DNA of 64,000 bases. Source: an uncultured Bacteroidales bacterium (GTDB lineage Bacteria; Bacteroidota; Bacteroidia; Bacteroidales; UBA932). The stretch lies in assembly GCA_944322815.1 (NCBI GenBank), contig CALUQB010000007.1, positions 1 to 64,000 of the forward strand, in the 5' to 3' direction. Below, piece after piece: positions 1 through 64,000 of this stretch. The notes under the pieces were generated by a model. That model did no database searches. It had not been told where the DNA came from and worked only from the letters and a program-made list of their open reading frames with translations. A program made the position numbers and the translations under genes. The stretch's first letter is position 1, and each line of letters starts with the position of its first letter.

Positions 1-1
1 G

Positions 2-925
2 GCGAATACCCCGTTCATACAGGTGGATTTAGGCAGAGGTACTTACTATTTCCGTCCGAAGAACGATGTGGTATTAGAGGCAGGTAGCCGCTACACCTAC
101 ACCGTCAATGTCACCGCCAAAGGGCTGGAACTGGCAGGCTGCACCATCGGCGGCTGGACTGACGGCGGCGGCGAGAGCGGCACGGCAGAGGATTTGGGTT
201 ATTTCATACAGGACGACGGCAGCTACACAGTCTATAACGCTAACGGCCTGCTGGCATGGAATAAGGCCGTGCAAAGCGACCTCTCGCTAAACTGTACCCT
301 GACCGCCGACATCAACCTCACGGGCACAACATGGACACCGATAGGCAGTGGTTTCAGTTCTAATACCGGTTATCAAGGCACCTTCGACGGACAGGGACAC
401 AGCATCACGGGACTGAGCATCACCACAAACTCAACAGACGGTGGGAATGCTGTATTGTTCGATGGTATCGGGAGTAACGGAACGGTGAAGAACCTGCAAG
501 TAGAGGTGAACTACAATGTGCAGCAAGGGGTAGCCAGCGGCATAGTAAATGTCAACTACGGCACCATTACTGCCTGCTCCGTAACGGGAGATATTGCTGC
601 AAGAACCAGCGATATCGGTGGCATTGCGTCTATCAACAACGGTAGTATTATTGGCTGTTGGTTCGATGGAAATTTAACAACGAATTATGTTGAGGGCGGC
701 ATCGCTGCTTACAACTATGGCACCATCACCGCCTGCTTCTATGGCGGCAATGCCGGACAAGAGGTATATAGTAATCAAGGAGAAACGGCAGAAACCACGA
801 AGGTGGACAACTCGACCGTTACTTGGCAGACCGCTGTTGGTGGCATGAACGCTGCCCTTACCGGCAACGACTATCAATGGAAACTTGGCACGGACGGCCT
901 GCCCGTATTGCAGAGTAACCAGTAA
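2..925 (+). CDS. Fimbrillin-like surface protein with GLUG repeats (5' end outside window)
   Basis: Partial: the frame is open from base 2 with no start, so the N-terminus lies upstream of the window. The first ~45 visible residues resemble the C-terminal strand region of Mfa/FimB-type fimbrillins (a 'tytVNVTAKGLEL' segment followed by a W in a GGWT context). After it come GLUG-like repeats, each with a G-G-I/A...YGTIT/I-x-x-C core, around residues 165-250 (three clear copies: NYGTITAC, NNGSIIGC, NYGTITAC). GLUG repeats are found in secreted adhesins and IgA peptidase-like proteins. The gene is followed by two more fimbrillin-like lipoproteins in the same orientation (12 bp to the next), so a surface fimbria or tip-protein locus is likely. 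Exact role unknown; it could be a tip adhesin rather than a shaft subunit. Confidence 0.75.
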   Translation, partial: ANTPFIQVDLGRGTYYFRPKNDVVLEAGSRYTYTVNVTAKGLELAGCTIGGWTDGGGESGTAEDLGYFIQDDGSYTVYNANGLLAWNKAVQSDLSLNCTLTADINLTGTTWTPIGSGFSSNTGYQGTFDGQGHSITGLSITTNSTDGGNAVLFDGIGSNGTVKNLQVEVNYNVQQGVASGIVNVNYGTITACSVTGDIAARTSDIGGIASINNGSIIGCWFDGNLTTNYVEGGIAAYNYGTITACFYGGNAGQEVYSNQGETAETTKVDNSTVTWQTAVGGMNAALTGNDYQWKLGTDGLPVLQSNQ

Positions 926-937
926 AAACAGGACGAT

Positions 938-1882
938 ATGAAACGATATACCCTATATACATTCCCGGCACTCGCCCTGCTCCTTGCGGCCGCAGCCTGC
1001 ACGCAGGACGATGCGGGAACGTTGCCCGACGGCACGCAGCCGCTGACGCTGACCGCCGCCATAGAGGGCAGCGCCGACACTCGCGCCACCGTGGACAACC
1101 GGTGGAACGGCAATGAGACGATAGCCCTGCAGGTAACCGACGGGGACGGCACGGAGTGGTATGACTACACGGTGGATGATAAAGGCAACCTGTCCGGCGA
1201 ATACTATTGGACAAAACCAAGTCCCATCACCGTGCAGGGTCTTTACCCGAATATCATGGTGGAAAACAACGATTGGACTTGGAGTGTGGAGGAAGACCAG
1301 AGCAGCGATGCGGACTATCAGTCGGGAGACCTGCTTTGCAGTGAATCCAAGACCGTGAGCTTCGCCCAAACGCCCGCCCTCACCTTCTACCACCAGACCG
1401 CCAAGGTGGTGGTGAACATCAAGAGTGACGGTCTGCCCGAAAGCATCGGAGCCACGCCGGGCGACATCAGCCTGACTATCGGCGAGGGTGACATCCTTGC
1501 GCTGGACGGCGCGTTCACCCTCCCGAAAGCCGTGGACGCTGACGGGCGTTGGCTCGGCACATGGACACCCGGCACCACTAAAGGCAGCATCAGTCCCCAC
1601 CTCGCCACCGCCACCGAGACCGGCAACTTCGCCACCTACGAAGCCCTTGCCATCCCCCAGACCGTGACAGCGGGTACACGGCTGCTGGCCTTCACCGCCA
1701 AGAAAGGCACTACCGTCTACGGCCCGTTCTACTACACGCTGCAGAAAGATGCCGTCTGGAAGCCCGGCCATGTCTACACCTACGACATCACCATCTTCCA
1801 CTACGGCCTTGACGTGCAGGTATCGGAAAGTCCCAAGTGGAATACTGGCACAGGAGGCGAAGGATCCGTAACCCTGCCATGA
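938..1882 (+). CDS. Fimbrillin family lipoprotein
   Basis: 314 residues. The start is the ATG at 938, directly before a classic lipoprotein signal: positive N-terminus (MKR), hydrophobic core and lipobox ending LAAAAC with the lipidated Cys at residue 21. The body has Mfa/FimB-type fimbrillin features: 'TRAT' shortly after the signal (residues ~47-52), a central FYHQTAKVVVNI strand typical of these proteins, and a C-terminal GHVYTYDITI segment. Such proteins are exported as lipoproteins, processed and polymerised or displayed at the outer membrane. It sits 12 bp after the GLUG protein and 18 bp before a second fimbrillin, so the three are probably co-transcribed. Sequence is too divergent for me to say shaft, anchor or tip. 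Confidence 0.85.
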   Translation: MKRYTLYTFPALALLLAAAACTQDDAGTLPDGTQPLTLTAAIEGSADTRATVDNRWNGNETIALQVTDGDGTEWYDYTVDDKGNLSGEYYWTKPSPITVQGLYPNIMVENNDWTWSVEEDQSSDADYQSGDLLCSESKTVSFAQTPALTFYHQTAKVVVNIKSDGLPESIGATPGDISLTIGEGDILALDGAFTLPKAVDADGRWLGTWTPGTTKGSISPHLATATETGNFATYEALAIPQTVTAGTRLLAFTAKKGTTVYGPFYYTLQKDAVWKPGHVYTYDITIFHYGLDVQVSESPKWNTGTGGEGSVTLP

Positions 1883-1900
1883 GAAGCATAGAACGAATAA

Positions 1901-2890
1901 ATGATAGACAAGATGAAAAGATACAGAACATTTACAGTAATAGGCTTGATGGCGGCACTGTTACTCTCCGCCTGTTCGCAAGATGAACTGGCAGAGAACA
2001 ACACGACATTGCCCGAAGGCGAATATCCGTTGCAGATAGGCAGCGTCACGCTTACGGCGGAGGTGAGCGAACAGCCGTGGACGCGGGTCAGCGAAAACCC
2101 GGCAGACGGGAAGAGCAGCGTATGGGCAGACGGCGACCGCATAGGAGTGCGCATTGGTGATAATGAGGAAACAGGCATCTATGTGATGAATGTAGACGCA
2201 GAAGGTAGGGTTGTGGGCGTCACCCCCGAAAAGCCGGTTTATTGGAAAGACAAACAACCAGCCACCATCACGGCTTGGTATCCCTTGAATGAAGAATTGG
2301 ACTTTACCCACCAAAACCAAGGATTGACCTACCTGCTGAAAGCCACAGGCAACGGGGACTATCAATCTACACCCATCAACCTCAACTTTATCCACCAGCT
2401 TGCCAAGGTGCGGGTGAAACTGGAGGGTACAAAAGCAGATGAAGTGACAGCGGTCACCGTGCGCAGCTATCCCACTTCTACCCACAGCCATGGCACACTG
2501 GACAGCCAAGACAGAAGCCTTACTCCTCAATATGTCCCCATGCGGCGTGCCACCTATGGCAGTGTGGAGTATTGGGAAGCCAACCTGCGCCCCGGTACGT
2601 TACAGGCGAACAACTCCTTTGAAGTGGCAAAAGCGGAAGGTGCCCCCGTGCGGGTAACGCTGGATGCTGATGTACCCATAACCGCCGGGCAGGTACATAC
2701 GATAAACATCAGTGTGAATCCTGTTGTGCCCGAAGATGCGGAAGTAATCACAGACGCTACGGGAGAAATTAGCGATGAAGGCGATATCCTGACAATGAGA
2801 TCAAATTGGAAGTGCGGTTGGAAGATGAGACCGTATGGCTCAACAGACAGCAACTTTCAGAGTTGTTTAATCGCGATGTCAAGACAATAG
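1901..2890 (+). CDS. Fimbrillin family lipoprotein with an out-of-frame 3' end
   Basis: 329 residues. Start ATG at 1901, or more likely the ATG at 1913 giving MKRYRTF; the lipobox is LLSAC with Cys at residue 25 of the longer form. Fimbrillin-type features: 'WTRVSENP' after the signal, a central NFIHQLAKVRVKLEG strand and a C-terminal QVHTINISVNPV segment. The last ~30 residues, after ...EGDILTM (about base 2797 on), are not fimbrillin: they read the opening of the following RhuM gene in the wrong frame, with an unusual Cys/Trp-rich composition. The natural C-terminus has therefore been lost by fusion or frameshift; the protein may still fold, but its extreme C-terminus is aberrant. Confidence 0.8.
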   Translation: MIDKMKRYRTFTVIGLMAALLLSACSQDELAENNTTLPEGEYPLQIGSVTLTAEVSEQPWTRVSENPADGKSSVWADGDRIGVRIGDNEETGIYVMNVDAEGRVVGVTPEKPVYWKDKQPATITAWYPLNEELDFTHQNQGLTYLLKATGNGDYQSTPINLNFIHQLAKVRVKLEGTKADEVTAVTVRSYPTSTHSHGTLDSQDRSLTPQYVPMRRATYGSVEYWEANLRPGTLQANNSFEVAKAEGAPVRVTLDADVPITAGQVHTINISVNPVVPEDAEVITDATGEISDEGDILTMRSNWKCGWKMRPYGSTDSNFQSCLIAMSRQ

Positions 2891-3591
2891 GCAAGCATAT
2901 TAATAATGCGCTGAAAGAAGAATTGGCTGGACTAGCAACTGTCGCAAATTTTGCGACAGTTCAAAAGGAAGGAGAACGGACTGTAACACGACATGTGGAA
3001 TATTACAATCTGGACATGATTCTATCAGTAGGCTACAGGGTAAAATCCAACCGAGGCATAGAGTTCCGTCGTTGGGCGAACAGTGTCCTAAAGGAATATC
3101 TGCTGAAAGGTTATTCCGTCAATCGCCGACTGACGGAACTTGAACATACCGTAGCGGAACATTCACGGAAGATAGACTTCTTCGTCCGCACCTCGCTGCC
3201 ACCTGTAGAAGGTATTTTCCATGACGGCCAGATCTTCGATGCCTATAAGTTTGCCACCGATTTAATACGTTCTTCGAAGAAGTCAATCCTACTGATAGAT
3301 AACTATGTAGACGAGTCTGTGCTGCTGATGTTCAGCAAACGGAATGCCGACGTAAAAGCCGACATCTACACGCATACCATCAGCCATCAGTTGCAACTGG
3401 ACTTGCAGAAGCATAACAGCCAGTATCCCCCGATAGGCATCCATATCTATCGGACATGCCACGACCGCTTCCTGATTATAGACGGGACTGAGGTCTGGCA
3501 CATCGGGGCCTCGCTGAAAGACCTCGGCAAGAAGATGTTCGCGTTCTCAAGACTGAACATCCCGGCCGAGGCTGTCATGAGTTTGCTGTAA
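2806..3591 (+). CDS. RhuM family protein, 5'-truncated
   Basis: The frame opens after a TGA at 2776-2778 and has no ATG before the conserved core; the first possible starts are TTG 2806 or GTG 2812. The core LEVRLEDETVWLNRQQLSEL is the usual RhuM N-terminal region, followed by a KTIGKHINN helix and an RVKSNRGIEFRRWANSVL motif (residues ~80-100). The C-terminal half (from ~125) has a phospholipase-D-like HxRFLIID motif near residue 225. RhuM is a Bro-N/KilA-like, often phage- or island-borne family of unclear function. Here ~20-25 N-terminal residues are missing and the ribosome would normally be translating the upstream fimbrillin in another frame. Probably a decaying gene, though low-level initiation at TTG/GTG is possible. 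Confidence 0.65.
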   Translation: MEVRLEDETVWLNRQQLSELFNRDVKTIGKHINNALKEELAGLATVANFATVQKEGERTVTRHVEYYNLDMILSVGYRVKSNRGIEFRRWANSVLKEYLLKGYSVNRRLTELEHTVAEHSRKIDFFVRTSLPPVEGIFHDGQIFDAYKFATDLIRSSKKSILLIDNYVDESVLLMFSKRNADVKADIYTHTISHQLQLDLQKHNSQYPPIGIHIYRTCHDRFLIIDGTEVWHIGASLKDLGKKMFAFSRLNIPAEAVMSLL

Positions 3592-3673
3592 GAATAATTG
3601 TGCGAGGTCCACAAGGTAGGAAACCGAGACTGTGCCTGTCCGTTTTTTTTTATGTCAGTTTGACGAAAAAAAC

Positions 3674-3681
3674 TAACTTTG
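3674..3681 (+). promoter_or_regulatory. Bacteroides-type -7 box (TAACTTTG) for the CstA gene
   Basis: TAACTTTG matches TAnnTTTG and lies 28 bp before the ATG at 3710. A T-rich run (3643-3651) stands where the weak -33 element would be. The 118-bp gap between the RhuM gene and this one otherwise holds no gene. Confidence 0.6.
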
Positions 3682-3709
3682 CAAATCTTATCCGGTAAAA
3701 ATATTTGAG

Positions 3710-5173
3710 ATGATAACTTTTTGTCTGGCGATACTTGCATTGATAGCTGGCTATCTGCTTTATGGAAAATTCGTGGACAGGTTTTTCGGCGCCGACCCGC
3801 AGAGACCGACCCCTGCCGTGACCAAGGCTGACAATGTGGACTACAAGGTCATGCCTACATGGAAAGTATTCGTGATCCAGTTTCTGAACATAGCCGGACT
3901 CGGCCCTATCTTCGGAGCCATAATGGGTGCGGCTTACGGCCCGGCGGCATATCTCTGGATAGTTTTCGGATGTATATTCATGGGTGCAGTCCATGATTAT
4001 TATTCAGGAATGCTTTCCCTCAGAAATGGCGGGGTGAACATGCCGGACATAGCAGGTAAGTATCTCGGCAAGGCAGGGAAAACTGTCATGACCATCGTAG
4101 TCCCGTTTCTCCTTCTGGCAGTCGGAGTCTCTTTCGTGACCGGACCGGCTGATCTGATGCAGTCCCTTACGGGTTGGGACAAGACATGGTGGCTGTACAT
4201 TATTTTCGCATATTATATCCTTGCGACCCTGCTGCCTATAGACAAGATCATAGGTTCCATTTATCCGTTCATGGGGGCAGCCCTGCTTTTCATGGCGGTA
4301 GGAGTAGGCGGCGCCATGCTGGCTGGAGATATTACAGGCAGTCTTTCCATGCCTGAACTGACTCCCGATACATTGAAAAACTACCATGCGGATCCTCGGA
4401 ACAATATCCTGATTCCGATGCTTTTCATCGTGATTTCATGCGGAGCCATATCAGGTTTTCATTCCACTCAGTCTCCTCTGATGTCCAGATGCCTGAAAAA
4501 TGAGAAATACGGCCGGCCGGTATTTTACGGGGCTATGGTGGCGGAAGGCATAGTGGCCATGATATGGGCCAGTGCGGCCATGGCTTATTTCGGAGGTCCG
4601 GAAGGCCTGAACAAGGCTGCTACGGAAGGAATCATGATAGACGGTGTCCTGACTCAGGTCACTCCTGCCATTGCAGTGGACATGATTTGCAAAAGCTGGC
4701 TTGGAAAGGCCGGTGCGGTCATTGCCGTCATAGGCGTGATAGTGTGTCCTGTCACTTCCGGGGATACTGCTTTCAGGAGCATGAGACTGACTCTTGCCGA
4801 CCTGTTCAGGTGTGATCAGAAAAAGATTTCGAACAGGCTGGTCATTTCAGTCCCTGTTTTTATCGTGGCCTATTTCTGCTGCATGATGGATTTCTCTACG
4901 GTATGGAATTATGTCGGAATATGCAACCAGATACTTGCCGCTCTGGTCCTCTGGACTGTGACCGCATATCTGATCGGAGCGGGCAAACCTCACTGGATAG
5001 CATCCGTTCCTGCCACATTCCTGACATTCGTATGTGTGAGCTATTTCATGATGGCTCCGTACAAGTCGGGAGGCCTGTATCTTTCACCTGTCATCGGATA
5101 TGTGATCGGAGCTGCCGTGGCACTGGCCGTATTCACATATACCGCAGTCAGGGCGGGTCGCTCGGGGAAATGA
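3710..5173 (+). CDS. cstA: CstA-family carbon starvation protein (peptide/pyruvate-type transporter)
   Basis: 487 residues, a polytopic membrane protein with a dozen or more hydrophobic segments starting at residue 1. Family markers: GKFVDRFFG near the N-terminus, VMPTWKVFVIQFLNIAGLGP (~47-66), HDYYSGMLSLRNGG (~95-108), and a GFHSTQSPLMSRC segment (~247-259). CstA proteins were first described in peptide uptake during carbon starvation; relatives transport pyruvate. Short versions of this length are common in Bacteroidota. The ATG at 3710 is the first in frame and follows the -7 box at the expected distance. The gene converges on the Fur-family gene, ending 7 bp from it. Substrate cannot be read from the sequence. 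Confidence 0.9.
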   Translation: MITFCLAILALIAGYLLYGKFVDRFFGADPQRPTPAVTKADNVDYKVMPTWKVFVIQFLNIAGLGPIFGAIMGAAYGPAAYLWIVFGCIFMGAVHDYYSGMLSLRNGGVNMPDIAGKYLGKAGKTVMTIVVPFLLLAVGVSFVTGPADLMQSLTGWDKTWWLYIIFAYYILATLLPIDKIIGSIYPFMGAALLFMAVGVGGAMLAGDITGSLSMPELTPDTLKNYHADPRNNILIPMLFIVISCGAISGFHSTQSPLMSRCLKNEKYGRPVFYGAMVAEGIVAMIWASAAMAYFGGPEGLNKAATEGIMIDGVLTQVTPAIAVDMICKSWLGKAGAVIAVIGVIVCPVTSGDTAFRSMRLTLADLFRCDQKKISNRLVISVPVFIVAYFCCMMDFSTVWNYVGICNQILAALVLWTVTAYLIGAGKPHWIASVPATFLTFVCVSYFMMAPYKSGGLYLSPVIGYVIGAAVALAVFTYTAVRAGRSGK

Positions 5174-5180
5174 TGGCGTA

Positions 5181-5645
5181 CTACGGCTTCTGTGCTGCCG
5201 TTTTCTTTTTCCTCGTAGGCCTTCCTATGAGCTGGATGTCGATGTTTTCGATACTGTAGCCTCTGAAACGCCGTTTGCTGAAATGGTTTTCGATGAGTTC
5301 TGCAAGTTCGTTGTCCACGATGTCCTTGAATTCATGGTTTTCGCAGTCGTAAATATGGAAATGCCTGAACGTGTTGACATCGAAATACATTTTGTTGTTC
5401 GAACTGAGCCGGTAATGATATATCCCGAGTTCTGCCATATTGGTAAGGATATTGTAGACGGATGCGACCGTTACTTTCGTACCGCTGCTTTTCCTGATCT
5501 CGTCAGTGACCATGTCGGCAGACGCATGTCCAAGTTTCAGCATGGCTTCGTGTACGGCAAGTCTCTGCGGCGTGGCTTTCAGAGAATGTGTCTTGAGCAC
5601 ATTCCTGAACTGGTCCATGTCGTTTTTCGGAGTCGGGCTGATCAT
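5181..5645 (-). CDS. Fur-family transcriptional regulator (PerR/Fur-like) lacking CxxC zinc motifs
   Basis: Winged-helix regulator with the family signature LKATPQRLAVHEA, a VTVASVYNILTNMAE recognition region, an SNNKMYFDV segment and a metal-site-like FRHFHIYDCENHEF. Family members sense iron, peroxide (PerR) or zinc and repress by binding palindromes. Only one Cys is present; the paired CxxC motifs that hold structural zinc in many Fur/PerR proteins are absent. Three starts are possible: ATG at 5654, 5645 or 5618. A -7 box at 5666-5673 puts transcription start near 5660, so 5654 would leave only ~6 nt of leader; 5645 is chosen, and 5618 (MDQFRNVL...) is also plausible. Basic C-terminal tail (RPTRKKK). 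An inverted repeat over the promoter suggests autoregulation. Confidence 0.85.
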   Translation of the reverse strand: MISPTPKNDMDQFRNVLKTHSLKATPQRLAVHEAMLKLGHASADMVTDEIRKSSGTKVTVASVYNILTNMAELGIYHYRLSSNNKMYFDVNTFRHFHIYDCENHEFKDIVDNELAELIENHFSKRRFRGYSIENIDIQLIGRPTRKKKTAAQKP

Positions 5646-5646
5646 A

Positions 5647-5668
5647 TTGCGCATTTTAAAGTGCGCAA
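5647..5668 (-). promoter_or_regulatory. Inverted repeat TTGCGCA-N8-TGCGCAA, candidate operator of the Fur-family gene
   Basis: A perfect 7-bp inverted repeat (5647-5653 and 5662-5668) separated by an A/T-rich 8-bp spacer. It overlaps the end of the -7 box (5666-5673), the predicted transcription start and the first possible ATG of the Fur-family gene. Its position would let a bound dimer block RNA polymerase. The sequence differs from the classic Fur or PerR box, so the identity of the binding protein is inference. Confidence 0.5.
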
Positions 5669-5673
5669 AATTA
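5666..5673 (-). promoter_or_regulatory. -7 box (TAATTTTG) for the Fur-family gene
   Basis: Reading the minus strand, TAATTTTG matches TAnnTTTG. It lies 12-20 bp upstream of the candidate start codons at 5654 and 5645 and shares three bases with the inverted repeat. Confidence 0.5.
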
Positions 5674-5757
5674 ATTAAAAATGAGGTCCGGACAAAATAA
5701 AATTGAAAAATTCAAAATTAAATAATTGTCACAATACTGTAAATATTTGTCAATAAT

Positions 5758-6603
5758 ATGAGTGTTAAAGGAATTCCTTTCGGAAATTTTGAGTCGGCGG
5801 CGGTCGTTACGGGAGCCGCGGGAGGAATGGGCCGGATATATTCAGGTCTTCTCGCTGAAAACGGATATTGCCTCATAATGGTCGATATATCAGAGGACAG
5901 GCTGGAACAGGCTGCGGCTGAAGTGCGTGATCTGGTGGATAAATCCGGCCTGGACACCGCCGGAAAATTCAAGTTATTGCCTCTGGCACAGGATCTCTCA
6001 CGGATGGACGCGGCATCGGAAGTGGGGAAGGCCGCTGAAAGATTCGGTGTCCCGGTGGATATCCTTATCAATAATGCCGGCCTGTTTTTCTTCAAGGAGA
6101 TAGCCTCTACGGACAAGAAACTGCTTTCCACCATCATGATGGTGCATAATTATACTCCTTTGATGCTTTGCAGGGAATTTCTTCCGGCCATGAAGGAGCG
6201 CGGGCGGGGTTATATATTGAATGTGTCGTCCCTTGCGGCCTGGATGCCATGGCCGGCAGTGGGAATGTATGCGAATACGAAACGTTTCATCAAGGCTTTC
6301 TCACGTTCTCTCAGAATAGAATGCCGCGGTACCGGAGTGAGCGTCACCACGGCTTATTTCGGCGCTGTGGATACTCCTCTGTATCCGCTGAAGCCTTCTC
6401 TGCGCCGGCTGGCTGTGCGCATTTATGTGATGATTCCGCCGCGGACTGCTGCTGAAAAGGCTCTCAAGGCCATGTTCCGCAAGAGAAAACAGCTGTTGCC
6501 AGGATTGATAAACAAGATTTTCCTGCCTCTGATAGTACTGCTGCCGGATTTCATATTGGGTCCGGTTTACGGGCTGGTGAAAAAACATGTCCGCAATCTC
6601 TGA
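5758..6603 (+). CDS. Short-chain dehydrogenase/reductase (SDR family)
   Basis: 281 residues, a classical SDR. The Rossmann nucleotide motif TGAAGGMG is at ~18-25, the NNAG motif follows VDILI at ~105-108, a catalytic Ser lies in NVSSLAA (~153-159) and the YxxxK pair is in MYANTK (~170-175). An unusually hydrophobic C-terminal stretch (IFLPLIVLLPDFILGPVYGL) suggests membrane association. SDRs of this shape act on fatty acyl or lipid-like substrates and sugars alike, so the substrate is unknown. It is divergent from the Fur-family gene (about 110 bp between starts) and 42 bp upstream of the trxB start, which has its own -7 box. Confidence 0.88.
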   Translation: MSVKGIPFGNFESAAVVTGAAGGMGRIYSGLLAENGYCLIMVDISEDRLEQAAAEVRDLVDKSGLDTAGKFKLLPLAQDLSRMDAASEVGKAAERFGVPVDILINNAGLFFFKEIASTDKKLLSTIMMVHNYTPLMLCREFLPAMKERGRGYILNVSSLAAWMPWPAVGMYANTKRFIKAFSRSLRIECRGTGVSVTTAYFGAVDTPLYPLKPSLRRLAVRIYVMIPPRTAAEKALKAMFRKRKQLLPGLINKIFLPLIVLLPDFILGPVYGLVKKHVRNL

Positions 6604-6611
6604 AAAATGAT

Positions 6612-6619
6612 TATATTTG
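6612..6619 (+). promoter_or_regulatory. -7 box (TATATTTG) for trxB
   Basis: TATATTTG lies 26 bp before the ATG at 6646. It sits downstream of an in-frame ATG at 6607, which argues that 6607 is not the real trxB start. Confidence 0.6.
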
Positions 6620-6645
6620 CAGATTTAGAATTATATCCGAATACG

Positions 6646-7566
6646 ATGGAAAACATAAAATGTCTGATAATAGGAGGTGGTCCTGCCGGCTATACGGCCG
6701 CCATTTATGCGTCCAGGGCGAATCTGTCTCCGGTTCTCTATGAGGGAATACAGCCAGGGGGACAGCTGACTACCACTACCGATATAGAAAATTATCCAGG
6801 TTTCGAAAACGGCATCGGCGGACAGGCACTGATGGATGCCATGCGTGCCCAGGCCGAACGGCTCGGTGCCGATCTGAGACGAGGAATCGTCGTGAAGGCC
6901 GATCTTTCCGCCAGACCGTTCAGACTGTCACTCGATAACGGGGACGAAGTATCTGCAGATGCACTGATCATTGCCACAGGTGCGACCGCGAGGTATCTTG
7001 GTCTTGAATCTGAAACGAAATTCAGGGGGATGGGGGTGTCCGCCTGTGCCACGTGTGACGGTTTCTTTTACAGGAACAGGAACGTGGCGGTGGTAGGCGG
7101 CGGAGATACGGCCTGCGAAGAAGCGTCATATCTGGCCAATATTTGCAAGAAAGTCTACATGATAGTCCGCAGGGATGTCCTGAGAGCTTCCCAGGCCATG
7201 CAGGACAAGGTCATGAATACTCCCAACATCGAGATTCTGTGGAATTGCAACACTCAGGAAGTCATCGGTGATCTTTCCGGTGTGACAGGTGCCCGCCTTA
7301 TCAGAAAGGATGGGGAAGTCTTCGATATCGCCATTGACGGATTCTTCCTTGCCATAGGCCATCATCCTAATTCGGAAATCTTTTCCGAATGGATCAGGAC
7401 GGACGAGAACGGCTATATCCTTACTGACGGCAAGACATCCAGGACGAATGTCGAGGGCGTATTTGCCGCCGGAGATGTCCAGGATCCTTTGTACAGGCAG
7501 GCTATCACTGCTGCCGCATCAGGATGCCGTGCAGCCCTGGATGCCGAGAAATTCCTTAATCTGTAA
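6646..7566 (+). CDS. trxB: Thioredoxin reductase
   Basis: 306 residues, the usual length for the low-molecular-weight bacterial enzyme. It has an FAD Rossmann motif GGGPAGYTAA at ~9-18, the redox-active CATC pair inside ACATCDGFFYRN (~134), a second dinucleotide motif VVGGGDTACEE for NADPH (~152) and the C-terminal GVFAAGDVQD flavin motif (~280). It reduces thioredoxin at the expense of NADPH in the cytoplasm, supplying reducing power for ribonucleotide reductase and peroxide defence. The start at 6646 (MENIKCLIIGG) fits the family N-terminus and the -7 box at 6612-6619. bamD follows 17 bp later. Confidence 0.97.
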   Translation: MENIKCLIIGGGPAGYTAAIYASRANLSPVLYEGIQPGGQLTTTTDIENYPGFENGIGGQALMDAMRAQAERLGADLRRGIVVKADLSARPFRLSLDNGDEVSADALIIATGATARYLGLESETKFRGMGVSACATCDGFFYRNRNVAVVGGGDTACEEASYLANICKKVYMIVRRDVLRASQAMQDKVMNTPNIEILWNCNTQEVIGDLSGVTGARLIRKDGEVFDIAIDGFFLAIGHHPNSEIFSEWIRTDENGYILTDGKTSRTNVEGVFAAGDVQDPLYRQAITAAASGCRAALDAEKFLNL

Positions 7567-7583
7567 GATACTGAAGCCAAAAG

Positions 7584-8447
7584 ATGCGAATGAAACGGTT
7601 TTTTATCATGCTCCTGGGAGCCCTGCTGCTTTTTTCATGCAAATCCCAGTATGAAATGCTGCTGAACAGCAATGATGTGGATACCAAATACGAGGCGGCA
7701 TTCGAGTATTACAATAACGGCAAGTATTCAAAGGCCGCAGCCCTTTTCGAGTCTCTTTCCATGCTGACTACCGGTACGGAGAAAGACGATACTGTCCAGT
7801 ATTACTGGGGGCTGAGCAACTACAGGTTCAAGGATTATTATACTGCCGAAACGAATTTCGATCATTTTCTCGAATATTTCCCGAGGAGTCCGTTTGCCCC
7901 TGAGGCCAGATTTCTCCGTCTGGACTGCCTGTACCGTTCGACGTTGAGGTATGAACTGGACCAGAGCCCGACATACAAGGCCATGAACGCAATATCGGAA
8001 TATATGCAGGAGTATCCGAATTCTGTACATATGGAGACTTGCGAACTCATGATGTCCGATCTGGAAACGCGTCTGGATACCAAGGCTTTCGAAGCTGCAA
8101 GACTTTATTATAAAATGGAAGACTATATCGCTTCGAGAGTGGCTTTCAGAAATGTGCTGAAAGATGATGCCGATAATATTTTCAGGGAAGATATCCTGTA
8201 TTACATAGCCATGTCCTCTTATAAATATGCGCAGTTGAGCGTACATCAGAAACAGAAGGAGAGGTACATGACATTTGTGGACGATTATCTGAATTTCAAG
8301 GGGGAATATCCTGATTCGGATTATTGCCGCGAGCTGGATCTGCTGTACAGGAGGGCGCAGCGTGCGCTTGGCCGATATGCCGGAGAAGAAAGTGCCGAGA
8401 TCACGAAGGAGTTGGAAAAGGAAATAAAAAAAATGGAAAAAAATTGA
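7584..8447 (+). CDS. bamD: Outer membrane assembly lipoprotein BamD
   Basis: 287 residues. Lipoprotein signal MRMKRFFIMLLGALLLFSC with Cys at 19; the ATG at 7590 (second Met) is an alternative. The mature part is built of tetratricopeptide-like repeats: YEAAFEYYNNGKYSKAAALFESL (given in part, ~36-58), then YFPRSPFAPEARF and further helical pairs, ending in a charged helix (KELEKEIKKMEK). BamD is the essential lipoprotein of the BAM complex that inserts beta-barrel proteins with BamA, which is also in this window (16.4 kb). It lies between trxB and rpoZ, as in many Bacteroidota. Confidence 0.92.
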   Translation: MRMKRFFIMLLGALLLFSCKSQYEMLLNSNDVDTKYEAAFEYYNNGKYSKAAALFESLSMLTTGTEKDDTVQYYWGLSNYRFKDYYTAETNFDHFLEYFPRSPFAPEARFLRLDCLYRSTLRYELDQSPTYKAMNAISEYMQEYPNSVHMETCELMMSDLETRLDTKAFEAARLYYKMEDYIASRVAFRNVLKDDADNIFREDILYYIAMSSYKYAQLSVHQKQKERYMTFVDDYLNFKGEYPDSDYCRELDLLYRRAQRALGRYAGEESAEITKELEKEIKKMEKN

Positions 8448-8497
8448 AACCCGGACTGATCCGGACGGTATAATCTAATAGAGAAACAAATTTGGAT

Positions 8498-8818
8498 ATG
8501 AATAAGAAAGTACCTACAAACACTATCACCAGGAATCTCTGCGATATCGCGGCTCCTACTGGAAATATCTATGAGTCAGTGGTTATCCTTGCCAAAAGGG
8601 CCAACCAGATAGCCATTGCCGAAAAGAAGGAGCTGACCAGAAAACTTGAAGACTTCAAGAACGAGAGGGATACCATGGAGGAAGTTTTCGAGAACAGGGA
8701 ACAGATCGAGATTTCTAAATATTACGAAAAGCAGCCGAAGCCGGCACTTGTCGCCATTTCCGAGTTTGAAGATCATGAAATCTTCTACAGGATGGCTAAA
8801 AAGGAAGACGAAGAATAA
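8498..8818 (+). CDS. rpoZ: RNA polymerase omega subunit (Bacteroidota type)
   Basis: 106 residues from the ATG at 8498 (MNKKVPTNTITRNL). The segment GNIYESVVILAKRANQIA is the omega-family core (residues ~24-41), followed by LTRKLEDF and an acidic C-terminal tail (KKEDEE). Omega helps assemble and stabilise the beta' subunit of RNA polymerase. An upstream in-frame TTG at 8492 is less likely. Stop is 13 bp before recN, so bamD, rpoZ and recN probably form one transcript. Confidence 0.92.
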   Translation: MNKKVPTNTITRNLCDIAAPTGNIYESVVILAKRANQIAIAEKKELTRKLEDFKNERDTMEEVFENREQIEISKYYEKQPKPALVAISEFEDHEIFYRMAKKEDEE

Positions 8819-8831
8819 ATCCCGAAAGAGG

Positions 8832-10532
8832 ATGCTAAGAAAGCTCACTGTCAGGAATTACGTACTGATAGACTCTCTGGAAACCGAGTTTCCGGAGGGT
8901 CTTGTGATTATTACGGGTCAGACAGGAGCCGGAAAGTCCATCCTTCTGGGTGCGCTTTCGCTTCTTCTGGGGGCGAAGGCTGATGCTTCCATGATAGGAG
9001 AGTCGTCGGACAATTGTGTAGTGGAAGGTGAATTCGAGGTTCCCGATGAAGAAGGGACCTTGAAAACCATGCTGGAAGACAGTGACGTGGACTGGGATGG
9101 AGGGCATCTGACCATACGCAGGGTAGTGAATCCGACCGGAAGGTCCCGTTCATTCGTCAATGATTCTCCTGTCTCCGTCCAGCTGCTGTCATCGTTGTCA
9201 TCCGGACTTATAGACATTCATTCCCAGCATCAGACCATGCTCCTTTCCGACAGACATTTCCAGATGTCACTGCTGGATCATTTCGCGGGAGACGGAAAGC
9301 TCCTGGACGATTACAGGACACTGTACAGATCATACAATGCCCTGCGTTCCGAAATAGAGAGGCTGGAGTCTTCCATGGAAAAGGCCAGGGCTGACTATGA
9401 CTTCAATGTCTCCAGGCTGGAAAAACTTACGGCTGCGAATCTCCGGGCTGGAGAGCTGGAAGAACTGGAGATGGAGCAGAAACAGCTGGCGAACGCCGAG
9501 GAAATCAAGGAAGGCCTGTGTGCGGCGGAGAATCTGCTGGGGGCTGTACCTTCCGGAGACGGGACTACGTCTGTCACCTCCATTCTGAGAGAGGCTGCCA
9601 GGCATCTGGACAAAATATCTTCTTATGTCCCTGCGGCTTCATCCCTTTCCGAAAGGCTTGACAGTGCCAGACTTGAACTTGAAGACATTCTGTCTGAGCT
9701 GTCGGATCTTAATTCCGACACTGATGTTTCCGATGGCAGGCTGGCTGAAGTCGAAGAACGGCTTTCCCTGCTTTATTCTTTGCTGAGATCATATTCCTGC
9801 TCCACCGAGGCAGATCTGATCGCCGAAAGGGATGCGTTGTCTGCAGCCGTATCCGGGATGGCAGTTTCTGATGAAAGACTGGATGAACTGAAAAGAGCTC
9901 TGGATAAATCCGACAGGGAACTTGCACAGGCGGCCCGGGCTCTCTCTGCAGCCAGACATGAGGCGGCCGGAAAGCTTTCTGATGCCATACGGGATTCTGT
10001 CAGGTCGATGGAACTGCCGTCGGCCGAATTCAGGATAGTCCTGACTCCGTCGGCGCGTAATCAGGAAGGTGCCGATGCCGTTCAGTATGAATTTTCTTCG
10101 ACAGGAAAAAATCTTACGGATGTCTCCAAATGCGCATCTGGAGGAGAGATGTCCAGGATAATGCTTGCCCTCAAATCCATAATGGCGAGATATGCCAATA
10201 TGCCGGCGATGATCTTTGACGAGATAGATACCGGAGTCTCAGGCAGTGTGGCGGACAAGATGGGATCAGTCATTTGTTCCATGGGACGTTTCATGCAGGT
10301 ATTCGCCATCACGCATCTGCCTCAGGTCGCCGCCAAAGGGTCTGCTCACTATGCAGTCACCAAGACCGTGAAGGACGGTCGCACCGTGTCGGAAATAAAA
10401 AGACTCTCCGATGATCAGAGAGTCCTTGAAATCGCCAGAATGCTCAGCGGTGCTGTCCTTTCCGATGCCGCAGTGGCAAATGCGAAAGCTTTGCTATCTG
10501 ACAGTCAGTCCTTGAGCAATGTTATGGAGTAA
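8832..10532 (+). CDS. recN: DNA repair ATPase RecN
   Basis: 566 residues from ATG 8832 (MLRKLTVRNYVLIDSLE). SMC-like architecture: Walker A GQTGAGKS at 29-36, a Q-loop/linker with IDIHSQHQTMLL (~130), a long central coiled coil (~170-410, Leu/Glu/Arg rich), the signature-like SGGEMSR (~440) and Walker B MIFDEIDTGVSG (~460). RecN acts in double-strand break repair. The frame continues open upstream into rpoZ, but the family N-terminus begins exactly at 8832. The 3' end overlaps the convergent LysM gene by 28 bp. Confidence 0.96.
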   Translation: MLRKLTVRNYVLIDSLETEFPEGLVIITGQTGAGKSILLGALSLLLGAKADASMIGESSDNCVVEGEFEVPDEEGTLKTMLEDSDVDWDGGHLTIRRVVNPTGRSRSFVNDSPVSVQLLSSLSSGLIDIHSQHQTMLLSDRHFQMSLLDHFAGDGKLLDDYRTLYRSYNALRSEIERLESSMEKARADYDFNVSRLEKLTAANLRAGELEELEMEQKQLANAEEIKEGLCAAENLLGAVPSGDGTTSVTSILREAARHLDKISSYVPAASSLSERLDSARLELEDILSELSDLNSDTDVSDGRLAEVEERLSLLYSLLRSYSCSTEADLIAERDALSAAVSGMAVSDERLDELKRALDKSDRELAQAARALSAARHEAAGKLSDAIRDSVRSMELPSAEFRIVLTPSARNQEGADAVQYEFSSTGKNLTDVSKCASGGEMSRIMLALKSIMARYANMPAMIFDEIDTGVSGSVADKMGSVICSMGRFMQVFAITHLPQVAAKGSAHYAVTKTVKDGRTVSEIKRLSDDQRVLEIARMLSGAVLSDAAVANAKALLSDSQSLSNVME

Positions 10533-12115
10533 TCAGGACCATATACTATCCGTCGTACTCCGGAATTCACATATCCTGCCTTTCCTTCCATTTTTCGGAA
10601 TCTGAAATCGGCCTGGAGCAGGGAACTGTCATTGTCTTCCATATTCTTTATCCAGTCATGTCCGTATTTCGAGCACATATCCATGAAATATGTGGCGATG
10701 TCATATCCCTGGAAAGCGTACGGGGTAGGTTCCGTGTTGTATAATGCCCTGTATTTCCTTACGAATTCCATCACGCGAGGGTCATCGTAGTCCACATAGT
10801 AGGCCAGGGAGGTATGCAGTCTCGTGTTATGCAGATTGTCCACCTCGATGGTTTCGAAAGTCCTTATTTTCGACGGTCCGTACAGAACTATCTCATATTC
10901 GTTGTGAATCAGCAGATTCAGATTCCTGACCACATCGTTTACGAAAGCCTCGCTTTCAGACATGACCAGAATCCTGTTGGGAACTTCCTTACTCATCATC
11001 TTCTTGAGCGGTTCCTGAATATTCCGGCCTTCGAGAATGCTGTATGAAAAGGTATTGAACGGGATGCCGTCTTTCTCCAGTATCGTGTTCATTGCGCCCA
11101 TTCTTTCGATATTTCCGGAGCCTTTCTCATATATGACAATGACTTTTTCGTTGCTTCCCGTTCTTTCTTCCCTGATCCATTTTGCGAGATCTTCATACAG
11201 CAGCGAGGATGAAGTCGGAACCTGTATGAAATTTGCGTGGTTTGCAGCCAGGTATTCTGCCCGATGGTCCAGCGGTGATATCACGCATGTGTGTTCCGGG
11301 CATTTGTCCAGAGTCCTTGTGAGTTCGTCAGACGATACCGGACCGATGACTATGTCGCTCATTCTCAGCCTTTCTTCTGTCACGGGAATCAGGCCTCCGC
11401 TTACGTCATAAACGCTCAGGTCAATGTCCGTCCCTTTGTCACCCTGCTCTTTTACGGCCATCAGGGTGCCGCAGTAAAAGTCCATGCTTCCTGCTTTCGG
11501 TTTCAGTGCTTTCGAGTCGAAAGGCATCAGCAGGACGGCATTGATTTTTCCTCTGCCTGCAACTGTCTCCTGTGAAGTTCCTGCATCAGACTGGCTTGCC
11601 GTTACGGGTACTGGAGGGACAGATGTGGTGTCAGTCTGGACCTCTTCCGTCAATCCTGCGCCCGCAGTCGGGATCATGAGTTTCTGACGTTTCCTGAGTT
11701 TGTTTCCTGTCAGGCCGTTGGCTTTCCTTATGGCATCGACTGTTACTCCGTATTTTTCCGCAATGACATTCAGGTTTTCAAACCATCTGACAGTGTGTAT
11801 GATATATTCGTCTGATTTTTTCACACTGTCCGTTTCGGCGCTTGGTATGAGGATGATAGCGTTTTTCTTCAGCCCCTCTGTCCTGACGGATGGATTGGCT
11901 TCGTAAATCTGCTCGATGGAAACGTTATATGCCTTGCTGATCGAGTACAGAGTCTGGCGTTCCAGTACAATATGGGAGTAGTAGACTTTTCCGTCCACTT
12001 TCACTTTTTCGGTCGATACGGTCACAGGGATCTGACTGTATTCCTGTGCGTTCAGTCCTGCGGATACGGAAAGTGCCAGCGCGAGGACCGTGAGGATGCT
12101 TGACAGATGTTTCAT
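10505..12115 (-). CDS. LysM-repeat protein with a type 1 periplasmic-binding-protein fold
   Basis: 536 residues from ATG 12115 (MKHLSSILTVLAL...), with an N-terminal signal peptide cleaved near LNA-QE. Two LysM domains follow: YSHIVLERQTLYSISKAYNV (~44-63) and IIHTVRWFENLNVIAEKYGV (~102-121), each ending in an ILIP/LMIP strand. From ~190 the protein resembles ABC amino-acid receptor/type 1 periplasmic binding folds (a DIVIGPVSSDELTR segment, then YAFQGYDIATYF near the C-terminus). LysM binds peptidoglycan, so this is likely a wall-tethered periplasmic receptor-like protein of Bacteroidota; LpoA-like regulation of peptidoglycan synthesis is conceivable but unproven. It is 10 bp downstream of the GT4 gene, in one unit with it and ompH. 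Confidence 0.8.
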   Translation of the reverse strand: MKHLSSILTVLALALSVSAGLNAQEYSQIPVTVSTEKVKVDGKVYYSHIVLERQTLYSISKAYNVSIEQIYEANPSVRTEGLKKNAIILIPSAETDSVKKSDEYIIHTVRWFENLNVIAEKYGVTVDAIRKANGLTGNKLRKRQKLMIPTAGAGLTEEVQTDTTSVPPVPVTASQSDAGTSQETVAGRGKINAVLLMPFDSKALKPKAGSMDFYCGTLMAVKEQGDKGTDIDLSVYDVSGGLIPVTEERLRMSDIVIGPVSSDELTRTLDKCPEHTCVISPLDHRAEYLAANHANFIQVPTSSSLLYEDLAKWIREERTGSNEKVIVIYEKGSGNIERMGAMNTILEKDGIPFNTFSYSILEGRNIQEPLKKMMSKEVPNRILVMSESEAFVNDVVRNLNLLIHNEYEIVLYGPSKIRTFETIEVDNLHNTRLHTSLAYYVDYDDPRVMEFVRKYRALYNTEPTPYAFQGYDIATYFMDMCSKYGHDWIKNMEDNDSSLLQADFRFRKMEGKAGYVNSGVRRIVYGPDYSITLLKD

Positions 12116-12125
12116 CGGCAATACT

Positions 12126-13244
12126 TTATAGTGTTTTGCTGAAATCGAGTAGCTTGTCGCAGAAGGATTTCCACGACAGTTCTTCCTTTACTTTTCTAAT
12201 ATTCGCAATGCAGTTTCTGCGGATTTCAGGATTTGCGAAATATCCGAGGATTTCTTTTCTGACGGCTTCGGGCGAAATATCGGATGTCACTATTCCCGTA
12301 CCCTTGTCTCCGATGGTTTCTTTCAGACCGCCGACATCAGTGACGATCATCGGCACTTCGAAATGATATGAAACGGAACTGATGCCGCTCTGGGTGGCGC
12401 TTCTGTACGGCAGCACGGCTACATCTGCGGCCGAGAAGAAGTCAGAGACTTCCGAATCCTTGATGTAATGCAGGAATGTGTGGATCCGGTCTTTCCCAGC
12501 TTTTTCCATCATTTCCGCATATTTGTCGAATGAGCCGTACGGCTCGCCTGCAATGATGAGCTGGTAATCGTCTCCGAGTCCCGAGAAAGCGTCTATCAGT
12601 ATGTCCAGACCCTTGTATTCCCGTATGAGTCCGAAAAACAGTATGTTCTTCTTTCCTGGCAGCAGTCCGAGTTTCCTTTCGGCCCCGGCACGGTCTTTTC
12701 TGGCTCCGAAATGCGAATACAGCGGGTGGGGTATCACTTTGTAGACGGCATCCGGCTTGAGCCGGAGCAGATCTTCCGCGACCGCATCGCACAGGGTGAC
12801 ATATCCGTCACTTCCTTTCAGAAAGTATTTTGTGAAAGGCTTGTCGAAGAACCGCGGTTCATGAGGCACGACATTGTCCAGTATCGAGATGACCTTGCAT
12901 CTTCCTTTCATCCCCCGGGTCACATATCCGAGAGACGGTGCGAACCACGACATCCAGTATCTGACTAAAAGCAGGTCCGGTTTCCATTCCCTGATTTTTT
13001 TCAGGGTGGAGACGTATGAAAAAGGATTGGCCGTGTCGAGCAGCCTTTCGCTGTCGATTTTCACGGCCTCATCGTCTTCAGTCACGTATTGGGTTTTCCC
13101 CGGGAAGAGGAATTCCGGATATTGTCTTGAAAAATTGAAAGCTTTCACATCATGCCTCTTTCCCAGTTCTCCGTACAGGCATGCGTTGAACTGGGAAATA
13201 CCTCCCCTGTAGGGATAGAAGCAGGACAGAATGGCTATTTTCAA
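12126..13244 (-). CDS. GT4-family glycosyltransferase
   Basis: 372 residues. GT-B fold: N-terminal MKIAILSCFYPYRGGIS with the Gly-rich loop, a central KNILFFGLIREYKGLDILI segment (~196-215) and a C-terminal nucleotide-sugar site with SATQSGISSVSYHFEVPMI (~285-303) and VGGLKETI. GT4 enzymes transfer sugars from activated donors in surface polysaccharide or glycolipid synthesis; donor and acceptor are unknown. The start codon is TTG at 13244-13242, directly abutting the TAA of the upstream ompH gene; this is the only start that keeps the conserved N-terminus, which implies translational coupling. Confidence 0.9.
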   Translation of the reverse strand: MKIAILSCFYPYRGGISQFNACLYGELGKRHDVKAFNFSRQYPEFLFPGKTQYVTEDDEAVKIDSERLLDTANPFSYVSTLKKIREWKPDLLLVRYWMSWFAPSLGYVTRGMKGRCKVISILDNVVPHEPRFFDKPFTKYFLKGSDGYVTLCDAVAEDLLRLKPDAVYKVIPHPLYSHFGARKDRAGAERKLGLLPGKKNILFFGLIREYKGLDILIDAFSGLGDDYQLIIAGEPYGSFDKYAEMMEKAGKDRIHTFLHYIKDSEVSDFFSAADVAVLPYRSATQSGISSVSYHFEVPMIVTDVGGLKETIGDKGTGIVTSDISPEAVRKEILGYFANPEIRRNCIANIRKVKEELSWKSFCDKLLDFSKTL

Positions 13245-13868
13245 TTATTTGTTGTTTTTGTTCTTTTCCTTGATGTATTCTTCGTTCAGTCTGGCGATCA
13301 CATCGTCGGTGATGTCGAGAGACGGATCCGCACTGATGACAGGGACACCGCTCTGGTTTGTGAGGATCATGGTGTACTTCTTTTCTTCGTTGTACTTGTC
13401 CATGAATGTCTGGATGGCGTCGGCTATCTGGTTCATCATGACAGTCTGTTCCTCGATGACTTCGTTGTTCTTCTGGTTTGCGTACTCGTTGAACTGAGCC
13501 TGCTTCTGCTGGAGTTCCTGTCCCTGGACTTCGGCTACCGAACGGGTGATGAGTCCCTTGTTCAGCTTGTTCTGGAATTCTATCATTTCGTTCTCAAGCT
13601 GTTTCCCTCTCCTGTTCACTTCGTCCTGGATGTTTTTCACTCTGGTCTCTACCACGGCCCCGAGGTCGCTGGCCATATCGTATTCCTGTACGATTCTGTC
13701 CAGATCTATATATACGATTCCGGATGTGGCTTTGGCTACATAAGTGGAGTCAGAAGGATTGGCCGATGGATTCTTTTCCGATTTAGGACCCTGTACGACA
13801 GTCAGGATCCCGCCTGCGACAGCGATGACTACAGCAATGATGCTGAGGATAAGAGGTACGTTTTTCAT
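13245..13868 (-). CDS. OmpH/Skp-like periplasmic protein, membrane-anchored
   Basis: 207 residues. The N-terminal hydrophobic stretch (residues 5-26, LILSIIAVVIAVAGGILTVV) has no clear signal peptidase site, so it is probably an uncleaved anchor. The conserved OmpH start GIVYIDLDRIV lies at ~50-60, followed by a coiled-coil region (~75-165) and a MILTNQSGVPVISADPSLDIT end strand. Skp-type proteins are trimeric periplasmic chaperones for outer-membrane proteins. Another, secreted Skp-like protein sits next to bamA at 19.1 kb. First gene of the ompH-GT4-LysM unit; -7 box at 13948-13955. Confidence 0.85.
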   Translation of the reverse strand: MKNVPLILSIIAVVIAVAGGILTVVQGPKSEKNPSANPSDSTYVAKATSGIVYIDLDRIVQEYDMASDLGAVVETRVKNIQDEVNRRGKQLENEMIEFQNKLNKGLITRSVAEVQGQELQQKQAQFNEYANQKNNEVIEEQTVMMNQIADAIQTFMDKYNEEKKYTMILTNQSGVPVISADPSLDITDDVIARLNEEYIKEKNKNNK

Positions 13869-13947
13869 TTAATAAAGTTTTATTTCATTTCAAGTTAATG
13901 ACAGTGCAGGCAGCCCGATCCCTTCCGGGTCACCCGCGAAATCTGTG

Positions 13948-13955
13948 CAAAGATA
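13948..13955 (-). promoter_or_regulatory. -7 box (TATCTTTG) for the ompH-GT4-LysM unit
   Basis: Minus-strand TATCTTTG matches TAnnTTTG, about 80 bp upstream of the ompH-like ATG at 13868 and just past the pdxJ stop. Confidence 0.55.
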
Positions 13956-13956
13956 A

Positions 13957-14676
13957 TCAGAATATTTTAATTTTGGAGAGATAGGCCCTTATGGTTTGTT
14001 CCAGACCCATATATAAGGCATCGCAGATGATGGCATGGCCGATCGACACCTCGTCTGTCCACGGAATGCACCTTATGAAATATTCCAGATTGTCGAGATT
14101 CAGGTCGTGCCCTGCATTCAGGCCGAGTCCGCATTTGCGGGCGGTTTCCGCTGCCCGTATGTACGGTGCTATGGCGTTTTCCCTGTTCCCGCCGTAGTTT
14201 CTGGCATAGCCTTCAGTGTACAGTTCCACCCTGTCGCATCCGCATGCCGCTGCACCTTCAGCCATTTCAGGTACAGGGTCGATGAAAATGGAAGTCCTGA
14301 TTCCGTGTCTTTTGAATTCGCCGCATATTTCCGTAAGGAAGCTCCTGTTTTTCAGAGTGTCCCATCCGGCATTGGAGGTGATGGCATCCGCAGCATCAGG
14401 CACCAGTGTCACTTGGTCCGGAAGAGTTTCCAGCACAAGCTCCACGAATGACGGTATCGGATTCCCTTCTATGTTGAGTTCCGTATTGATAATAGGCTTG
14501 ATAGCCCTTACGTCAGAATATCTGATATGCCTTTCGTCAGGTCTCGGATGGACGGTGATACCTTCGGCCCCGAATCTTTCGCAGTCTGCAGCGGCTTTCT
14601 CCACGTCAGGCATGTTTCCGCCCCTGGCATTTCTCAGAGTCGCTATCTTGTTGATGTTCACGCTAAGTCTGGTCAT
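13957..14676 (-). CDS. pdxJ: Pyridoxine 5'-phosphate synthase
   Basis: 239 residues, the normal length. TIM-barrel enzyme condensing 3-amino-2-oxopropyl phosphate with 1-deoxyxylulose 5-phosphate to make vitamin B6 in the cytoplasm. Recognisable segments: [17 protein letters not shown] (4-20), [13 protein letters not shown] (~39-51), TELNIEGNP (~66-74), QVTLVPD (~88-94), [10 protein letters not shown] (~149-158) and [11 protein letters not shown] (~184-194). These carry the conserved His/Arg/Glu active-site residues of PdxJ. Divergent from nadK with back-to-back -7 boxes. Confidence 0.97.
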
Positions 14677-14714
14677 TTCGTCGAACTCACGTTAATTTAA
14701 CTTTAAAAAGTCGA

Positions 14715-14722
14715 CAAAAATA
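14715..14722 (-). promoter_or_regulatory. -7 box (TATTTTTG) for pdxJ
   Basis: Minus-strand TATTTTTG, 38 bp upstream of the pdxJ ATG at 14676. Confidence 0.5.
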
Positions 14723-14754
14723 ATAAATATTGCAATTCCTAAGCAGAAAAAATG

Positions 14755-14762
14755 TAATTTTG
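14755..14762 (+). promoter_or_regulatory. -7 box (TAATTTTG) for nadK
   Basis: TAATTTTG on the plus strand, 25 bp upstream of the nadK ATG at 14788; lies 32 bp from the pdxJ box in the same 111-bp divergent gap. Confidence 0.55.
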
Positions 14763-14787
14763 AGATTTTATTGTTTTAAGGAATTAT

Positions 14788-15618
14788 ATGAAAATAGCGA
14801 TATACCTGAGAAACAGGCTTCTGGAAAACGATCCAAGATATATCGGCCTTATATACCGTTTCAGGTCCGGTGGGTGCGAGGTATACGAGATATCCGATGG
14901 GCAGGAGATAGAGGCAGGTACCGACATTTTCGTAAGTGTCGGGGGAGACGGGACATTCCTTTCATCAGCCGTTCTGGTGGGTGCAAGCGGAATTCCCGTA
15001 CTCGGGGTAAACCTTGGACGGTTAGGATTTCTGTCGGAAAATTCCACCGATGAAGAAAAACTGGTGGAGGCGGTGCTGGCCGGACGGTATACCATAGAGG
15101 AACGTTCATTGCTGAAATCCGTTTTCCTGAACGGCGGGGATGAGACGCTCGAAGGCATTTACCCGTATGCCCTGAATGAGATCACCATACACCGGGCCGG
15201 TCCGGCAATGCTTGGCGTGGATGTGGAGATAGACGGTAATCCTCTGCCTACATATTGGGCGGACGGACTTCTGGTAGCCACGAGTTCCGGGTCTACGGCA
15301 TACTCGCTGAGTGTGGGCGGCCCGATCGTGATGCCTGAATCCAAGGTCCTCATAGTATCGCCTATATCTCCTCACAATCTGAATGTAAGGCCTCTCGTGG
15401 TGCCTGACAGTTCCGAGATCACGCTGTCTTTGAGAGCCCGTGACGAGAAAGTGTTCCTGACCATAGACAACAGGAGTATGGAGGTATCTCCTGGTTTGAA
15501 AATGAGTGTCTCGATGGCACAATTTTCGCTTAAACGCATCCGCCTGAGCGGATCCAGCTTTATCAAGGCTCTGACCACCAAACTGTTCTGGGGAGAAGAT
15601 ATCCGTAATGGAAGATAA
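14788..15618 (+). CDS. nadK: NAD kinase
   Basis: 276 residues. ATP-dependent phosphorylation of NAD to NADP. The GGDGT motif (SVGGDGTFLSS, ~50-60), LGVNLGRLGFLSE (~72-84), the NEIT(I) substrate motif (~132) and the SSGSTAYSLS loop (~171-180) are all present. The start at 14788 (MKIAIYLRN) is the first ATG after the -7 box. The 3' end overlaps uppS by 11 bp. Confidence 0.97.
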   Translation: MKIAIYLRNRLLENDPRYIGLIYRFRSGGCEVYEISDGQEIEAGTDIFVSVGGDGTFLSSAVLVGASGIPVLGVNLGRLGFLSENSTDEEKLVEAVLAGRYTIEERSLLKSVFLNGGDETLEGIYPYALNEITIHRAGPAMLGVDVEIDGNPLPTYWADGLLVATSSGSTAYSLSVGGPIVMPESKVLIVSPISPHNLNVRPLVVPDSSEITLSLRARDEKVFLTIDNRSMEVSPGLKMSVSMAQFSLKRIRLSGSSFIKALTTKLFWGEDIRNGR

Positions 15619-16348
15619 CAATAAAATGAAAACCATAGATAGAGTACCTGTCCATGTTTCCATAATCATGGACGGAAACGGCCGCTGGGCCAGAGAGCGG
15701 GGGCTTGAAAGGGCTGCCGGCCATGTCGAAGGGGTGGAAAGTGTCCGGGCCTGTACGGAAGCGGCAGTGGAATGCGGAGTCAGATACTTGTCCCTGTATG
15801 CATTTTCCGAAGAAAACTGGGGTCGTCCGCAGGAAGAGGTCAATGCCCTGATGGCCCTGATGTTCAAGTCCATGATCGAAGAGCTTTCCACTTTTCTGGA
15901 AAACGGAATCCGGTTCATCGTTCTGGGACACAGGGAGAGACTTGGTGACGAACTGAACAGGACGATTGATGACTGTATGGAAAAGACAAGTGGAAATACT
16001 GTCCTGACACTGGTCGTTTTTCTGAGTTACAGCGGGAAATGGGATATTCTGCAGGCTGCGAAAAGGTATGCACGCGAGATCCTGTCCTGTCCCGGGAAAG
16101 CCGACGAGCTTCTGTCCATAGATGAGGACGGTTTCGGAAAATATCTGGTGACAGAGGGTATCCCTGACCCTGACCTGATCATCAGGACTTCCGGAGAAAT
16201 GCGCCTGAGCAACTATCTTCTGTGGCAGGGAGCTTATTCGGAATTCCTTTTCAGCGATATTCTGTGGCCGGATTTCAGAAAAGAAGAATTCCGTTCCGCC
16301 CTCCTGTCGTATTCAAAAAGGGACAGACGGTATGGAAAAGTTAAATAA
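15608..16348 (+). CDS. uppS: Undecaprenyl diphosphate synthase
   Basis: 246 residues; cis-prenyltransferase making the C55 carrier lipid for peptidoglycan and O-antigen assembly. Motifs: MDGNGRWARERG (~21-32, diphosphate-binding Asp), the SLYAFSEENWGRP region (~62-74), and IIRTSGEMRLSNYLLWQGAYSEF (~194-216, quoted in part as RTSGEMRLSNYLLWQ). The start at 15608 overlaps nadK by 11 bp; ATG 15626 (MKTIDRVPVHV) is a possible alternative. Placed between nadK and bamA, a common Bacteroidota order. Confidence 0.96.
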   Translation: MEDNNKMKTIDRVPVHVSIIMDGNGRWARERGLERAAGHVEGVESVRACTEAAVECGVRYLSLYAFSEENWGRPQEEVNALMALMFKSMIEELSTFLENGIRFIVLGHRERLGDELNRTIDDCMEKTSGNTVLTLVVFLSYSGKWDILQAAKRYAREILSCPGKADELLSIDEDGFGKYLVTEGIPDPDLIIRTSGEMRLSNYLLWQGAYSEFLFSDILWPDFRKEEFRSALLSYSKRDRRYGKVK

Positions 16349-16354
16349 ATGCCT

Positions 16355-16362
16355 TATATTTG
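16355..16362 (+). promoter_or_regulatory. -7 box (TATATTTG) for bamA
   Basis: TATATTTG just after the uppS stop, 28 bp before the ATG at 16391. It lies inside the longer open frame that begins at 16349, which argues against 16349 as the start. Confidence 0.6.
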
Positions 16363-16390
16363 CAAACTTCAATTTGGATTAGATAAGAAA

Positions 16391-18991
16391 ATGAGAATGG
16401 GACGTTTTTTTCCGTTTCTGTCAGTCATGCTATTGTCCGCGGCAGGCGGATTCCAGGCAGAGGCTCAGGAAAACGGGAAGGAAATATCAGTGGATTACAG
16501 CAATCCCAGACAGTATGTGGTAGGCGGCATATCTGTTGAAGGCAACAAGTATATCAATTCGGACCAGATCCTGAAAATATCCGGTCTCCAGCCGGGATTC
16601 GAGGTCTCGGTGCCGGGCGAGGAGTTTTCGGCTGTAGTGGAGCGTCTCTGGCTTCAGAAGTATTTCGAAGACGTCACGATGGTCATAGATTCCATCACTC
16701 CGACCAGGGATACCGCCTATTTCAAGATAAGGGTCATCGAGCGTCCCCGTGTTTCCAAATGGACATTTTCCGGTGTCAAGTCCGGTGAGCAGAAAGAGCT
16801 GCAGGAGAGGCTGAACCTCAAGAGGGGAGGCGAGTTTTCTGACTATGTAGCCAAGACATCCACCGACATCATCAAAAGATATTATAAGGAAAAAGGCTTC
16901 CTGCAGACGGAAGTCGATGTCACCACCAAACGTGATACCCTGATCAGAAGTGCCATTAATGTCAATTTCGGAGTCCGCAAGGGACCTAAGGTCAAGATAC
17001 AGACCATAACGTTCGGCGACAGCCTTGCCGTGAAGGAAGGGAAACTCGTCCGTTCCATGAAAAAGACGAAGGACAAGAGACTCATAAATTTCTTCAGTTC
17101 GAAGAAATTCAATGAAAAAGAATACGAAAACGACAAGAAGAACCTCATCAGCGCTTTCAACGAAGCCGGATACCGTGATGCGAGAATAGTCAAGGATACC
17201 ATATATTATGTGGAGCCGGGTCGTCTACAGATAGACTTCACCATAGATGAAGGGAAGAAGTATTATTTCAGGAATATCACCTGGACAGGAAATTCGGTAT
17301 ATTCATCAGATGACCTGAACCGGATACTGATGATCAACAAGGGGGACATCTACGATGTCGTGACCATGGAGCACAGACTGTTCGGAGGCGGCAAGCAGAA
17401 CGAATACGACGTGTCGAAACTGTACAGGGACAACGGATATCTTTTCTTCAATATCGAACCTGTCGAACTGAACATAGACGGGGATTCCGTGGATGTGGAA
17501 ATGAGGATAGTGGAAGGCAAGCCGGCCACACTGAACAATATCATCATAAACGGAAACGACCTGACGAACGAGAGGGTGGTGCGCCGTCAGATTTTCACAC
17601 GTCCGGGATATCTTTTCAGCCAGACAGATTTCGAGAGGTCCATCAGGGAAATAGCATCCATGGGACAGTTCGATCCTGAGGCCATTGCCGATCCGGCCAA
17701 AGGATATTCCATCATTCCGAACCAGCTGAACAATACCGTCGATCTGGTGTACAATGTCACCGAGAAGCCGTCCAGCCAACTGGAGCTTTCAGGAGGATGG
17801 GGAGGCAACACTTTTGTGGCTACGGTAGGTGTCAGTTTCAACAACTTCTCCACACGGCGTTTCTTCGACAAGTCGGCGTGGCGTCCGGTACCGCTGGGAG
17901 ATGCCCAGAATCTGGCTATCCGTTTCCAGACCAACGGTACGTACTATACCAGCCTTTCAGCCAGCTTCATGGAGCCGTGGCTTTTCGGAAAGAAACCTAC
18001 CTCGCTCAGCATTTCTGCGTATTATACAAGGCAGACCAACTCCTATCTTGCTCTCGGAATGCTGAACAACGAGGAATTCTTCGAAGTGTACGGTCTGGCT
18101 GCCGGAATCGGAAACAGGCTGAAATGGCCTGACAACTATTTCGTACTGTACAACCAGCTCAGCTGGCAGACCTACCGTCTGCAGCAGTGGCCGGGCAGCT
18201 TCATCTTCGATACCGGTATTTCGCACAACCTGAGCTATACGATCAGCCTGTCACGAACTTCCACTGACCAGGCCATATATCCGCGTCAGGGTTCGGAATT
18301 CAGCCTGTCTCTGCAGCTGACTCCTCCGTATTCACTGTTCAGGAAAAAGAACAGGGGAGTGCTTGACGATAACGGAAATCCTACCGTGGCTTCATCGTGG
18401 AGGGATATCGACTATAATCTCCAGAGCTCGAAAGACAGATACAGATGGATAGAGTATCACAAGTGGTCTTTCAAGGGTACTGTCTACACGAAGCTTGTGG
18501 GAGACCTGGTTCTGATGGCCAGGGCGCAGTTCGGATATCTTGGATATTACAACAGGAACTGGGGCTATTCTCCGTTCGAAGGCTTCCTCGTGGGTGGTGA
18601 CGGTATGTCCGGTTACAATACGTACGGACAGGAGGTCATAGCGTTGAGGGGATACGAGAACTATTCGCTGACCCCTTATTCGCTGACTCAGTACAGTTCT
18701 CAGGGAACTTACATGTCAGGTAATGTCTACGACAAGTTTACTGTCGAACTCCGTTATCCTGTGATCCTGCAGCCTCAGTCTACGATTTTCGCTCTCGTCT
18801 TCCTCGAAGGCGGTAACTGCTGGTCCGATATCCGTGACTTCAACCCGTTCCAGATCAAGAGGTCAGCCGGTGTCGGTGTCAGGGTATTCCTGCCGGTGGT
18901 CGGACTTCTTGGAGTTGACTGGGGATGGGGCTTTGACGATCCTGTAAACGGCGGCAGCCAGTTCCACTTCGTGATAGGCCAGCAGTTCTGA
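16391..18991 (+). CDS. bamA: Outer membrane assembly factor BamA
   Basis: 866 residues from ATG 16391 (MRMGRFFPFLSVML), which gives a proper signal peptide ending near AEAQE. Five POTRA domains follow (~35-440): VVGGISVEGNKYINSDQIL opens the first, and YYFRNITWTGNSVYSSDDLN and LNNIIINGNDLTNERVVRRQ mark later ones. A C-terminal beta-barrel begins near the SSQLELSGGWGG segment (~480) and ends in the outer-membrane signature FHFVIGQQF with a terminal Phe. BamA is the central insertase of the BAM complex in the outer membrane. It is followed by an Skp-like chaperone that feeds it substrates. Confidence 0.96.
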   Translation: MRMGRFFPFLSVMLLSAAGGFQAEAQENGKEISVDYSNPRQYVVGGISVEGNKYINSDQILKISGLQPGFEVSVPGEEFSAVVERLWLQKYFEDVTMVIDSITPTRDTAYFKIRVIERPRVSKWTFSGVKSGEQKELQERLNLKRGGEFSDYVAKTSTDIIKRYYKEKGFLQTEVDVTTKRDTLIRSAINVNFGVRKGPKVKIQTITFGDSLAVKEGKLVRSMKKTKDKRLINFFSSKKFNEKEYENDKKNLISAFNEAGYRDARIVKDTIYYVEPGRLQIDFTIDEGKKYYFRNITWTGNSVYSSDDLNRILMINKGDIYDVVTMEHRLFGGGKQNEYDVSKLYRDNGYLFFNIEPVELNIDGDSVDVEMRIVEGKPATLNNIIINGNDLTNERVVRRQIFTRPGYLFSQTDFERSIREIASMGQFDPEAIADPAKGYSIIPNQLNNTVDLVYNVTEKPSSQLELSGGWGGNTFVATVGVSFNNFSTRRFFDKSAWRPVPLGDAQNLAIRFQTNGTYYTSLSASFMEPWLFGKKPTSLSISAYYTRQTNSYLALGMLNNEEFFEVYGLAAGIGNRLKWPDNYFVLYNQLSWQTYRLQQWPGSFIFDTGISHNLSYTISLSRTSTDQAIYPRQGSEFSLSLQLTPPYSLFRKKNRGVLDDNGNPTVASSWRDIDYNLQSSKDRYRWIEYHKWSFKGTVYTKLVGDLVLMARAQFGYLGYYNRNWGYSPFEGFLVGGDGMSGYNTYGQEVIALRGYENYSLTPYSLTQYSSQGTYMSGNVYDKFTVELRYPVILQPQSTIFALVFLEGGNCWSDIRDFNPFQIKRSAGVGVRVFLPVVGLLGVDWGWGFDDPVNGGSQFHFVIGQQF

Positions 18992-19099
18992 TATTGTGCG
19001 GTTAGGAGAAAAATTGCTATATTAGTAGCTTGTATTGGGGCAGGATGTATTCCTGTGTATGACAATATTTTGAAATAGAATGAAATAACCATATTTGAA

Positions 19100-19666
19100 A
19101 TGAAAAAAATCCTTTTGATCGCAGCGGCTGCATCCATGTTCAGCCTGGCTGCAACGGCACAGACCAAATTCGCTCATGTAAATTTCGGTGAACTCGTGCA
19201 GCTTATGCCTGAAGCTGACTCTGCCATGGTTCAGCTCGAAGCTGCAAATAATGAAGCTCAGGAGACCTACAACAGCATGGTATCCGAATTCCAGTCAAAA
19301 TATGACCAGTTTGAGCAGAAACAGGCTTCATGGACTCCTGCAGTAAGGGAAAGCAAGCAGAAAGAGCTTATGGATATCCAGACCAGGGTACAGGAATTCC
19401 AGCAGGCTATCCAGCAGGATATGAGCCAGCTGCAGAATACTCTGATGGCCCCTATCTATCAGAAGGCTCAGGAAGTGGTGACCAATCTGGCCAAGGAAAA
19501 AGGCGTCATCTACGTATATGATTCTTCGACTCTGCTCTATGTGGACGATGCGCAGAGCATAGACCTGACTCCTGAAGCCCGTACAGCCTTGAATATTCCG
19601 GCTGACAAGACTATCGAGTCCGTGATGGCTGCCCGTCAGGCTGCAGCCGCTGCCGCACAGCAGTAG
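19100..19666 (+). CDS. Skp/OmpH-like periplasmic chaperone
   Basis: 188 residues. Cleavable signal peptide MKKILLIAAAASMFSLAATAQ (processing after ATA), then the OmpH start FAHVNFGELVQLMPEAD, a long coiled coil (~45-115) and a conserved end strand GVIYVYDSSTLLYVDD. The tail is Ala/Gln-rich. Skp trimers hold unfolded outer-membrane proteins in the periplasm; the place right after bamA is conserved. It is separated from bamA by 108 bp without a clear -7 box, and is followed by a strong terminator. Confidence 0.9.
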   Translation: MKKILLIAAAASMFSLAATAQTKFAHVNFGELVQLMPEADSAMVQLEAANNEAQETYNSMVSEFQSKYDQFEQKQASWTPAVRESKQKELMDIQTRVQEFQQAIQQDMSQLQNTLMAPIYQKAQEVVTNLAKEKGVIYVYDSSTLLYVDDAQSIDLTPEARTALNIPADKTIESVMAARQAAAAAAQQ

Positions 19667-19697
19667 TCTGCAGAAGCTAACTTCTCGAAAAATATTT

Positions 19698-19738
19698 GAA
19701 ACCGGCCCGAAAGCACTTCGGGTCGGTTTCTTCTTTTT
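19698..19738 (+). terminator. Rho-independent terminator after the bamA-skp unit
   Basis: A 14-bp stem (GAAACCGGCCCGAA paired with TTCGGGTCGGTTTC, one G-U pair) with a 5-nt loop, followed by TTCTTTTT. It begins 31 bp after the Skp-like stop codon. Confidence 0.85.
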
Positions 19739-19772
19739 GTCATGGAAGTGTCACAGCATTTGAAAAATTTTT

Positions 19773-19780
19773 TAAATTTG
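19773..19780 (+). promoter_or_regulatory. -7 box (TAAATTTG) for the korA operon
   Basis: TAAATTTG, about 65 bp upstream of the korA ATG at 19845 and just after the terminator. Confidence 0.55.
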
Positions 19781-19844
19781 TGTGTTTTGTGAAAAAACAC
19801 TGACCATAAAACGGACTTGGATTATTAACTTAAAGAATGAAAAG

Positions 19845-21680
19845 ATGGAACACAAAGTAATTGACGTCGAAGATGTAGTCATCCGCTTCGCAGGTGATTC
19901 CGGTGACGGCATGCAGCTGACCGGCTCACTCTTTGCGAACATGTCTGCCATCTACGGAAACGAACTCTCCACTTTCCCTGACTTTCCTGCAGAGATCAGG
20001 GCTCCCCACGGGACAGTTTCCGGCGTTTCCGGTTTTCAGGTACATTTCGGTTCAGGCCATGTCACTACTCCTGGAGATTTTTGCGACATGCTGGTGGCCA
20101 TGAACCCGGCAGCGTTGAAATCTAATGCCAGGTGGCTTAAACGCACGGCACTTGTGCTTATAGACGAAGACACTTTCGATGAGGAAGGTATCAGAAAAGC
20201 CGGCTTCAGTACGATGGACCCTGTGACGGAACTCAAGATAGAAGACCGGACCATCATCGTCTCGCCTATCACTACGCTTACCGAAGAAAGTCTGAAAGAC
20301 AGCGGACTTGACCAGAAGACTGTCCACAAATGCAAGAACATGTTCACACTTGGCATGGCCTCCTATATTTACAACCGGCCTGTCGAGCACATATATGATT
20401 ATCTGGAAAGAAAGTTCGGAAAAAAACATCCGGAACTCATAGCCCCTAACAGGAAAGTCCTGAACGACGGCTACAACTATGCTTCGAACATACAGGCTAT
20501 CGCCAATACCTACACTGTCGTTCCGGCCAATATGAAAAAAGGGCTGTACCGCAATATTACGGGAAACCAGGCGGTCGCCTGGGGCTTCATCGCCGCCTCC
20601 GAGAAATCGGGCAGACCTCTTTTCTGCGGTTCCTATCCCATCACTCCGGCTACCGGCATTCTGGAAGAACTCGCCGTCCATAAGTATCTGGGCGTGAAAA
20701 CCGTACAGGCGGAAGACGAGATCGCCGGAGTCTGCACTGCCATAGGCGCGGCCTATGCAGGAGATCTGGCAGTGACCACCACTTCCGGTCCCGGCCTTTC
20801 CCTCAAGTCGGAAGCACTCGGACTGGCGGTGATGACGGAGCTGCCGCTTGTCGTGGTGGATGTGCAGCGTGCCGGTCCTTCGACAGGCATTCCGACCAAG
20901 ACCGAACAGACGGATCTGGCTCAGGTCCTGTACGGCAGAAACGGCGAATGCCCTATGGTCGTGATCGCCGCACATTCTCCTGCAAACTGTTTCGATGCGG
21001 CTTTCATGTCTGCAAAGATAGCTTTGGAGCACATGATGCCTGTAGCCCTTCTTTCCGAGGGCTTCCTCGGGAACGGTTCGGAGCCGTGGCTCATACCGTC
21101 CATGAAAGATTACCCTGAAATCAGGCCGCCGTATGCCACGGAGGCGGATATCCCGTTCAAGCCGTTTGTCCGTGACGAAAAGACTTATGTCCGCAAGTGG
21201 GCTTTCCCGGGTCAGAAGGGGTTCGAGCACAGGGTAGGCGGACTGGAAAAGTCCCCTCAGGGAGTACTTTCTTCAGATCCTGCAAACCATGAACTCATGG
21301 TCAGAAACAGGGCGGAAAAAGTAGCCAGGATAGCTGATATCATACCTCCGCTTGAGGTCGACGGTCCGTCACAGGGCGAACTTCTCGTCGTCGGCTGGGG
21401 CGGAACATACGGCCACATACTTTCAGCCGTACATGAGGTGCGTAAATCAGGCGGGACAGTCAGCCAGGTGCATTTCGACTATATCAACCCTCTTCCGAAG
21501 AATACCGGCGATGTCCTTTCGGGCTTCCGCAAGATTCTGGTCTGCGAGCTGAACCGCGGCCAGTTTGCCGACTGGCTCAGGGCCAGGTATCCGGGGCATG
21601 ACTATATCCAGTGCAACAAGGTCCAGGGACAGCCGTTCCTGGTCCAGGAGATAGTGGATGCCATAGAAAAGGCTTTGTAG
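19845..21680 (+). CDS. korA: 2-oxoglutarate:ferredoxin oxidoreductase, alpha subunit (gamma-alpha fusion)
   Basis: 611 residues from ATG 19845 (MEHKVIDVEDVVIRF). The N-terminal gamma domain (residues ~8-190) carries FAGDSGDGMQLTG and PDFPAEIRAPHGTVSGVSGF; the alpha domain (~200-600) has ISFP-like CGSYPITPATGILEELA, AEDEIAGVCTAIGAAYAGD and TTTSGPGLSLKSEALG. With KorB and thiamine diphosphate it converts 2-oxoglutarate and CoA to succinyl-CoA and CO2, reducing ferredoxin, or runs in reverse. 2-oxoacid specificity is inferred from overall resemblance and from gdhA downstream. Stop is 19 bp before korB. Confidence 0.94.
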   Translation: MEHKVIDVEDVVIRFAGDSGDGMQLTGSLFANMSAIYGNELSTFPDFPAEIRAPHGTVSGVSGFQVHFGSGHVTTPGDFCDMLVAMNPAALKSNARWLKRTALVLIDEDTFDEEGIRKAGFSTMDPVTELKIEDRTIIVSPITTLTEESLKDSGLDQKTVHKCKNMFTLGMASYIYNRPVEHIYDYLERKFGKKHPELIAPNRKVLNDGYNYASNIQAIANTYTVVPANMKKGLYRNITGNQAVAWGFIAASEKSGRPLFCGSYPITPATGILEELAVHKYLGVKTVQAEDEIAGVCTAIGAAYAGDLAVTTTSGPGLSLKSEALGLAVMTELPLVVVDVQRAGPSTGIPTKTEQTDLAQVLYGRNGECPMVVIAAHSPANCFDAAFMSAKIALEHMMPVALLSEGFLGNGSEPWLIPSMKDYPEIRPPYATEADIPFKPFVRDEKTYVRKWAFPGQKGFEHRVGGLEKSPQGVLSSDPANHELMVRNRAEKVARIADIIPPLEVDGPSQGELLVVGWGGTYGHILSAVHEVRKSGGTVSQVHFDYINPLPKNTGDVLSGFRKILVCELNRGQFADWLRARYPGHDYIQCNKVQGQPFLVQEIVDAIEKAL

Positions 21681-21699
21681 AACCATTAAGACTATAATC

Positions 21700-22719
21700 A
21701 TGACTAAATATACATTTCAGGATTTCAAAAGCGACCAGGAGGTAAGATGGTGTCCTGGCTGCGGCGACCATGCCGTTCTGGCTGCTCTCCAGAGGGTCAT
21801 GCCGAAGGTCAGCGAGGCTCTCGGCTGCGAAAAGGAGGATTTTGTGGTGGTTTCAGGCATCGGGTGTTCGTCCCGCCTTCCGTATTATATGAATACTTAC
21901 GGCTTTCACAGCATTCACGGGCGTGCGACAGCCATTGCCACCGGTATAAAGGTGGCAAATCCGAATCTTGTGGTCTGGCAGGCCTGCGGTGACGGAGATG
22001 CCCTCGCCATCGGCGGAAATCATTTCATCCATGCCATCAGAAGGAATGTGGACCTGAACATAATACTGTTCAACAACCAGATATACGGTCTTACCAAAGG
22101 CCAGTATTCCCCTACATCGAAGTTCGGTGCCGTCACCAAGACATCCCCGTACGGGACGGTAGAGTATCCGTTCAATCCGGGAAGTCTGGTTCTGGGATCA
22201 AAGGGTACTTTCTTCGCCAGAAGTCTGGACAGTGAACTGAAACTGAATGAGGAGATCATGTACGAGGCTGCACTCCACAAGGGTACTTCCGTCATGGAGA
22301 TGCTTACTAACTGCGTGATTTTCAATGATGGAGCGCATAAGGCCATATCCGACAGGGCGGAGCGTGCCGAAAGGACCATTGTCCTGAGACATGGTGAAAA
22401 GATGATATTCGGCAAAAACCGCGACAAGGGACTCGTCCTGGACGGTCTGAGACTGAAGGTCGTGACCATAGGGCAGGACGGCGTCACGGAGGATGACATC
22501 CTGACTCACGATGCCCACAGTGATAATATCGGTCTGCACACCATGTTGGCCGACATGAAATATCCTGATTATCCGGTGGCGCTGGGTATCATCAGGAATG
22601 TGAAAGATTTTACCTATGATGAATCTGTTCATGCCCAGGTGGCTGATGTCACAGCGAAGTCCCGTATCAAATGTATGGACGATCTGCTGCGGAGCGGCTC
22701 TGTCTGGGAAGTGAAATGA
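21700..22719 (+). CDS. korB: 2-oxoglutarate:ferredoxin oxidoreductase, beta subunit
   Basis: 339 residues. Thiamine-diphosphate-binding subunit: WCPGCGDHAVLAALQ (~17-31), SGIGCSSRLPYYM (~52-64), the HGRA motif (~73) and the GDGDALAIGGNHFIHA thiamine site (~96-111) followed by NIILFNNQIYGLTKGQ. The Cys residues in CPGCG and GIGCS are placed as in the family's cluster ligands. It acts as a heterodimer with KorA in the cytoplasm. gdhA follows 31 bp later. Confidence 0.94.
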   Translation: MTKYTFQDFKSDQEVRWCPGCGDHAVLAALQRVMPKVSEALGCEKEDFVVVSGIGCSSRLPYYMNTYGFHSIHGRATAIATGIKVANPNLVVWQACGDGDALAIGGNHFIHAIRRNVDLNIILFNNQIYGLTKGQYSPTSKFGAVTKTSPYGTVEYPFNPGSLVLGSKGTFFARSLDSELKLNEEIMYEAALHKGTSVMEMLTNCVIFNDGAHKAISDRAERAERTIVLRHGEKMIFGKNRDKGLVLDGLRLKVVTIGQDGVTEDDILTHDAHSDNIGLHTMLADMKYPDYPVALGIIRNVKDFTYDESVHAQVADVTAKSRIKCMDDLLRSGSVWEVK

Positions 22720-22750
22720 TGACAACCTGTTTTAAATAATCACATTTTTT

Positions 22751-24088
22751 ATGAACACATCAGAAATAATGGCCAGACTGAAGGTCAAGCATGCAAATGA
22801 AAAAGAGTATCTGCAGGCAGTGCAGGAGGTTCTCGAAACCATCGAGGATGTATATAACCAGCATCCGGAGTTCGAGGAGGCGAAGATTATCGAAAGGCTT
22901 GTGGAGCCTGACAGGATCTTCACTTTCAAGGTGACGTGGGTGGATGACAACGGTGAAATCCAGACCAATACCGGTTACCGCGTGCAGTTCAACTCTGCCA
23001 TCGGCCCATATAAGGGCGGGCTGCGTTTCCATCCTTCAGTGAATATTTCCATCCTCAAGTTCCTTGGATTCGAGCAGATATTCAAGAACGCACTTACGAC
23101 CCTGCCTATGGGTGGCGGCAAAGGTGGTTCGGATTTCAACCCTAAAGGCAAATCGGATGCGGAAATCATGAGATTCTGCCAGGCTTTCATGCTTGAACTC
23201 TGGAGAAATATCGGTCCGGACACTGATGTGCCTGCCGGCGATGTAGGAGTGGGCGGCCGTGAAATCGGCTATCTGTTCGGAATGTACAAGAAACTGGCCC
23301 GTGAACATACAGGAGTCCTTACAGGCAAGGGTATGACGTGGGGCGGTTCCCTGATCAGACCTGAAGCTACCGGTTTCGGTGCCGTATATTTCGTGCAGCA
23401 CATGCTCCATCTCCAGGGAAAGGACATCAAGGGACAGAAGGTGGCCATTTCCGGTTTCGGCAACGTAGCCTGGGGGGCCGCCCTGAAAGCTACCCAGTTG
23501 GGTGCGCATGTCATAGCCATTTCAGGACCGGACGGTGTGATCCATAATCCTCAGGGCATGAATGACGAAAAGATAGCCTACATGCTGGAACTCCGCAGGT
23601 CGAACAATGATGTGGTGGCTCCGTTTGCAGAGAAGTTCCCGGATGCTACATTCATCCCAGGAAAGAAGGCATGGAGCATCAAATGCGACATAGCCATGCC
23701 TTGCGCCTATCAGAACGAGCTGAACGGCGATGATGCCAAGGAGCTGATCGCCAACGGTACATGGTGCTGTGCCGAGGTTTCCAACATGGGATGTACCCCT
23801 GAAGCCATAGCGGAGTTCCAGAAAGCCCGTATCATGTTCGCTCCGGGCAAGGCCGTGAATGCAGGAGGCGTGGCTACTTCAGGTCTGGAAATGACCCAGA
23901 ATGCCATGCATATCAGTTGGAGTGCGGAAGAGGTGGACAGGAAACTGCATGAAATCATGTCGAATATCCATCATTCATGCGTCCGGTACGGTACACAGCC
24001 GGACGGCTATATCAACTATCTGAAAGGTGCGAACGTCGCCGGATTCATGAAGGTGGCTACCGCCATGCTTGAACAAGGTGTGATATAG
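22751..24088 (+). CDS. gdhA: Glutamate dehydrogenase, hexameric
   Basis: 445 residues, the length of the hexameric bacterial class. The active-site Lys is in LPMGGGKGGSDFNPKGKSD (~117-135), with PAGDVGVGGREIGYLFG (~163-179) and the Rossmann segment VAISGFGNVAWGAA (~238-251). It interconverts 2-oxoglutarate plus ammonia and glutamate; the length and motifs fit the NADP-type enzyme, but cofactor choice is not certain. Its position after korAB and before a dicarboxylate carrier places it in a 2-oxoglutarate hub. Confidence 0.96.
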   Translation: MNTSEIMARLKVKHANEKEYLQAVQEVLETIEDVYNQHPEFEEAKIIERLVEPDRIFTFKVTWVDDNGEIQTNTGYRVQFNSAIGPYKGGLRFHPSVNISILKFLGFEQIFKNALTTLPMGGGKGGSDFNPKGKSDAEIMRFCQAFMLELWRNIGPDTDVPAGDVGVGGREIGYLFGMYKKLAREHTGVLTGKGMTWGGSLIRPEATGFGAVYFVQHMLHLQGKDIKGQKVAISGFGNVAWGAALKATQLGAHVIAISGPDGVIHNPQGMNDEKIAYMLELRRSNNDVVAPFAEKFPDATFIPGKKAWSIKCDIAMPCAYQNELNGDDAKELIANGTWCCAEVSNMGCTPEAIAEFQKARIMFAPGKAVNAGGVATSGLEMTQNAMHISWSAEEVDRKLHEIMSNIHHSCVRYGTQPDGYINYLKGANVAGFMKVATAMLEQGVI

Positions 24089-24091
24089 GCC

Positions 24092-25537
24092 ATGCATTTG
24101 CTACATCCTTCTGAAAAATTCAATACCAAACGCTATCTTCTGCTCCCTCTGGTGATAGCCGTCACCTTTTTCCTTTGGCTCGTGCCGACGGATTTCTTCG
24201 GAATCGACGGTCTCACCGTAGTGGAGCAGAGGACCATAGCCATCTTCGTCTTCACCGCCCTGATGTGGATGTTTGAAATCATCCCTACCTGGACCACTTC
24301 CGTGCTGTCTATCGTGATCATGCTTCTGACCATATCCGACAGCAGCATCTGGTTCATGAAAGGCTCTGGAATACCGGCGGAGATGGGGACGTTCGTGAGC
24401 TACAAGGCTCTGCTGGCGACTTTTGCCGATCCTGTGATCATGCTCTTCCTGGGCGGTTTCGTCCTGGCTATCGCGACTACCAAGGTCGGTCTCGATGTCC
24501 AGCTGGCGAAGGCCATGCTGAAACCATTCGGAAAGAAGTCGGAGTTCGTCCTTCTGGGATTCCTGCTCGTTATCGGCACTTTCTCCATGTTCATGAGCAA
24601 CACTGCCACTGCGGCGATGATGCTTACTTTCCTCGCTCCGGTGCTGCGGATGCTGCCTCCTGACGGGAAGGGCCGCATAGGTCTGGCCCTCTCCATCCCG
24701 ATAGCAGCGAATCTGGGAGGTATCGGCACGCCTATAGGCACCCCGCCGAATGCCATAGCCCTGGGCTATCTTAACGATTCCCTGCATATGGGTGTGGGTT
24801 TCGGCGAATGGATGCTGGTGATGGTACCGTATGTTCTGGTGATGCTCCTGATATCGTGGGGGCTCCTGCTTTTCTTCTTCCCGTTCAAGCAGAAAACCAT
24901 TGAACTGAGAATCGAGAATACCCACAAGAAGACCTGGCAGACTTACGTGGTCTATATCACGTTTGCTGTCACGATACTTCTGTGGATGCTTGACAGGGTG
25001 ACGGGCATAAATTCCAATGTGGTGGCGATGATACCGGTAGGAGTCTTTGCCGTGACAGGCATTCTGACGAAGGATGACCTGAAGGAAATCAACTGGAGCG
25101 TTCTCTGGATGGTGGCAGGCGGTTTTGCCCTCGGTATCGCCCTGCAGAGTACGGGGCTGGCCGAACATCTGGTGAATTCCATTCCGTTCGGAGAGTGGCT
25201 GCCTCTGATAGTGGTACTGGTATCAGGATTTATCGGATATTTCATATCGAATTTCATTTCGAATACGGCTGCAGCGAATCTCCTGGTGCCTATCATGAGC
25301 GCGGTAGGTGTCGGTATGGGGGATTCTCTTCTGGCGGTAGGCGGGATGAAGACCCTGCTGGTAGGTGTGGCGCTGTCCACTTCCCTGGCCATGCTGTTCC
25401 CGATAAGTACCCCTCCGAATGCCCTGGCGCATTCTACAGGACTGGTCACGACGAAGGATATGGCGAAGGTCGGCATCCTGATCGGTGCCATTGGCTTTGC
25501 TTTGGGATATGCGATGTTGATTTTCATCGGTATTTGA
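24092..25537 (+). CDS. DASS-family (SLC13) sodium/dicarboxylate symporter
   Basis: 481 residues, polytopic inner-membrane protein with about 11 hydrophobic segments. The two diagnostic SNT motifs are present: MSNTATAAMMLTF (~166-178) and ISNTAAANLLVPI (~390-402), each followed by the Pro-rich IGTPPNAIA and ISTPPNALA elements of the repeat. DASS carriers import succinate, malate, fumarate or 2-oxoglutarate with sodium. The start is 3 bp after the gdhA stop and the gene ends 2 bp before the porin-like gene, so co-translation is likely. Substrate is inferred from context. Confidence 0.92.
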   Translation: MHLLHPSEKFNTKRYLLLPLVIAVTFFLWLVPTDFFGIDGLTVVEQRTIAIFVFTALMWMFEIIPTWTTSVLSIVIMLLTISDSSIWFMKGSGIPAEMGTFVSYKALLATFADPVIMLFLGGFVLAIATTKVGLDVQLAKAMLKPFGKKSEFVLLGFLLVIGTFSMFMSNTATAAMMLTFLAPVLRMLPPDGKGRIGLALSIPIAANLGGIGTPIGTPPNAIALGYLNDSLHMGVGFGEWMLVMVPYVLVMLLISWGLLLFFFPFKQKTIELRIENTHKKTWQTYVVYITFAVTILLWMLDRVTGINSNVVAMIPVGVFAVTGILTKDDLKEINWSVLWMVAGGFALGIALQSTGLAEHLVNSIPFGEWLPLIVVLVSGFIGYFISNFISNTAAANLLVPIMSAVGVGMGDSLLAVGGMKTLLVGVALSTSLAMLFPISTPPNALAHSTGLVTTKDMAKVGILIGAIGFALGYAMLIFIGI

Positions 25538-25539
25538 AT

Positions 25540-26973
25540 ATGAGAAAAAAACTGATGTTACTGGCCGTCATGGCCATCCTGCCGTTGGCTGTATCGGCGG
25601 AATCCCGGCAGAATGGAGACGGAGCCGTGAAAGAAGAGATGAAGAATCATTTCAAACTGTACGGTTTCGTGCGGAATTTCTTCGCATTCGATACCCGTGA
25701 AAGCAATGCGGGGACAGGGGATTTGTTCTATTATGTGCCGAAGGATGTCGCGATGAACGAAGACGGGTCTCAGGATCTGAATCAGCAGAGTTCTTTCAGG
25801 TTTCTGGCTCTGACTTCACGTGTCGGTCTGGATGTGTACGGGTATCAGATAGGACGTACCATGTTCGGGGCGAAAATCGAAACGGATTTTTATGCCGGAC
25901 TTACGGGGACTCCGAAGATCAACGGTACGGCCCAGCTCCGCCTGCGGCAGGCATATATGACGATAGGCTGGAATGGTTTGAAAATGGGGCAGGAGAATAC
26001 TGCTTCCGTGAATCTGAAATTGGGACAGGCCTGGCATCCGATGGCTGTGGACCAGCCTCATGTCCTGGCACTGGAGACCGGAACCCCTTTCAATCCGTTC
26101 AGCCGTACCCCGCAGGTGCTCATGGACGCTTCATTGGGAGACCATTTTATCGTTTCAGGTGCCGCGATATGGCAGATGCAGTATCTTTCTACAGGTCCGA
26201 ATGGTGCTTCGGCCGAGTATATCAAGTACGGATGCACTCCGGAGGCATACATTGGCCTGACCTACAAGACAGCCGGCGGTTTCCTCGCGAAGGCCGGGCT
26301 GGACATTCTGAGCATAAAACCACGCAGGATCGGGGAGAACAGCGATGCTGTGACTGTAAAGGTTTCCGACAGGATCACTACCATGAGCTATTACCTGTAT
26401 ATGCAGTACAGGAAGGGAAAATTCGAGGCAAAGGCGAAATCCGTGCTCAGTGAAGGCGGTGAGCATATGAATCTGATGAGCGGATACGGAGTGTCATGGA
26501 CCGGACAGGACCAGAGCGTGTATCATGACGGACATTGGGAGTATGTTCCATTGTATGCATCATCCACCTGGGCTTCAATATCTTACGGGAAGAAATGGCA
26601 GGTGATGCTGATGGGCGGTTATATAAAGAATCTCGGTACTCGGAATCCCTTGTACGGAAACACGGCTTCTTTCGTGACGGACAGGCATGATTCCAAAGGC
26701 GATCTGACGGATGCATCTCATGTGTATTTCAGCGGGAACGGTTCCTCGAATCTGAACGAGATGTGGCGTCTGGTGCCGACAGTGGCATATAATATGGGGA
26801 AATTCACCATAGCCCTCGAATGGAATATCACAAGTGCCCGATATGGCGACTATGTGGTGTTCGATGATGAGCCGGGAACGAAGTATGTATATGCCGCAAC
26901 AGGCCTGGCTACGGACAATCTTCACTGGGTGACAAACCACCGTATCCAGATGATGGTGCGTTTCACTTTCTGA
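25540..26973 (+). CDS. Putative outer-membrane porin paired with the dicarboxylate symporter
   Basis: 477 residues from ATG 25540, two bases after the DASS stop. Signal peptide MRKKLMLLAVMAILPLAVSA, then KLYGFVRNFFAFDTRE, a start typical of porins. The rest alternates amphipathic strands with GLKMGQENTASVNLKLGQAWHP and ends in MMVRFTF, with the aromatic C-terminal residue used by BAM. It reads as a 16-18-stranded barrel of a DcaP-like or Bacteroidota 'porin family' type; I do not recognise a named family with certainty. Tight coupling to the DASS carrier suggests it admits small organic acids through the outer membrane. Confidence 0.75.
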   Translation: MRKKLMLLAVMAILPLAVSAESRQNGDGAVKEEMKNHFKLYGFVRNFFAFDTRESNAGTGDLFYYVPKDVAMNEDGSQDLNQQSSFRFLALTSRVGLDVYGYQIGRTMFGAKIETDFYAGLTGTPKINGTAQLRLRQAYMTIGWNGLKMGQENTASVNLKLGQAWHPMAVDQPHVLALETGTPFNPFSRTPQVLMDASLGDHFIVSGAAIWQMQYLSTGPNGASAEYIKYGCTPEAYIGLTYKTAGGFLAKAGLDILSIKPRRIGENSDAVTVKVSDRITTMSYYLYMQYRKGKFEAKAKSVLSEGGEHMNLMSGYGVSWTGQDQSVYHDGHWEYVPLYASSTWASISYGKKWQVMLMGGYIKNLGTRNPLYGNTASFVTDRHDSKGDLTDASHVYFSGNGSSNLNEMWRLVPTVAYNMGKFTIALEWNITSARYGDYVVFDDEPGTKYVYAATGLATDNLHWVTNHRIQMMVRFTF

Positions 26974-27035
26974 TCTCATAAACTGGTTTAAGTCAGATTT
27001 TTAGATAGAATCTTGCATTTTTTGTTTTTATTGTC

Positions 27036-27043
27036 TAACTTTC
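27036..27043 (+). promoter_or_regulatory. Weak -7 box (TAACTTTC) for the Hc1-like gene
   Basis: TAACTTTC differs at one position from TAnnTTTG; it lies 46 bp before the ATG at 27090. The 116 bp before this gene show no clear terminator for the porin gene. Confidence 0.35.
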
Positions 27044-27089
27044 GCCATGTTATGAAACTAAAGTTTAACGGATAAAATATTTAATCAAG

Positions 27090-27263
27090 ATGAAAGAGCT
27101 TGTAGAACAGATCAAGGCAGAGTATGAGGTGTTTGCAGCAAATGCTGATGCTCAGGTAGAGAAAGGCAACAAGGCAGCTGGAGCACGTGCTCGCAAGGCA
27201 GCCTTGAACATCATGAAGATGATGAAGGACTTCAGAAAAGTCTCTGTAGAGAGCGCCAAATAG
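27090..27263 (+). CDS. Histone H1-like (Hc1-type) DNA-associated protein
   Basis: A 57-residue gene: MKELVEQIKAEYEVFAANAD at the start, then GNKAAGARARKAALN and a C-terminal MKDFRKVSVESAK. Small Bacteroidota proteins with the NKAAGARARKA core are annotated as histone H1-like/Hc1 and are thought to bind DNA. Rich in Lys and Ala, no Cys or Trp. It stands alone between a weak -7 box and a hairpin terminator. Function in vivo is not established here. Confidence 0.85.
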   Translation: MKELVEQIKAEYEVFAANADAQVEKGNKAAGARARKAALNIMKMMKDFRKVSVESAK

Positions 27264-27289
27264 CTTTTCCTTTATAACGGAACATTAAT

Positions 27290-27320
27290 GAGGTCGGCCA
27301 ATGTGCCGGCCTCATTCTAT
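27290..27320 (+). terminator. Hairpin terminator after the Hc1-like gene
   Basis: GAGGTCGGC (27290-27298) pairs with GCCGGCCTC (27305-27313) with one G-U, loop of 6; followed by ATTCTATTC, a poor T-tract. Begins 27 bp after the stop. Confidence 0.55.
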
Positions 27321-27380
27321 TCATGGAAGGGATACAGCCAGATTGTGCGCTCATGCCATCCGGTTGCAATTTTTTATTTC

Positions 27381-27388
27381 TATTTTTG
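27381..27388 (+). promoter_or_regulatory. -7 box (TATTTTTG) for the copper ATPase gene
   Basis: TATTTTTG, 81 bp upstream of the ATG at 27470, leaving a leader of about 75 nt. No copper-responsive operator was recognised nearby. Confidence 0.5.
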
Positions 27389-27469
27389 TCTCCGTTTCAC
27401 GGACGCCAATGCGGATATGACGGGATATACCTCCGCAGGTACGGACGGACGTATTCAAATTCTATCAAG

Positions 27470-29965
27470 ATGGGCAAGACAGCGAAGGAAAATTTTCCGG
27501 TACTTGGAATGAGCTGCGCGGCATGTGCCGCAAGGGTGGAGAAGACGCTCGGCCGTCAGCCAGGCGTGGTCAGTGCAGCCGTAAATTATGCGGCGGCTAC
27601 AGTCTCTGTAGAGTATCGCAGCGATGAATGTACTCCGGAATCCCTGCGTGATGCCGTGCGTGATGCAGGTTATGACCTGATCATCGGACATTCGGGAAAG
27701 GAGGCTGAAAAAGCGGAGAAAATCAGGGATGCCAGGTATGTATCCCTGAAACGCAGGACAATATGGGCGGCGGTTCTGGCCGTACCGGTTTTGATTATCA
27801 GCATGTTCTTCACGGACGTGATACCTGGAGCCGGGTATATCCTGTGGGCGCTTTCCACTCCGGTGGTTTTCTGGTTGGGCCGCAGCTTCCATATCGGTGC
27901 CTGGAAACAGCTGAAACACGGAACGGCCAATATGGATACTCTCGTGGCTGGCAGTACCGGCATCGCCTATCTTTTCAGTGTATTCAATGTGCTTTTCCCG
28001 GACTTCTGGCTTTCGAGGGGCATTGAACCTCATGTGTATTTCGAAGCTTCGAGCGTGATCATAGCCTTTATTCTTGCAGGGAGACTGATGGAAGAACGGG
28101 CGAAAGCCAATACATCCGGTGCGATAAGGAAGCTCATGGGACTCCAGCCTGAGACAGTCACCGTGATGGTTGACGGAAAGTCGGTTGAGATACCGGTTTC
28201 TGACGTCAAGGCCGGAGACATCGTGCTGGTCCGTCCCGGAGAAAGGATAGCTGCGGACGGGACAGTCACGGAAGGTTCGTCCTATGTGGATGAAAGCACG
28301 CTGAACGGAGAGCCGGTCCCGGCAGCCAAATCTGCCGGAGCGAAAGTCTTCGCCGGAACGATCAACGGAAACGGCAGTTTCAGGTTCCGTGCCGACAAGG
28401 AGGTCACCGGGACCCTGCTTTCGAAGATCATCGCGATGGTACAGGATGCACAGGGCAGCAAGGCTCCGGTGCAGAAACTTGTGGACAGGATAGCTGCAGT
28501 CTTCGTACCTGCAATCATGGCCATTGCCTTGCTTTCTTTCATCTTGTGGATGCTGCTCGATCCTGTGGACGGCTTCACCCACGGTCTCCTCGCCATGGTC
28601 ACGGTGCTGATCATAGCCTGCCCATGTGCTCTGGGACTGGCTACGCCTACGGCTATCATGGTCGGAATAGGCAAGGGAGCCGAAAGAGGTATCCTGATAA
28701 AGGATGCCGAGAGCCTGGAAGTGGCCCGAAAAGTGGATACTGTGGTCCTGGACAAGACCGGAACCCTGACTGAAGGCAAGCCTCGCGTGACGGATTTCCT
28801 GTGGGCAGGTGACATGGCGGCTGATGATTCCCGACAAGCTATGGAAGACATATTGTACAGCCTGGAGAAAACTTCCGGACACCCTTTGGCGGAAGCTATG
28901 GTGAAATATCTGCATGGCAGCAGGGAAGTGGAGCTATCCGGTTTTGAGAGTATCACGGGAGCAGGAGTCAGAGGCTATGCCGGCGGCAGGATGTACTTGG
29001 CCGGAAACAGAAGCCTTATGGAAAAAGGAAACATCGCCATCGATCCTGTCTTGTCGGCAAAGGCCGCCGGACTGGAATCATCCGCACATACGGTGATCTG
29101 GTTTTCCGACAGTCACCGGACACTCGCGATAGCCGCTGTTACGGACAGTGTGAAACCTTCCTCGGCAGATGCGGTGGCCTCTCTTCAGAAGCAGGGGATC
29201 GAGGTCTGGATGCTTACCGGAGACAATGCACAGACTGCCGCTGCAGTGGCTTCCATGACAGGTATCCGGCATTTCAAGGCCGGCATACTGCCTCAGGACA
29301 AGGCCGGATTCATAAAGGAACTGCAGGGAGCAGGGCACAAGGTCGCTATGGTCGGTGACGGAATCAATGACAGCGCTGCCCTGGCGCAGGCGGATCTGGG
29401 CATAGCCATGGGGAGTGGAAGCGACATAGCCATGGATGTGGCGAAGATGACTGTCATTTCTTCAGACCTTTCGAAAATTCCGGAAGCCATACAGCTGTCC
29501 GTACTGACTGTAAGGACGATACGGCAGAATCTCTTCTGGGCCTTCATATATAATATGATAAGTGTTCCTGTAGCAGCCGGAGTGCTTTACCCTCTGAACG
29601 GATTTCTGTTGAACCCGATGATCGCCGGGGCTGCCATGGCTTTCAGCAGCGTCAGCGTGGTCACGAACAGTTTGCGTTTGAAAAACAGGAAAATCGGAAA
29701 TCCGGCGGATGCGGGACAGAAGAATGATAACTGTAATAAGGAGATTAAGATCATGAAAAAGAATTTCAAAGTGGATGGCATGATGTGCAATCATTGCCGC
29801 ATGCATGTGGAAAAAGCCCTCAATGCTCTTGAAGGCGTCAGGGCTACTGTGACTCTGGAGCCTCCCGTAGCCGAAGTCGAGTTCACCGGAGACAGGGTCT
29901 ATACTTTGGCGGAGCTTCAGAAACAGGTGACTGAAGAAGCCGGAGACTATACATTGAGTGAGTGA
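27470..29965 (+). CDS. copA: Copper-exporting P-type ATPase with a C-terminal CopZ-like domain
   Basis: 831 residues from ATG 27470 (MGKTAKENFPVLGMSC). An N-terminal heavy-metal domain has GMSCAAC at 13-19; the membrane metal site is the CPC in IIACPCALGLATPTA (~380); the phosphorylated Asp is in DKTGTLTEGKP (~427), with a SGHPLAEA motif, MLTGDNAQTA and VGDGINDSAALA in the ATP-binding domain. Cu(I)/Ag(I) export by P1B-1 ATPases fits these motifs. After the last membrane segments a linker (about residues 740-760) leads into an in-frame second heavy-metal domain with GMMCNHC, preceded by its own Shine-Dalgarno and ATG at 29753. This C-terminal domain resembles a free CopZ chaperone that has been fused in frame. 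Confidence 0.95.
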   Translation: MGKTAKENFPVLGMSCAACAARVEKTLGRQPGVVSAAVNYAAATVSVEYRSDECTPESLRDAVRDAGYDLIIGHSGKEAEKAEKIRDARYVSLKRRTIWAAVLAVPVLIISMFFTDVIPGAGYILWALSTPVVFWLGRSFHIGAWKQLKHGTANMDTLVAGSTGIAYLFSVFNVLFPDFWLSRGIEPHVYFEASSVIIAFILAGRLMEERAKANTSGAIRKLMGLQPETVTVMVDGKSVEIPVSDVKAGDIVLVRPGERIAADGTVTEGSSYVDESTLNGEPVPAAKSAGAKVFAGTINGNGSFRFRADKEVTGTLLSKIIAMVQDAQGSKAPVQKLVDRIAAVFVPAIMAIALLSFILWMLLDPVDGFTHGLLAMVTVLIIACPCALGLATPTAIMVGIGKGAERGILIKDAESLEVARKVDTVVLDKTGTLTEGKPRVTDFLWAGDMAADDSRQAMEDILYSLEKTSGHPLAEAMVKYLHGSREVELSGFESITGAGVRGYAGGRMYLAGNRSLMEKGNIAIDPVLSAKAAGLESSAHTVIWFSDSHRTLAIAAVTDSVKPSSADAVASLQKQGIEVWMLTGDNAQTAAAVASMTGIRHFKAGILPQDKAGFIKELQGAGHKVAMVGDGINDSAALAQADLGIAMGSGSDIAMDVAKMTVISSDLSKIPEAIQLSVLTVRTIRQNLFWAFIYNMISVPVAAGVLYPLNGFLLNPMIAGAAMAFSSVSVVTNSLRLKNRKIGNPADAGQKNDNCNKEIKIMKKNFKVDGMMCNHCRMHVEKALNALEGVRATVTLEPPVAEVEFTGDRVYTLAELQKQVTEEAGDYTLSE
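29753..29965 (+). CDS. Possible internally initiated CopZ-like copper chaperone (nested in copA)
   Basis: The ATG at 29753 is in the same frame as the ATPase and begins MKKNFKVDGMMCNHCRMHVE, a complete 70-residue heavy-metal-binding domain of CopZ length. An AAGGAG sits at 29738-29743, nine bases before the ATG, in a genome where such sites are rare. Independent initiation would give a soluble Cu(I) chaperone in addition to the fused form. This is an inference from the ribosome-binding site; no stop codon separates the two. Confidence 0.45.
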   Translation: MKKNFKVDGMMCNHCRMHVEKALNALEGVRATVTLEPPVAEVEFTGDRVYTLAELQKQVTEEAGDYTLSE

Positions 29966-29978
29966 ATATCACTTTTAT

Positions 29979-31388
29979 ATGAAATTATCCGGACAGAATG
30001 ACCTGCTGAAGATGGTGCAGGACGGCAAGCCGATGACTCTCGGCCAGCAGCTCAGGCTGACCGTGGAGCTCAGTATCCCTGCTATCATCTCGCAGATTTC
30101 CTCCATCCTCATGCAGTTCATAGATGCATCCATGGTAGGAAGTCTGGGTGCGGGACCTTCTGCATCCATAGGCCTGGTGTCCACCACCACATGGCTTTTT
30201 GCCGGTATGTCCGTGGCTTGTGCCACAGGATTCTATGTCCAGGTTTCGCATCTGTTGGGTTCGAAAGATACTGCAAATGCCAGAAACGTACTGCGGCAGT
30301 CCCTGGTGATGAGCCTGATTTTCAGTCTGGCAGTCTGTATTATAGGCTGTGCGATCAGCGGTCCGCTACCGCGCTGGCTTGGCGGAGAGGAAGCTATACG
30401 TCACGATGCATCGATGTATTTCCTGATATTCATCCTCTCCCTGCCGGCCCTTCAGCTGAACATGCTGGCCAGCGGTATGCTCCGTAGCAGCGGAAACATG
30501 GTCACTCCGAGTCTTCTGAATGTGCTTATGTGCCTTCTGGATGTGGTATTCAATTATTTCCTGATATTTCCGTCCAGAACAGTGACATTTTTGGGGCTTG
30601 ACTTCTTTGTTCCCGGTGCAGGGTTTGGCGTGACAGGAGCAGCCCTCGGTACTGCGCTGGCCTCCGTGACGGTTGCGGCCATGCTTCTTCATTCGCTCTG
30701 CGTCAAGTCTCCGGAACTGAATCTGGTGCAGGAGAAAGGGACTTTCCGTCCTACCTGGCAATGTTTCAGGAATGCCATCGGCATTGCCTTGCCGATGGGA
30801 TGCGAAAGGGTGATCATGTGCGGGGCGCAGATCATGTCCACCGTCATCATTGCCCCTCTGGGCACCATAGCCATTGCCGCGAACTCGTTCGCGATCACGG
30901 TGGAAAGCCTCTGTTACATGCCGGGACACGGTGTGTCGAATGCGGCTACGACTCTGGTAGGTCAGAGCATCGGGGCCGGACGGCGGGATCTGACCTGGCG
31001 GTTCGCGCATATTTCAGTCCTCATGGGCATAGCCGTCATGACTGTCATGGGTGTGGTCATGTATGTGACGGCTCCGGTCATGATGGGGATTATGACCCCT
31101 GATGGGGCCGTACAGGAGCTGGGAGCGAAGATTCTGAGAATAGAGGCCTTTGCGGAGCCTATGTATGCGGCATCGATTGTGGTATACGGAGTATTCGTCG
31201 GGGTGGGTGATACTCTCGTGCCGAGCATCATGAATCTCGGCAGCATCTGGGCTGTCAGACTGACGCTGGCTGCCCTCCTTGCCCCGAAATTCGGGCTTCA
31301 GGGTGTATGGATCGCCATGTGTGTCGAGCTTTGTTTCCGCGGAATCATCTTTCTTATCCGTCTGTACAGGAAGAAATGGCTGAAATGA
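29979..31388 (+). CDS. MATE-family multidrug/sodium antiporter
   Basis: 469 residues from ATG 29979 (MKLSGQNDLLKMVQDGKP); a GTG at 29958 that overlaps copA by 8 bp is an alternative. Twelve hydrophobic segments in two halves. N-terminal LSIPAIISQISSILMQFIDA (~35-54) and ASIGLVSTTTWLF are typical of MATE transporters, as is NAATTLVGQSIGAGRRD (~322-338) in the second half. These proteins export cationic compounds or metabolites in exchange for sodium or protons. It probably shares the copA transcript; the substrate is unknown. Confidence 0.9.
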   Translation: MKLSGQNDLLKMVQDGKPMTLGQQLRLTVELSIPAIISQISSILMQFIDASMVGSLGAGPSASIGLVSTTTWLFAGMSVACATGFYVQVSHLLGSKDTANARNVLRQSLVMSLIFSLAVCIIGCAISGPLPRWLGGEEAIRHDASMYFLIFILSLPALQLNMLASGMLRSSGNMVTPSLLNVLMCLLDVVFNYFLIFPSRTVTFLGLDFFVPGAGFGVTGAALGTALASVTVAAMLLHSLCVKSPELNLVQEKGTFRPTWQCFRNAIGIALPMGCERVIMCGAQIMSTVIIAPLGTIAIAANSFAITVESLCYMPGHGVSNAATTLVGQSIGAGRRDLTWRFAHISVLMGIAVMTVMGVVMYVTAPVMMGIMTPDGAVQELGAKILRIEAFAEPMYAASIVVYGVFVGVGDTLVPSIMNLGSIWAVRLTLAALLAPKFGLQGVWIAMCVELCFRGIIFLIRLYRKKWLK

Positions 31389-31411
31389 CTCATAGTGCCG
31401 TACCTTTTTAG

Positions 31412-31419
31412 TATCTTTG
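31412..31419 (+). promoter_or_regulatory. -7 box (TATCTTTG) for the PqqD/ABC/HPrK/S24 operon
   Basis: TATCTTTG, 39 bp before the PqqD-like ATG at 31459. An in-frame start at 31417 lies inside the box and is therefore unlikely. Confidence 0.6.
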
Positions 31420-31458
31420 TATGATTTTAACATTGAAACTCAGAAATCATTTCAGATT

Positions 31459-31725
31459 ATGAAAATTTCCGGAAAATACAAGGTACGCGAGATGGCCGGC
31501 CAGCATGTGGTGATCATCCAGGGCAGGAACGGTGAAGACATGACCAGGATAATATCCCTGAACGGGACCTCGCTTTTTCTGTGGAATGAGTTGAAAGACC
31601 GGGACTTTGATGTGGAGGATGTGAAATCTGCCCTCATGTCGGAGTATGGCATAGACGATGCCCGCGCATCCCGTGATGCCGAGGCCTGGTGCAGGCAGCT
31701 GGAAGACTGCAAACTGCTGGCGTAG
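31459..31725 (+). CDS. PqqD-like protein (RiPP recognition element fold)
   Basis: 88 residues from ATG 31459 (MKISGKYKVREMAG). The pattern matches PqqD: three short strands (YKVREMAGQHVVIIQ), then ISLNGTSLFLWNEL with the conserved N-x-T-x-x-x-W/L core, followed by three helices ending EAWCRQLEDCKLLA. PqqD-like domains bind leader peptides of ribosomal natural products and hand them to modifying enzymes; many lone PqqD proteins in Bacteroidota are of unknown partner. It opens a four-gene operon with an ABC transporter (10 bp later), an HPr-kinase-like protein and an S24/S26-like peptidase. Confidence 0.85.
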   Translation: MKISGKYKVREMAGQHVVIIQGRNGEDMTRIISLNGTSLFLWNELKDRDFDVEDVKSALMSEYGIDDARASRDAEAWCRQLEDCKLLA

Positions 31726-31735
31726 CTTCTGCCCG

Positions 31736-33439
31736 ATGAAATTCAGGGACATATTATCCGTTCTGCCGGACAAATACCGGAAAAAAGGGGTTCTGGTAGC
31801 CGTATCCCTCTTTTTCAGGGCTGTACTCGATTTCGCCGGAGTGGTCGTGTTCATTCCTGTCCTGGCCAGGGTGCTTGAACAGGACGGGGATATCATGTCT
31901 GTCCTGCCGGTAGCCGGTGCCGCCATGGCTTTCATCCTGGTCAAAAGTCTCCTGGTCATCTGGCTCACAAGGTATCGCAGCCGTTATGTCTATTCTCTGT
32001 ACGGTACGCTGGCGGATATGCTGCTGAGGAACTTCATGAAGAAAGGCCTCCTGTTCATCAGGCAGTCGAACAGCGTGGACCTGGCGAACAAGGTGAATGC
32101 CGTGACGATGACTTTCACATCCGGTGTCATCCTTTCCCTGCTGAACATCCTGTCGTCCGCCATACTCCTGATCATTATCCTGGCAGCGCTTTTCATGTAT
32201 GAGCCGCTGCCTACTCTGGCTCTGGTCCTGGTGATCGGTCCCTTCATGTTCTTCTATTCCTTTTTCGTCAGGAACAAGGTCAAAAGACTCGGGGAAACAG
32301 AGAACCATGCACGGCGTGATCAGGCCCGGACCGTTTTCGAACTCTTCAGAGGATATCCTGAATATTGTATAAACGGTGCCGTCGAGCACCAGATGGGCCT
32401 TTTCCATGGAGGTATCGACAAAGTGTCGGAAGTGAGAATCAGGACCGAGTCCTATTCTGCGGCATCTTCCGGATTCATGGAAATCACCGTGATGCTGTCG
32501 GTCATTCTGCTCATGCTTCTGTCCATGTCGTCATCTTGGGGAATGTCCATGACGTTCGGTATTTTTGCCCTGGCAGCCATGAAAATCCTGCCGTCGGTGC
32601 GTTCCATTGTAGCAGGCTGGCAGGCTGTCCAGTCTTCCCGGTACAGTGTGGATGTCCTGAAGGAAATCCTGTCTCAGGAAAATGAGGATGCCCTTCGGGC
32701 AATGCCCGTGTCATCCGGCCGTTCCGGATACCGGACAGGAAATGCAGTGCATCCGCCGGACTTTTCCCGTGCCATATCGCTGAGGTCTGTTTCGTTCCGC
32801 TATGCTCCGGAGGCTCCTGAGCTGTTCCGGAATTTCAGCATGGAGATCGGAAAAGGAGAATACGTAGGTATCAAGGGGCATTCAGGAGCGGGGAAGACGA
32901 CACTGTTCCATTTGCTGATGGGCTTTTACTTCCCACAGAGCGGAGCCTTGTATGTGGATGACGAGAAGATCACTCCTGACAATGCCGGCGAGTGGCAGTC
33001 CATGCTGGGCTATGTCCCTCAGGATGTTTTTCTGATAAACGGTACATTTGTCGAGAATATAGCCTTGGGCCAGTCACCTGACAGGGCGGACAGGCGGAAG
33101 ATAGAGCATATCCTTGCAAAAGTAGGACTGCTGGACTGGATTTCATCATTGCCTCATGGCATGGATACCAGACTGGCGGAGGCAGGGAATTCTGTATCAG
33201 GCGGACAGAAGCAGAGGATCGGGATCGCCAGGGCCTTGTACAAGGGGGCCTCGGTGCTCTTTTTCGATGAAGCTACGTCTTCAGTGGATGTGGAGGCTGA
33301 AGGCGAGATAAACAGGTTTGTCGCGGGATTGTCCCGTGAGGATGATTCTCTGACAGTCATCGTCATCGCGCACAGACGGGAAACTCTCGCTTCCTGTTCC
33401 CGTATCATCGATCTGGACCGGATAATGAAGACAAGGTGA
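31736..33439 (+). CDS. ABC transporter, fused permease and ATPase
   Basis: 567 residues from ATG 31736 (MKFRDILSVLPDKY). An N-terminal six-helix transmembrane domain (~20-300) has no C39 peptidase in front of it. After a variable linker (~315-345) comes the ATPase domain with Walker A GHSGAGKTT (~381), the signature SVSGGQKQRIGIARAL (~488), Walker B VLFFDEATSSVD (~508) and the H-loop VIVIAHR (~542). The exporter-type layout and the PqqD partner suggest a peptide or lipid-like substrate. 10 bp after PqqD, 53 bp before the kinase-like gene. Confidence 0.92.
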   Translation: MKFRDILSVLPDKYRKKGVLVAVSLFFRAVLDFAGVVVFIPVLARVLEQDGDIMSVLPVAGAAMAFILVKSLLVIWLTRYRSRYVYSLYGTLADMLLRNFMKKGLLFIRQSNSVDLANKVNAVTMTFTSGVILSLLNILSSAILLIIILAALFMYEPLPTLALVLVIGPFMFFYSFFVRNKVKRLGETENHARRDQARTVFELFRGYPEYCINGAVEHQMGLFHGGIDKVSEVRIRTESYSAASSGFMEITVMLSVILLMLLSMSSSWGMSMTFGIFALAAMKILPSVRSIVAGWQAVQSSRYSVDVLKEILSQENEDALRAMPVSSGRSGYRTGNAVHPPDFSRAISLRSVSFRYAPEAPELFRNFSMEIGKGEYVGIKGHSGAGKTTLFHLLMGFYFPQSGALYVDDEKITPDNAGEWQSMLGYVPQDVFLINGTFVENIALGQSPDRADRRKIEHILAKVGLLDWISSLPHGMDTRLAEAGNSVSGGQKQRIGIARALYKGASVLFFDEATSSVDVEAEGEINRFVAGLSREDDSLTVIVIAHRRETLASCSRIIDLDRIMKTR

Positions 33440-33492
33440 ACTCCGATGAATGATTTTCCGACTGACGTCATGAACTGATAATATGACATAAT

Positions 33493-34380
33493 ATGGATGA
33501 AAGAAGAATATCGGTTGCGGACTTTTGTTTCGCGGTGACAGGACCTTCCTATCTGCACTATATCGACAGATCGGGGGCATTTGCTGATTTCATGACTGAA
33601 CAAGAGCCTGATTTTCATGTCAGATCCGTCCTGGACGAGACACAGGTACTCGGTTCGCACGAATATCGTGAGCGCGGGATATGTTATGAGATCAGTTTCG
33701 AGGGCATTGACTGCTCTTACGGGAAGGCCGGGAATGACATATATTTCGACATGAGATCACCTGACGGGAAGTCTGTGCTGGTCCTGCTGTGGACTCCGGG
33801 ATCATCGGAAGTCAGGAGCACTGCCGGAAAGTATCCTCCATCCATGGTGAGGTTCGGATTGTGGATGGCTTTCAATATGCTGTGCATTACGCGAAAATGT
33901 GCAGCGGTGCACAGTTCTGTAAATGTATGCGACGGGGTGGCTGCCATGTTCCTCGGAGAGTCAGGAACAGGGAAAAGCACTCATACCAGGCTTCTCAGGG
34001 AAAGGTATCCTGAAATGTTCCTGCTGAATGACGACAGTCCGTTCGTCAGGGTTTACGATGACGGCAGGGTGTTCGTCTACGGTTCGCCGTGGAGTGGCAA
34101 GACTCCGTGTTACAGACAGGAAAAGTATCCGCTGAAGGCCATGGTCAGGCTCAGTCAGGCTCCGTACAACAGAATCGCTCTTCTGCCTGCGTTGCAGGCT
34201 ATCGGTGCCTTGCTTCCTTCGGCTCCCCCTGCATTCAATTACGTGGACGAGACTTCTGACATGGTCTGCGATTTCATTTCGGAAGCTGTGTCGGCGGCTT
34301 CATTCTATCATTTGGAATGTCTTCCTGATACTGCCGCTGCGGAACTGACATATAATACAGTTTTCAGAGATGGAAGATAA
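33493..34380 (+). CDS. HPr-kinase-like protein
   Basis: 295 residues. The Walker A GESGTGKST lies at 155-163, preceded by AVHSSVNVCDGVAAMFL and followed by LLNDDSPFVRV (~177-187) with paired Asp like the HPr kinase active site. The N-terminal ~130 residues are a separate domain (DFCFAVTG... MVRFGLWMAFNMLC). Kinases of this shape occur in lasso-peptide and related RiPP clusters, where some phosphorylate the peptide, and next to lone PqqD proteins. True HPr kinases act on the phosphotransferase carrier HPr, for which no other gene is seen here. It overlaps the next gene by 11 bp. Confidence 0.82.
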   Translation: MDERRISVADFCFAVTGPSYLHYIDRSGAFADFMTEQEPDFHVRSVLDETQVLGSHEYRERGICYEISFEGIDCSYGKAGNDIYFDMRSPDGKSVLVLLWTPGSSEVRSTAGKYPPSMVRFGLWMAFNMLCITRKCAAVHSSVNVCDGVAAMFLGESGTGKSTHTRLLRERYPEMFLLNDDSPFVRVYDDGRVFVYGSPWSGKTPCYRQEKYPLKAMVRLSQAPYNRIALLPALQAIGALLPSAPPAFNYVDETSDMVCDFISEAVSAASFYHLECLPDTAAAELTYNTVFRDGR

Positions 34381-34852
34381 GGAAAGGACAGGGACGATAG
34401 TCGTTCCGAATGACGTGTTTTTCGCGCATGTATGCGAAAGTCTGGCTGGAGGCCTGTCCGTGACTTTTACTGTGAAAGGGTACAGCATGTTCCCGTTCCT
34501 GCGTAATGAAAAGGACAGAGTCTGTCTGAAACCTTCCGATGGTAACGGATTGCAGACAGGGGATGTGATACTGTTCAGATATCACGGAAGATACATTCTC
34601 CACAGAATATATTCAGTGGAGAAGACACATGACGGATGTCCGCTCTATAAGACCATGGGGGACGGGAATGTGAAAGGGACGGAACATGCGCGTCCCGAAG
34701 ATATCGCAGGGGTGATGGTGAAAAGGATGACTCCGGAAGGGAAAGTATGGGACTGCAGTTCCGGAACATGGAAGAGCTTTTCTTCGCTGTGGCGCAGGCT
34801 GCTTCCTGTCAGGAGGCTATTGCTGGCGGTCTTCAGACGTATTCTCCGTTGA
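34370..34852 (+). CDS. S24/S26-like peptidase (Ser-His type)
   Basis: 160 residues. The catalytic Ser39 is in VKGYSMFPFL (35-44), followed by DRVCLKP and GDVILFRYHGRYILHRI (64-80); a His (78) takes the place of the Lys used by LepB-type enzymes, as in SipW/ER-type signal peptidases. No N-terminal membrane segment; a basic amphipathic C-terminus (residues ~135-160) may bind the membrane. Last gene of the PqqD operon, starting inside the HPrK-like gene. It may process the exported peptide, but the substrate is not seen. Converges on pth with a 36-bp overlap. Confidence 0.8.
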   Translation: MEDKERTGTIVVPNDVFFAHVCESLAGGLSVTFTVKGYSMFPFLRNEKDRVCLKPSDGNGLQTGDVILFRYHGRYILHRIYSVEKTHDGCPLYKTMGDGNVKGTEHARPEDIAGVMVKRMTPEGKVWDCSSGTWKSFSSLWRRLLPVRRLLLAVFRRILR

Positions 34853-35440
34853 CGGCTTTACGTCGGCAGGTTTCGGTTTCGTGTTGAATGTGTTCATGGC
34901 CCTGTCCGGACCTACTGTGGCGAAAGCCTTGATGCCTGCGATGACTCTTTCGCATATTTCCGGCATCTGTTTTCTCTCGTCTTCGCTCAGTTCCCCGAGT
35001 ACGAAATCTATCTGACCGCCGCGGCTGAAATTGTTGCCTATGCCGACACGGATCCGGGCATATTCCTGGCTGCCCAGCATTTCCGTAATGTTCGTCAGTC
35101 CGTTGTGCCCTCCGGCGCTGCCGTTCTTCCGCATGCGGAGTGTGCCGAACGGGAGATTCAGGTCATCCGAAATGATGATGATATGGTCCAGAGGAAGTTT
35201 CAGTTCATTCATCCAGTACCTGACGGCTTTCCCGCTCAGGTTCATGTATGTGGACGGTTTGAGAAGGGTGAACTTGCGTCCCTTGAATGATATTTCCGCC
35301 GTACTTCCGTATCTTCCAGACTGGAAAACAGTATTGGATGCCTGAACCCAGGCATCCAATACCATAAAACCCATGTTGTGTCTGGTATTTGAATATTCTG
35401 CGCCGATGTTTCCCAATCCGGCTACCAGAAAGTTCTCCAT
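34817..35440 (-). CDS. pth: Peptidyl-tRNA hydrolase
   Basis: 207 residues. The enzyme recycles tRNA from peptidyl-tRNA dropped by ribosomes. Key motifs: VAGLGNIGAEYSNTRHNMGF (6-25, catalytic His at 21), KPSTYMNLSGKAV (~61-73), ISDDLNLPFG (~89-98, Asp) and GSAGGHNGLTNI (~107-118). The C-terminal ~20 residues are a hydrophilic tail beyond the usual end. The 3' end overlaps the S24-like gene on the other strand by 36 bp. It follows L25, 20 bp downstream. Confidence 0.96.
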   Translation of the reverse strand: MENFLVAGLGNIGAEYSNTRHNMGFMVLDAWVQASNTVFQSGRYGSTAEISFKGRKFTLLKPSTYMNLSGKAVRYWMNELKLPLDHIIIISDDLNLPFGTLRMRKNGSAGGHNGLTNITEMLGSQEYARIRVGIGNNFSRGGQIDFVLGELSEDERKQMPEICERVIAGIKAFATVGPDRAMNTFNTKPKPADVKPSTENTSEDRQQ

Positions 35441-35460
35441 ATACCTCCGGCTTCAGTCAA

Positions 35461-36033
35461 TTAAGCGTTCTGCGCCTGTGCTGTAGCACGGGTAGCCCTA
35501 ACCGAGCAGATGATGGTACCCTTAGGCGATACTATGTTGATGTTGTCATAGTGGAGGTCGCCTGCCACGATCTGCTTGCCGATCATCAGGTGTGTGGTAT
35601 CCACTTCGAGACTGTCAGGCAGATTCTCTATGAGAGCGCTGACGCGGAGCTTGCGGGAAGAAACCAGAAGCTTGCCGCCGAGCTTGACACCCTCTGAGTG
35701 ACCGGTGATCACTACAGGTACGTCTATCACTACCGGCTTGTCATCGGAGATGGCGAGGAAGTCCACATGAAGAGCTTCGTCGGTAACAGGATGCCACTGC
35801 ACTTCGTGAAGCACGGCCTTGAACTTCTTTCCATCGTTGAGCTCGAGTTCCACGATGTAGGAATTAGGAGTGTGGGTAAGTGCTTTCAGATCTTTGGCCG
35901 ATACCGTGAAGAGCACGTTCTCGATGCCTGAACCGTAAATGTTGCAAGGTACGAGTCCCTGCTTGCGGATGCTTTTTACTGTGGCCTTGTTGCCTGCCTC
36001 GCGGACAACGCCTTTCAATTCAATGTGTTTCAT
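35461..36033 (-). CDS. rplY: Ribosomal protein L25 (Ctc/TL5 form)
   Basis: 190 residues: the N-terminal L25 5S-rRNA-binding domain (KGVVREAGNKATVKSIRKQG, then VPCNIYGSG) plus the extended C-terminal TL5 domain (FLAISDDKPVVIDVPVVITG). It belongs to the 50S subunit's central protuberance. First gene of the rplY-pth unit, with -7 box at 36113-36120 and a leader of about 70 nt that contains two short stem-loops. Confidence 0.95.
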   Translation of the reverse strand: MKHIELKGVVREAGNKATVKSIRKQGLVPCNIYGSGIENVLFTVSAKDLKALTHTPNSYIVELELNDGKKFKAVLHEVQWHPVTDEALHVDFLAISDDKPVVIDVPVVITGHSEGVKLGGKLLVSSRKLRVSALIENLPDSLEVDTTHLMIGKQIVAGDLHYDNINIVSPKGTIICSVRATRATAQAQNA

Positions 36034-36061
36034 GTCCTTAAATTTGAAAATGTGTTACTCA

Positions 36062-36104
36062 GTCCGTTGCCGGACCCCATTGCACCAAAAGCCCTTCGGC
36101 TTTT
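36062..36104 (-). promoter_or_regulatory. rplY 5' leader with two stem-loops
   Basis: On the minus strand the leader opens with AAAAGCC-GAAG-GGCTTTT (36104-36087) and then GTCCG-GCAA-CGGAC (36075-36062), a stem with a GNRA loop. The predicted transcription start lies just before the first hairpin. Such leaders in ribosomal protein genes can carry autoregulatory sites; here only the structure is seen. Confidence 0.4.
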
Positions 36105-36112
36105 AGGGGCTG

Positions 36113-36120
36113 CAAATATA
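36113..36120 (-). promoter_or_regulatory. -7 box (TATATTTG) for rplY-pth
   Basis: Minus-strand TATATTTG, 80 bp upstream of the L25 ATG at 36033. Confidence 0.55.
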
Positions 36121-36121
36121 A

Positions 36122-36162
36122 GAAAAAAACCGATATCAAAGCTTTTGATGCCGGTTTTTTTG
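36122..36162 (-). terminator. Terminator of the clostripain-like gene
   Basis: A-tract, stem CCGGCATCAAA/TTTGATATCGG (with internal mismatch) and T-tract, read on the minus strand 35 bp after the stop at 36197. Its symmetry (A7 and T7 flanks) lets it work in both directions. Confidence 0.75.
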
Positions 36163-36196
36163 TATTTTCCTGCCTTTCAGACTTGTGCGGCTTCCG

Positions 36197-37477
36197 TCAG
36201 TCGGAGATCCATCCGGTCGCCTGATTCCATTTGAAGCCTTTGTAATAACTGTTCAAATACTCCTGTATCGAGCCGGATACGGAGTTCGGCAGATACATGC
36301 TCAGACCGCAGTATGTGTCTATCTTATGGTTGATAAAGTACTCTGTGTGGTTCTTGTACAGGACGCAGTCGTCCAGTACGGCATCCACTTCGGCCATTTC
36401 GTCTTCGGATGATACCTGGGCGAGTATGTCGCGGAGATCGTAGAAATAGCGTGACTGGTAGTTAAGACTCTGGACCTGTGACAACTGTATTTCCGGAAGC
36501 AGATCGGCATGGCTGTCGAATATGTCTGCACAGACATTTGCGAGAGGGTCGAGCTTGCCGCAGTCCACTACCGAGATGAGGGCCGACCTGTACTGTCCGC
36601 TCTGCGAATTGTAGTGATCGAAATAGTCTTCTGCCACTCCGATCAGGTTTGAAGGGCTCTCATCCAGCAGCCGGCTGATGATATTCGTATATACCATGCC
36701 GTCAGCCAGGATTTCTTCGGAAGAAAATACCAGGTATCCGCACTTGTCCTTCAGTTCGTATGCTATCTCTATCCCTCCGGTCAGGCAGGCATCGAAGACG
36801 ATATAGTGGAGTCTGAAAGGAATGGCTGCAGCGAAGTCCATGGCATCCATCTCGTTTTTTGTATATGCATCCTGTCCTATGCTTCTTTCGGGTTTCCCAG
36901 CCGAAGATGTGCCGTCATCGGAAGATGCGGAGTATGTCGTAAGCGAGAAGTTGGGCGGAAGCCACCCTGTGGAGTGGGATGAGAATATCATTCCGTATTC
37001 ACTTGCCGGGAAATATTTCCTCACGTATTCCAGTACCTCCGTCAGGGTCTTTGTGTCGACTGCCCTGGTTTCTTCGGGCCATGTCCTTACAGTATCCCTC
37101 ACTGTCTTTCCGTCCCTGTTCCTGAACAGGCGGATCAGGCAAGGGGGATTGTCCGTACGGTAGTCATAGTCGGATACGGAGTGATGTGCGAATACCAGCA
37201 GATTGTCGCTATATCCGAAATTGTCGGGAAGATAATTTTCGCAGATGTCGTCTATGTCATCGCGTAAGGCCGACGACAGGTTGTTGTACCCGGCCGAGTA
37301 TACGAGCAGCGTCCTTTTTGCGTTTTCCGATGGCTGTCTGGTCGCAGGACTTCCGTGATTGTTCCAGAACCTTCTCTGGTAGGCAAAGTCCGGATCCAGG
37401 CCGTCTCCGCATGAGGTTGTTGTCAGGATGACAGCCAATACGGATGATATTATCGCTATGGTATTCCTTGTTTTCAT
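36197..37477 (-). CDS. Clostripain-family (C11) cysteine protease lipoprotein
   Basis: 426 residues. Lipoprotein signal with lipobox TTTSC, Cys at 23. The C11 fold is shown by TLLVYSAGYNNLSSAL (~56-71), the catalytic His168 in IFSSHSTGW and catalytic Cys231 in VFDACLTGG. Clostripain relatives cleave after Arg/Lys; Bacteroidota have many as surface lipoproteins. No prodomain nicking site is evident. It is divergent from the DPP III-like gene, with -7 boxes for both in the 181-bp gap. Cellular role unknown; outer-surface protein turnover is plausible. Confidence 0.88.
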   Translation of the reverse strand: MKTRNTIAIISSVLAVILTTTSCGDGLDPDFAYQRRFWNNHGSPATRQPSENAKRTLLVYSAGYNNLSSALRDDIDDICENYLPDNFGYSDNLLVFAHHSVSDYDYRTDNPPCLIRLFRNRDGKTVRDTVRTWPEETRAVDTKTLTEVLEYVRKYFPASEYGMIFSSHSTGWLPPNFSLTTYSASSDDGTSSAGKPERSIGQDAYTKNEMDAMDFAAAIPFRLHYIVFDACLTGGIEIAYELKDKCGYLVFSSEEILADGMVYTNIISRLLDESPSNLIGVAEDYFDHYNSQSGQYRSALISVVDCGKLDPLANVCADIFDSHADLLPEIQLSQVQSLNYQSRYFYDLRDILAQVSSEDEMAEVDAVLDDCVLYKNHTEYFINHKIDTYCGLSMYLPNSVSGSIQEYLNSYYKGFKWNQATGWISD

Positions 37478-37532
37478 CTTAATGATTGTTTTCCTTCCGG
37501 CGGAAAGTGAATCCCGGTCCCCGGAAGTTTTG

Positions 37533-37540
37533 CAAAACTA
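37533..37540 (-). promoter_or_regulatory. -7 box (TAGTTTTG) for the clostripain-like gene
   Basis: Minus-strand TAGTTTTG, 55 bp upstream of the ATG at 37477. Confidence 0.5.
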
Positions 37541-37571
37541 CGTAAATTTTCCGAAAGTTTTGAAATTTTAT

Positions 37572-37579
37572 TACTTTTG
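37572..37579 (+). promoter_or_regulatory. -7 box (TACTTTTG) for the DPP III-like gene
   Basis: TACTTTTG followed by GCAGG, 79 bp upstream of the ATG at 37659. Confidence 0.5.
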
Positions 37580-37658
37580 CAGGATGGGCATATTCTTGTG
37601 TCAGACAAGATATGGCCCGGCACCGGAACAATGAAATTGTTAATATTATTAATGGAAA

Positions 37659-39665
37659 ATGAGTAAGGTAAGACAAATGATGGCAATGATGGGAACGGCA
37701 GCCATGCTGGCATCCTGCGGAGACGGAGGGCAGAAACCTCAGGGGGATTTCAAATACCTGATAGACGAATTCGCTGATCTCAAGATCATGCGGTATCAGA
37801 TCCCGGGATGGGACGAGCTTTCCCTCAGACAGAAAGAGTACGTGTACCACCTCGGAGAAGCCGCCAAATACGGCCGGGATATCATCTGGATGCAGAACTG
37901 TGAAGTGAACCTTCCTATCAGGAAGGCAGTCGAGACTGTCATAGACAAATATGAAGGGGACAGGGACAGCAAGGACTATCAGGATTTCCTGGTTTATGCG
38001 AAAAGGCTTTTCTTCAGCAACGGCATTCATCATCATTATGCGGAAGACAAATTCTTCCCAGACTGTTCCCGGGAATATTTCAGGTCCCTGCTGGAATCCA
38101 CAGGCCAGGCAGATGATGCAGACATGCTTCTGGACTGGATATACAACCCGGACGTTTTCCCTCAGCGCAAATCCATGGACAAGTCCGGAGATATCGTGGC
38201 TGAATCAGCCGTGAATTTCTATGACAATGTCACACGTGCCGAAGTGGAGAAATTCTACGCGGACATGGCAGATCCGGATGACCCGCAGCCGATATCATAC
38301 GGTCTGAACAGCAAACTGGTGAAAGGGGACGACGGGGTGATCCGCGAAGAAGTCTACAGGATAGGCGGACTTTACGGGCCTGCACTCGAAAAGATTGTCG
38401 CGGAACTCGGGAAAGCCAGGGCTTTCGCGGAGAACGCGACACAGGAGAAATACATAGACCTGCTCATGGAGTATTACCGCACAGGTGATCTGAAACTCTG
38501 GGATGCATACAATATCGAATGGGTGAACGACACTCTCGGTACCGTAGATTTCGTGAACGGTTTCGTGGAGGACTACAATGATCCGCTCGGCAGGAAAGCC
38601 ACTTGGGAAGGTCTGGTGAACATCAAGGACCATGCAGCTTCGGCCAGGACTGAAATCATCAGCGAAAACGCCCAGTGGTTCGAGGATCATTCTCCGGTGG
38701 ACAGCAGATTCAAGAAACCGGTCGTGAAGGGAGTGTCCGCCAAGGTGATAGACGCCACCACTCTGGCAGGAGACTGCTATCCGTCCACTCCGATAGGAAT
38801 CAATCTCCCTAATGCCGACTGGATCAGGCGGGACTACGGATCGAAATCCGTCACTATCGCGAACATCACCCACGCTTATGATCTGGCAGCACAGGAATCG
38901 CCTAACAGTACCCTGAAAGAGTTCGCATGGTCGGAAGAGGAAGTGGCCGCAGCGAAGAAATACCTTACTCTCACCGATGAAATCCATACGGATCTTCACG
39001 AATGTCTTGGACATGGCTCTGGCCAGCTTCTCCCGGGGACTTCAGCCAATGCTCTCGGAGAGTACAGTTCCACTCTCGAGGAGACACGTGCCGACCTGTT
39101 CGGACTTTATTATATCGCCGACCCGAAACTCGTGGAACTCGGTATCCTTCCGGATTCCGAGGCATGGAAGCCGCAGTATTCGAACTATATCAGGAACGGT
39201 CTGATGGTGCAGTTCACCCGTGTCGAGCTTGGAAAGAAGAATACGGAGGCACACATGCAGAACCGCAAGCTTATCGCCGAGTGGTGTTACGAGGCAGGGC
39301 AGGCTGACAATGTGATAGAAAAGAAAGTCCGTGACGGCAAGACTTATTTCGTCGTAAATGACTATGACGCGCTGCGCGGCCTGTTCGGAAAGCTTCTGGC
39401 GGAAGTCCAGAGGATCAAGTCGGAAGGTGACTATGAAGCAGGGAAGGCTCTGGTGGAGAAATATGCCGTCAATATCGATCCTGAACTCCACAAGGAAGTG
39501 CTCGAAAGGTATAAGGCCCTGAATCTCAAGCCATACGGCGGATTCGTGAACCCTGAAATCATTCCGGTGGAAAAGAACGGCAAGATAGTGGACTACAGGG
39601 TGGAATATCCTACGGACTATCTGGGCCAGATGATGGAATACGGCAGGAAATATTCGACGCTCTGA
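37659..39665 (+). CDS. Dipeptidyl peptidase III-like metallopeptidase (M49), lipoprotein
   Basis: 668 residues. Lipoprotein signal with lipobox MLASC, Cys at 20. Zinc site HECLGH (HExxxH form typical of family M49) near residue 446 and the downstream EETRADLFGLYYI (~470-482) with the third zinc ligand. Dipeptidyl peptidase III removes dipeptides from the N-terminus of oligopeptides; the Bacteroidota enzymes are of this length. The lipid anchor implies periplasmic or surface peptide degradation. xerD starts right after it (1 bp between). Confidence 0.93.
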   Translation: MSKVRQMMAMMGTAAMLASCGDGGQKPQGDFKYLIDEFADLKIMRYQIPGWDELSLRQKEYVYHLGEAAKYGRDIIWMQNCEVNLPIRKAVETVIDKYEGDRDSKDYQDFLVYAKRLFFSNGIHHHYAEDKFFPDCSREYFRSLLESTGQADDADMLLDWIYNPDVFPQRKSMDKSGDIVAESAVNFYDNVTRAEVEKFYADMADPDDPQPISYGLNSKLVKGDDGVIREEVYRIGGLYGPALEKIVAELGKARAFAENATQEKYIDLLMEYYRTGDLKLWDAYNIEWVNDTLGTVDFVNGFVEDYNDPLGRKATWEGLVNIKDHAASARTEIISENAQWFEDHSPVDSRFKKPVVKGVSAKVIDATTLAGDCYPSTPIGINLPNADWIRRDYGSKSVTIANITHAYDLAAQESPNSTLKEFAWSEEEVAAAKKYLTLTDEIHTDLHECLGHGSGQLLPGTSANALGEYSSTLEETRADLFGLYYIADPKLVELGILPDSEAWKPQYSNYIRNGLMVQFTRVELGKKNTEAHMQNRKLIAEWCYEAGQADNVIEKKVRDGKTYFVVNDYDALRGLFGKLLAEVQRIKSEGDYEAGKALVEKYAVNIDPELHKEVLERYKALNLKPYGGFVNPEIIPVEKNGKIVDYRVEYPTDYLGQMMEYGRKYSTL

Positions 39666-39666
39666 T

Positions 39667-40548
39667 ATGCTGTCACCGCGGCAGATAATCCCGGAGTACG
39701 GTTCTTATCTGAGGATAGAGAGGTCCATGTCGGAAAACACGGTATCGTCTTATGTTTCCGACCTGTCGCTTTTCTTCGACCATGCCGGAAAGGCTCCTGA
39801 AGAAATCTCTGCCGATGACATAGTGGCATATTTCAGTGACCGTCGGTCAATATCCAAAAGAACGCAGGCGCGCATATTGAGCGCCTTGCGTTCTTTTTTC
39901 AATTATCTGATACTGGAAGGCTATATCACCGACAATCCGTGCGATCGGGTCGATGCTCCCAAGACAGGCCGCAGACTCCCGGGAGTGCTTTCTGTCGATG
40001 AGATAAACGCAATGATCTCCTCGGTGGTTACCTCTTCATGGACAGGACTGAGGGACAGGGCCTTGCTGGAGGTGATGTACGGTTGCGGACTCAGGGTATC
40101 GGAGGCCGTGACTCTGAAGATATCGGATATTTTCTTCAGGGAAGGTTTCGTGCGCATCATCGGAAAGGGTGACAAGCAAAGGCTGGTCCCGCTTGGAGAC
40201 ATGGCATCTGAGGCTCTGGAGAGTTATCTGCAGGCCAGGCCTGAGCCTGATGACCCGAATAATTCGGATTATGTATTTCTGAATGTCCGAGGAAGCAGGC
40301 TGTCCCGAGTCTCGGCTTTCAATCTGGTGAAAAGCGCCGCCATGGCTGCAGGGATAACGAAGACTATCTCGCCGCATTCACTCAGGCATTCGTTCGCTAC
40401 CCATCTGATAGCCAACGGTGCGGATTTGAGGGCGGTGCAGGAGATGCTCGGCCATGAAAGCATACTGACTACGGAGATTTATACGCACATAGATCCGGCC
40501 ACATGGCAGGCTGTCATACTCAGATACCATCCCCGCTCTCATGATTGA
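39667..40548 (+). CDS. xerD: Tyrosine recombinase XerD
   Basis: 293 residues, normal XerC/D size. An N-terminal core-binding domain (~5-90) and a catalytic domain with Arg in YGCGLRVSEAVTL (~139-151), HSLRHSFATHLI (~239-250), GHESILTTEIYTHID (~262-276) with the nucleophile Tyr. XerCD resolves chromosome dimers at dif. Its place right after the peptidase gene, with no phage or transposon genes near, supports the housekeeping XerD rather than a mobile integrase; a second Xer is not in this window. Overlaps the convergent SulP gene by 10 bp. Confidence 0.93.
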   Translation: MLSPRQIIPEYGSYLRIERSMSENTVSSYVSDLSLFFDHAGKAPEEISADDIVAYFSDRRSISKRTQARILSALRSFFNYLILEGYITDNPCDRVDAPKTGRRLPGVLSVDEINAMISSVVTSSWTGLRDRALLEVMYGCGLRVSEAVTLKISDIFFREGFVRIIGKGDKQRLVPLGDMASEALESYLQARPEPDDPNNSDYVFLNVRGSRLSRVSAFNLVKSAAMAAGITKTISPHSLRHSFATHLIANGADLRAVQEMLGHESILTTEIYTHIDPATWQAVILRYHPRSHD

Positions 40549-42248
40549 GAGCCGATATATTCGTTGGCTTTGGCCAGAGCCGGAATGATATGAGGGAAAA
40601 TATAATCTGTCCCTATTTCCGTGTCCAGCCCGAACTTGTGCAATGTAGCTCTGACTTGAGGATTTACTCCTGACAGAATGACGCGGATGCCTCTTTTTTC
40701 TGTTCTCTGACAGAAATTCCGCAGGTTTCTGATTCCGGTAGAATCCATAAACGAGACTTTTCTCATTCTGACAATCCTGACTTTTATCCCGCTTTTCCGG
40801 CCTTCCTCAAGTTCTTCGAGCCTGCTTGCCAGTCCGAAGAAGAAAGGGCCGTCAATCTCGTAGACTTCCACTCCTGAAGGAATATCGAGAAATTCAGTGT
40901 CATCTGTCCTGACAGTTTCTTCATCTTCCGTGGCGGCGATATGATCATCATCCAGCACTTTGATGGATGAAGTTTCCATGACACGTTTTACAAACAGCAC
41001 TACCGCGAGCAGGACACCCACCTCTATGGCCACAGTCAGGTCTACGAGGACTGTCAGGAAAAATGTGATAAGAAGTACTGCCACATCAGACCTGTCTGCC
41101 TTGAGCAGATAACGGAAAGTGCGCCACTCGCTCATGTTGTACGCCACTACGACAAGGATTGCCGCAAGGCAGGAAAGCGGAACGTATATTACATAGGGCA
41201 TAAGGAAGAGATAGATCAGCAGAAGCACTGCCGCATGCACGATGCCTGTTACCGGGGACTTCCCGCCGTTGTTTATGCCGGCCATGGTTCTGGCGAGGGC
41301 TCCGGTCGCAGGAATACCGCCGAACAGCGGTGCTATGATATTGGCTATGCCTTGTCCTATCAGTTCCGTATTGGAGTCATGCCTATGTCCTGTCACGCCA
41401 TCGGCTACCATGGCTGCAAGCAATGATTCGACAGCGCAGAGTATCGCTATCGTAAAGGCCGGTGACACCAGTTCCTTTATTGTATCATAATCGAATTGCG
41501 GAGCCGTGGGCTTTGGCAGAGGAAGTCCCTCCGCGAGTTCAGGAAATTTTGAGCCGATGGTCGCGAATTCCATTCCCGCGAATCTGCCCAGAAGAAGCGA
41601 TGCGGCGGTAGCCAGGACAAGGGCGATGAGGGAGCCTGGGATCTTTTTGTTGAATTTTCCCCAGAATATTATCACCAGCAGGCAGCACAGGCTCATGACG
41701 GTCTCCGCCGGATCGGCTGACCCGATATTGGTTATGTAACATGTCCATTCAGGTATGAACCCGGAAGGTACCTGTACATCAAGTCCTATGAAATCCTTTA
41801 TCTGTGTGGAAAATATTGTCAGGGCTATTCCGCTGGTGAACCCGACGACGATAGGATATGGTATGAACTTGAAAATGGCTCCCATACGGCACAGTCCCAT
41901 CACTGCCAGTATCACCCCGGCCATGATGGTGGCTATGATCAGTCCCTGCATCCCGTATTGGGCGACTATGCCGGACACTATGACGATGAATGCTCCGGTC
42001 GGGCCTCCGATAAGATACCTTGAGCCTCCGAACATTGAAACGAGAAATCCCGCTACTATGGCTGTTATAAGCCCCTGCTGCGGTGAAACTCCGCTTGCGA
42101 TACCGAAAGCTATCGCCAGCGGCAAGGCTATTATGCCGACAATCACGCCGGCCGCAAGATCAGAAGCGAATATCGACCGGCTATATCGTCCTTTTTTGAA
42201 AAGGGTGAAAAATTTAGGCCGGAAAGTTTTTCCAAGATCAAATTCCAT
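40539..42248 (-). CDS. SulP-family anion transporter with STAS domain
   Basis: 569 residues from ATG 42248 (MEFDLGKTFRPKFF); the frame stays open upstream but would run into tdk. About 12 hydrophobic segments: DLAAGVIVGIIALPLAIAFG (~27-46), YLIGGPTGAFIVIVSG (~76-91) and the C-terminal-half ALARTMAGINNGGKSPV. A STAS domain (residues ~440-560) carries VSFMDSTGIRNLRNF with the conserved Ser. SulP carriers take up sulfate, bicarbonate or dicarboxylates, often with sodium; the substrate is not readable. 31 bp downstream of tdk. Confidence 0.92.
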   Translation of the reverse strand: MEFDLGKTFRPKFFTLFKKGRYSRSIFASDLAAGVIVGIIALPLAIAFGIASGVSPQQGLITAIVAGFLVSMFGGSRYLIGGPTGAFIVIVSGIVAQYGMQGLIIATIMAGVILAVMGLCRMGAIFKFIPYPIVVGFTSGIALTIFSTQIKDFIGLDVQVPSGFIPEWTCYITNIGSADPAETVMSLCCLLVIIFWGKFNKKIPGSLIALVLATAASLLLGRFAGMEFATIGSKFPELAEGLPLPKPTAPQFDYDTIKELVSPAFTIAILCAVESLLAAMVADGVTGHRHDSNTELIGQGIANIIAPLFGGIPATGALARTMAGINNGGKSPVTGIVHAAVLLLIYLFLMPYVIYVPLSCLAAILVVVAYNMSEWRTFRYLLKADRSDVAVLLITFFLTVLVDLTVAIEVGVLLAVVLFVKRVMETSSIKVLDDDHIAATEDEETVRTDDTEFLDIPSGVEVYEIDGPFFFGLASRLEELEEGRKSGIKVRIVRMRKVSFMDSTGIRNLRNFCQRTEKRGIRVILSGVNPQVRATLHKFGLDTEIGTDYIFPHIIPALAKANEYIGSQS

Positions 42249-42279
42249 ATCGTATTTATCGTATTTTCTGAAAAAAGTT

Positions 42280-42867
42280 TCAGTTATCCGTACTGTCGGA
42301 GTCTTTCCTGACAGCTTCGTTGTAGCAGTGTCTGCAGAGTGGCTCATATACGTCCTTTTCACCGAGAACCACCAGATCCCCGTTCTTTGAAAGACGGTGC
42401 GAGTTGTTGGCAGGGCTTCCGCACTTCACGCAGATGGCATGTACTTTCTGTACGTCTTCCGCGACGGCCATCAGTGCCGGCATCGGTCCGAACGGCATAC
42501 CTGCAAAATCAGTATCCAGTCCTGCTATTATCACCCTGATGCCCCTGTTCGCCAGAGTCTGGGCCACTTCCACAATGGTGTCGTCGAAGAACTGCGCTTC
42601 ATCTATTCCTACCACATCCACATCGCTGGATAGCAGCAGCATGCTGGCAGGCGTGTCTATCGGGGTCGACGGAATACTGTGGAAATCATGCGAAACTACC
42701 TGGTCATCGGAATATCTGACATCGATGGCCGGTTTGTAGATTTCCACTTTCTGGTTGGCAAACTGTGCCCGTTTGAGCCTTCTTATGAGCTCTTCCGTCT
42801 TTCCTGAAAACATGGAACCGCAGATCACCTCGATGGAGCCTGCTTTTTTTACACATTCTGAAAACAT
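42280..42867 (-). CDS. tdk: Thymidine kinase (type II)
   Basis: 195 residues from ATG 42867 ([17 protein letters not shown]). P-loop [15 protein letters not shown] (~16-30), the Walker-B-like [10 protein letters not shown] (~86-95) with catalytic Glu, and a zinc-binding CVKCGSPA...CRHC ribbon at the C-terminus. It phosphorylates thymidine in the salvage pathway. The frame extends to 42906, but the -7 box at 42894-42901 falls there, so 42867 is preferred. Divergent from rsmI. Confidence 0.95.
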
Positions 42868-42872
42868 TTCAC

Positions 42873-42880
42873 TAAATTTG
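42873..42880 (+). promoter_or_regulatory. -7 box (TAAATTTG) for rsmI
   Basis: Plus-strand TAAATTTG, 35 bp upstream of the ATG at 42916. It lies just upstream of the tdk start codon. Confidence 0.5.
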
Positions 42881-42893
42881 CATTTCGGGGATG

Positions 42894-42901
42894 CAAAGAT
42901 A
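42894..42901 (-). promoter_or_regulatory. -7 box (TATCTTTG) for tdk
   Basis: Minus-strand TATCTTTG, 26 bp upstream of the tdk ATG at 42867. Together with the rsmI box at 42873-42880 this makes face-to-face promoters whose 5' leaders overlap. Confidence 0.55.
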
Positions 42902-42915
42902 GACAAATTTTACTC

Positions 42916-43662
42916 ATGGGGAAACTTTATATAGTCCCGACTCCGGTCGGAAATCTGGAAGACATGACTTTCAGGGCGGTGAATGTCCTGAAATCCGTGG
43001 ATCTGATCCTGGCGGAAGACACCAGGACCAGTTCGGTCCTGCTCAGGCATTACGATATCCACGGACGGCTGGAGTCTCATCATAAGTTCAACGAGCACAA
43101 GACAGTGGCCGTCATCAGGGAGAGGATTCTCGCAGGGATGAACGTGGCTCTGATCAGCGATGCAGGCACTCCGGGGATTTCCGATCCGGGTTTTCTGCTT
43201 GTCAGGACTTGCGTGGAGGAAGGTATAGAAGTGGAGACACTCCCCGGGGCTACAGCATTCGTTCCTGCTCTGGTCAGTTCGGGTTTTCCGTGCGACCGTT
43301 TCTGCTTCGAGGGCTTCCTGCCTGTGAAGAAAGGGCGGCAGTCCAGGCTTTCGGAACTTTCCACGGAGCACAGGACCATGATATTCTACGAATCGCCTTA
43401 CCGTCTGGTGAAGACGCTTGAGCAGTTTGCGGAGTATTTCGGGGCGGAACGCGGCTGTTCTGTAGCCAGGGAAATATCGAAGAAATTCGAAGAGCACAGG
43501 CGCGGGACATTGGAAGATGTGGCCCAATGGTATTCCGCACATGAGCCGAAAGGCGAAATAGTCATCATAGTGGAGGGGACTCCTGAAAAGGAGAAAGTGA
43601 AGGAGAAGAAAAAATGGAAAACGGAAGAAGAGACTCCGGAAGAGAAGAACGGAAAGGTCTGA
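42916..43662 (+). CDS. rsmI: 16S rRNA 2'-O-ribose methyltransferase RsmI
   Basis: 248 residues. It methylates C1402 of 16S rRNA. Motifs of the tetrapyrrole-methylase fold: LYIVPTPVGNLEDMTFRAV (4-22), AEDTRTSSVLLRHY (~33-46), ISDAGTPGISDPGF (~79-92), GATAFVPALVSSGFP (~109-123) and FYESPYRL (~156-163). The last ~25 residues are a run of Lys and Glu (EKEKVKEKKKWKTEEETP) beyond the conserved domain, and this segment is also the coding region for the start of the next gene in another frame (49-bp overlap). Confidence 0.95.
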   Translation: MGKLYIVPTPVGNLEDMTFRAVNVLKSVDLILAEDTRTSSVLLRHYDIHGRLESHHKFNEHKTVAVIRERILAGMNVALISDAGTPGISDPGFLLVRTCVEEGIEVETLPGATAFVPALVSSGFPCDRFCFEGFLPVKKGRQSRLSELSTEHRTMIFYESPYRLVKTLEQFAEYFGAERGCSVAREISKKFEEHRRGTLEDVAQWYSAHEPKGEIVIIVEGTPEKEKVKEKKKWKTEEETPEEKNGKV

Positions 43663-44558
43663 AATCATCATTCGCGGCAGGAGTCGCCGCACTCGTGTTT
43701 CTGGTCATAGGCTATCAGTCGGCACTTTTCATACACAAGGCTTCGGTACTGAAGATTCTGGAGAACAAGGACGCTCCGGATACCGTCTTCGTGATAGACA
43801 GGGAACTGGCGGAAAGCATACTGCTGCCGCTTCCTGCCGACAGGCTCGAAACCATGCGCAAGACCAGGCATGGAAGAGAGGTCTATATGGTGAAAAAGGA
43901 ATCGTCACATTCCCGGCAGGTCAAGGCTGTCCGGGAAAAGGCTGCCCCGAAAAGCGTGGAGAATTTCAGGTTTGATCCGAACACGGTCGCGGTTCCTGAT
44001 CTTGTAAGGCTCGGTTTCACCGAACGTCAGGCAGTCTCCATAGACAATTACAGGAAAAAAGGAGGAATTTTCAGGCGCAAGTCGGATTTTGCGAAGTCCT
44101 TTGTCGTGGCGGACTCTGTCTATGCCCGTCTGGAGCCGTACATCGATATCCCGTTGCTTGATCTGAATCTGGCTGATTCGGCGGCGTTTGACCGTCTTCC
44201 CGGGATAGGAGGTTATTTTGCGGCGAAGATGGTGGAGTTCCGCCGGCAGCTCGGAGGTTCATATTCCAGCAAGGAGCAGCTTATGGATATCCGGCGTTTC
44301 GACCGGGAGAAGTTCGATGCCCTTTCGGATCTGGTTGTCGTCTCTGACGACAATGTCAGACCTTATCCTTTATGGACTTTGCCTGCCGATTCCCTTAAAC
44401 AGCATCCGTACATAGGTTCATATGCCGCACGGGGGATTGTAATCTACCGGGAAAACAATCCACGGTCGGAGTGGACTGTGGAAGGGCTAGCGGAGGCCGG
44501 TGTCCTCAAACCGGAAATGGCAGCGAAGCTTTCACGCTGCCGTATCCTGTCTCCGTAG
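43614..44558 (+). CDS. Membrane-anchored helix-hairpin-helix protein (ComEA-like)
   Basis: 314 residues. A basic N-terminus (MENGRRDSGREERKGLKS) and one membrane helix (~20-38), then a charged linker. From ~115 there are ComEA-type helix-hairpin-helix units: a NTVAVPDLVRLGFTERQAVS segment, then LNLADSAAFDRLPGIGGYFA (~184-203) with the GIG hairpin, and a third near HPYIGSYAARGIVIYR. Such proteins bind DNA non-specifically, for example in DNA uptake; Bacteroidota have related ones of unknown role. The start overlaps rsmI by 49 bp; no later ATG keeps the membrane segment. Confidence 0.82.
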   Translation: MENGRRDSGREERKGLKSSFAAGVAALVFLVIGYQSALFIHKASVLKILENKDAPDTVFVIDRELAESILLPLPADRLETMRKTRHGREVYMVKKESSHSRQVKAVREKAAPKSVENFRFDPNTVAVPDLVRLGFTERQAVSIDNYRKKGGIFRRKSDFAKSFVVADSVYARLEPYIDIPLLDLNLADSAAFDRLPGIGGYFAAKMVEFRRQLGGSYSSKEQLMDIRRFDREKFDALSDLVVVSDDNVRPYPLWTLPADSLKQHPYIGSYAARGIVIYRENNPRSEWTVEGLAEAGVLKPEMAAKLSRCRILSP

Positions 44559-44587
44559 CTGTCTTGCTGTCATTCGTGGAATGGATA

Positions 44588-44664
44588 TTTGCGGATGGTG
44601 TTGCCCGGACTGTTGACTCCCGGAAGGGAGTTGTATTTTCTGTCCGGGCAACACCACCCGCAAA
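44588..44664. repeat. 77-nt nested palindrome between convergent genes
   Basis: Two 23-nt arms (44588-44610 and 44642-44664) are inverted repeats with a single mismatch; core GTTGCCCGGAC / GTCCGGGCAAC. Inside the 31-nt loop is a second hairpin ACTCCC-GGAA-GGGAGT (44616-44631). It lies between the stops of the helix-hairpin-helix gene (44558) and the aldehyde dehydrogenase gene (44669). The T-run is on the 5' side and the A-run on the 3' side of the arms, opposite to a normal terminator. Confidence 0.7.
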
Positions 44665-44668
44665 ACTA

Positions 44669-46054
44669 TCATTTCAAGAACCTTTTGATCAGTTTCTCCT
44701 TGGTCGCCGAATACGGCTGATACCTCATCGGAAGATCAAGCCAGAACGGCTTGTCCACGATGCTCTTCAGGTGAGAAAAAGTTTCGAATCCGAAACGGCC
44801 GTGATACTGTCCCATGCCGCTTTCTCCCACTCCTCCGAACGGGAGTGACTCCGAGGCCAGGTGAATGATCGTGTCGTTCACGCATCCTCCTCCGAAATGC
44901 AGACCCGAAAGGAAAAACTCTTTCTGCTTCCTGTCTTTCGTGAACAGATATGCCGCCAAAGGTCTTGGATGGTTCTCGACATAGCGGATGACCTCTTCAG
45001 GTTCCTTGTATGTCAGTACCGGCATCAGCGGTCCGAAAATTTCTTCCTGCATGATCCTGACATTGTCACAGTCCTTGTCCGATATGTTTCCGAGCCGGAA
45101 AACCGCCGGGGATATCTTCATCCTTTCTTCGTCAGTGAAACCACCGAATATGCATTTTCCTCTGATTTCCTCCATCATACTGCACAGACGGTCGAAATGT
45201 TTCCGGTTTATGATTTTTCCATAGTCGGGATTTGCCAGCTGGTCGAGTCCGTACATCCCGAGGATTTCCCTTTTGCAGTTTTCCAGGAAACTGTCCACGA
45301 TGCTTTCGTGGACAATGACGTAGTCCGGAGCTACGCAGGTCTGCCCGCAGTTGAGGTATTTCCCGAATACTGTCCGGGCAGCGGATACTCTGACATCTGC
45401 CGACGGCGTGATTATCACAGGGCTTTTCCCACCCAGTTCGAGGGTGACCGGGGTGAGATGGCGCGATGCCTTTTCCATCACCAGCCGTCCTACGGTCTTG
45501 CTACCGGTGAAAAAGATATAGTCGAATTTCTGTTCCAGCAGGTCAGAATTCACATCGCGTCCTCCTTCCACTACTGCGGCTTCTTCTTCGGTGAAGACAG
45601 CGTTGACCAGTTTTTTGACTGCCGCCGATGTGGCAGGGGAGTAGGCGCTCGGCTTCAGAATGACCGTATTCCCGGCTGCAATGGCACTGACCAGAGGTGA
45701 CATGCAGAGCAGGAAAGGGTAGTTCCACGGACTCATGATCAGGACATTGCCGTAAGGCTCATGGATGATCCTGCTGCAGGCAGGGAATTGTGAAAGCGGG
45801 GTTCTGACCCGGCGAGGCCTGCTCCATCTTTTCAGATTCCGTATGGCGCAGGACAGTTCAGACAAGGTCATTCCGATTTCCGTCATGTAGGCTTCGGTCC
45901 GGCTTTTTCCCAGGTCTTGCGCCAGGGCAGCCGATATTTCTTCTTCCCCGGACATTATTTCTTGCCTGAGCTTTTCCAGCCTTTCAAGTCTCCTGTTTAC
46001 GGAAAGAGTCCCTCCTGACCGGAAGAACTCTCTCTGTCTTTCCAAAATTTCCAT
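44669..46054 (-). CDS. Aldehyde dehydrogenase (class 3-like)
   Basis: 461 residues, the length of the class 3 / fatty aldehyde dehydrogenase group. Oxidises aldehydes with NAD(P). MSPWNYPFLLCMSPLVSAIA (~108-127), the nucleotide-binding FTGSKTVGRLV (~180-190), the catalytic Glu in LELGGKSP (~206-213), the catalytic Cys in NCGQTCVAPDY (~240-250) and EEIFGPLMPVL (~333-343) are present. It has an AGAAAGGA ribosome-binding site before ATG 46054. A TTTG-N19-TACTTTTG promoter lies 137 bp upstream on the minus strand inside the 46-48 kb segment. Ends 4 bp from the palindrome. Confidence 0.93.
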   Translation of the reverse strand: MEILERQREFFRSGGTLSVNRRLERLEKLRQEIMSGEEEISAALAQDLGKSRTEAYMTEIGMTLSELSCAIRNLKRWSRPRRVRTPLSQFPACSRIIHEPYGNVLIMSPWNYPFLLCMSPLVSAIAAGNTVILKPSAYSPATSAAVKKLVNAVFTEEEAAVVEGGRDVNSDLLEQKFDYIFFTGSKTVGRLVMEKASRHLTPVTLELGGKSPVIITPSADVRVSAARTVFGKYLNCGQTCVAPDYVIVHESIVDSFLENCKREILGMYGLDQLANPDYGKIINRKHFDRLCSMMEEIRGKCIFGGFTDEERMKISPAVFRLGNISDKDCDNVRIMQEEIFGPLMPVLTYKEPEEVIRYVENHPRPLAAYLFTKDRKQKEFFLSGLHFGGGCVNDTIIHLASESLPFGGVGESGMGQYHGRFGFETFSHLKSIVDKPFWLDLPMRYQPYSATKEKLIKRFLK

Positions 46055-46076
46055 ATCGAATCCTTTCTGTTTTATC

Positions 46077-46093
46077 GGTGTGGAATTTATTTC
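46077..46093. repeat. Left 17-bp direct repeat flanking the inserted segment
   Basis: GGTGTGGAATTTATTTC, identical to 48301-48317. It lies between the aldehyde dehydrogenase start and its predicted promoter. The bases before it (ATC) continue the arm of the trpS hairpin, as expected if the hairpin was split here. Confidence 0.7.
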
Positions 46094-46190
46094 AGATTAT
46101 GAACGATTTTATATAATTGTTTGGAGAATAAATATTTAACCGAGTATCTGAAAATAATGGTAACGATTTACTGTCAAATAACACTTTATG

Positions 46191-46222
46191 CAAAAGTAGT
46201 CAAAATCTACATCCGGGCAAAA
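46191..46222 (-). promoter_or_regulatory. Full Bacteroides-type promoter (TTTG-N19-TACTTTTG) facing the aldehyde dehydrogenase
   Basis: Minus strand: TTTTG at 46222-46218, a 19-nt spacer, TACTTTTG at 46198-46191. This is the only promoter in the window in which both elements match at the expected distance. It predicts a leader of about 130 nt that includes the left 17-bp repeat. The 10-bp repeats lie 14 bp upstream. Confidence 0.65.
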
Positions 46223-46236
46223 CCATTGGCTATTTT

Positions 46237-46276
46237 TAGTCGTAATTAGTCGTAATTAGTCGTAATTAGTCGTAAT
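46237..46276. repeat. Four tandem copies of TAGTCGTAAT
   Basis: Four perfect head-to-tail copies of a 10-bp unit, one helical turn per copy, between the 3' end of the AlbA_2 gene and the -33 element of the aldehyde dehydrogenase promoter. The phasing and position (about 55-95 bp upstream of the predicted start) suit a regulator-binding array. A copy-number-variable microsatellite is the alternative. Confidence 0.75.
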
Positions 46277-46304
46277 TCGACATATTTGGTTGGAAAGTAT
46301 CGAT

Positions 46305-47981
46305 TTATGACTTAGCATACCACATCCTGCCTTTAAGAATAATTATCCCTGCTTCTTTCATTTCCACAAGAATGTTCCCGACCATTCGTTCCTGCTGTTC
46401 CGGAGTCTTGGTTTTAGGAAGCACATCTTTGAGATAGTCAAATATCGCATCTCGCTTGGTTCCTGCCGAACCAGCATTTTGAAGATACTGCAAAATCATT
46501 TGTTGGAGTTTACCTTTATCCAGTCCTCTGGTGCGAGTATAATCTGGCAACTGTTTTGTCTTTTTAGCTATATCAAGGGATATGCTATATTCAGAAACAG
46601 TCCCTTCTAAAAGTCCTCTATTCAATAAGTCTATCACATTCGCTTCAGAAATTCGACGTCCTTTTTGTACTGAGTCCAAAAGAATACAATCCTCCAATGT
46701 CAATGTGTTGTTTTCCTTGAGTAGCTGTGTGTATTTTTCATTGATAGTATTTCCATATATTGTCACACCAACCTCTTTATTCAATACATCTATTTCGTAA
46801 TCCGGCATCGGGAAATGGCGACGCCTTTGTTCATTGAACATCTTTTTAATGCCACGGCTTACGGTGTCTATCATGTTGAAATTCACCATTGCACGACAAA
46901 GACACTCATTTCGGAAATGACGTTGAGGCCCTTTGGTTTCCAAAGCCTTTTGCAAAGTGCCAGGAATAAAACTACCTCCATTTGCATAGTAAAGCCATCC
47001 CGGATTTTCTACAAAATTGATACGTTGCTGTAAAGTATAATCCTGATGTGCAATGGCATTATGCAGTGCCTCACGAATAGTGTAGTCGTCATATTGCTTC
47101 ATTGTTTCCGGGAATAGTGTTCCTCCTGGCAATTCCCTCATTGTCAGATTGTGTATTTTGCTCAAGATTTTGTCAACTGTGAGAATAAATGGAGCAGTGA
47201 AATGTTCATAATCTATGACATTTTGGAATTCATCCCGTAAAGTCCATGTGACTTCAACTACAGCAGGACGAAGTTTAAGTACAGAAACAGGTTTACCCAA
47301 CAGAATAATGGCTGCACGAGTCAGTTTTCCATCTGTCATTATTCCACTATTGGAAAGAAAATCTTCCACTGTCCATGTGTCAATTTCCTCAGAAGAAATA
47401 TTGGAAGAATGTACCTTTTTGAACATAATACGAGCTTTTGCTACAGCCAATTCATCCAAATCCGCTATTGTCGCATTAGGAACAATTTCTGCGGACCAAT
47501 CTTTGGCTTCAAAGACAGGTTCTTCCAGAATAACGGCAAGCCGTTCTTGTGTCATCTCTACCAATGAATCTTCGACACGCTGCCACGCTTTTTTATGAGC
47601 ATAAACTGGACGTCGAGATAAATGTTTTGGAATATGGATTATCCAAACCGTCTTATGTGTATCCTCTGTAGTATATTCGTCGATACTCAATCCTTCGGAA
47701 GAAAGATTGGTACAATGCTCTATCAGTTTCCATACAGCAGATTGGGCATTCAAATTAAATTTGGATAAATCTGTCCCAACAATTGCCAGTGTTTTATCCT
47801 GCACTCCGATAACAAGATGACCTCCCTCCATATTGGCTATGGCGGATACATATGAAATTACATCATTTTTTTCATCTCCGGCAAAGGAATTCTTGAGATT
47901 TTTCATCTCTTTCCACTCACAGCGTGCATTCTCTTGCGGAAACTCACGGAGTAAATATTTTTGAAGTTCTTTTGCTGTCAT
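46305..47981 (-). CDS. AlbA_2 (Schlafen-type) domain ATP-binding protein
   Basis: 558 residues. N-terminal AlbA_2 domain: ENARCEWKEMKNLKNSF (~17-33), DVISYVSAIANMEGGHLVIG (~40-59) with the conserved N-GG core. The middle is a GHKL-like ATPase segment as in COG2865 regulators: TIREALHNAIAHQDY (~302-316) with the N-x-x-x-H pattern, and WLYYANGGSFIPG. A winged-helix-like C-terminus follows. Members are annotated as transcriptional regulators or RecG-like proteins; AlbA_2 also occurs in phage-defence proteins. Codon use is AT-rich and unlike the neighbours. It is the only gene in the repeat-bounded segment; its promoter was not identified. Confidence 0.85.
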   Translation of the reverse strand: MTAKELQKYLLREFPQENARCEWKEMKNLKNSFAGDEKNDVISYVSAIANMEGGHLVIGVQDKTLAIVGTDLSKFNLNAQSAVWKLIEHCTNLSSEGLSIDEYTTEDTHKTVWIIHIPKHLSRRPVYAHKKAWQRVEDSLVEMTQERLAVILEEPVFEAKDWSAEIVPNATIADLDELAVAKARIMFKKVHSSNISSEEIDTWTVEDFLSNSGIMTDGKLTRAAIILLGKPVSVLKLRPAVVEVTWTLRDEFQNVIDYEHFTAPFILTVDKILSKIHNLTMRELPGGTLFPETMKQYDDYTIREALHNAIAHQDYTLQQRINFVENPGWLYYANGGSFIPGTLQKALETKGPQRHFRNECLCRAMVNFNMIDTVSRGIKKMFNEQRRRHFPMPDYEIDVLNKEVGVTIYGNTINEKYTQLLKENNTLTLEDCILLDSVQKGRRISEANVIDLLNRGLLEGTVSEYSISLDIAKKTKQLPDYTRTRGLDKGKLQQMILQYLQNAGSAGTKRDAIFDYLKDVLPKTKTPEQQERMVGNILVEMKEAGIIILKGRMWYAKS

Positions 47982-48300
47982 AATTAATGAGATTTAATTT
48001 TTGACCAAATGTTTAGTCCTAAATTAAAAATCCCCAAAATCCGCCTAAACCACCAATTATCTGAATCTTTTTCGTATTTTCCCGGGCTGTAAAATTAACT
48101 TATCGAGAATTGTCGAAAGCTATGATAAATTATGTATATTGTTGAAATATGGTAACTTAGGATGTATGATCGTCCATACCCACGTAAACCGTTCATGAGA
48201 ATGTTTTGTGGACATTCGAAAGTAAGCAGCATCGTATACGTGGAAGAGATTTACCGGCCCGATCATTCACGATCTGTATAAGCAAAGGTATTGTATGATA
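47982..48300. other. Non-coding AT-rich stretch upstream of the AlbA_2 gene
   Basis: 319 bp with no credible gene on either strand. It holds a GAATGT-N7-ACATTC inverted repeat near 48200 and several AT-rich tracts that could contain the AlbA_2 promoter, but no clear TAnnTTTG box on the minus strand. Belongs to the putative inserted segment. Confidence 0.5.
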
Positions 48301-48355
48301 GGTGTGGAATTTATTTCCGGCACTGTTTTTTCTGTGCCGGAAAAAATTCCACACC
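48301..48355 (-). terminator. Long hairpin after trpS (right arm carries the 17-bp repeat)
   Basis: GGTGTGGAATTTATTTCCGG... pairs with ...CCGGAAAAAATTCCACACC (arms 48301-48323 and 48334-48355, one-base difference), with a loop of TGTTTTTTCT. It begins 12 bp after the trpS stop on the minus strand. It could terminate trpS-recA transcription although the U-tract is missing, perhaps because the 3' side was replaced by the insertion. Confidence 0.6.
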
Positions 48356-48367
48356 GATATTACATCC

Positions 48368-49357
48368 TCAGAAAGATTTGAAACCCACTGCCTTTCTCAC
48401 CTGAGAAAGCGTAGCCGCAGCACTCTCCCTGGCTCTCTCACGACCTGAAGCCACCACCTTGGACAGATAAGCATCATCATTGTATATGGCATCAATCCTA
48501 TCCCTGATAGGCAGGGTCATCTTGCAGATATCTGCCGCCAGCTGCTTCTTCAAATCTCCGTATCTGATGCTGCAGTCATTCCATTTTTCTGTGAAATAGT
48601 CCACTGTAGACTGGTCCGATACGAGTTTCAGCAGGGTAAACAGATTCCCTATCACCTCTGGCATAGGCGAATCCGGCTCTGCAGGACCAGAATCCGTCAC
48701 GGCCTTCATCACTTTCTTCGTGATGGTCTTTTCGTCATCGTAGAGGTAAATGCCGTTCCCGTTGCTCTTTCCCATCTTTCCGCTGCCGTCCAGTCCGGGC
48801 ACTTTCACCGCCCCTCCGCTGAATACGAGATTCCGCGGCTCCGGAAAGACTTCTTCCCCGTACATGTTGTTGAACCTGCGGGCGAAAACCCTGGCCAGCT
48901 CCAGATGCTGCTCCTGATCCTTCCCTACAGGTACCCACTGTGCCCTGTGTACCAGAATGTCCGAAGCCATCAGCACCGGGTAGGTAAGCAGGCCTGCATT
49001 TACGTTGTTCGGATTCTGGCGTACCTTTTCCTTGAAAGTGACCGTCCTTTCCAGTTCTCCGACATATGCTATCATATTGAGGAGTACATACAGTTCGCTT
49101 ATTTCCGGCACATCGCTCTGGATGTATATGGCCGATTTCTCGGGATCGAGTCCTGCAGCCAGATATTCTGCCAGAATGGTCTTCACGCTCGCATGGAAAT
49201 CATCCGGATGAGGATGGGTCGTGAGCGAATGAAGGTCTGCGATGAAGAAGAAGCATTTGTATTCGTCCTGTATCCTGACGAAGTTTCTCAACGCACCGAA
49301 ATAGTTTCCAAGATGAAGATGCCCTGTCGAGCGTATTCCGCTTAATACTGTATCCAT
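48368..49357 (-). CDS. trpS: Tryptophanyl-tRNA synthetase
   Basis: 329 residues, normal length. Class I synthetase: SGIRSTGHLHLGNYFGALRN (6-25) carries the HIGH-type HLGN, AYVGELERTVTFKEKV (~97-112) and the KMSKS-type loop is GKMGKSNGN (~192-200). It charges tRNA-Trp in the cytoplasm. The start is 4 bp after the recA stop, so the two are one operon. Ends just before the long hairpin. Confidence 0.97.
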   Translation of the reverse strand: MDTVLSGIRSTGHLHLGNYFGALRNFVRIQDEYKCFFFIADLHSLTTHPHPDDFHASVKTILAEYLAAGLDPEKSAIYIQSDVPEISELYVLLNMIAYVGELERTVTFKEKVRQNPNNVNAGLLTYPVLMASDILVHRAQWVPVGKDQEQHLELARVFARRFNNMYGEEVFPEPRNLVFSGGAVKVPGLDGSGKMGKSNGNGIYLYDDEKTITKKVMKAVTDSGPAEPDSPMPEVIGNLFTLLKLVSDQSTVDYFTEKWNDCSIRYGDLKKQLAADICKMTLPIRDRIDAIYNDDAYLSKVVASGRERARESAAATLSQVRKAVGFKSF

Positions 49358-49361
49358 TTCC

Positions 49362-50393
49362 CTAGTCCTTTATGTTAGCCATCGCTTCCCTGATCTTTCC
49401 TTCTATCTCTTCGCTCAACTCCACATTGTCGGTGAGAAGCTGTTTGACCGCTTCGCGACCCTGTGCCAGCCGGGTGTCATTATAGCTGAACCATGATCCG
49501 CTCTTCTTGATGATGTCGAATTCCACACCGAGATCTATGATCTCCCCGATATGCGAGATGCCTTCTCCGAAGACAATGTCGAATTCCGCCTTCTTGAAAG
49601 GAGGGGCCAGCTTGTTCTTCACGATCTTCACCCTGGTCCTGTTTCCGAGAGCTTCTTCTCCGTCTTTGATCTGGGTAGTGCGGCGCACGTCCACACGTAC
49701 CGAGGCGTAGAATTTCAGTGCGTTTCCTCCTGTGGTGGTCTCCGGGTTTCCGAACATCACGCCGATCTTGTCGCGCAGCTGGTTGATGAATATGCAGCAG
49801 GTATTCGTCTTGCTGATATTGGCGGTAAGTTTCCTGAGCGCCTGGCTCATCAGCCTGGCCTGGAGCCCCATCTTCGAGTCACCCATCTCTCCTTCTATCT
49901 CGGCCTTAGGGGTCAGTGCGGCCACGGAGTCTATGACGATGATGTCTATGGCACCGGAGCGGATCAGGTTGTCCGCTATCTCCAGGGCCTGCTCTCCGTT
50001 GTCCGGCTGGGATATGAGCAGGGTTTCCAGGTTTACGCCGAGATTCTTCGCGTAGGTCCTGTCGAAAGCGTGTTCCGCATCTATGATAGCTGCTATGCCT
50101 CCCTGTTTCTGTGCCTGAGCTATCGCGTGGATCGCCAGTGTGGTCTTTCCGCTCGATTCAGGCCCGAAGATTTCTATTACACGTCCGCGCGGATATCCGC
50201 CGATGCCCAATGCATGGTCGAGGGCAATTGAGCCGCTCGGGATTACTGACACTTCCCATTTAGGCTGGTCTTCCCCCATCTTCATGATCGCACCTTTCCC
50301 GTAATCTTTCTCGATCTTGTCGATAGTAGCCTGCAGTGCTTTCAGCTTCGCTGCGCTCACATCGACATTTTCCTTTTCAACTTCTTTAGCCAT
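49362..50393 (-). CDS. recA: Recombinase RecA
   Basis: 343 residues from ATG 50393 ([16 protein letters not shown]); an upstream in-frame ATG at 50414 is less likely because family members start with MAK. Walker A is in [14 protein letters not shown] (~67-80), Walker B in [16 protein letters not shown] (~140-155), the L2-type [20 protein letters not shown] region (~210-230) is intact. Strand exchange and LexA-type co-protease activity. -7 box at 50451-50458. No LexA-like operator was recognised in front of it. Confidence 0.98.
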
Positions 50394-50450
50394 AAATGTC
50401 TGTTTTATTTTCATTTTCCGGCTCCGGACTTTCCGGCAGCCATAATTTTA

Positions 50451-50458
50451 CAAAGATA
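50451..50458 (-). promoter_or_regulatory. -7 box (TATCTTTG) for recA-trpS
   Basis: Minus-strand TATCTTTG, 57 bp upstream of the recA ATG. A TTTTTG 22 bp further upstream (50485-50481) may be the -33 element. Confidence 0.6.
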
Positions 50459-50491
50459 CAAAAAATATTATGAGGAAGACCAAAAAGGGTA

Positions 50492-51721
50492 CTATATTGT
50501 TCCCCATAAACCCATGTACCTGAGCATGAATTCGACACCGCCCAGGACGTGTCCTGACAGGGTCAGGTCGGTCAGGGTGGACGAACTCCAGGAGTTGTGT
50601 GCGTTTACCGCATTGGAATAAGGCACGAAGTCGTCTTGAGGGGAATGGTACAGGTATACAGGAACTTGCGGCGGTACGGACGAGTATATCAATGAATTTT
50701 TCCGAAGCGCACCGACGATGGCGATGACATCGGCGTTCCCGTTGAACTCAGGTCCGGCAAAGAAATCCTGGTGTATCACCTTGGTGATGTCGCTGCCTAA
50801 TGCATCGTGCCATTCGGAAAGCGGCCGCGAAGAGAACATTCCGTTCAGGCCGTTTTCAATGACTTCCGGAGCATACAGGTTCTCGTCGCTGACTTTAAGC
50901 TGTTCTCCGTATGCCATGCCGCGGATCAGATACGGGGCATATCCTGTTTGCGAGTACGGCACGGGGCCATCCTGACCGGACAGGAAGGTCTGCAGAATAC
51001 TTTCCAGGTCGTACGGACCTCCTCCGGCGTATACCGCCCTGACACTTCCGGCCAGTCCGCGCCTGTCCAGTTCAAACAATGTGGCCATGGAGGCTTGTCC
51101 CCCTTGCGAGTAGCCTACCAGTTCTATGTCATCGTCGGTTTCCGTGACCGATTTCCGCTGCAGGTATTCCCTCGCCGCTTCAATCATGTCTGCGCAGGCG
51201 GTGCCTGTCAGCCTGTCGTGCAGATACGGATGCATGCGGTCCGGTGTCTGGCTGGACCCATATCCGATGTAGTCGGCCATGACTATGACATGTCCGCGGA
51301 CGACGGGCAGCATTTCGTAGTAGAAAATCTGTTCCGAAGGGGCGTCTTCCATGTCGAGTGTCCCGTGCTGGATACTTGTCAGGTGGTCGTATGAGGTGGT
51401 TCCGTGCGGCATGGCTATGACTCCGGAAGCTGTTATCGGATTTCCGTCCACGCCGGTGGTGGAATATTCGATGGCGGCAACATCCACATCGCACATCAGC
51501 AGAGAGATGAGTTCTGCAGGCAGACTGATGCCCTGGCTGGTAATGAAGTCGGCTGTCATTTCAGCCAGTTCTTCCTTTTCGAAACTGGTTTCCGAGAGTA
51601 TGCCGGTCAGTCTTCCGGTTTTTGCAGGAATTTCATCCAAAGGGATTTCTTCGTGGTCACATGCTGCTGCCAGAAGCAGGAACAGCAGGACCGTCAGTTT
51701 GCTTGCAATATGCCTGTTCAT
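50492..51721 (-). CDS. Alpha/beta-hydrolase lipoprotein, secretory lipase-like
   Basis: 409 residues from ATG 51721 (MNRHIASKLTVLLFLLLAAAC), lipobox AAAC with Cys at 21. The nucleophile elbow is VGYSQGGQAS (Ser in GYSQG, ~residue 210), preceded by ADYIGYG (~155) as in fungal-type secretory lipases and chlorogenate esterases; a C-terminal YLYHSPQDDFVP and a later GHVLGG supply candidate Asp and His of the triad. It probably sits at the outer membrane and hydrolyses an ester, substrate unknown. An upstream in-frame start at 51778 would bury the signal peptide. Divergent from rlmN. Confidence 0.85.
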   Translation of the reverse strand: MNRHIASKLTVLLFLLLAAACDHEEIPLDEIPAKTGRLTGILSETSFEKEELAEMTADFITSQGISLPAELISLLMCDVDVAAIEYSTTGVDGNPITASGVIAMPHGTTSYDHLTSIQHGTLDMEDAPSEQIFYYEMLPVVRGHVIVMADYIGYGSSQTPDRMHPYLHDRLTGTACADMIEAAREYLQRKSVTETDDDIELVGYSQGGQASMATLFELDRRGLAGSVRAVYAGGGPYDLESILQTFLSGQDGPVPYSQTGYAPYLIRGMAYGEQLKVSDENLYAPEVIENGLNGMFSSRPLSEWHDALGSDITKVIHQDFFAGPEFNGNADVIAIVGALRKNSLIYSSVPPQVPVYLYHSPQDDFVPYSNAVNAHNSWSSSTLTDLTLSGHVLGGVEFMLRYMGLWGTI

Positions 51722-51785
51722 TTTTCCGTTTGTTTTATCTGTTCGCCGGTTGGTCAAAATCGCTGTAAAATTAATCATTTATTCT

Positions 51786-51807
51786 TACATTTGCAGGAAT
51801 ATATTTG
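51786..51807 (+). promoter_or_regulatory. Two tandem -7 boxes (TACATTTG, TATATTTG) for the rlmN operon
   Basis: TACATTTG at 51786-51793 and TATATTTG at 51800-51807, 14 bp apart. The first predicts transcription start just before the ATG at 51811; the second would produce a nearly leaderless message from the ATG at 51817. Confidence 0.5.
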
Positions 51808-51810
51808 CGG

Positions 51811-52893
51811 ATGGATATGAAGATCAGATTGCTTGGAAAGACTCCGGAAGAATTGAAAAGAATAGCAGCAGGGGTAGGTCTGCCGGCCTATACCGGCGGT
51901 CAGATGGCCCGGTGGATGTACCGGAAAAAGGTACGTTCGATAGAGGAGATGACTGATATTCCGAAGGCAGGCAGGGAAAAGCTTTCGGAAAAATACGAAG
52001 TCGGGGTGATTCAGTACACCGACCTTCAGATTTCCAGGGACGGTACCAGAAAATATCTTTTTCCTGTCAGATGTTCCAGAAAGGAAGGTTTCGCCCTCGC
52101 TGATGATTGTCTGGTGGAGGAAGATTCCCTGGAGTCAGGTGCGGTGGAAGCCGTGATGATTCCAGATGATGACAGGGCGACCCTGTGCGTCTCTTCCCAG
52201 TCAGGATGCCGGATGGGGTGCAAGTTCTGCATGACAGGACGGCAGGGATTCCACGGGCATCTGTCGGTAGCGGATATCCTGTCCCAGTTTCTGGCCGTGA
52301 AAGAGTCGGACCGTCTCACGAATGCCGTATTCATGGGAATGGGGGAGCCTCTGGACAATTATGAAAATGTCATGCGTGTCATCGAAGTCCTTACGGCGGA
52401 GTGGGGATTCGGCTGGAGTCCGAAAAGAATCACGCTTTCGACCATAGGGGTGCTTCCTGCCCTGAAAAGATATCTGGAAGAGAGCCGCTGCCATCTTGCC
52501 GTCAGTCTTCACGACCCTTTCCCGGAAGAGCGTTTCACGATCATGCCCGTAGAGAAAGCATTCGATATCAGGGATATACTGGAACTAGTCAGACGATATG
52601 ACTTTACCGGACAGAGAAGGGTGAGTTTCGAATATACGATGTTTGCCGGGTTCAATGATTCGTTGCGCCATGCGGATGCCCTGAGCCGTCTGCTCAAGGG
52701 ACTGGAGTGCCGGGTGAATCTCATCAGGTTCCACAAGATTCCGGATTTCCCGTATGACTGTCCTTCAGATGCCGTCATCAGAAGATTCCAGGAACGTCTC
52801 GGCGAAAACGGAATATTGGCTACAGTCAGGGCCTCCAGAGGAGAAGACATACTCGCTGCCTGCGGAATGCTGGCAGGCAAACACAAGGAATGA
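51811..52893 (+). CDS. rlmN: 23S rRNA (A2503)/tRNA (A37) methyltransferase RlmN
   Basis: 360 residues from ATG 51811 (MDMKIRLLGKTPEE); ATG 51817 is also possible. Radical SAM motif CRMGCKFCMTG (CxxxCxxC, ~130-140), then FMGMGEPLDNYENV (~175-188), a SVALHDP-type VSLHDPFPEERFTIMP (~233-248) and a C-terminal Cys in AACGML for the mono-Cys methyl intermediate. It makes 2-methyladenosine in 23S rRNA. Its ATGA overlaps the patatin gene by 4 bp, so translation is coupled. Confidence 0.94.
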   Translation: MDMKIRLLGKTPEELKRIAAGVGLPAYTGGQMARWMYRKKVRSIEEMTDIPKAGREKLSEKYEVGVIQYTDLQISRDGTRKYLFPVRCSRKEGFALADDCLVEEDSLESGAVEAVMIPDDDRATLCVSSQSGCRMGCKFCMTGRQGFHGHLSVADILSQFLAVKESDRLTNAVFMGMGEPLDNYENVMRVIEVLTAEWGFGWSPKRITLSTIGVLPALKRYLEESRCHLAVSLHDPFPEERFTIMPVEKAFDIRDILELVRRYDFTGQRRVSFEYTMFAGFNDSLRHADALSRLLKGLECRVNLIRFHKIPDFPYDCPSDAVIRRFQERLGENGILATVRASRGEDILAACGMLAGKHKE

Positions 52894-55364
52894 ACATGAG
52901 TCTGAAAATATTGGTGATAACAGTGCTGTCGGCGATATCGGCATTGTCCGTAGCGGCAGCGCAGGACACCCGTACATGGCCGGTACAGGAGGGTGACAGG
53001 AAGGATATTGTCAGGAATCTGACAGCCAGACCTTATCCTCTGACCGGGGCTGATTCCGTTTCTATCGTCAGGGTCAGGGCCAGAATGGACAGCATACGGC
53101 AGAGCAGGCCTGCAGTAGCACTCGTGCTTAGCGGCGGCGGAGCCAAGGGTGCGGCCCAGATAGGGGTCCTGAAGTATCTGGAATCCATCGATATGCCGAT
53201 AGACATGGTGCTTGGAACCAGTATGGGCGGACTGATAGGCGGTATCTATGCTCTGGGGTACACTGCAGACCAGATAGATTCCATCATCAGGACTGTGGAC
53301 TGGACCATGGCCATGAGCGATGCGGTTCCGAGGGAATACATCTCTTATTCCGAGTCCAAGTACAGGGAAAGATATGTCCTGTCCATACCGTTTTACTATG
53401 ATACGGACTACTACAAGTCTCTTCTGGAGGATGAGATGAGGTATGTGGACACGAAAAGGCATGAGGAGCTTATCAGCCTGGGGGCCGACGCCGGAAAACC
53501 GCAGGATATGATCAAGAACAACCTTCTCGGCAGTCTTCCGTCAGGCTATATTTTCGGGCAGAATGTCTACAACCTGATAAACGGCCTTTCCGTAGGCTAC
53601 CAGGACAGTATCAATTTCTCGTCGCTTCCGATTCCTTTCGTCTGCGTGGCTACCGAGATGGTCAGCGGTACGGCCAAATACTGGCACAGCGGATATTTTT
53701 CCACGGCGATGCGTTCTACCATGTCGATTCCGGGTGTGTTCGCTCCGGTGAAGGTAGACGGGATGGTGCTGGTAGACGGAGGCATGAGGGACAACTATCC
53801 TACGGCTATGGCCAGGGCGCTGGGCGCTGACATCGTGATCGGAGTGGAGGTCTCGACAGACAGGAAACAGTACAACGAAATAAACAACATCGGGGATATC
53901 ATCAGCCAGGGAATAGACATGCTCGGCCGGTCCGTCTATGAGCAGAACATGACCCTGGCCGACATAAACATCCATCCTCATCTGCCGGAATACGACATGA
54001 TGAGTTTCGATGCGGAAAGCATAGACCGGATAATTCATGAGGGCTATGTGGCCGCATACAGGAACGAAGCGAAGCTGTCGGCTATAAAGGCCAGGGTCGG
54101 CGCTGATTCTCTCGTACTGCACAATGCGAAAGCCATCGATCTGAACATGAGGCCTGTAGTGGTGTCGGAAGTCGATATCAGGGGTGTGGGTGACCGGGAG
54201 AAAGCCATCCTGATGCGCCGGATAGACATACAGCCCGGAGATACTGTCAGCCGGTCTGAGGTGGAGCATGTAGTCGCAGGGATTTTCGGAACGCAGTGCT
54301 ATGACTACGTGACTTATGAAATGGAAGGTGATTCGGAACCGTTCAGGCTGGTTCTGAACTGCAAGCCCGGTCCTGTTCATCAGCTTGGCGTGGGCCTGAG
54401 ACTGGATTCGGAAGAACTGGTTTCCGTGCTGCTCAATGTCGGGCTCAACGCCCACAGACTCCAGGGGTCGAAATATGATTTTACAGGAAGGATAAGCGTG
54501 AATCCGTATTTCAGGTTCCATTACTCCTATGATTCACCCAAGACTCCGACCTTGAACGCTACGGCGTCTGTCAGGTGGACAGACCTGAATTTCCTGAGTT
54601 TCCTCGATTATTCTCCTGCCAGGTTCAACCTCAGTTACCTGAATGTCAGACAGGAGTTCTACCTCTCGAACATGAAATGGTCGATGTTCGACGTGAAGGC
54701 CGGAATCAGGAACGACTATTTCAATGTCCGTTCCGCCATGTCGGAAGGCAGCGTTTTCGGAGATTATGACCTGGACCAGCTCAGAAATGACTATGTGTCG
54801 CTTTTCCTGGACGCGGACAGCGACAATTTCGATGACGGGTATTTCCCGTCGCACGGGTATTCCGTAGGTCTTTCCTATTCCTGGACTTTTGCCGGTTTTC
54901 CATACAGGTTCAACAACTTCCACGCTGTCCGTCTGGATGGCAAGGTGGTGGTTCCCGGAGGCGATGTCTTCGCTTTCATTCCGTCAGTGAATTTTCGCTT
55001 CCTTTTCGGCAGCGATGTCCCTCTGGCTTATGTCAACGCCATGGGAGGCAGCATACCGGGAAGATATATCGACCAGCAGATGCCTTTCATAGGAGTGAAC
55101 AACGTTTCAGCCATGAGGAATATCCTGACCGTATTCCGGACCGACTACCGTTTCAGGCTTGCCAGAAACCATTATCTTACGGGAATCCTGAACTATGCAA
55201 GGGACTGCGATGATTTTTCCACTTATACGAAGGGGCCTGGCTTTTTCGGTGCCGGCCTGGAATATTCGTTCGATTCCATTTTGGGGCCGTTATCGGCCAA
55301 TATCCACTGGTCGAGTCTGACCAGGAAGGTCGGTTTTTACATCAATATAGGTTACTGGTTCTGA
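52890..55364 (+). CDS. Patatin-like phospholipase fused to POTRA and outer-membrane barrel (type Vd-like)
   Basis: 824 residues. Signal peptide MNMSLKILVITVLSAISALS..AAAQ. Patatin domain ~70-340: oxyanion loop SGGGAKGAAQIGVLKYLE (81-98), Ser in GTSMGGLIGG (~109-118) and Asp in VDGGMRDNYP (~291-300). From ~410 a POTRA-like segment (VVSEVDIRGVGDREKAILMR), then a C-terminal barrel (~480-824) ending FYINIGYWF. This is the layout of PlpD-type autotransporters and its Bacteroidota relatives, which hold or release a lipase at the surface. Starts in a 4-bp overlap with rlmN; recX follows 2 bp later. Confidence 0.9.
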   Translation: MNMSLKILVITVLSAISALSVAAAQDTRTWPVQEGDRKDIVRNLTARPYPLTGADSVSIVRVRARMDSIRQSRPAVALVLSGGGAKGAAQIGVLKYLESIDMPIDMVLGTSMGGLIGGIYALGYTADQIDSIIRTVDWTMAMSDAVPREYISYSESKYRERYVLSIPFYYDTDYYKSLLEDEMRYVDTKRHEELISLGADAGKPQDMIKNNLLGSLPSGYIFGQNVYNLINGLSVGYQDSINFSSLPIPFVCVATEMVSGTAKYWHSGYFSTAMRSTMSIPGVFAPVKVDGMVLVDGGMRDNYPTAMARALGADIVIGVEVSTDRKQYNEINNIGDIISQGIDMLGRSVYEQNMTLADINIHPHLPEYDMMSFDAESIDRIIHEGYVAAYRNEAKLSAIKARVGADSLVLHNAKAIDLNMRPVVVSEVDIRGVGDREKAILMRRIDIQPGDTVSRSEVEHVVAGIFGTQCYDYVTYEMEGDSEPFRLVLNCKPGPVHQLGVGLRLDSEELVSVLLNVGLNAHRLQGSKYDFTGRISVNPYFRFHYSYDSPKTPTLNATASVRWTDLNFLSFLDYSPARFNLSYLNVRQEFYLSNMKWSMFDVKAGIRNDYFNVRSAMSEGSVFGDYDLDQLRNDYVSLFLDADSDNFDDGYFPSHGYSVGLSYSWTFAGFPYRFNNFHAVRLDGKVVVPGGDVFAFIPSVNFRFLFGSDVPLAYVNAMGGSIPGRYIDQQMPFIGVNNVSAMRNILTVFRTDYRFRLARNHYLTGILNYARDCDDFSTYTKGPGFFGAGLEYSFDSILGPLSANIHWSSLTRKVGFYINIGYWF

Positions 55365-55366
55365 TT

Positions 55367-55864
55367 ATGGATGAAAAAGGCAGGATATTGCTTGGAAGGA
55401 TGATGGCCTTGTGTTCGAAGAGAGAGTATTGCGAGGCGGACATCAGGTCCAGACTTTCGAAAGCGGTGAAAGATGACATGGAGATTGCCGCGGATGCGGC
55501 CTCATGGGCGCAGGAAGCGGACGAAATCATTGATTTGCTGAAAAAGGAAAAGTTTATCGATGATTTCCGCTATGCGAAGGCTTATGCGAGGGACAAGTCG
55601 GCGATATCGGGTTGGGGGAGAGTGAAGATCCGGCACGGCCTGGCTGCCAGAGGCGTGTCGAAGGAAGCTGTCGCGGAAGCACTCTCGGAAATGGAAGGAA
55701 ATCCGGGAATGGCACGGCTGGAGAAGGCGTTGCGGTCGAAGGCCGGAGCTCTGAAGGATGACCCGCAGTGCAGGTACAAGCTTCTGCGTTTCGCTCTGGG
55801 TCGAGGTTATGAATACGGGGAAATCAGAGGTCTGGTGGATGACGTGCTGAAAAAAACTGAATAG
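55367..55864 (+). CDS. recX: RecX-family regulatory protein
   Basis: 165 residues of three-helix repeats. Core markers: MALCSKREYCEADIRSRL (~13-30), IIDLLKKEKFIDDFRYAKAY (~54-73) and the KIRHGLAARGVSKE segment (~87-100). RecX binds the RecA filament and modulates its activity; recA lies 5 kb away on the other strand. The start is 2 bp after the patatin stop and the stop is 9 bp before DUF4954, so it sits within an operon. Confidence 0.92.
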   Translation: MDEKGRILLGRMMALCSKREYCEADIRSRLSKAVKDDMEIAADAASWAQEADEIIDLLKKEKFIDDFRYAKAYARDKSAISGWGRVKIRHGLAARGVSKEAVAEALSEMEGNPGMARLEKALRSKAGALKDDPQCRYKLLRFALGRGYEYGEIRGLVDDVLKKTE

Positions 55865-55873
55865 AAAAATTTC

Positions 55874-57868
55874 ATGGATATGACAAGATACAGGAAACTT
55901 GCCGTGGAGGAGATCTCCAGGCTCGAAGCGAGGATGTGTACTGCAGCAGACTGGAATGATGTGGAGGTGGCTGACGGTTTTTCTACGGAATACGTGTATT
56001 GCACCAGGTTTTCGGGGAAAGTGAGACTTGGCCGTTTCGCGAAGGAATTCGAGATGCCGGGAGGAATCAGAAAACATTCCGGGCTGTATCACGCCACATT
56101 GCATAATGTGACGGTGGGGGATGACTGCTATATAGAAAACGTGAAGAATTACATAGCTAATTATGAAATAGGGCACGACTGTTTCATAGAGAACGTGGAT
56201 ATCATCTTCGTGGACGGTCCTACCAGCTTCGGAAACGGTGTGGAGGTCTCTGTCCTGAATGAGACCGGCGGACGGGAAGTGATGATCCATGACCATCTTT
56301 CCGCGCATCAGGCGTATTTCATGGCACTGTACAGGCACCGTCCGGATCTGATAATCGCTCTGAAGGATATCGTGGCAGGGTATGTGGAGTCCGTGACATC
56401 GGATGTGGGTCTGATCGCCCCGCATGTGACTATCGTGGATGCCGGCTATATCAAGAACGTGAAGATAGGGGAGTACTGCAAGATCGAAGGCACGGGACGG
56501 CTGAAAAACGGCAGCATAAACAGCAACATCCATGCGCCTGTCCACGTGGGGGTGGGGGTCATAGCGGATGACTTCATCATCTGCAGCGGGTCTTCCGTGG
56601 AGGACCGTTCCACTATCTCCAGATGCTTTATCGGCCAGTCCTGCCATATCGGCTATACTTATTCGGCATCGGATTCGCTTTTCTTCTGCAACTGCCACGG
56701 TGACAACGGAGAAGCCTGCGCCATCTTCGCAGGGCCGTTCACAGTGACGCATCACAAGTCCACGCTCCTGATTGCCGGCATGTTCTCGTTCATGAATGCC
56801 GGTTCCGGTTCGAACCAGAGCAACCACATGTACAAGCTGGGTCCTATCCATCAGGGAATAATGGAGCGTGGGGCGAAGACAGCCTCGGATTCGTACCTGT
56901 TGTGGCCGGCTAAGGTGGGGGCTTTTTCCCTCGTGATGGGGCGGCATGTCTCGCATCAGGATACTTCCGATCTTCCGTTTTCGTATCTGATCGAGCAGCA
57001 GAACACTTCATATATTTTCCCAGGAGTGAATCTGCGTAGTGTCGGTACGATCAGGGATGCCCAGAAATGGCCGAAACGCGACGGCCGTACCGATCCGGAC
57101 AAACTCGAGTGCATAAACTACAATCTTCTGAGTCCCTATACTATCCAGAAGATGTTCAATGCGGTAGCCATATTGAAGGATCTGGTCCGTGTCTCCGGAG
57201 AGACTTCCGACACGTATTCCTACCAGAGTGCGAAGATCCGGAATTCGTCTCTGCACAAGGGGCTCCGCTTTTACGATCTGGCCATAAACAAGTTTCTCGG
57301 GAACTCCCTGATCAAAAGGCTGGAGACCGTGCCTGACGGCAATATTGACGCGATCCGCGCCAGACTTCGTCCGGATACCCCTGTCGGCCGGGGCCAATGG
57401 GTGGATATTTCCGGCCTGATAGCCCCAAAGTCGGAAATCGATGCCCTGATAGAGGATATCGAAGCCGGAAATCTGACCGATGTCAGGGAAATCAACGCCA
57501 GATTCGCCGACATACATTCATATTATTATACATACGAATGGACCTGGGCGTACGACAGAATCATGGAGTATTACGGTCTCGATCCGGAAAAAATCACCGT
57601 GGATGACATAATAAGGATCGCCGAAAAGTGGAAGGAGTCCGTGGTGACGCTGGACAAGATGGTGTATGAAGATGCCAGGAAAGAATTTTCGCTTTCGTCC
57701 ATGACCGGTTTCGGAGCTGACGGGGACAGCGACCAGAGGACCCGCGATTTCGAGGAAGTACGTGGTGGCCTGTTCGACTCCAATACTTTCGTAAAGGCTG
57801 TCCTGGAGCATATCAGGGTCAAATCAGCCCTCGGTGACGAATTTCTTTCGAGGATGAAAAGCAGGTAA
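55874..57868 (+). CDS. DUF4954 family protein with left-handed beta-helix
   Basis: 664 residues. DUF4954 is a long Bacteroidota family of unknown function; the first two-thirds carry hexapeptide-like repeats typical of nucleotidyl- and acyltransferase beta-helices (VTVGDDCYIENVKNY, IGHDCFIENVDIIF, IGEYCKIEGTGRL, FIGQSCHIGYTY). A conserved SNQSNHMYKLGPIHQG follows at ~315, and the C-terminal third is helical. A sugar- or UDP-sugar-modifying activity is possible but not shown. Start ATG 55874 (or 55880); 9 bp after recX. No terminator recognised before the convergent glycosyltransferase. Confidence 0.88.
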   Translation: MDMTRYRKLAVEEISRLEARMCTAADWNDVEVADGFSTEYVYCTRFSGKVRLGRFAKEFEMPGGIRKHSGLYHATLHNVTVGDDCYIENVKNYIANYEIGHDCFIENVDIIFVDGPTSFGNGVEVSVLNETGGREVMIHDHLSAHQAYFMALYRHRPDLIIALKDIVAGYVESVTSDVGLIAPHVTIVDAGYIKNVKIGEYCKIEGTGRLKNGSINSNIHAPVHVGVGVIADDFIICSGSSVEDRSTISRCFIGQSCHIGYTYSASDSLFFCNCHGDNGEACAIFAGPFTVTHHKSTLLIAGMFSFMNAGSGSNQSNHMYKLGPIHQGIMERGAKTASDSYLLWPAKVGAFSLVMGRHVSHQDTSDLPFSYLIEQQNTSYIFPGVNLRSVGTIRDAQKWPKRDGRTDPDKLECINYNLLSPYTIQKMFNAVAILKDLVRVSGETSDTYSYQSAKIRNSSLHKGLRFYDLAINKFLGNSLIKRLETVPDGNIDAIRARLRPDTPVGRGQWVDISGLIAPKSEIDALIEDIEAGNLTDVREINARFADIHSYYYTYEWTWAYDRIMEYYGLDPEKITVDDIIRIAEKWKESVVTLDKMVYEDARKEFSLSSMTGFGADGDSDQRTRDFEEVRGGLFDSNTFVKAVLEHIRVKSALGDEFLSRMKSR

Positions 57869-57912
57869 TATCCTTTTGGATTTTGACTGAAAAGGGTACT
57901 TTCCGCGTTGGA

Positions 57913-58884
57913 TTATATCCGGTCCTTGATATTGTAGTGGTTCCTGTCGGAACTGCTTCGTGAAATCATTTCAGCGATAAAGCCGGAGAGGAACAGCTGG
58001 ATGCCGACTATCAGCGCCACCAGGGCGAGGTAGAACAGAGGCTGTTCTGTTACCGGACGGAATCTCAGACCGTGGGCCTGTGATATGAGTTTGTCAATGA
58101 TCAGCCAGATGGCTATGACGCCTCCTGCCATGAATGTCAGAGTCCCTGTCAGTCCGAAGAAGTGCATGGGCTTTTTTCCGAATGTACTGAGGAACCACAG
58201 TGAAAGAAGATCGAGAAATCCGTTTATGAACCGGTTCAGTCCGAATTTGCTTTTCCCGTATTTCCTTTTCTGGTGGTGGACAGGCTTTTCCGTGATCTTG
58301 TCGAAGCCTGCGTTTTTCGCCAGGTACGGTATGTAACGGTGCATCTCACCGTAAACTTCGATATTCTTCACCACTTCGTTCCTGTAGGCCTTGAGTCCGC
58401 AGTTCATGTCGTGAAGTTTCAGCCCGGTGATCAGGCGTGCCGTGGCATTGTACAGTTTTGAAGGAAGATTCTTCGTGAGCTTGTTGTCCTGACGGTGCTG
58501 TTTCCATCCGGACACTATGTCATATCCCTGGCCGGTGACCATGGCATACATTTCCGGAATTTCTTCCGGGGAGTCCTGCAGGTCTGCGTCCATAGTCACG
58601 ACCACACGTCCGGTGGCGGCTTCGAAGCCGCAATAGAGGGCCGCTGACTTTCCGTAGTTTCTCCGGAATGAAATGCCTCTGATGTTCCGGTTCCTTTTCG
58701 CCAGCTCCTGTATCGTTTCCCATGAGCCGTCCCTGCTCCCGTCATCCACCATGATCAGTTCGTATTCGTAGTTTTCCCTCTCCATGACTCTTTCTATCCA
58801 GGAAACGAGTTCAGGCAATGATTCCGCCTCGTTGTACAGGGAGACTACTATGGACAGGTCCTTAGGATAATTGCTGTTATTCAT
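57913..58884 (-). CDS. GT2 glycosyltransferase, DPM1-like, membrane-anchored
   Basis: 323 residues. GT-A fold at the N-terminus: IVVSLYNEAESLPELV (12-27), VDDGSRDGSWE (~46-56), the DxD-type MDADLQDSPEEI (~97-108) and GLKAYRNEVV (~163). Two membrane helices in the C-terminal ~90 residues. Such enzymes transfer a sugar (often mannose, glucose or aminoarabinose-type) to polyprenyl phosphate on the cytoplasmic face. The start overlaps the DUF4199 gene by 8 bp. Substrate unknown. Confidence 0.92.
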   Translation of the reverse strand: MNNSNYPKDLSIVVSLYNEAESLPELVSWIERVMERENYEYELIMVDDGSRDGSWETIQELAKRNRNIRGISFRRNYGKSAALYCGFEAATGRVVVTMDADLQDSPEEIPEMYAMVTGQGYDIVSGWKQHRQDNKLTKNLPSKLYNATARLITGLKLHDMNCGLKAYRNEVVKNIEVYGEMHRYIPYLAKNAGFDKITEKPVHHQKRKYGKSKFGLNRFINGFLDLLSLWFLSTFGKKPMHFFGLTGTLTFMAGGVIAIWLIIDKLISQAHGLRFRPVTEQPLFYLALVALIVGIQLFLSGFIAEMISRSSSDRNHYNIKDRI

Positions 58885-59452
58885 GGCTGCTGTCGGTTGT
58901 CGTGTGGTTCATGAAATTTGTGAACGGATCCTTTTTGGGAACGGATATGGACAGGATGGATGCCAGTATGACACCGTAGATCCAGCTGTATATCCATGTG
59001 GAGAAAAACATTATCTGAGGATACCAGTCCTCTATGGTTTTGAGTGCCGATCTGGTGTTTTCGTCAAGCTGCTGTCCGTAAAGCTGGTAGTACAGGTCCA
59101 TCTGGCGGTCTACCGTCTCCGGAGATATGAACAGTACGTCGAACAGCATCGCGGCTGCGAAAATGAGGCTGGAAGTCAGGGCCAGAAGCCGGCCGTACCT
59201 GGCCGTATCCCTGTTGTCCACACCTTCGAACTGTCTGGTGAGCCTTTCCATCAGGAACCGCATGATCCAGATGCAGCCTCCGAACTGGAGAAGCCAGATG
59301 ATTCCGTTCAGGACGGCAGTGCCTGCGGTAGGGATTCCTGCCCCGGCCACTATTTGAGCCAGAATGCGGCATGCTGCCGTGAACAGGCCGAGAACCAGTC
59401 CGTTTTTTGCAGCCTTGTTCCACAATATTTTTCGAGAATCTGTGATGTTCAT
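58877..59452 (-). CDS. DUF4199 family membrane protein
   Basis: 191 residues with four hydrophobic segments: near 18-38, 45-66, 88-108 and 145-170. The GLVLGLFTAACRILAQIVAG start and a C-terminal IYSWIYGVILASILS segment match the DUF4199 pattern of Bacteroidota, a family of unknown function that often stands upstream of a DPM1-like GT2, as here. It is co-transcribed with that gene (8-bp overlap). A role in assisting the glycosyltransferase is a guess from linkage. Confidence 0.85.
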   Translation of the reverse strand: MNITDSRKILWNKAAKNGLVLGLFTAACRILAQIVAGAGIPTAGTAVLNGIIWLLQFGGCIWIMRFLMERLTRQFEGVDNRDTARYGRLLALTSSLIFAAAMLFDVLFISPETVDRQMDLYYQLYGQQLDENTRSALKTIEDWYPQIMFFSTWIYSWIYGVILASILSISVPKKDPFTNFMNHTTTDSSHE

Positions 59453-59474
59453 AATAATTCAACTTGTGACAGCG

Positions 59475-59482
59475 CAAAGATA
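59475..59482 (-). promoter_or_regulatory. -7 box (TATCTTTG) for DUF4199-GT2
   Basis: Minus-strand TATCTTTG, 22 bp upstream of the ATG at 59452. Confidence 0.6.
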
Positions 59483-59494
59483 AAAAAAATATTG

Positions 59495-59502
59495 TACCTT
59501 TG
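59495..59502 (+). promoter_or_regulatory. -7 box (TACCTTTG) for thrS operon
   Basis: Plus-strand TACCTTTG, 35 bp upstream of the thrS ATG at 59538; 12 bp from the opposing DUF4199 box. Confidence 0.6.
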
Positions 59503-59537
59503 CAGTCTTGTTGTTTAACACAAAGGTAGATTTAATT

Positions 59538-61496
59538 ATGATTGACGTTACATTTCCTGATGGCAGCGTGAAAACTTTCGATGAGGGGATCACTGCATAT
59601 CAAATCGCACAGGGCATCAGTCCCAAACTTGCGGCGGAGGTACTCGCTGCGGCTGTAAAATTTGAGGATGATGCTGCAGGAAACACATCCATATATGACC
59701 TTGACCGTCCTTTGGACAGGAATTGTTCAGTCCGACTTCTCAAATGGGATGATGATGAAGGGAAACATGTATTCTGGCATTCTTCCTCCCATCTGATGGC
59801 TGCCGCTCTCGAAAGCTTGTATCCGGGAGTGAAATTCGGTATCGGTCCGGCTATCGAGAACGGTTTCTATTACGATGTCGATCTGGGAGATGTCCAGATT
59901 ACTGAAGCCGACCTGAAAGCGGTGGAAGACAAGATGCTGGAACTGGCCCGTACCAAAGAACATTTCGTCCGCAGGGAAGTGCCCAAGGCCGAAGCTCTGG
60001 AAACGTTCCGGGAAAAGGGTGACGAATATAAGTGCGAACTTATAGGCGAACTGGAAGACGGTACCATATCTTTCTATACCAACGGAGATTTTACCGACCT
60101 GTGCCGCGGTCCTCATCTTAGAGATACTTCCGTGATCAAGGCGGTCAAGCTTACATCCATCGCCGGCGCATACTGGAGAGGTGACGAAAACCGCAAGATG
60201 CTTACGAGAATCTACGGTATCACGTTCCCTAAGAAATCCATGCTGGATGACTATCTCGCCATGCTCGAGGAGGCGAAGAAGAGAGATCACAGGAAGATCG
60301 GAAAGGAAATGGAGCTCTTTACTTTTTCTTCCCGTGTAGGACAAGGCCTGCCGATGTGGCTGCCGAAGGGTGCGGATCTCCGCGAAAGACTTGAGAACTT
60401 CCTGAAGAAGGTGCAGAAGTCATACGGTTATCTGCCTGTCATCACGCCTCATATAGGAAACAAGGATCTGTATGTGACATCAGGCCACTATGCCAAGTAC
60501 GGAAAGGATTCTTTCCAGCCTATCCATACTCCGCAGGAAGGGGAGGAATTCCTGCTCAAGCCGATGAACTGCCCTCATCATTGCGAAATATACAGGTCCA
60601 AGCCGAGATCTTACAAGGATCTGCCTCTGAGATTTGCCGAGTTCGGTACGGTATACCGCTACGAGCAGAGCGGCGAGCTCCACGGACTTACGAGAGTGCG
60701 TGGCTTCACACAGGATGACGCCCATCTCTTCTGCCGTCCAGACCAGCTGAAAGAGGAGTTCTGTAAGGTCATCGACATCATTCTCTATGTGTTCAAGACC
60801 CTGCATTTCGATGAGTATATAGCTCAGGTTTCATTGCGTGACCTGAATCATAAGGAGAAGTATATAGGCACTGACGAAAACTGGGAAAAGGCCGAGCAGG
60901 CTATCATAGATGCCGCAGCCGAAAAGGGTCTCAAGACCATAGTCGTTCCCGGCGAGGCTGCTTTCTACGGACCGAAACTCGATTTCATGGTGAAAGACGC
61001 TCTGGGGAGAAAGTGGCAGCTTGGAACCATTCAGGTGGACTATAATCTTCCGGAGAGGTTCGAGCTCGAATATACCGGCAGTGACGGAAAGAAGCACAGG
61101 CCGGTGATGATTCACAGGGCTCCGTTCGGTTCGCTTGAAAGATTCGTGGCCGTACTCCTCGAACATACCGCCGGAAAACTTCCTCTGTGGCTGACCCCTG
61201 ACCAGGTCAATATCCTGCCAGTCAGTGAAAAATTCTCGGATTATGCAAAAAAAGTTTGCGATTTGATGAATAATTCCGATATTCGCGCCTCAATTGACGA
61301 CAGGAACGAAACCATAGGAAAGAGAATAAGGGAAAGCGAGTTGCAGAGGATTCCGTTCCTGGTCATCGTAGGAGAGAAGGAGATGGAGAACGGCACTGTT
61401 TCGGTCAGGAGGCAGGGCGGAAAGGATGAAGGCTCGATGAAAGTCGGGGATTTCATCGCACTTGTAAGGAAAGAGGTCGAAGACATGTTGTCTTAG
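59538..61496 (+). CDS. thrS: Threonyl-tRNA synthetase
   Basis: 652 residues from ATG 59538 ([17 protein letters not shown]). TGS domain at the N-terminus, second additional/editing domain with [11 protein letters not shown] (~79-89) and the CRGPHLRDT zinc site of editing (~191), catalytic class II core with motif 1 ([17 protein letters not shown]), the zinc ligand in [12 protein letters not shown] (~342-353) and motif 3 ([16 protein letters not shown]), then an anticodon-binding domain. Charges tRNA-Thr. Start chosen after the -7 box; an upstream in-frame start at 59508 lies at the predicted transcription start. 49 bp before infC. Confidence 0.97.
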
Positions 61497-61531
61497 ACGG
61501 CTCTATATTGTGTTGATTATTAACTTAATTT

Positions 61532-61537
61532 AGGAGG
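61532..61537 (+). promoter_or_regulatory. Shine-Dalgarno AGGAGG in front of infC
   Basis: AGGAGG, 8 nt before the in-frame ATC at 61546. A perfect Shine-Dalgarno is unusual in this window and decides the infC start. Confidence 0.75.
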
Positions 61538-61545
61538 ATTTTTTT

Positions 61546-62172
61546 ATCGCAGCACCATTTAAACCATCTGCGCCGAAATTTTCAGGACCCAGACCGAACA
61601 ATGCAGGTCCTCAGGGTGCAGGTCGTCCTTCAGGAAACGGTCAGAGACCGAGGAAGGATGAAGACGGATTGAGAATTAATGAAGAGATCACCGCTCCCAG
61701 GGTGCGACTTGTCGGTGACAATGTGCCCGAGCAGGGGATAATTTCTACATCTGAGGCCTTGAAGAAGGCGGAAGAGCTTGGACTTGACCTGGTTGAAATC
61801 ACTGCTAAAGTAGATCCTCCTGTGTGTAAGATCATAGACTACCAGAAGTATCTGTACCAGCAGAAGAAGAGAGCCAAGGAAATGAAGGCGAATTCTACGA
61901 AGGTAGTCATAAAGGAAATCAGGTTCGGGCCGAATACCGATGAACATGATTTCCAGTTCAAACTGAAACATGCGATAGGCTTCCTTCAGGAAGGCTCGAA
62001 AGTCAAGGCTTCGGTCTTTTTCAAGGGTAGGGCCATTCTTTACGTGGATCAGGGAGAAAAACTTCTGCTCAGGTTCGCCCTGGAACTGGAAGAGTATGGA
62101 CGTGCGGAACAGATGCCTAAGCTGGAAGGCAAGAGGATGATGATGATGATCGCACCGATAAAGAAAAAATAG
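61546..62172 (+). CDS. infC: Translation initiation factor IF-3, AUC start
   Basis: 208 residues if started at ATC 61546. The conserved IF-3 body begins [20 protein letters not shown] and continues with [20 protein letters not shown] (~76-95), [14 protein letters not shown] and a C-terminal [11 protein letters not shown]-type end. The frame is open from the stop before 61546, and there is no ATG, GTG or TTG between the AGGAGG and residue 42 (TTG 61669), which would remove the N-terminal extension. IF-3 genes in other bacteria use the rare start AUU, which IF-3 itself discriminates against; AUC is in the same class. A 40-residue Pro/Gly/Asn-rich extension precedes the conserved domain. Between thrS and rpmI, as usual. 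Confidence 0.9.
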
Positions 62173-62219
62173 TCCGGACAGTCCGGAACTATATATTATT
62201 AACAGTAAAAAGTTTAACT

Positions 62220-62414
62220 ATGTCAAAGACAAAGACCAACTCCGGTGCAAAAAAGCGTTTCAAGCTTACCGGAACGGGAAAACTGAAGAGAAAACACGCT
62301 TACAAGAGCCACATTCTCACAAAGAAGACCAAGAAGCAGAAGAGAAATTTGACTCATTTCGCTGTCGTTACCAGCGCTGACGAAAAGAGAGTCAAAGCTT
62401 TATTGGGAATGTAA
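62220..62414 (+). CDS. rpmI: Ribosomal protein L35
   Basis: 64 residues, very basic. [20 protein letters not shown] (5-24) followed by [21 protein letters not shown] is the L35 signature. Part of the 50S subunit. Middle gene of infC-rpmI-rplT, 47 bp after infC and 78 bp before rplT. Confidence 0.97.
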
Positions 62415-62440
62415 TTATCAATTTATGTCAAACTTGGAAT

Positions 62441-62471
62441 GCAGTAGAAAAGCTCCTTTGAAGGACACTGC
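62441..62471 (+). other. Stem-loop between rpmI and rplT
   Basis: GCAGT (62441-62445) pairs with ACTGC (62467-62471), enclosing CCTT-TG-AAGG. It lies 22 bp upstream of the rplT ATG. L20 represses its own operon in other bacteria by binding structured leaders; whether this short hairpin is such a site is unknown. Confidence 0.3.
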
Positions 62472-62492
62472 CTCCATAAAACAGTTAAATTT

Positions 62493-62837
62493 ATGCCAAG
62501 ATCGGTTAATTCAGTTGCCTCAAGGGCACGCCGCAAGAAAATCCTTAAGAAGACCCGCGGTTATTTCCTTTCCAGAAAGAATGTCTGGACGGTAGCAAAG
62601 AACACCTATGAGAAAGGACTCACTTATGCTTACCGTGACCGTAAGACCAAGAAACGTAATTTCCGTGCACTCTGGATCCAGAGAATCAATGCCGCTGCAC
62701 GTCAGTATGGCATGACTTACTCCCAGTTCATGGGCAAGCTCGGAAAACAGAACATCGGTCTGAACCGCAAAGTGCTTGCAGACCTTGCTATGAATAATCC
62801 TCAAGCGTTTGAGGCTATTGTCAATTCTGTAAAATAG
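62493..62837 (+). CDS. rplT: Ribosomal protein L20
   Basis: 114 residues, normal size. [20 protein letters not shown] (2-21), [20 protein letters not shown] and a C-terminal [20 protein letters not shown] are conserved L20 segments. L20 binds 23S rRNA early in 50S assembly and autoregulates its operon in several bacteria. lepB follows 8 bp later. Confidence 0.97.
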
Positions 62838-62845
62838 TTCTTTGA

Positions 62846-64000
62846 ATGGGCTGGAAGGAATTTTACCATAACAGGTGGGCGAGGTTCGGTTTCTGGGCTT
62901 TGCTGTATCTATTATGGGTGATCTGGCTCGGAAACTATTGGTGGCTCCTTGGCCTTGCAGTGATTTTCGATCTCCATATCACCAGGAAGGTGAAATGGGC
63001 GTTCTGGAAAAAGACTTACAAGGAAGGAGAGAAGCACAGCGCCGTCAATGAATGGCTTGATGCCATCATCTTTGCGGTGATAGTGGTTACGTTCATCAAT
63101 ATTTTCTTCTTCCAGGCGTTCAAGATTCCTTCGTCATCGATGGAAAGTTCCCTTATGACAGGTGATCATCTTTTCGTCAGCAAACTGACATACGGGCCGA
63201 GAATCCCGCAGACTCCGCTGACTATCCCGTTCACCCACAACGTCATTTTCGGAAAGGAGTCATATTCGACGCTGATCCAGAGTGACTACAGGAGACTGAA
63301 AGGTTTCCGTGAGGTGCGGAGAGGTGACTATGTCGTGTTCGGCTTTCCGAACGGGGATACGGTACTGACCAAGTTTCCTGCTGAAGATTACTATGCCATG
63401 TGCAGGACCATAGGACGTGAGAACGTCATTTCGTATTACGGTCCTGTGAAAGTCCGTCCTATGGACAAGAAAGACCATTACGTGAAACGCTGTGTCGCCG
63501 TTCATGGCGATACGCTCGAAATCCGCAACGGACTTGTCTATGTGAATTCAGAACCCCTGGAGGTGTATCCCGGAGTGCAGAATTCCTACAGCGTAGTGAC
63601 TGACGGGCAGAGGATAAATCCTGTGAATCTGGAGGCTCTCGGTCTCAATACCGCGGAACTGTGGTATGACAGCCAGCTGCCCGGCTATCCATACATGCCG
63701 CTGACGGCAGAGCGTCTGGAGAAAGTAAGGCAGTACCCGAATGTCGTATCCGTGGAACCGAATATCGATGTTTATCCTCCTGATGATCCGGATTCCTATC
63801 TGACCATCTTCCCTTTCTCAGAGGATTACAAGTGGACAAGAGACAACTTCGGTCCTCTCTGGATTCCTGAAAAAGGAGCGACGGTAGGTCTGGATTCCCT
63901 GACGCTTCCCCTGTACGAAAGGATAATTACCGCGTATGAAGGGAACACGTTGGAGGTGGATAAGGACGGAAAGATTTTCATCAACGGTGATGAAGCCCGG
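62846..64000 (+). CDS. lepB: Signal peptidase I (3' end outside window)
   Basis: Open from ATG 62846 to the window end; 385 residues seen. N-terminal membrane segments: FWALLYLLWVIWLGNYWWLL (~18-37) and AIIFAVIVVTFINIFFFQAF (~75-94). The catalytic Ser is in IPSSSMESSLMTGDHLFVSK (~96-115), and the catalytic Lys is in DHYVKRCVAVHGDTLEI (~210-226). It removes signal peptides in the inner membrane. A long insertion (about residues 240-340) between the Lys region and the missing C-terminal box is common in Bacteroidota versions. Tightly linked to rplT (8 bp). Confidence 0.92.
   Translation, partial: MGWKEFYHNRWARFGFWALLYLLWVIWLGNYWWLLGLAVIFDLHITRKVKWAFWKKTYKEGEKHSAVNEWLDAIIFAVIVVTFINIFFFQAFKIPSSSMESSLMTGDHLFVSKLTYGPRIPQTPLTIPFTHNVIFGKESYSTLIQSDYRRLKGFREVRRGDYVVFGFPNGDTVLTKFPAEDYYAMCRTIGRENVISYYGPVKVRPMDKKDHYVKRCVAVHGDTLEIRNGLVYVNSEPLEVYPGVQNSYSVVTDGQRINPVNLEALGLNTAELWYDSQLPGYPYMPLTAERLEKVRQYPNVVSVEPNIDVYPPDDPDSYLTIFPFSEDYKWTRDNFGPLWIPEKGATVGLDSLTLPLYERIITAYEGNTLEVDKDGKIFINGDEAR

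Follow-up and report, generated by a model that had tools for sequence, protein, structure and literature searches.

An AlbA_2 gene bordered by copies of a palindrome arm beside trpS: foreign origin and possible mode of entry

The way in which defence and toxin-antitoxin genes that lack mobility genes enter genomes is an open question. It is raised by an AlbA_2 gene lying between trpS and an aldehyde dehydrogenase (ALDH) gene, in a segment bordered on both sides by the same 17 bp, of which one copy is part of a hairpin. Was the segment inserted into the hairpin, and if so, by what process? The window analysed here (64,000 nt) is part of contig C7 of its own genome (G000), a 2.68-Mb draft in 64 contigs, whose near relatives carry the label Bacteroidales in the named collection. 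Features of the locus are given in Table 1.

Table 1. Features around the AlbA_2 gene, with positions in the window
Feature	Position	Strand	Evidence or remark
ALDH, left neighbour	44669-46054	-	PF00171, E 1e-85
Left copy of the repeated arm, 26 nt	46068-46093	+	17 nt exact at 46077-46093
AATTTATTTC, part of the left copy	46084-46093		Also at the G052 island end
Stretch homologous to the G052 island tail	46084-48077	-	91.5% nucleotide identity
Four 10-bp tandem units TTAGTCGTAA in the 3' tail	46236-46275	+	
AlbA_2/HATPase_c_4 gene, 558 aa	46305-47981	-	PF04326, PF13749; open throughout
96-nt remnant, 3' end of the upstream island gene	47982-48077	-	Gene of 628-629 aa in G052, L102 and L103
Copy of a second dispersed repeat	48183-48288		Also in C35 and C30 of the own genome; partly 5' of AlbA_2 in G311
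Hairpin of the dispersed palindrome family modelled as R1	48301-48355	+	Arms 48301-48323 and 48334-48355
Right copy of the 17-mer	48301-48317	+	Outer part of the hairpin's 5' arm
trpS, right neighbour	48368-49357	-	PF00579, E 1.3e-63
Presumably recA, named from its sequence	49362-50414	-	Translation; adjoins trpS in several relatives

The repeat, the hairpin and the trpS-ALDH gap

The 17-mer GGTGTGGAATTTATTTC is present at both borders as exact copies on the + strand, and the sequence between them (46094-48300) has a G+C content of 0.377, against 0.519 and 0.512 in the flanks. These observations agree with the earlier note on this DNA, which was also right that the right copy is an arm of the hairpin 3' of trpS and that ATC flanks the left copy. 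The 17-mer sits in a longer repeat of 26 nt (46068-46093 and 48292-48317; 88% identity, three mismatches). The longest exact match between 48291-48368 and 46055-46305 is 17 nt, compared with a maximum of 13 in 300 dinucleotide shuffles; at up to three mismatches, the window holds four matches to the 17-mer (mean of 100 shuffles 0.22, maximum 2). A random scatter of the 17-mer, which would have spoken against the note, was not found: at up to two mismatches, the whole own genome contains the two border copies, the inverted arm (48339-48355) and nothing else.

Deletion of the segment had been proposed to rebuild an uninterrupted palindrome. Joining the flanks in silico indeed extends the contiguous outer pairing from 9 to 13 bp and changes the predicted fold (RNA parameters) from -40.3 to -46.2 kcal/mol. 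However, outer pairing of 9 bp or less also occurs in 10 of the 31 other distinct hairpins read, so the present trpS hairpin is not clearly broken, and the length of the outer stem was rejected as proof of a broken hairpin. Between ALDH and trpS, AlbA_2 is the sole ORF of at least 60 aa on its strand, and three antisense ORFs (72-127 aa) overlap it. No inverted repeats besides the palindrome arms were found at the ends of the insert. Rfam gave no match at gathering score over 45900-48500; the sub-threshold microRNA and Flavo-1 matches there were taken as chance hairpins.

The hairpin belongs to a dispersed family. Seven aligned members keep ATTTATTTCCGG..CTGTTTTTTCTG..CCGGAAAAAAT with few changes, and the outer stem varies by copy with compensating changes. 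In nine of the 22 pairs both partners are changed (a count attained in 1 of 500 shuffles), 86.9% of the alignment cells pair and the covariation score is 0.320 (neither reached in 500 shuffles), with lower values for all slides. The R1 covariance model detects at least 12 distinct sites in the own genome (18 matches, six of them the other strand of a site) and matches in nine of the 13 genomes given, with none in G041, G052, G334 and G340; the seven members used to build the model match by construction, and the site counts are lower bounds, with 150 candidates scored per genome. REP/BIME-type sequences constitute a class of dispersed extragenic palindromes. The present family resembles them in being dispersed, palindromic, mostly extragenic as far as read and sometimes clustered, but differs in its long outer stems and in the compensated variation between copies. 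A RAYT as the mover of the hairpins is unsupported: the sole Y1_Tnp (RAYT-like) match, in C49, is barely over the family cut-off, and its 2.5-kb locus is hairpin-free. An open-access literature search combining repetitive extragenic palindromic sequences with Bacteroidales gave no Bacteroidales paper, only Neisseria by title.

The trpS locus was read in 19 relatives. In 14 of them ALDH lies 9-392 nt after trpS, which leaves no room for the AlbA_2 insert; in the other five it was not found within the locus. The earlier note regarded AlbA_2 at this place without the repeats as the contrary case; the 19 loci do not encode the gene. In G619 trpS is followed by an intact hairpin, with the outer stem TTGGAGGCAG, and then by ALDH, with no insert; 13 further relatives have trpS and then ALDH with neither hairpin nor insert. 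The closest relatives found, G176 (93% nucleotide identity in trpS) and G082 (90%), carry other intergenic repeats in the gap and no hairpin, and neither genome has an AlbA_2 match at E ≤ 1e-30. In G052 the genes after trpS are one that is taken, from its sequence, to be DNA methyltransferase-like and one of 190 aa. Given these differing contents, the gap is a variable spot, and the arrangement predicted for the empty site was found once, with a different stem. An uninterrupted palindrome with a GGTGTGG outer stem was found in no genome read. The gap in G176 and G082 is filled by a third intergenic repeat family with several small palindromes (L192, L193).

Foreign origin of the insert

At other loci, G311 and G052 carry AlbA_2 genes whose proteins are 96-97% identical to that of the window. 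The dS of AlbA_2 is 0.24 against 1.05 for trpS in the comparison with G311, which is another species, and 0.23 against 1.81 with G052, and dN/dS is 0.06-0.07 against three relatives. The low dS relative to trpS, together with the low dN/dS, therefore points to transfer of a protein kept under constraint, and on these sequence comparisons, and by its low G+C content, the insert is foreign DNA. Among the loci retained (80 of 134 relatives), AlbA_2 matches at 92-96% amino acid identity also occur in MAGs labelled Muribaculaceae, Parabacteroides and Bacteroides. No vehicle was found, because all plasmid matches (four records at E ≤ 1e-30) and phage matches (three records at E ≤ 1e-20) are below 60% identity. 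A sequence search of the PDB gave no match to the protein at E ≤ 0.01, and a partial pAgo match in PADLOC (E 7e-10), with two weaker ones, was not taken as its identity. Literature searches on AlbA_2 with defence or Bacteroides gave nothing on AlbA_2 among the matches listed.

Relatives place the gene in larger contexts. AlbA_2 lies at the end of a putative type I restriction-modification cluster in L102 and L103 and of a putative type III cluster in L099 (labels read from translations). In L140 (1512-11939) it ends a set of N6-methylase/specificity genes with a tyrosine integrase (PF00589, PF13102, and PF17293) at the other end, and exact 15-bp direct repeats GTTACAAAGATACAA lie outside both ends. 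The 15-bp match is modest (E 0.044; the same scan gave 13-14 bp matches at five other loci). It adjoins CAAAGATA words, which also follow the tail in L096, L099, L101, L102, and L103. AlbA_2 genes thus form the end of Bacteroidales defence islands whose cargo differs.

The insert contains the end of such an island. Homology to G052 stops at 48077, where the upstream homology to G052, L102 and L103 also ends; this edge falls inside the 3' end of the 628-629-aa gene, which in all three lies between an hsdR-like gene and AlbA_2. L093 similarly retains a short 3' piece of the gene that precedes AlbA_2 in L092. Units similar to TTAGTCGTAA are present in the tails of relatives, as judged by eye. Among the 80 AlbA_2 loci, 48078-48300 matches G311 (L090) alone, via the second dispersed repeat. 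As an island tail joined to another dispersed repeat, the insert is therefore a mosaic, and its sequence identifies it as a defence-island tail rather than a cleanly bounded cassette of one gene. The view of the cargo as one AlbA_2 gene, given in the earlier note, holds insofar as this is the only gene; the rest of the segment is a truncated island tail and another dispersed repeat.

The second dispersed repeat (also in L082, L087, and L074) has inverted ends; a copy stands 5' of AlbA_2 in G311, and that of L082 immediately precedes the tmRNA gene.

Several AlbA_2 units in relatives are flanked by long repeats. L094 is a lone unit that keeps a C-terminal remnant of an integrase (E 3e-10) and is flanked by a 72-bp direct repeat (95.8% identity); the repeats around the units in L101 and L144 measure 71 and 81 bp. 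The long-repeat scan covered 73 of the 81 sequences given (80 loci and the window). An enrichment of long flanking repeats at AlbA_2 genes was considered and set aside as weak: they were found at five of 70 genes and two of 139 control ORFs (76 of the 80 loci, without L138, L139, L145 and L146, less six dropped for short flanks), and two of the five (L100 and L159) and both controls share two repeat-rich loci, without which the counts are three and zero. L097 and L100, on one contig, are AlbA_2 copies about 20 kb apart and 97% identical over 1.86 kb, one of them flanked by a 270-bp direct repeat.

How the island tail may have entered the palindrome

The origin of the 17 bp bears directly on the process. 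The ends of the AlbA_2 units in the window, L091, L092, L093, and L094 agree up to CTRAAATA and diverge soon after, and G052 (L091), which has no match to the R1 model, reads CTGAAATAAATT at the same end of the unit. Therefore 6-10 of the 17 bp also belong to the end of the island itself and match the palindrome arm GGAAATAAATTCC. The rest of the repeat, CCACACC, and the GAT beside it are consistent with the host palindrome. Since the R1-negative G052 carries CTGAAATAAATT at its island end, the 17 bp are not purely a duplicated target; the repeat appears to be only partly a target duplication. Insertion into the palindrome, as first suggested, thus stands in that foreign DNA lies at a palindrome with one arm repeated, and has to be modified as regards the repeat itself. 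The arrangement suggests a join at shared bases, in which duplication of the remaining arm follows from the more outward position of the other junction.

It is probable, if by a modest measure, that an island-end fragment was inserted in a pre-existing palindrome between trpS and ALDH, joined by microhomology on one side and with the arm duplicated. The incoming fragment would be the right-hand end of a mobile defence island, comprising the 3' remnant of a cargo gene, the AlbA_2 gene and the conserved 3' tail, and its target would have been one copy of the dispersed palindrome. Towards ALDH, the 6-10 shared bases would link the island end CTGAAATAA... to the palindrome arm GGAAATAAATTCC.... 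Towards trpS, the junction would lie beyond the same arm, so that the arm stands on both sides of the insert. We infer one-sided, (micro)homology-anchored joining with target duplication rather than the action of a dedicated recombinase; either incoming DNA might be joined, by homology-facilitated illegitimate recombination, or the template might be switched at the palindrome. Homology-facilitated illegitimate recombination, with one anchored and one illegitimate junction, would give the layout seen here. Against this reading count the different outer stem in G619, the other repeats at the site in G176 and G082, and the draft state of the own genome (64 contigs).

It is distinctly less probable that the segment is a deleted integrative element, i.e., that a tyrosine-integrase island integrated at a core in the palindrome (attL/attR with a 17-bp core) and later lost its integrase and restriction genes, leaving the AlbA_2 end. 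The window resembles Bacteroidales tyrosine-recombinase islands with restriction-modification cargo, of which L140 with its right-end AlbA_2 gene and outside repeats is the example, in having direct repeats at both ends (17 bp; 15 bp in L140). L140 combines the integrase, a methylase/specificity gene, AlbA_2 and the exact outside repeats, and L094, whose AlbA_2 tail ends as in the window, keeps its integrase remnant; the repeats of L094 and the window both start at the terminal RAAATA, and the insert has no island sequence past 48077. However, the window copy is a tail only, and a search with the L140 integrase found no remnant in the insert. The earlier remark that the insert has no transposase or integrase holds as far as its AlbA_2-strand ORFs and the L140 search go, although a more complete island elsewhere that bears this gene family does encode an integrase. 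The L140 15-mer is modest as a match, as given above, and unlike the window 17-mer. Moreover, attP would also need to contain CCACACC, because this part of the window repeat is particular to the outer stem of the trpS hairpin.

An older half-arm is unlikely. Here a partial and a full hairpin would have lain close together ancestrally, and the AlbA_2 fragment would have entered between them with nothing duplicated. An arm copy of at least 13 nt occurs near a full hairpin in 12 of the 51 hairpins read (window, C37 and C8 included), and several arm copies are just 65-217 bp away, too close for a usual gene. Because partial hairpins adjoin full ones without room for a gene, the left arm in the window could predate the insertion. 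Yet the partial copies in L235, L247, L251, and L262 extend into the inner stem and loop, whereas that of the window ends within the arm, at the start of the island tail; no trpS-ALDH gap among the 14 read contains a half and a full hairpin, and the stretch duplicated at C8 (see below) is single in G176. Ordinary transposition with a 17-bp target-site duplication and a transposase acting in trans would account for two exact direct repeats at the borders but is very improbable, given that the only end inverted repeats are the palindrome arms, that the duplications vary by case (17, about 19, and 104 bp) and that the island end sequence overlaps the repeat.

Further clear and possible insertions at the palindrome family

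A clean insertion is found in C8 of the same genome (L232:472-1916), where two hairpins are separated by an insert of 1,238 bp that holds a gene of the AbiEii type and an HTH gene (PF08843, PF01381). G176 lacks the insert at this site and has one copy of a 104-bp stretch that is present twice in G000 and begins in the hairpin arm. Immediately to the right of the insert, the sequence is 87-93% identical to G176 for about 1.2 kb and 92-100% identical beyond that; on the left, 575 bp match at 98%. This pattern fits an import of the insert and its right flank from a diverged donor by one-sided homology. Insert-free sites are thus available for the window (G619, hairpin only) and for C8 (G176); the flanking repeat is single-copy in the empty site of C8, and the exact outer stem of the window was found in no empty site.

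The third case, in C37 (L085:5362-6187), is ambiguous as a further insertion at the family. Beyond an intact hairpin lie a gene of the RelE type (PF06296) and an 84-aa gene with no Pfam match; the end of the insert, ...TTGAAATAA, is joined directly to a second arm copy. In one alignment to G176 the overlap is 19 bp, of which 15 bp are exact within G000, but the hairpins are tandem here and the alignment is not unique. All three cases share a junction within the A-rich portion of the arm (GAAATAAATT, GAAATAAATATC, and AATAAAAAATATC). Insertion at the palindrome family is probably not a one-off. With two, perhaps three, insertions at one family in one genome, and with insert-free relatives, the junction rules can be tested directly.

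Pairwise comparison of 25 insertion gaps gave a sizeable duplicated stretch at C8 only (-104), with one other of -7, and none for the window against G619 (+58) or for C37 against G523 and G311. A hairpin lies within 150 bp in nine of the 25 gaps, a count that is no test of enrichment because every locus was chosen around hairpins, with no genome-wide control. As a tentative and rather doubtful generalization, the palindromes could serve Bacteroidales genomes as landing pads for the uptake of toxin-antitoxin and defence genes with no dedicated recombinase involved. The A-rich part of the arm would anchor one incoming end, the other end would be joined illegitimately, and one arm or more of the flank would be duplicated each time.

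Nobusato et al. reportedly described, in 2000, restriction-modification genes of Helicobacter pylori inserted with long target duplication. The C8 case (104 bp) and the AlbA_2 repeats of the relatives (71, 72, and 81 bp) resemble such insertions, as defence-linked genes without a recombinase of their own are flanked by target repeats of variable length. The window differs in that its repeat is 17 bp exact, or 26 bp at 88%, and is partly island sequence. The target here is a repeated palindrome family, and the cargo includes toxin-antitoxin-type pairs. Three papers (PMC3031569, PMC1643837, PMC3154945) describe the insertion of restriction-modification genes with a long duplication of the target. 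In the open-access literature, nothing was found that unites extragenic palindromes, toxin-antitoxin genes, insertion and target duplication.

Family hairpins also border or accompany other genes in relatives. In G311 (L243), a shortened relative of the 84-aa gene of C37 lies near a hairpin. In contig C7 of G082 (L197:3393-4577), an AAA_14/DUF4143 gene that matches PADLOC PDC-S01 (E 1e-182) lies between family hairpins, with a tyrosine integrase gene just past it, and G523 has two family hairpins at a spacing similar to that in G082.
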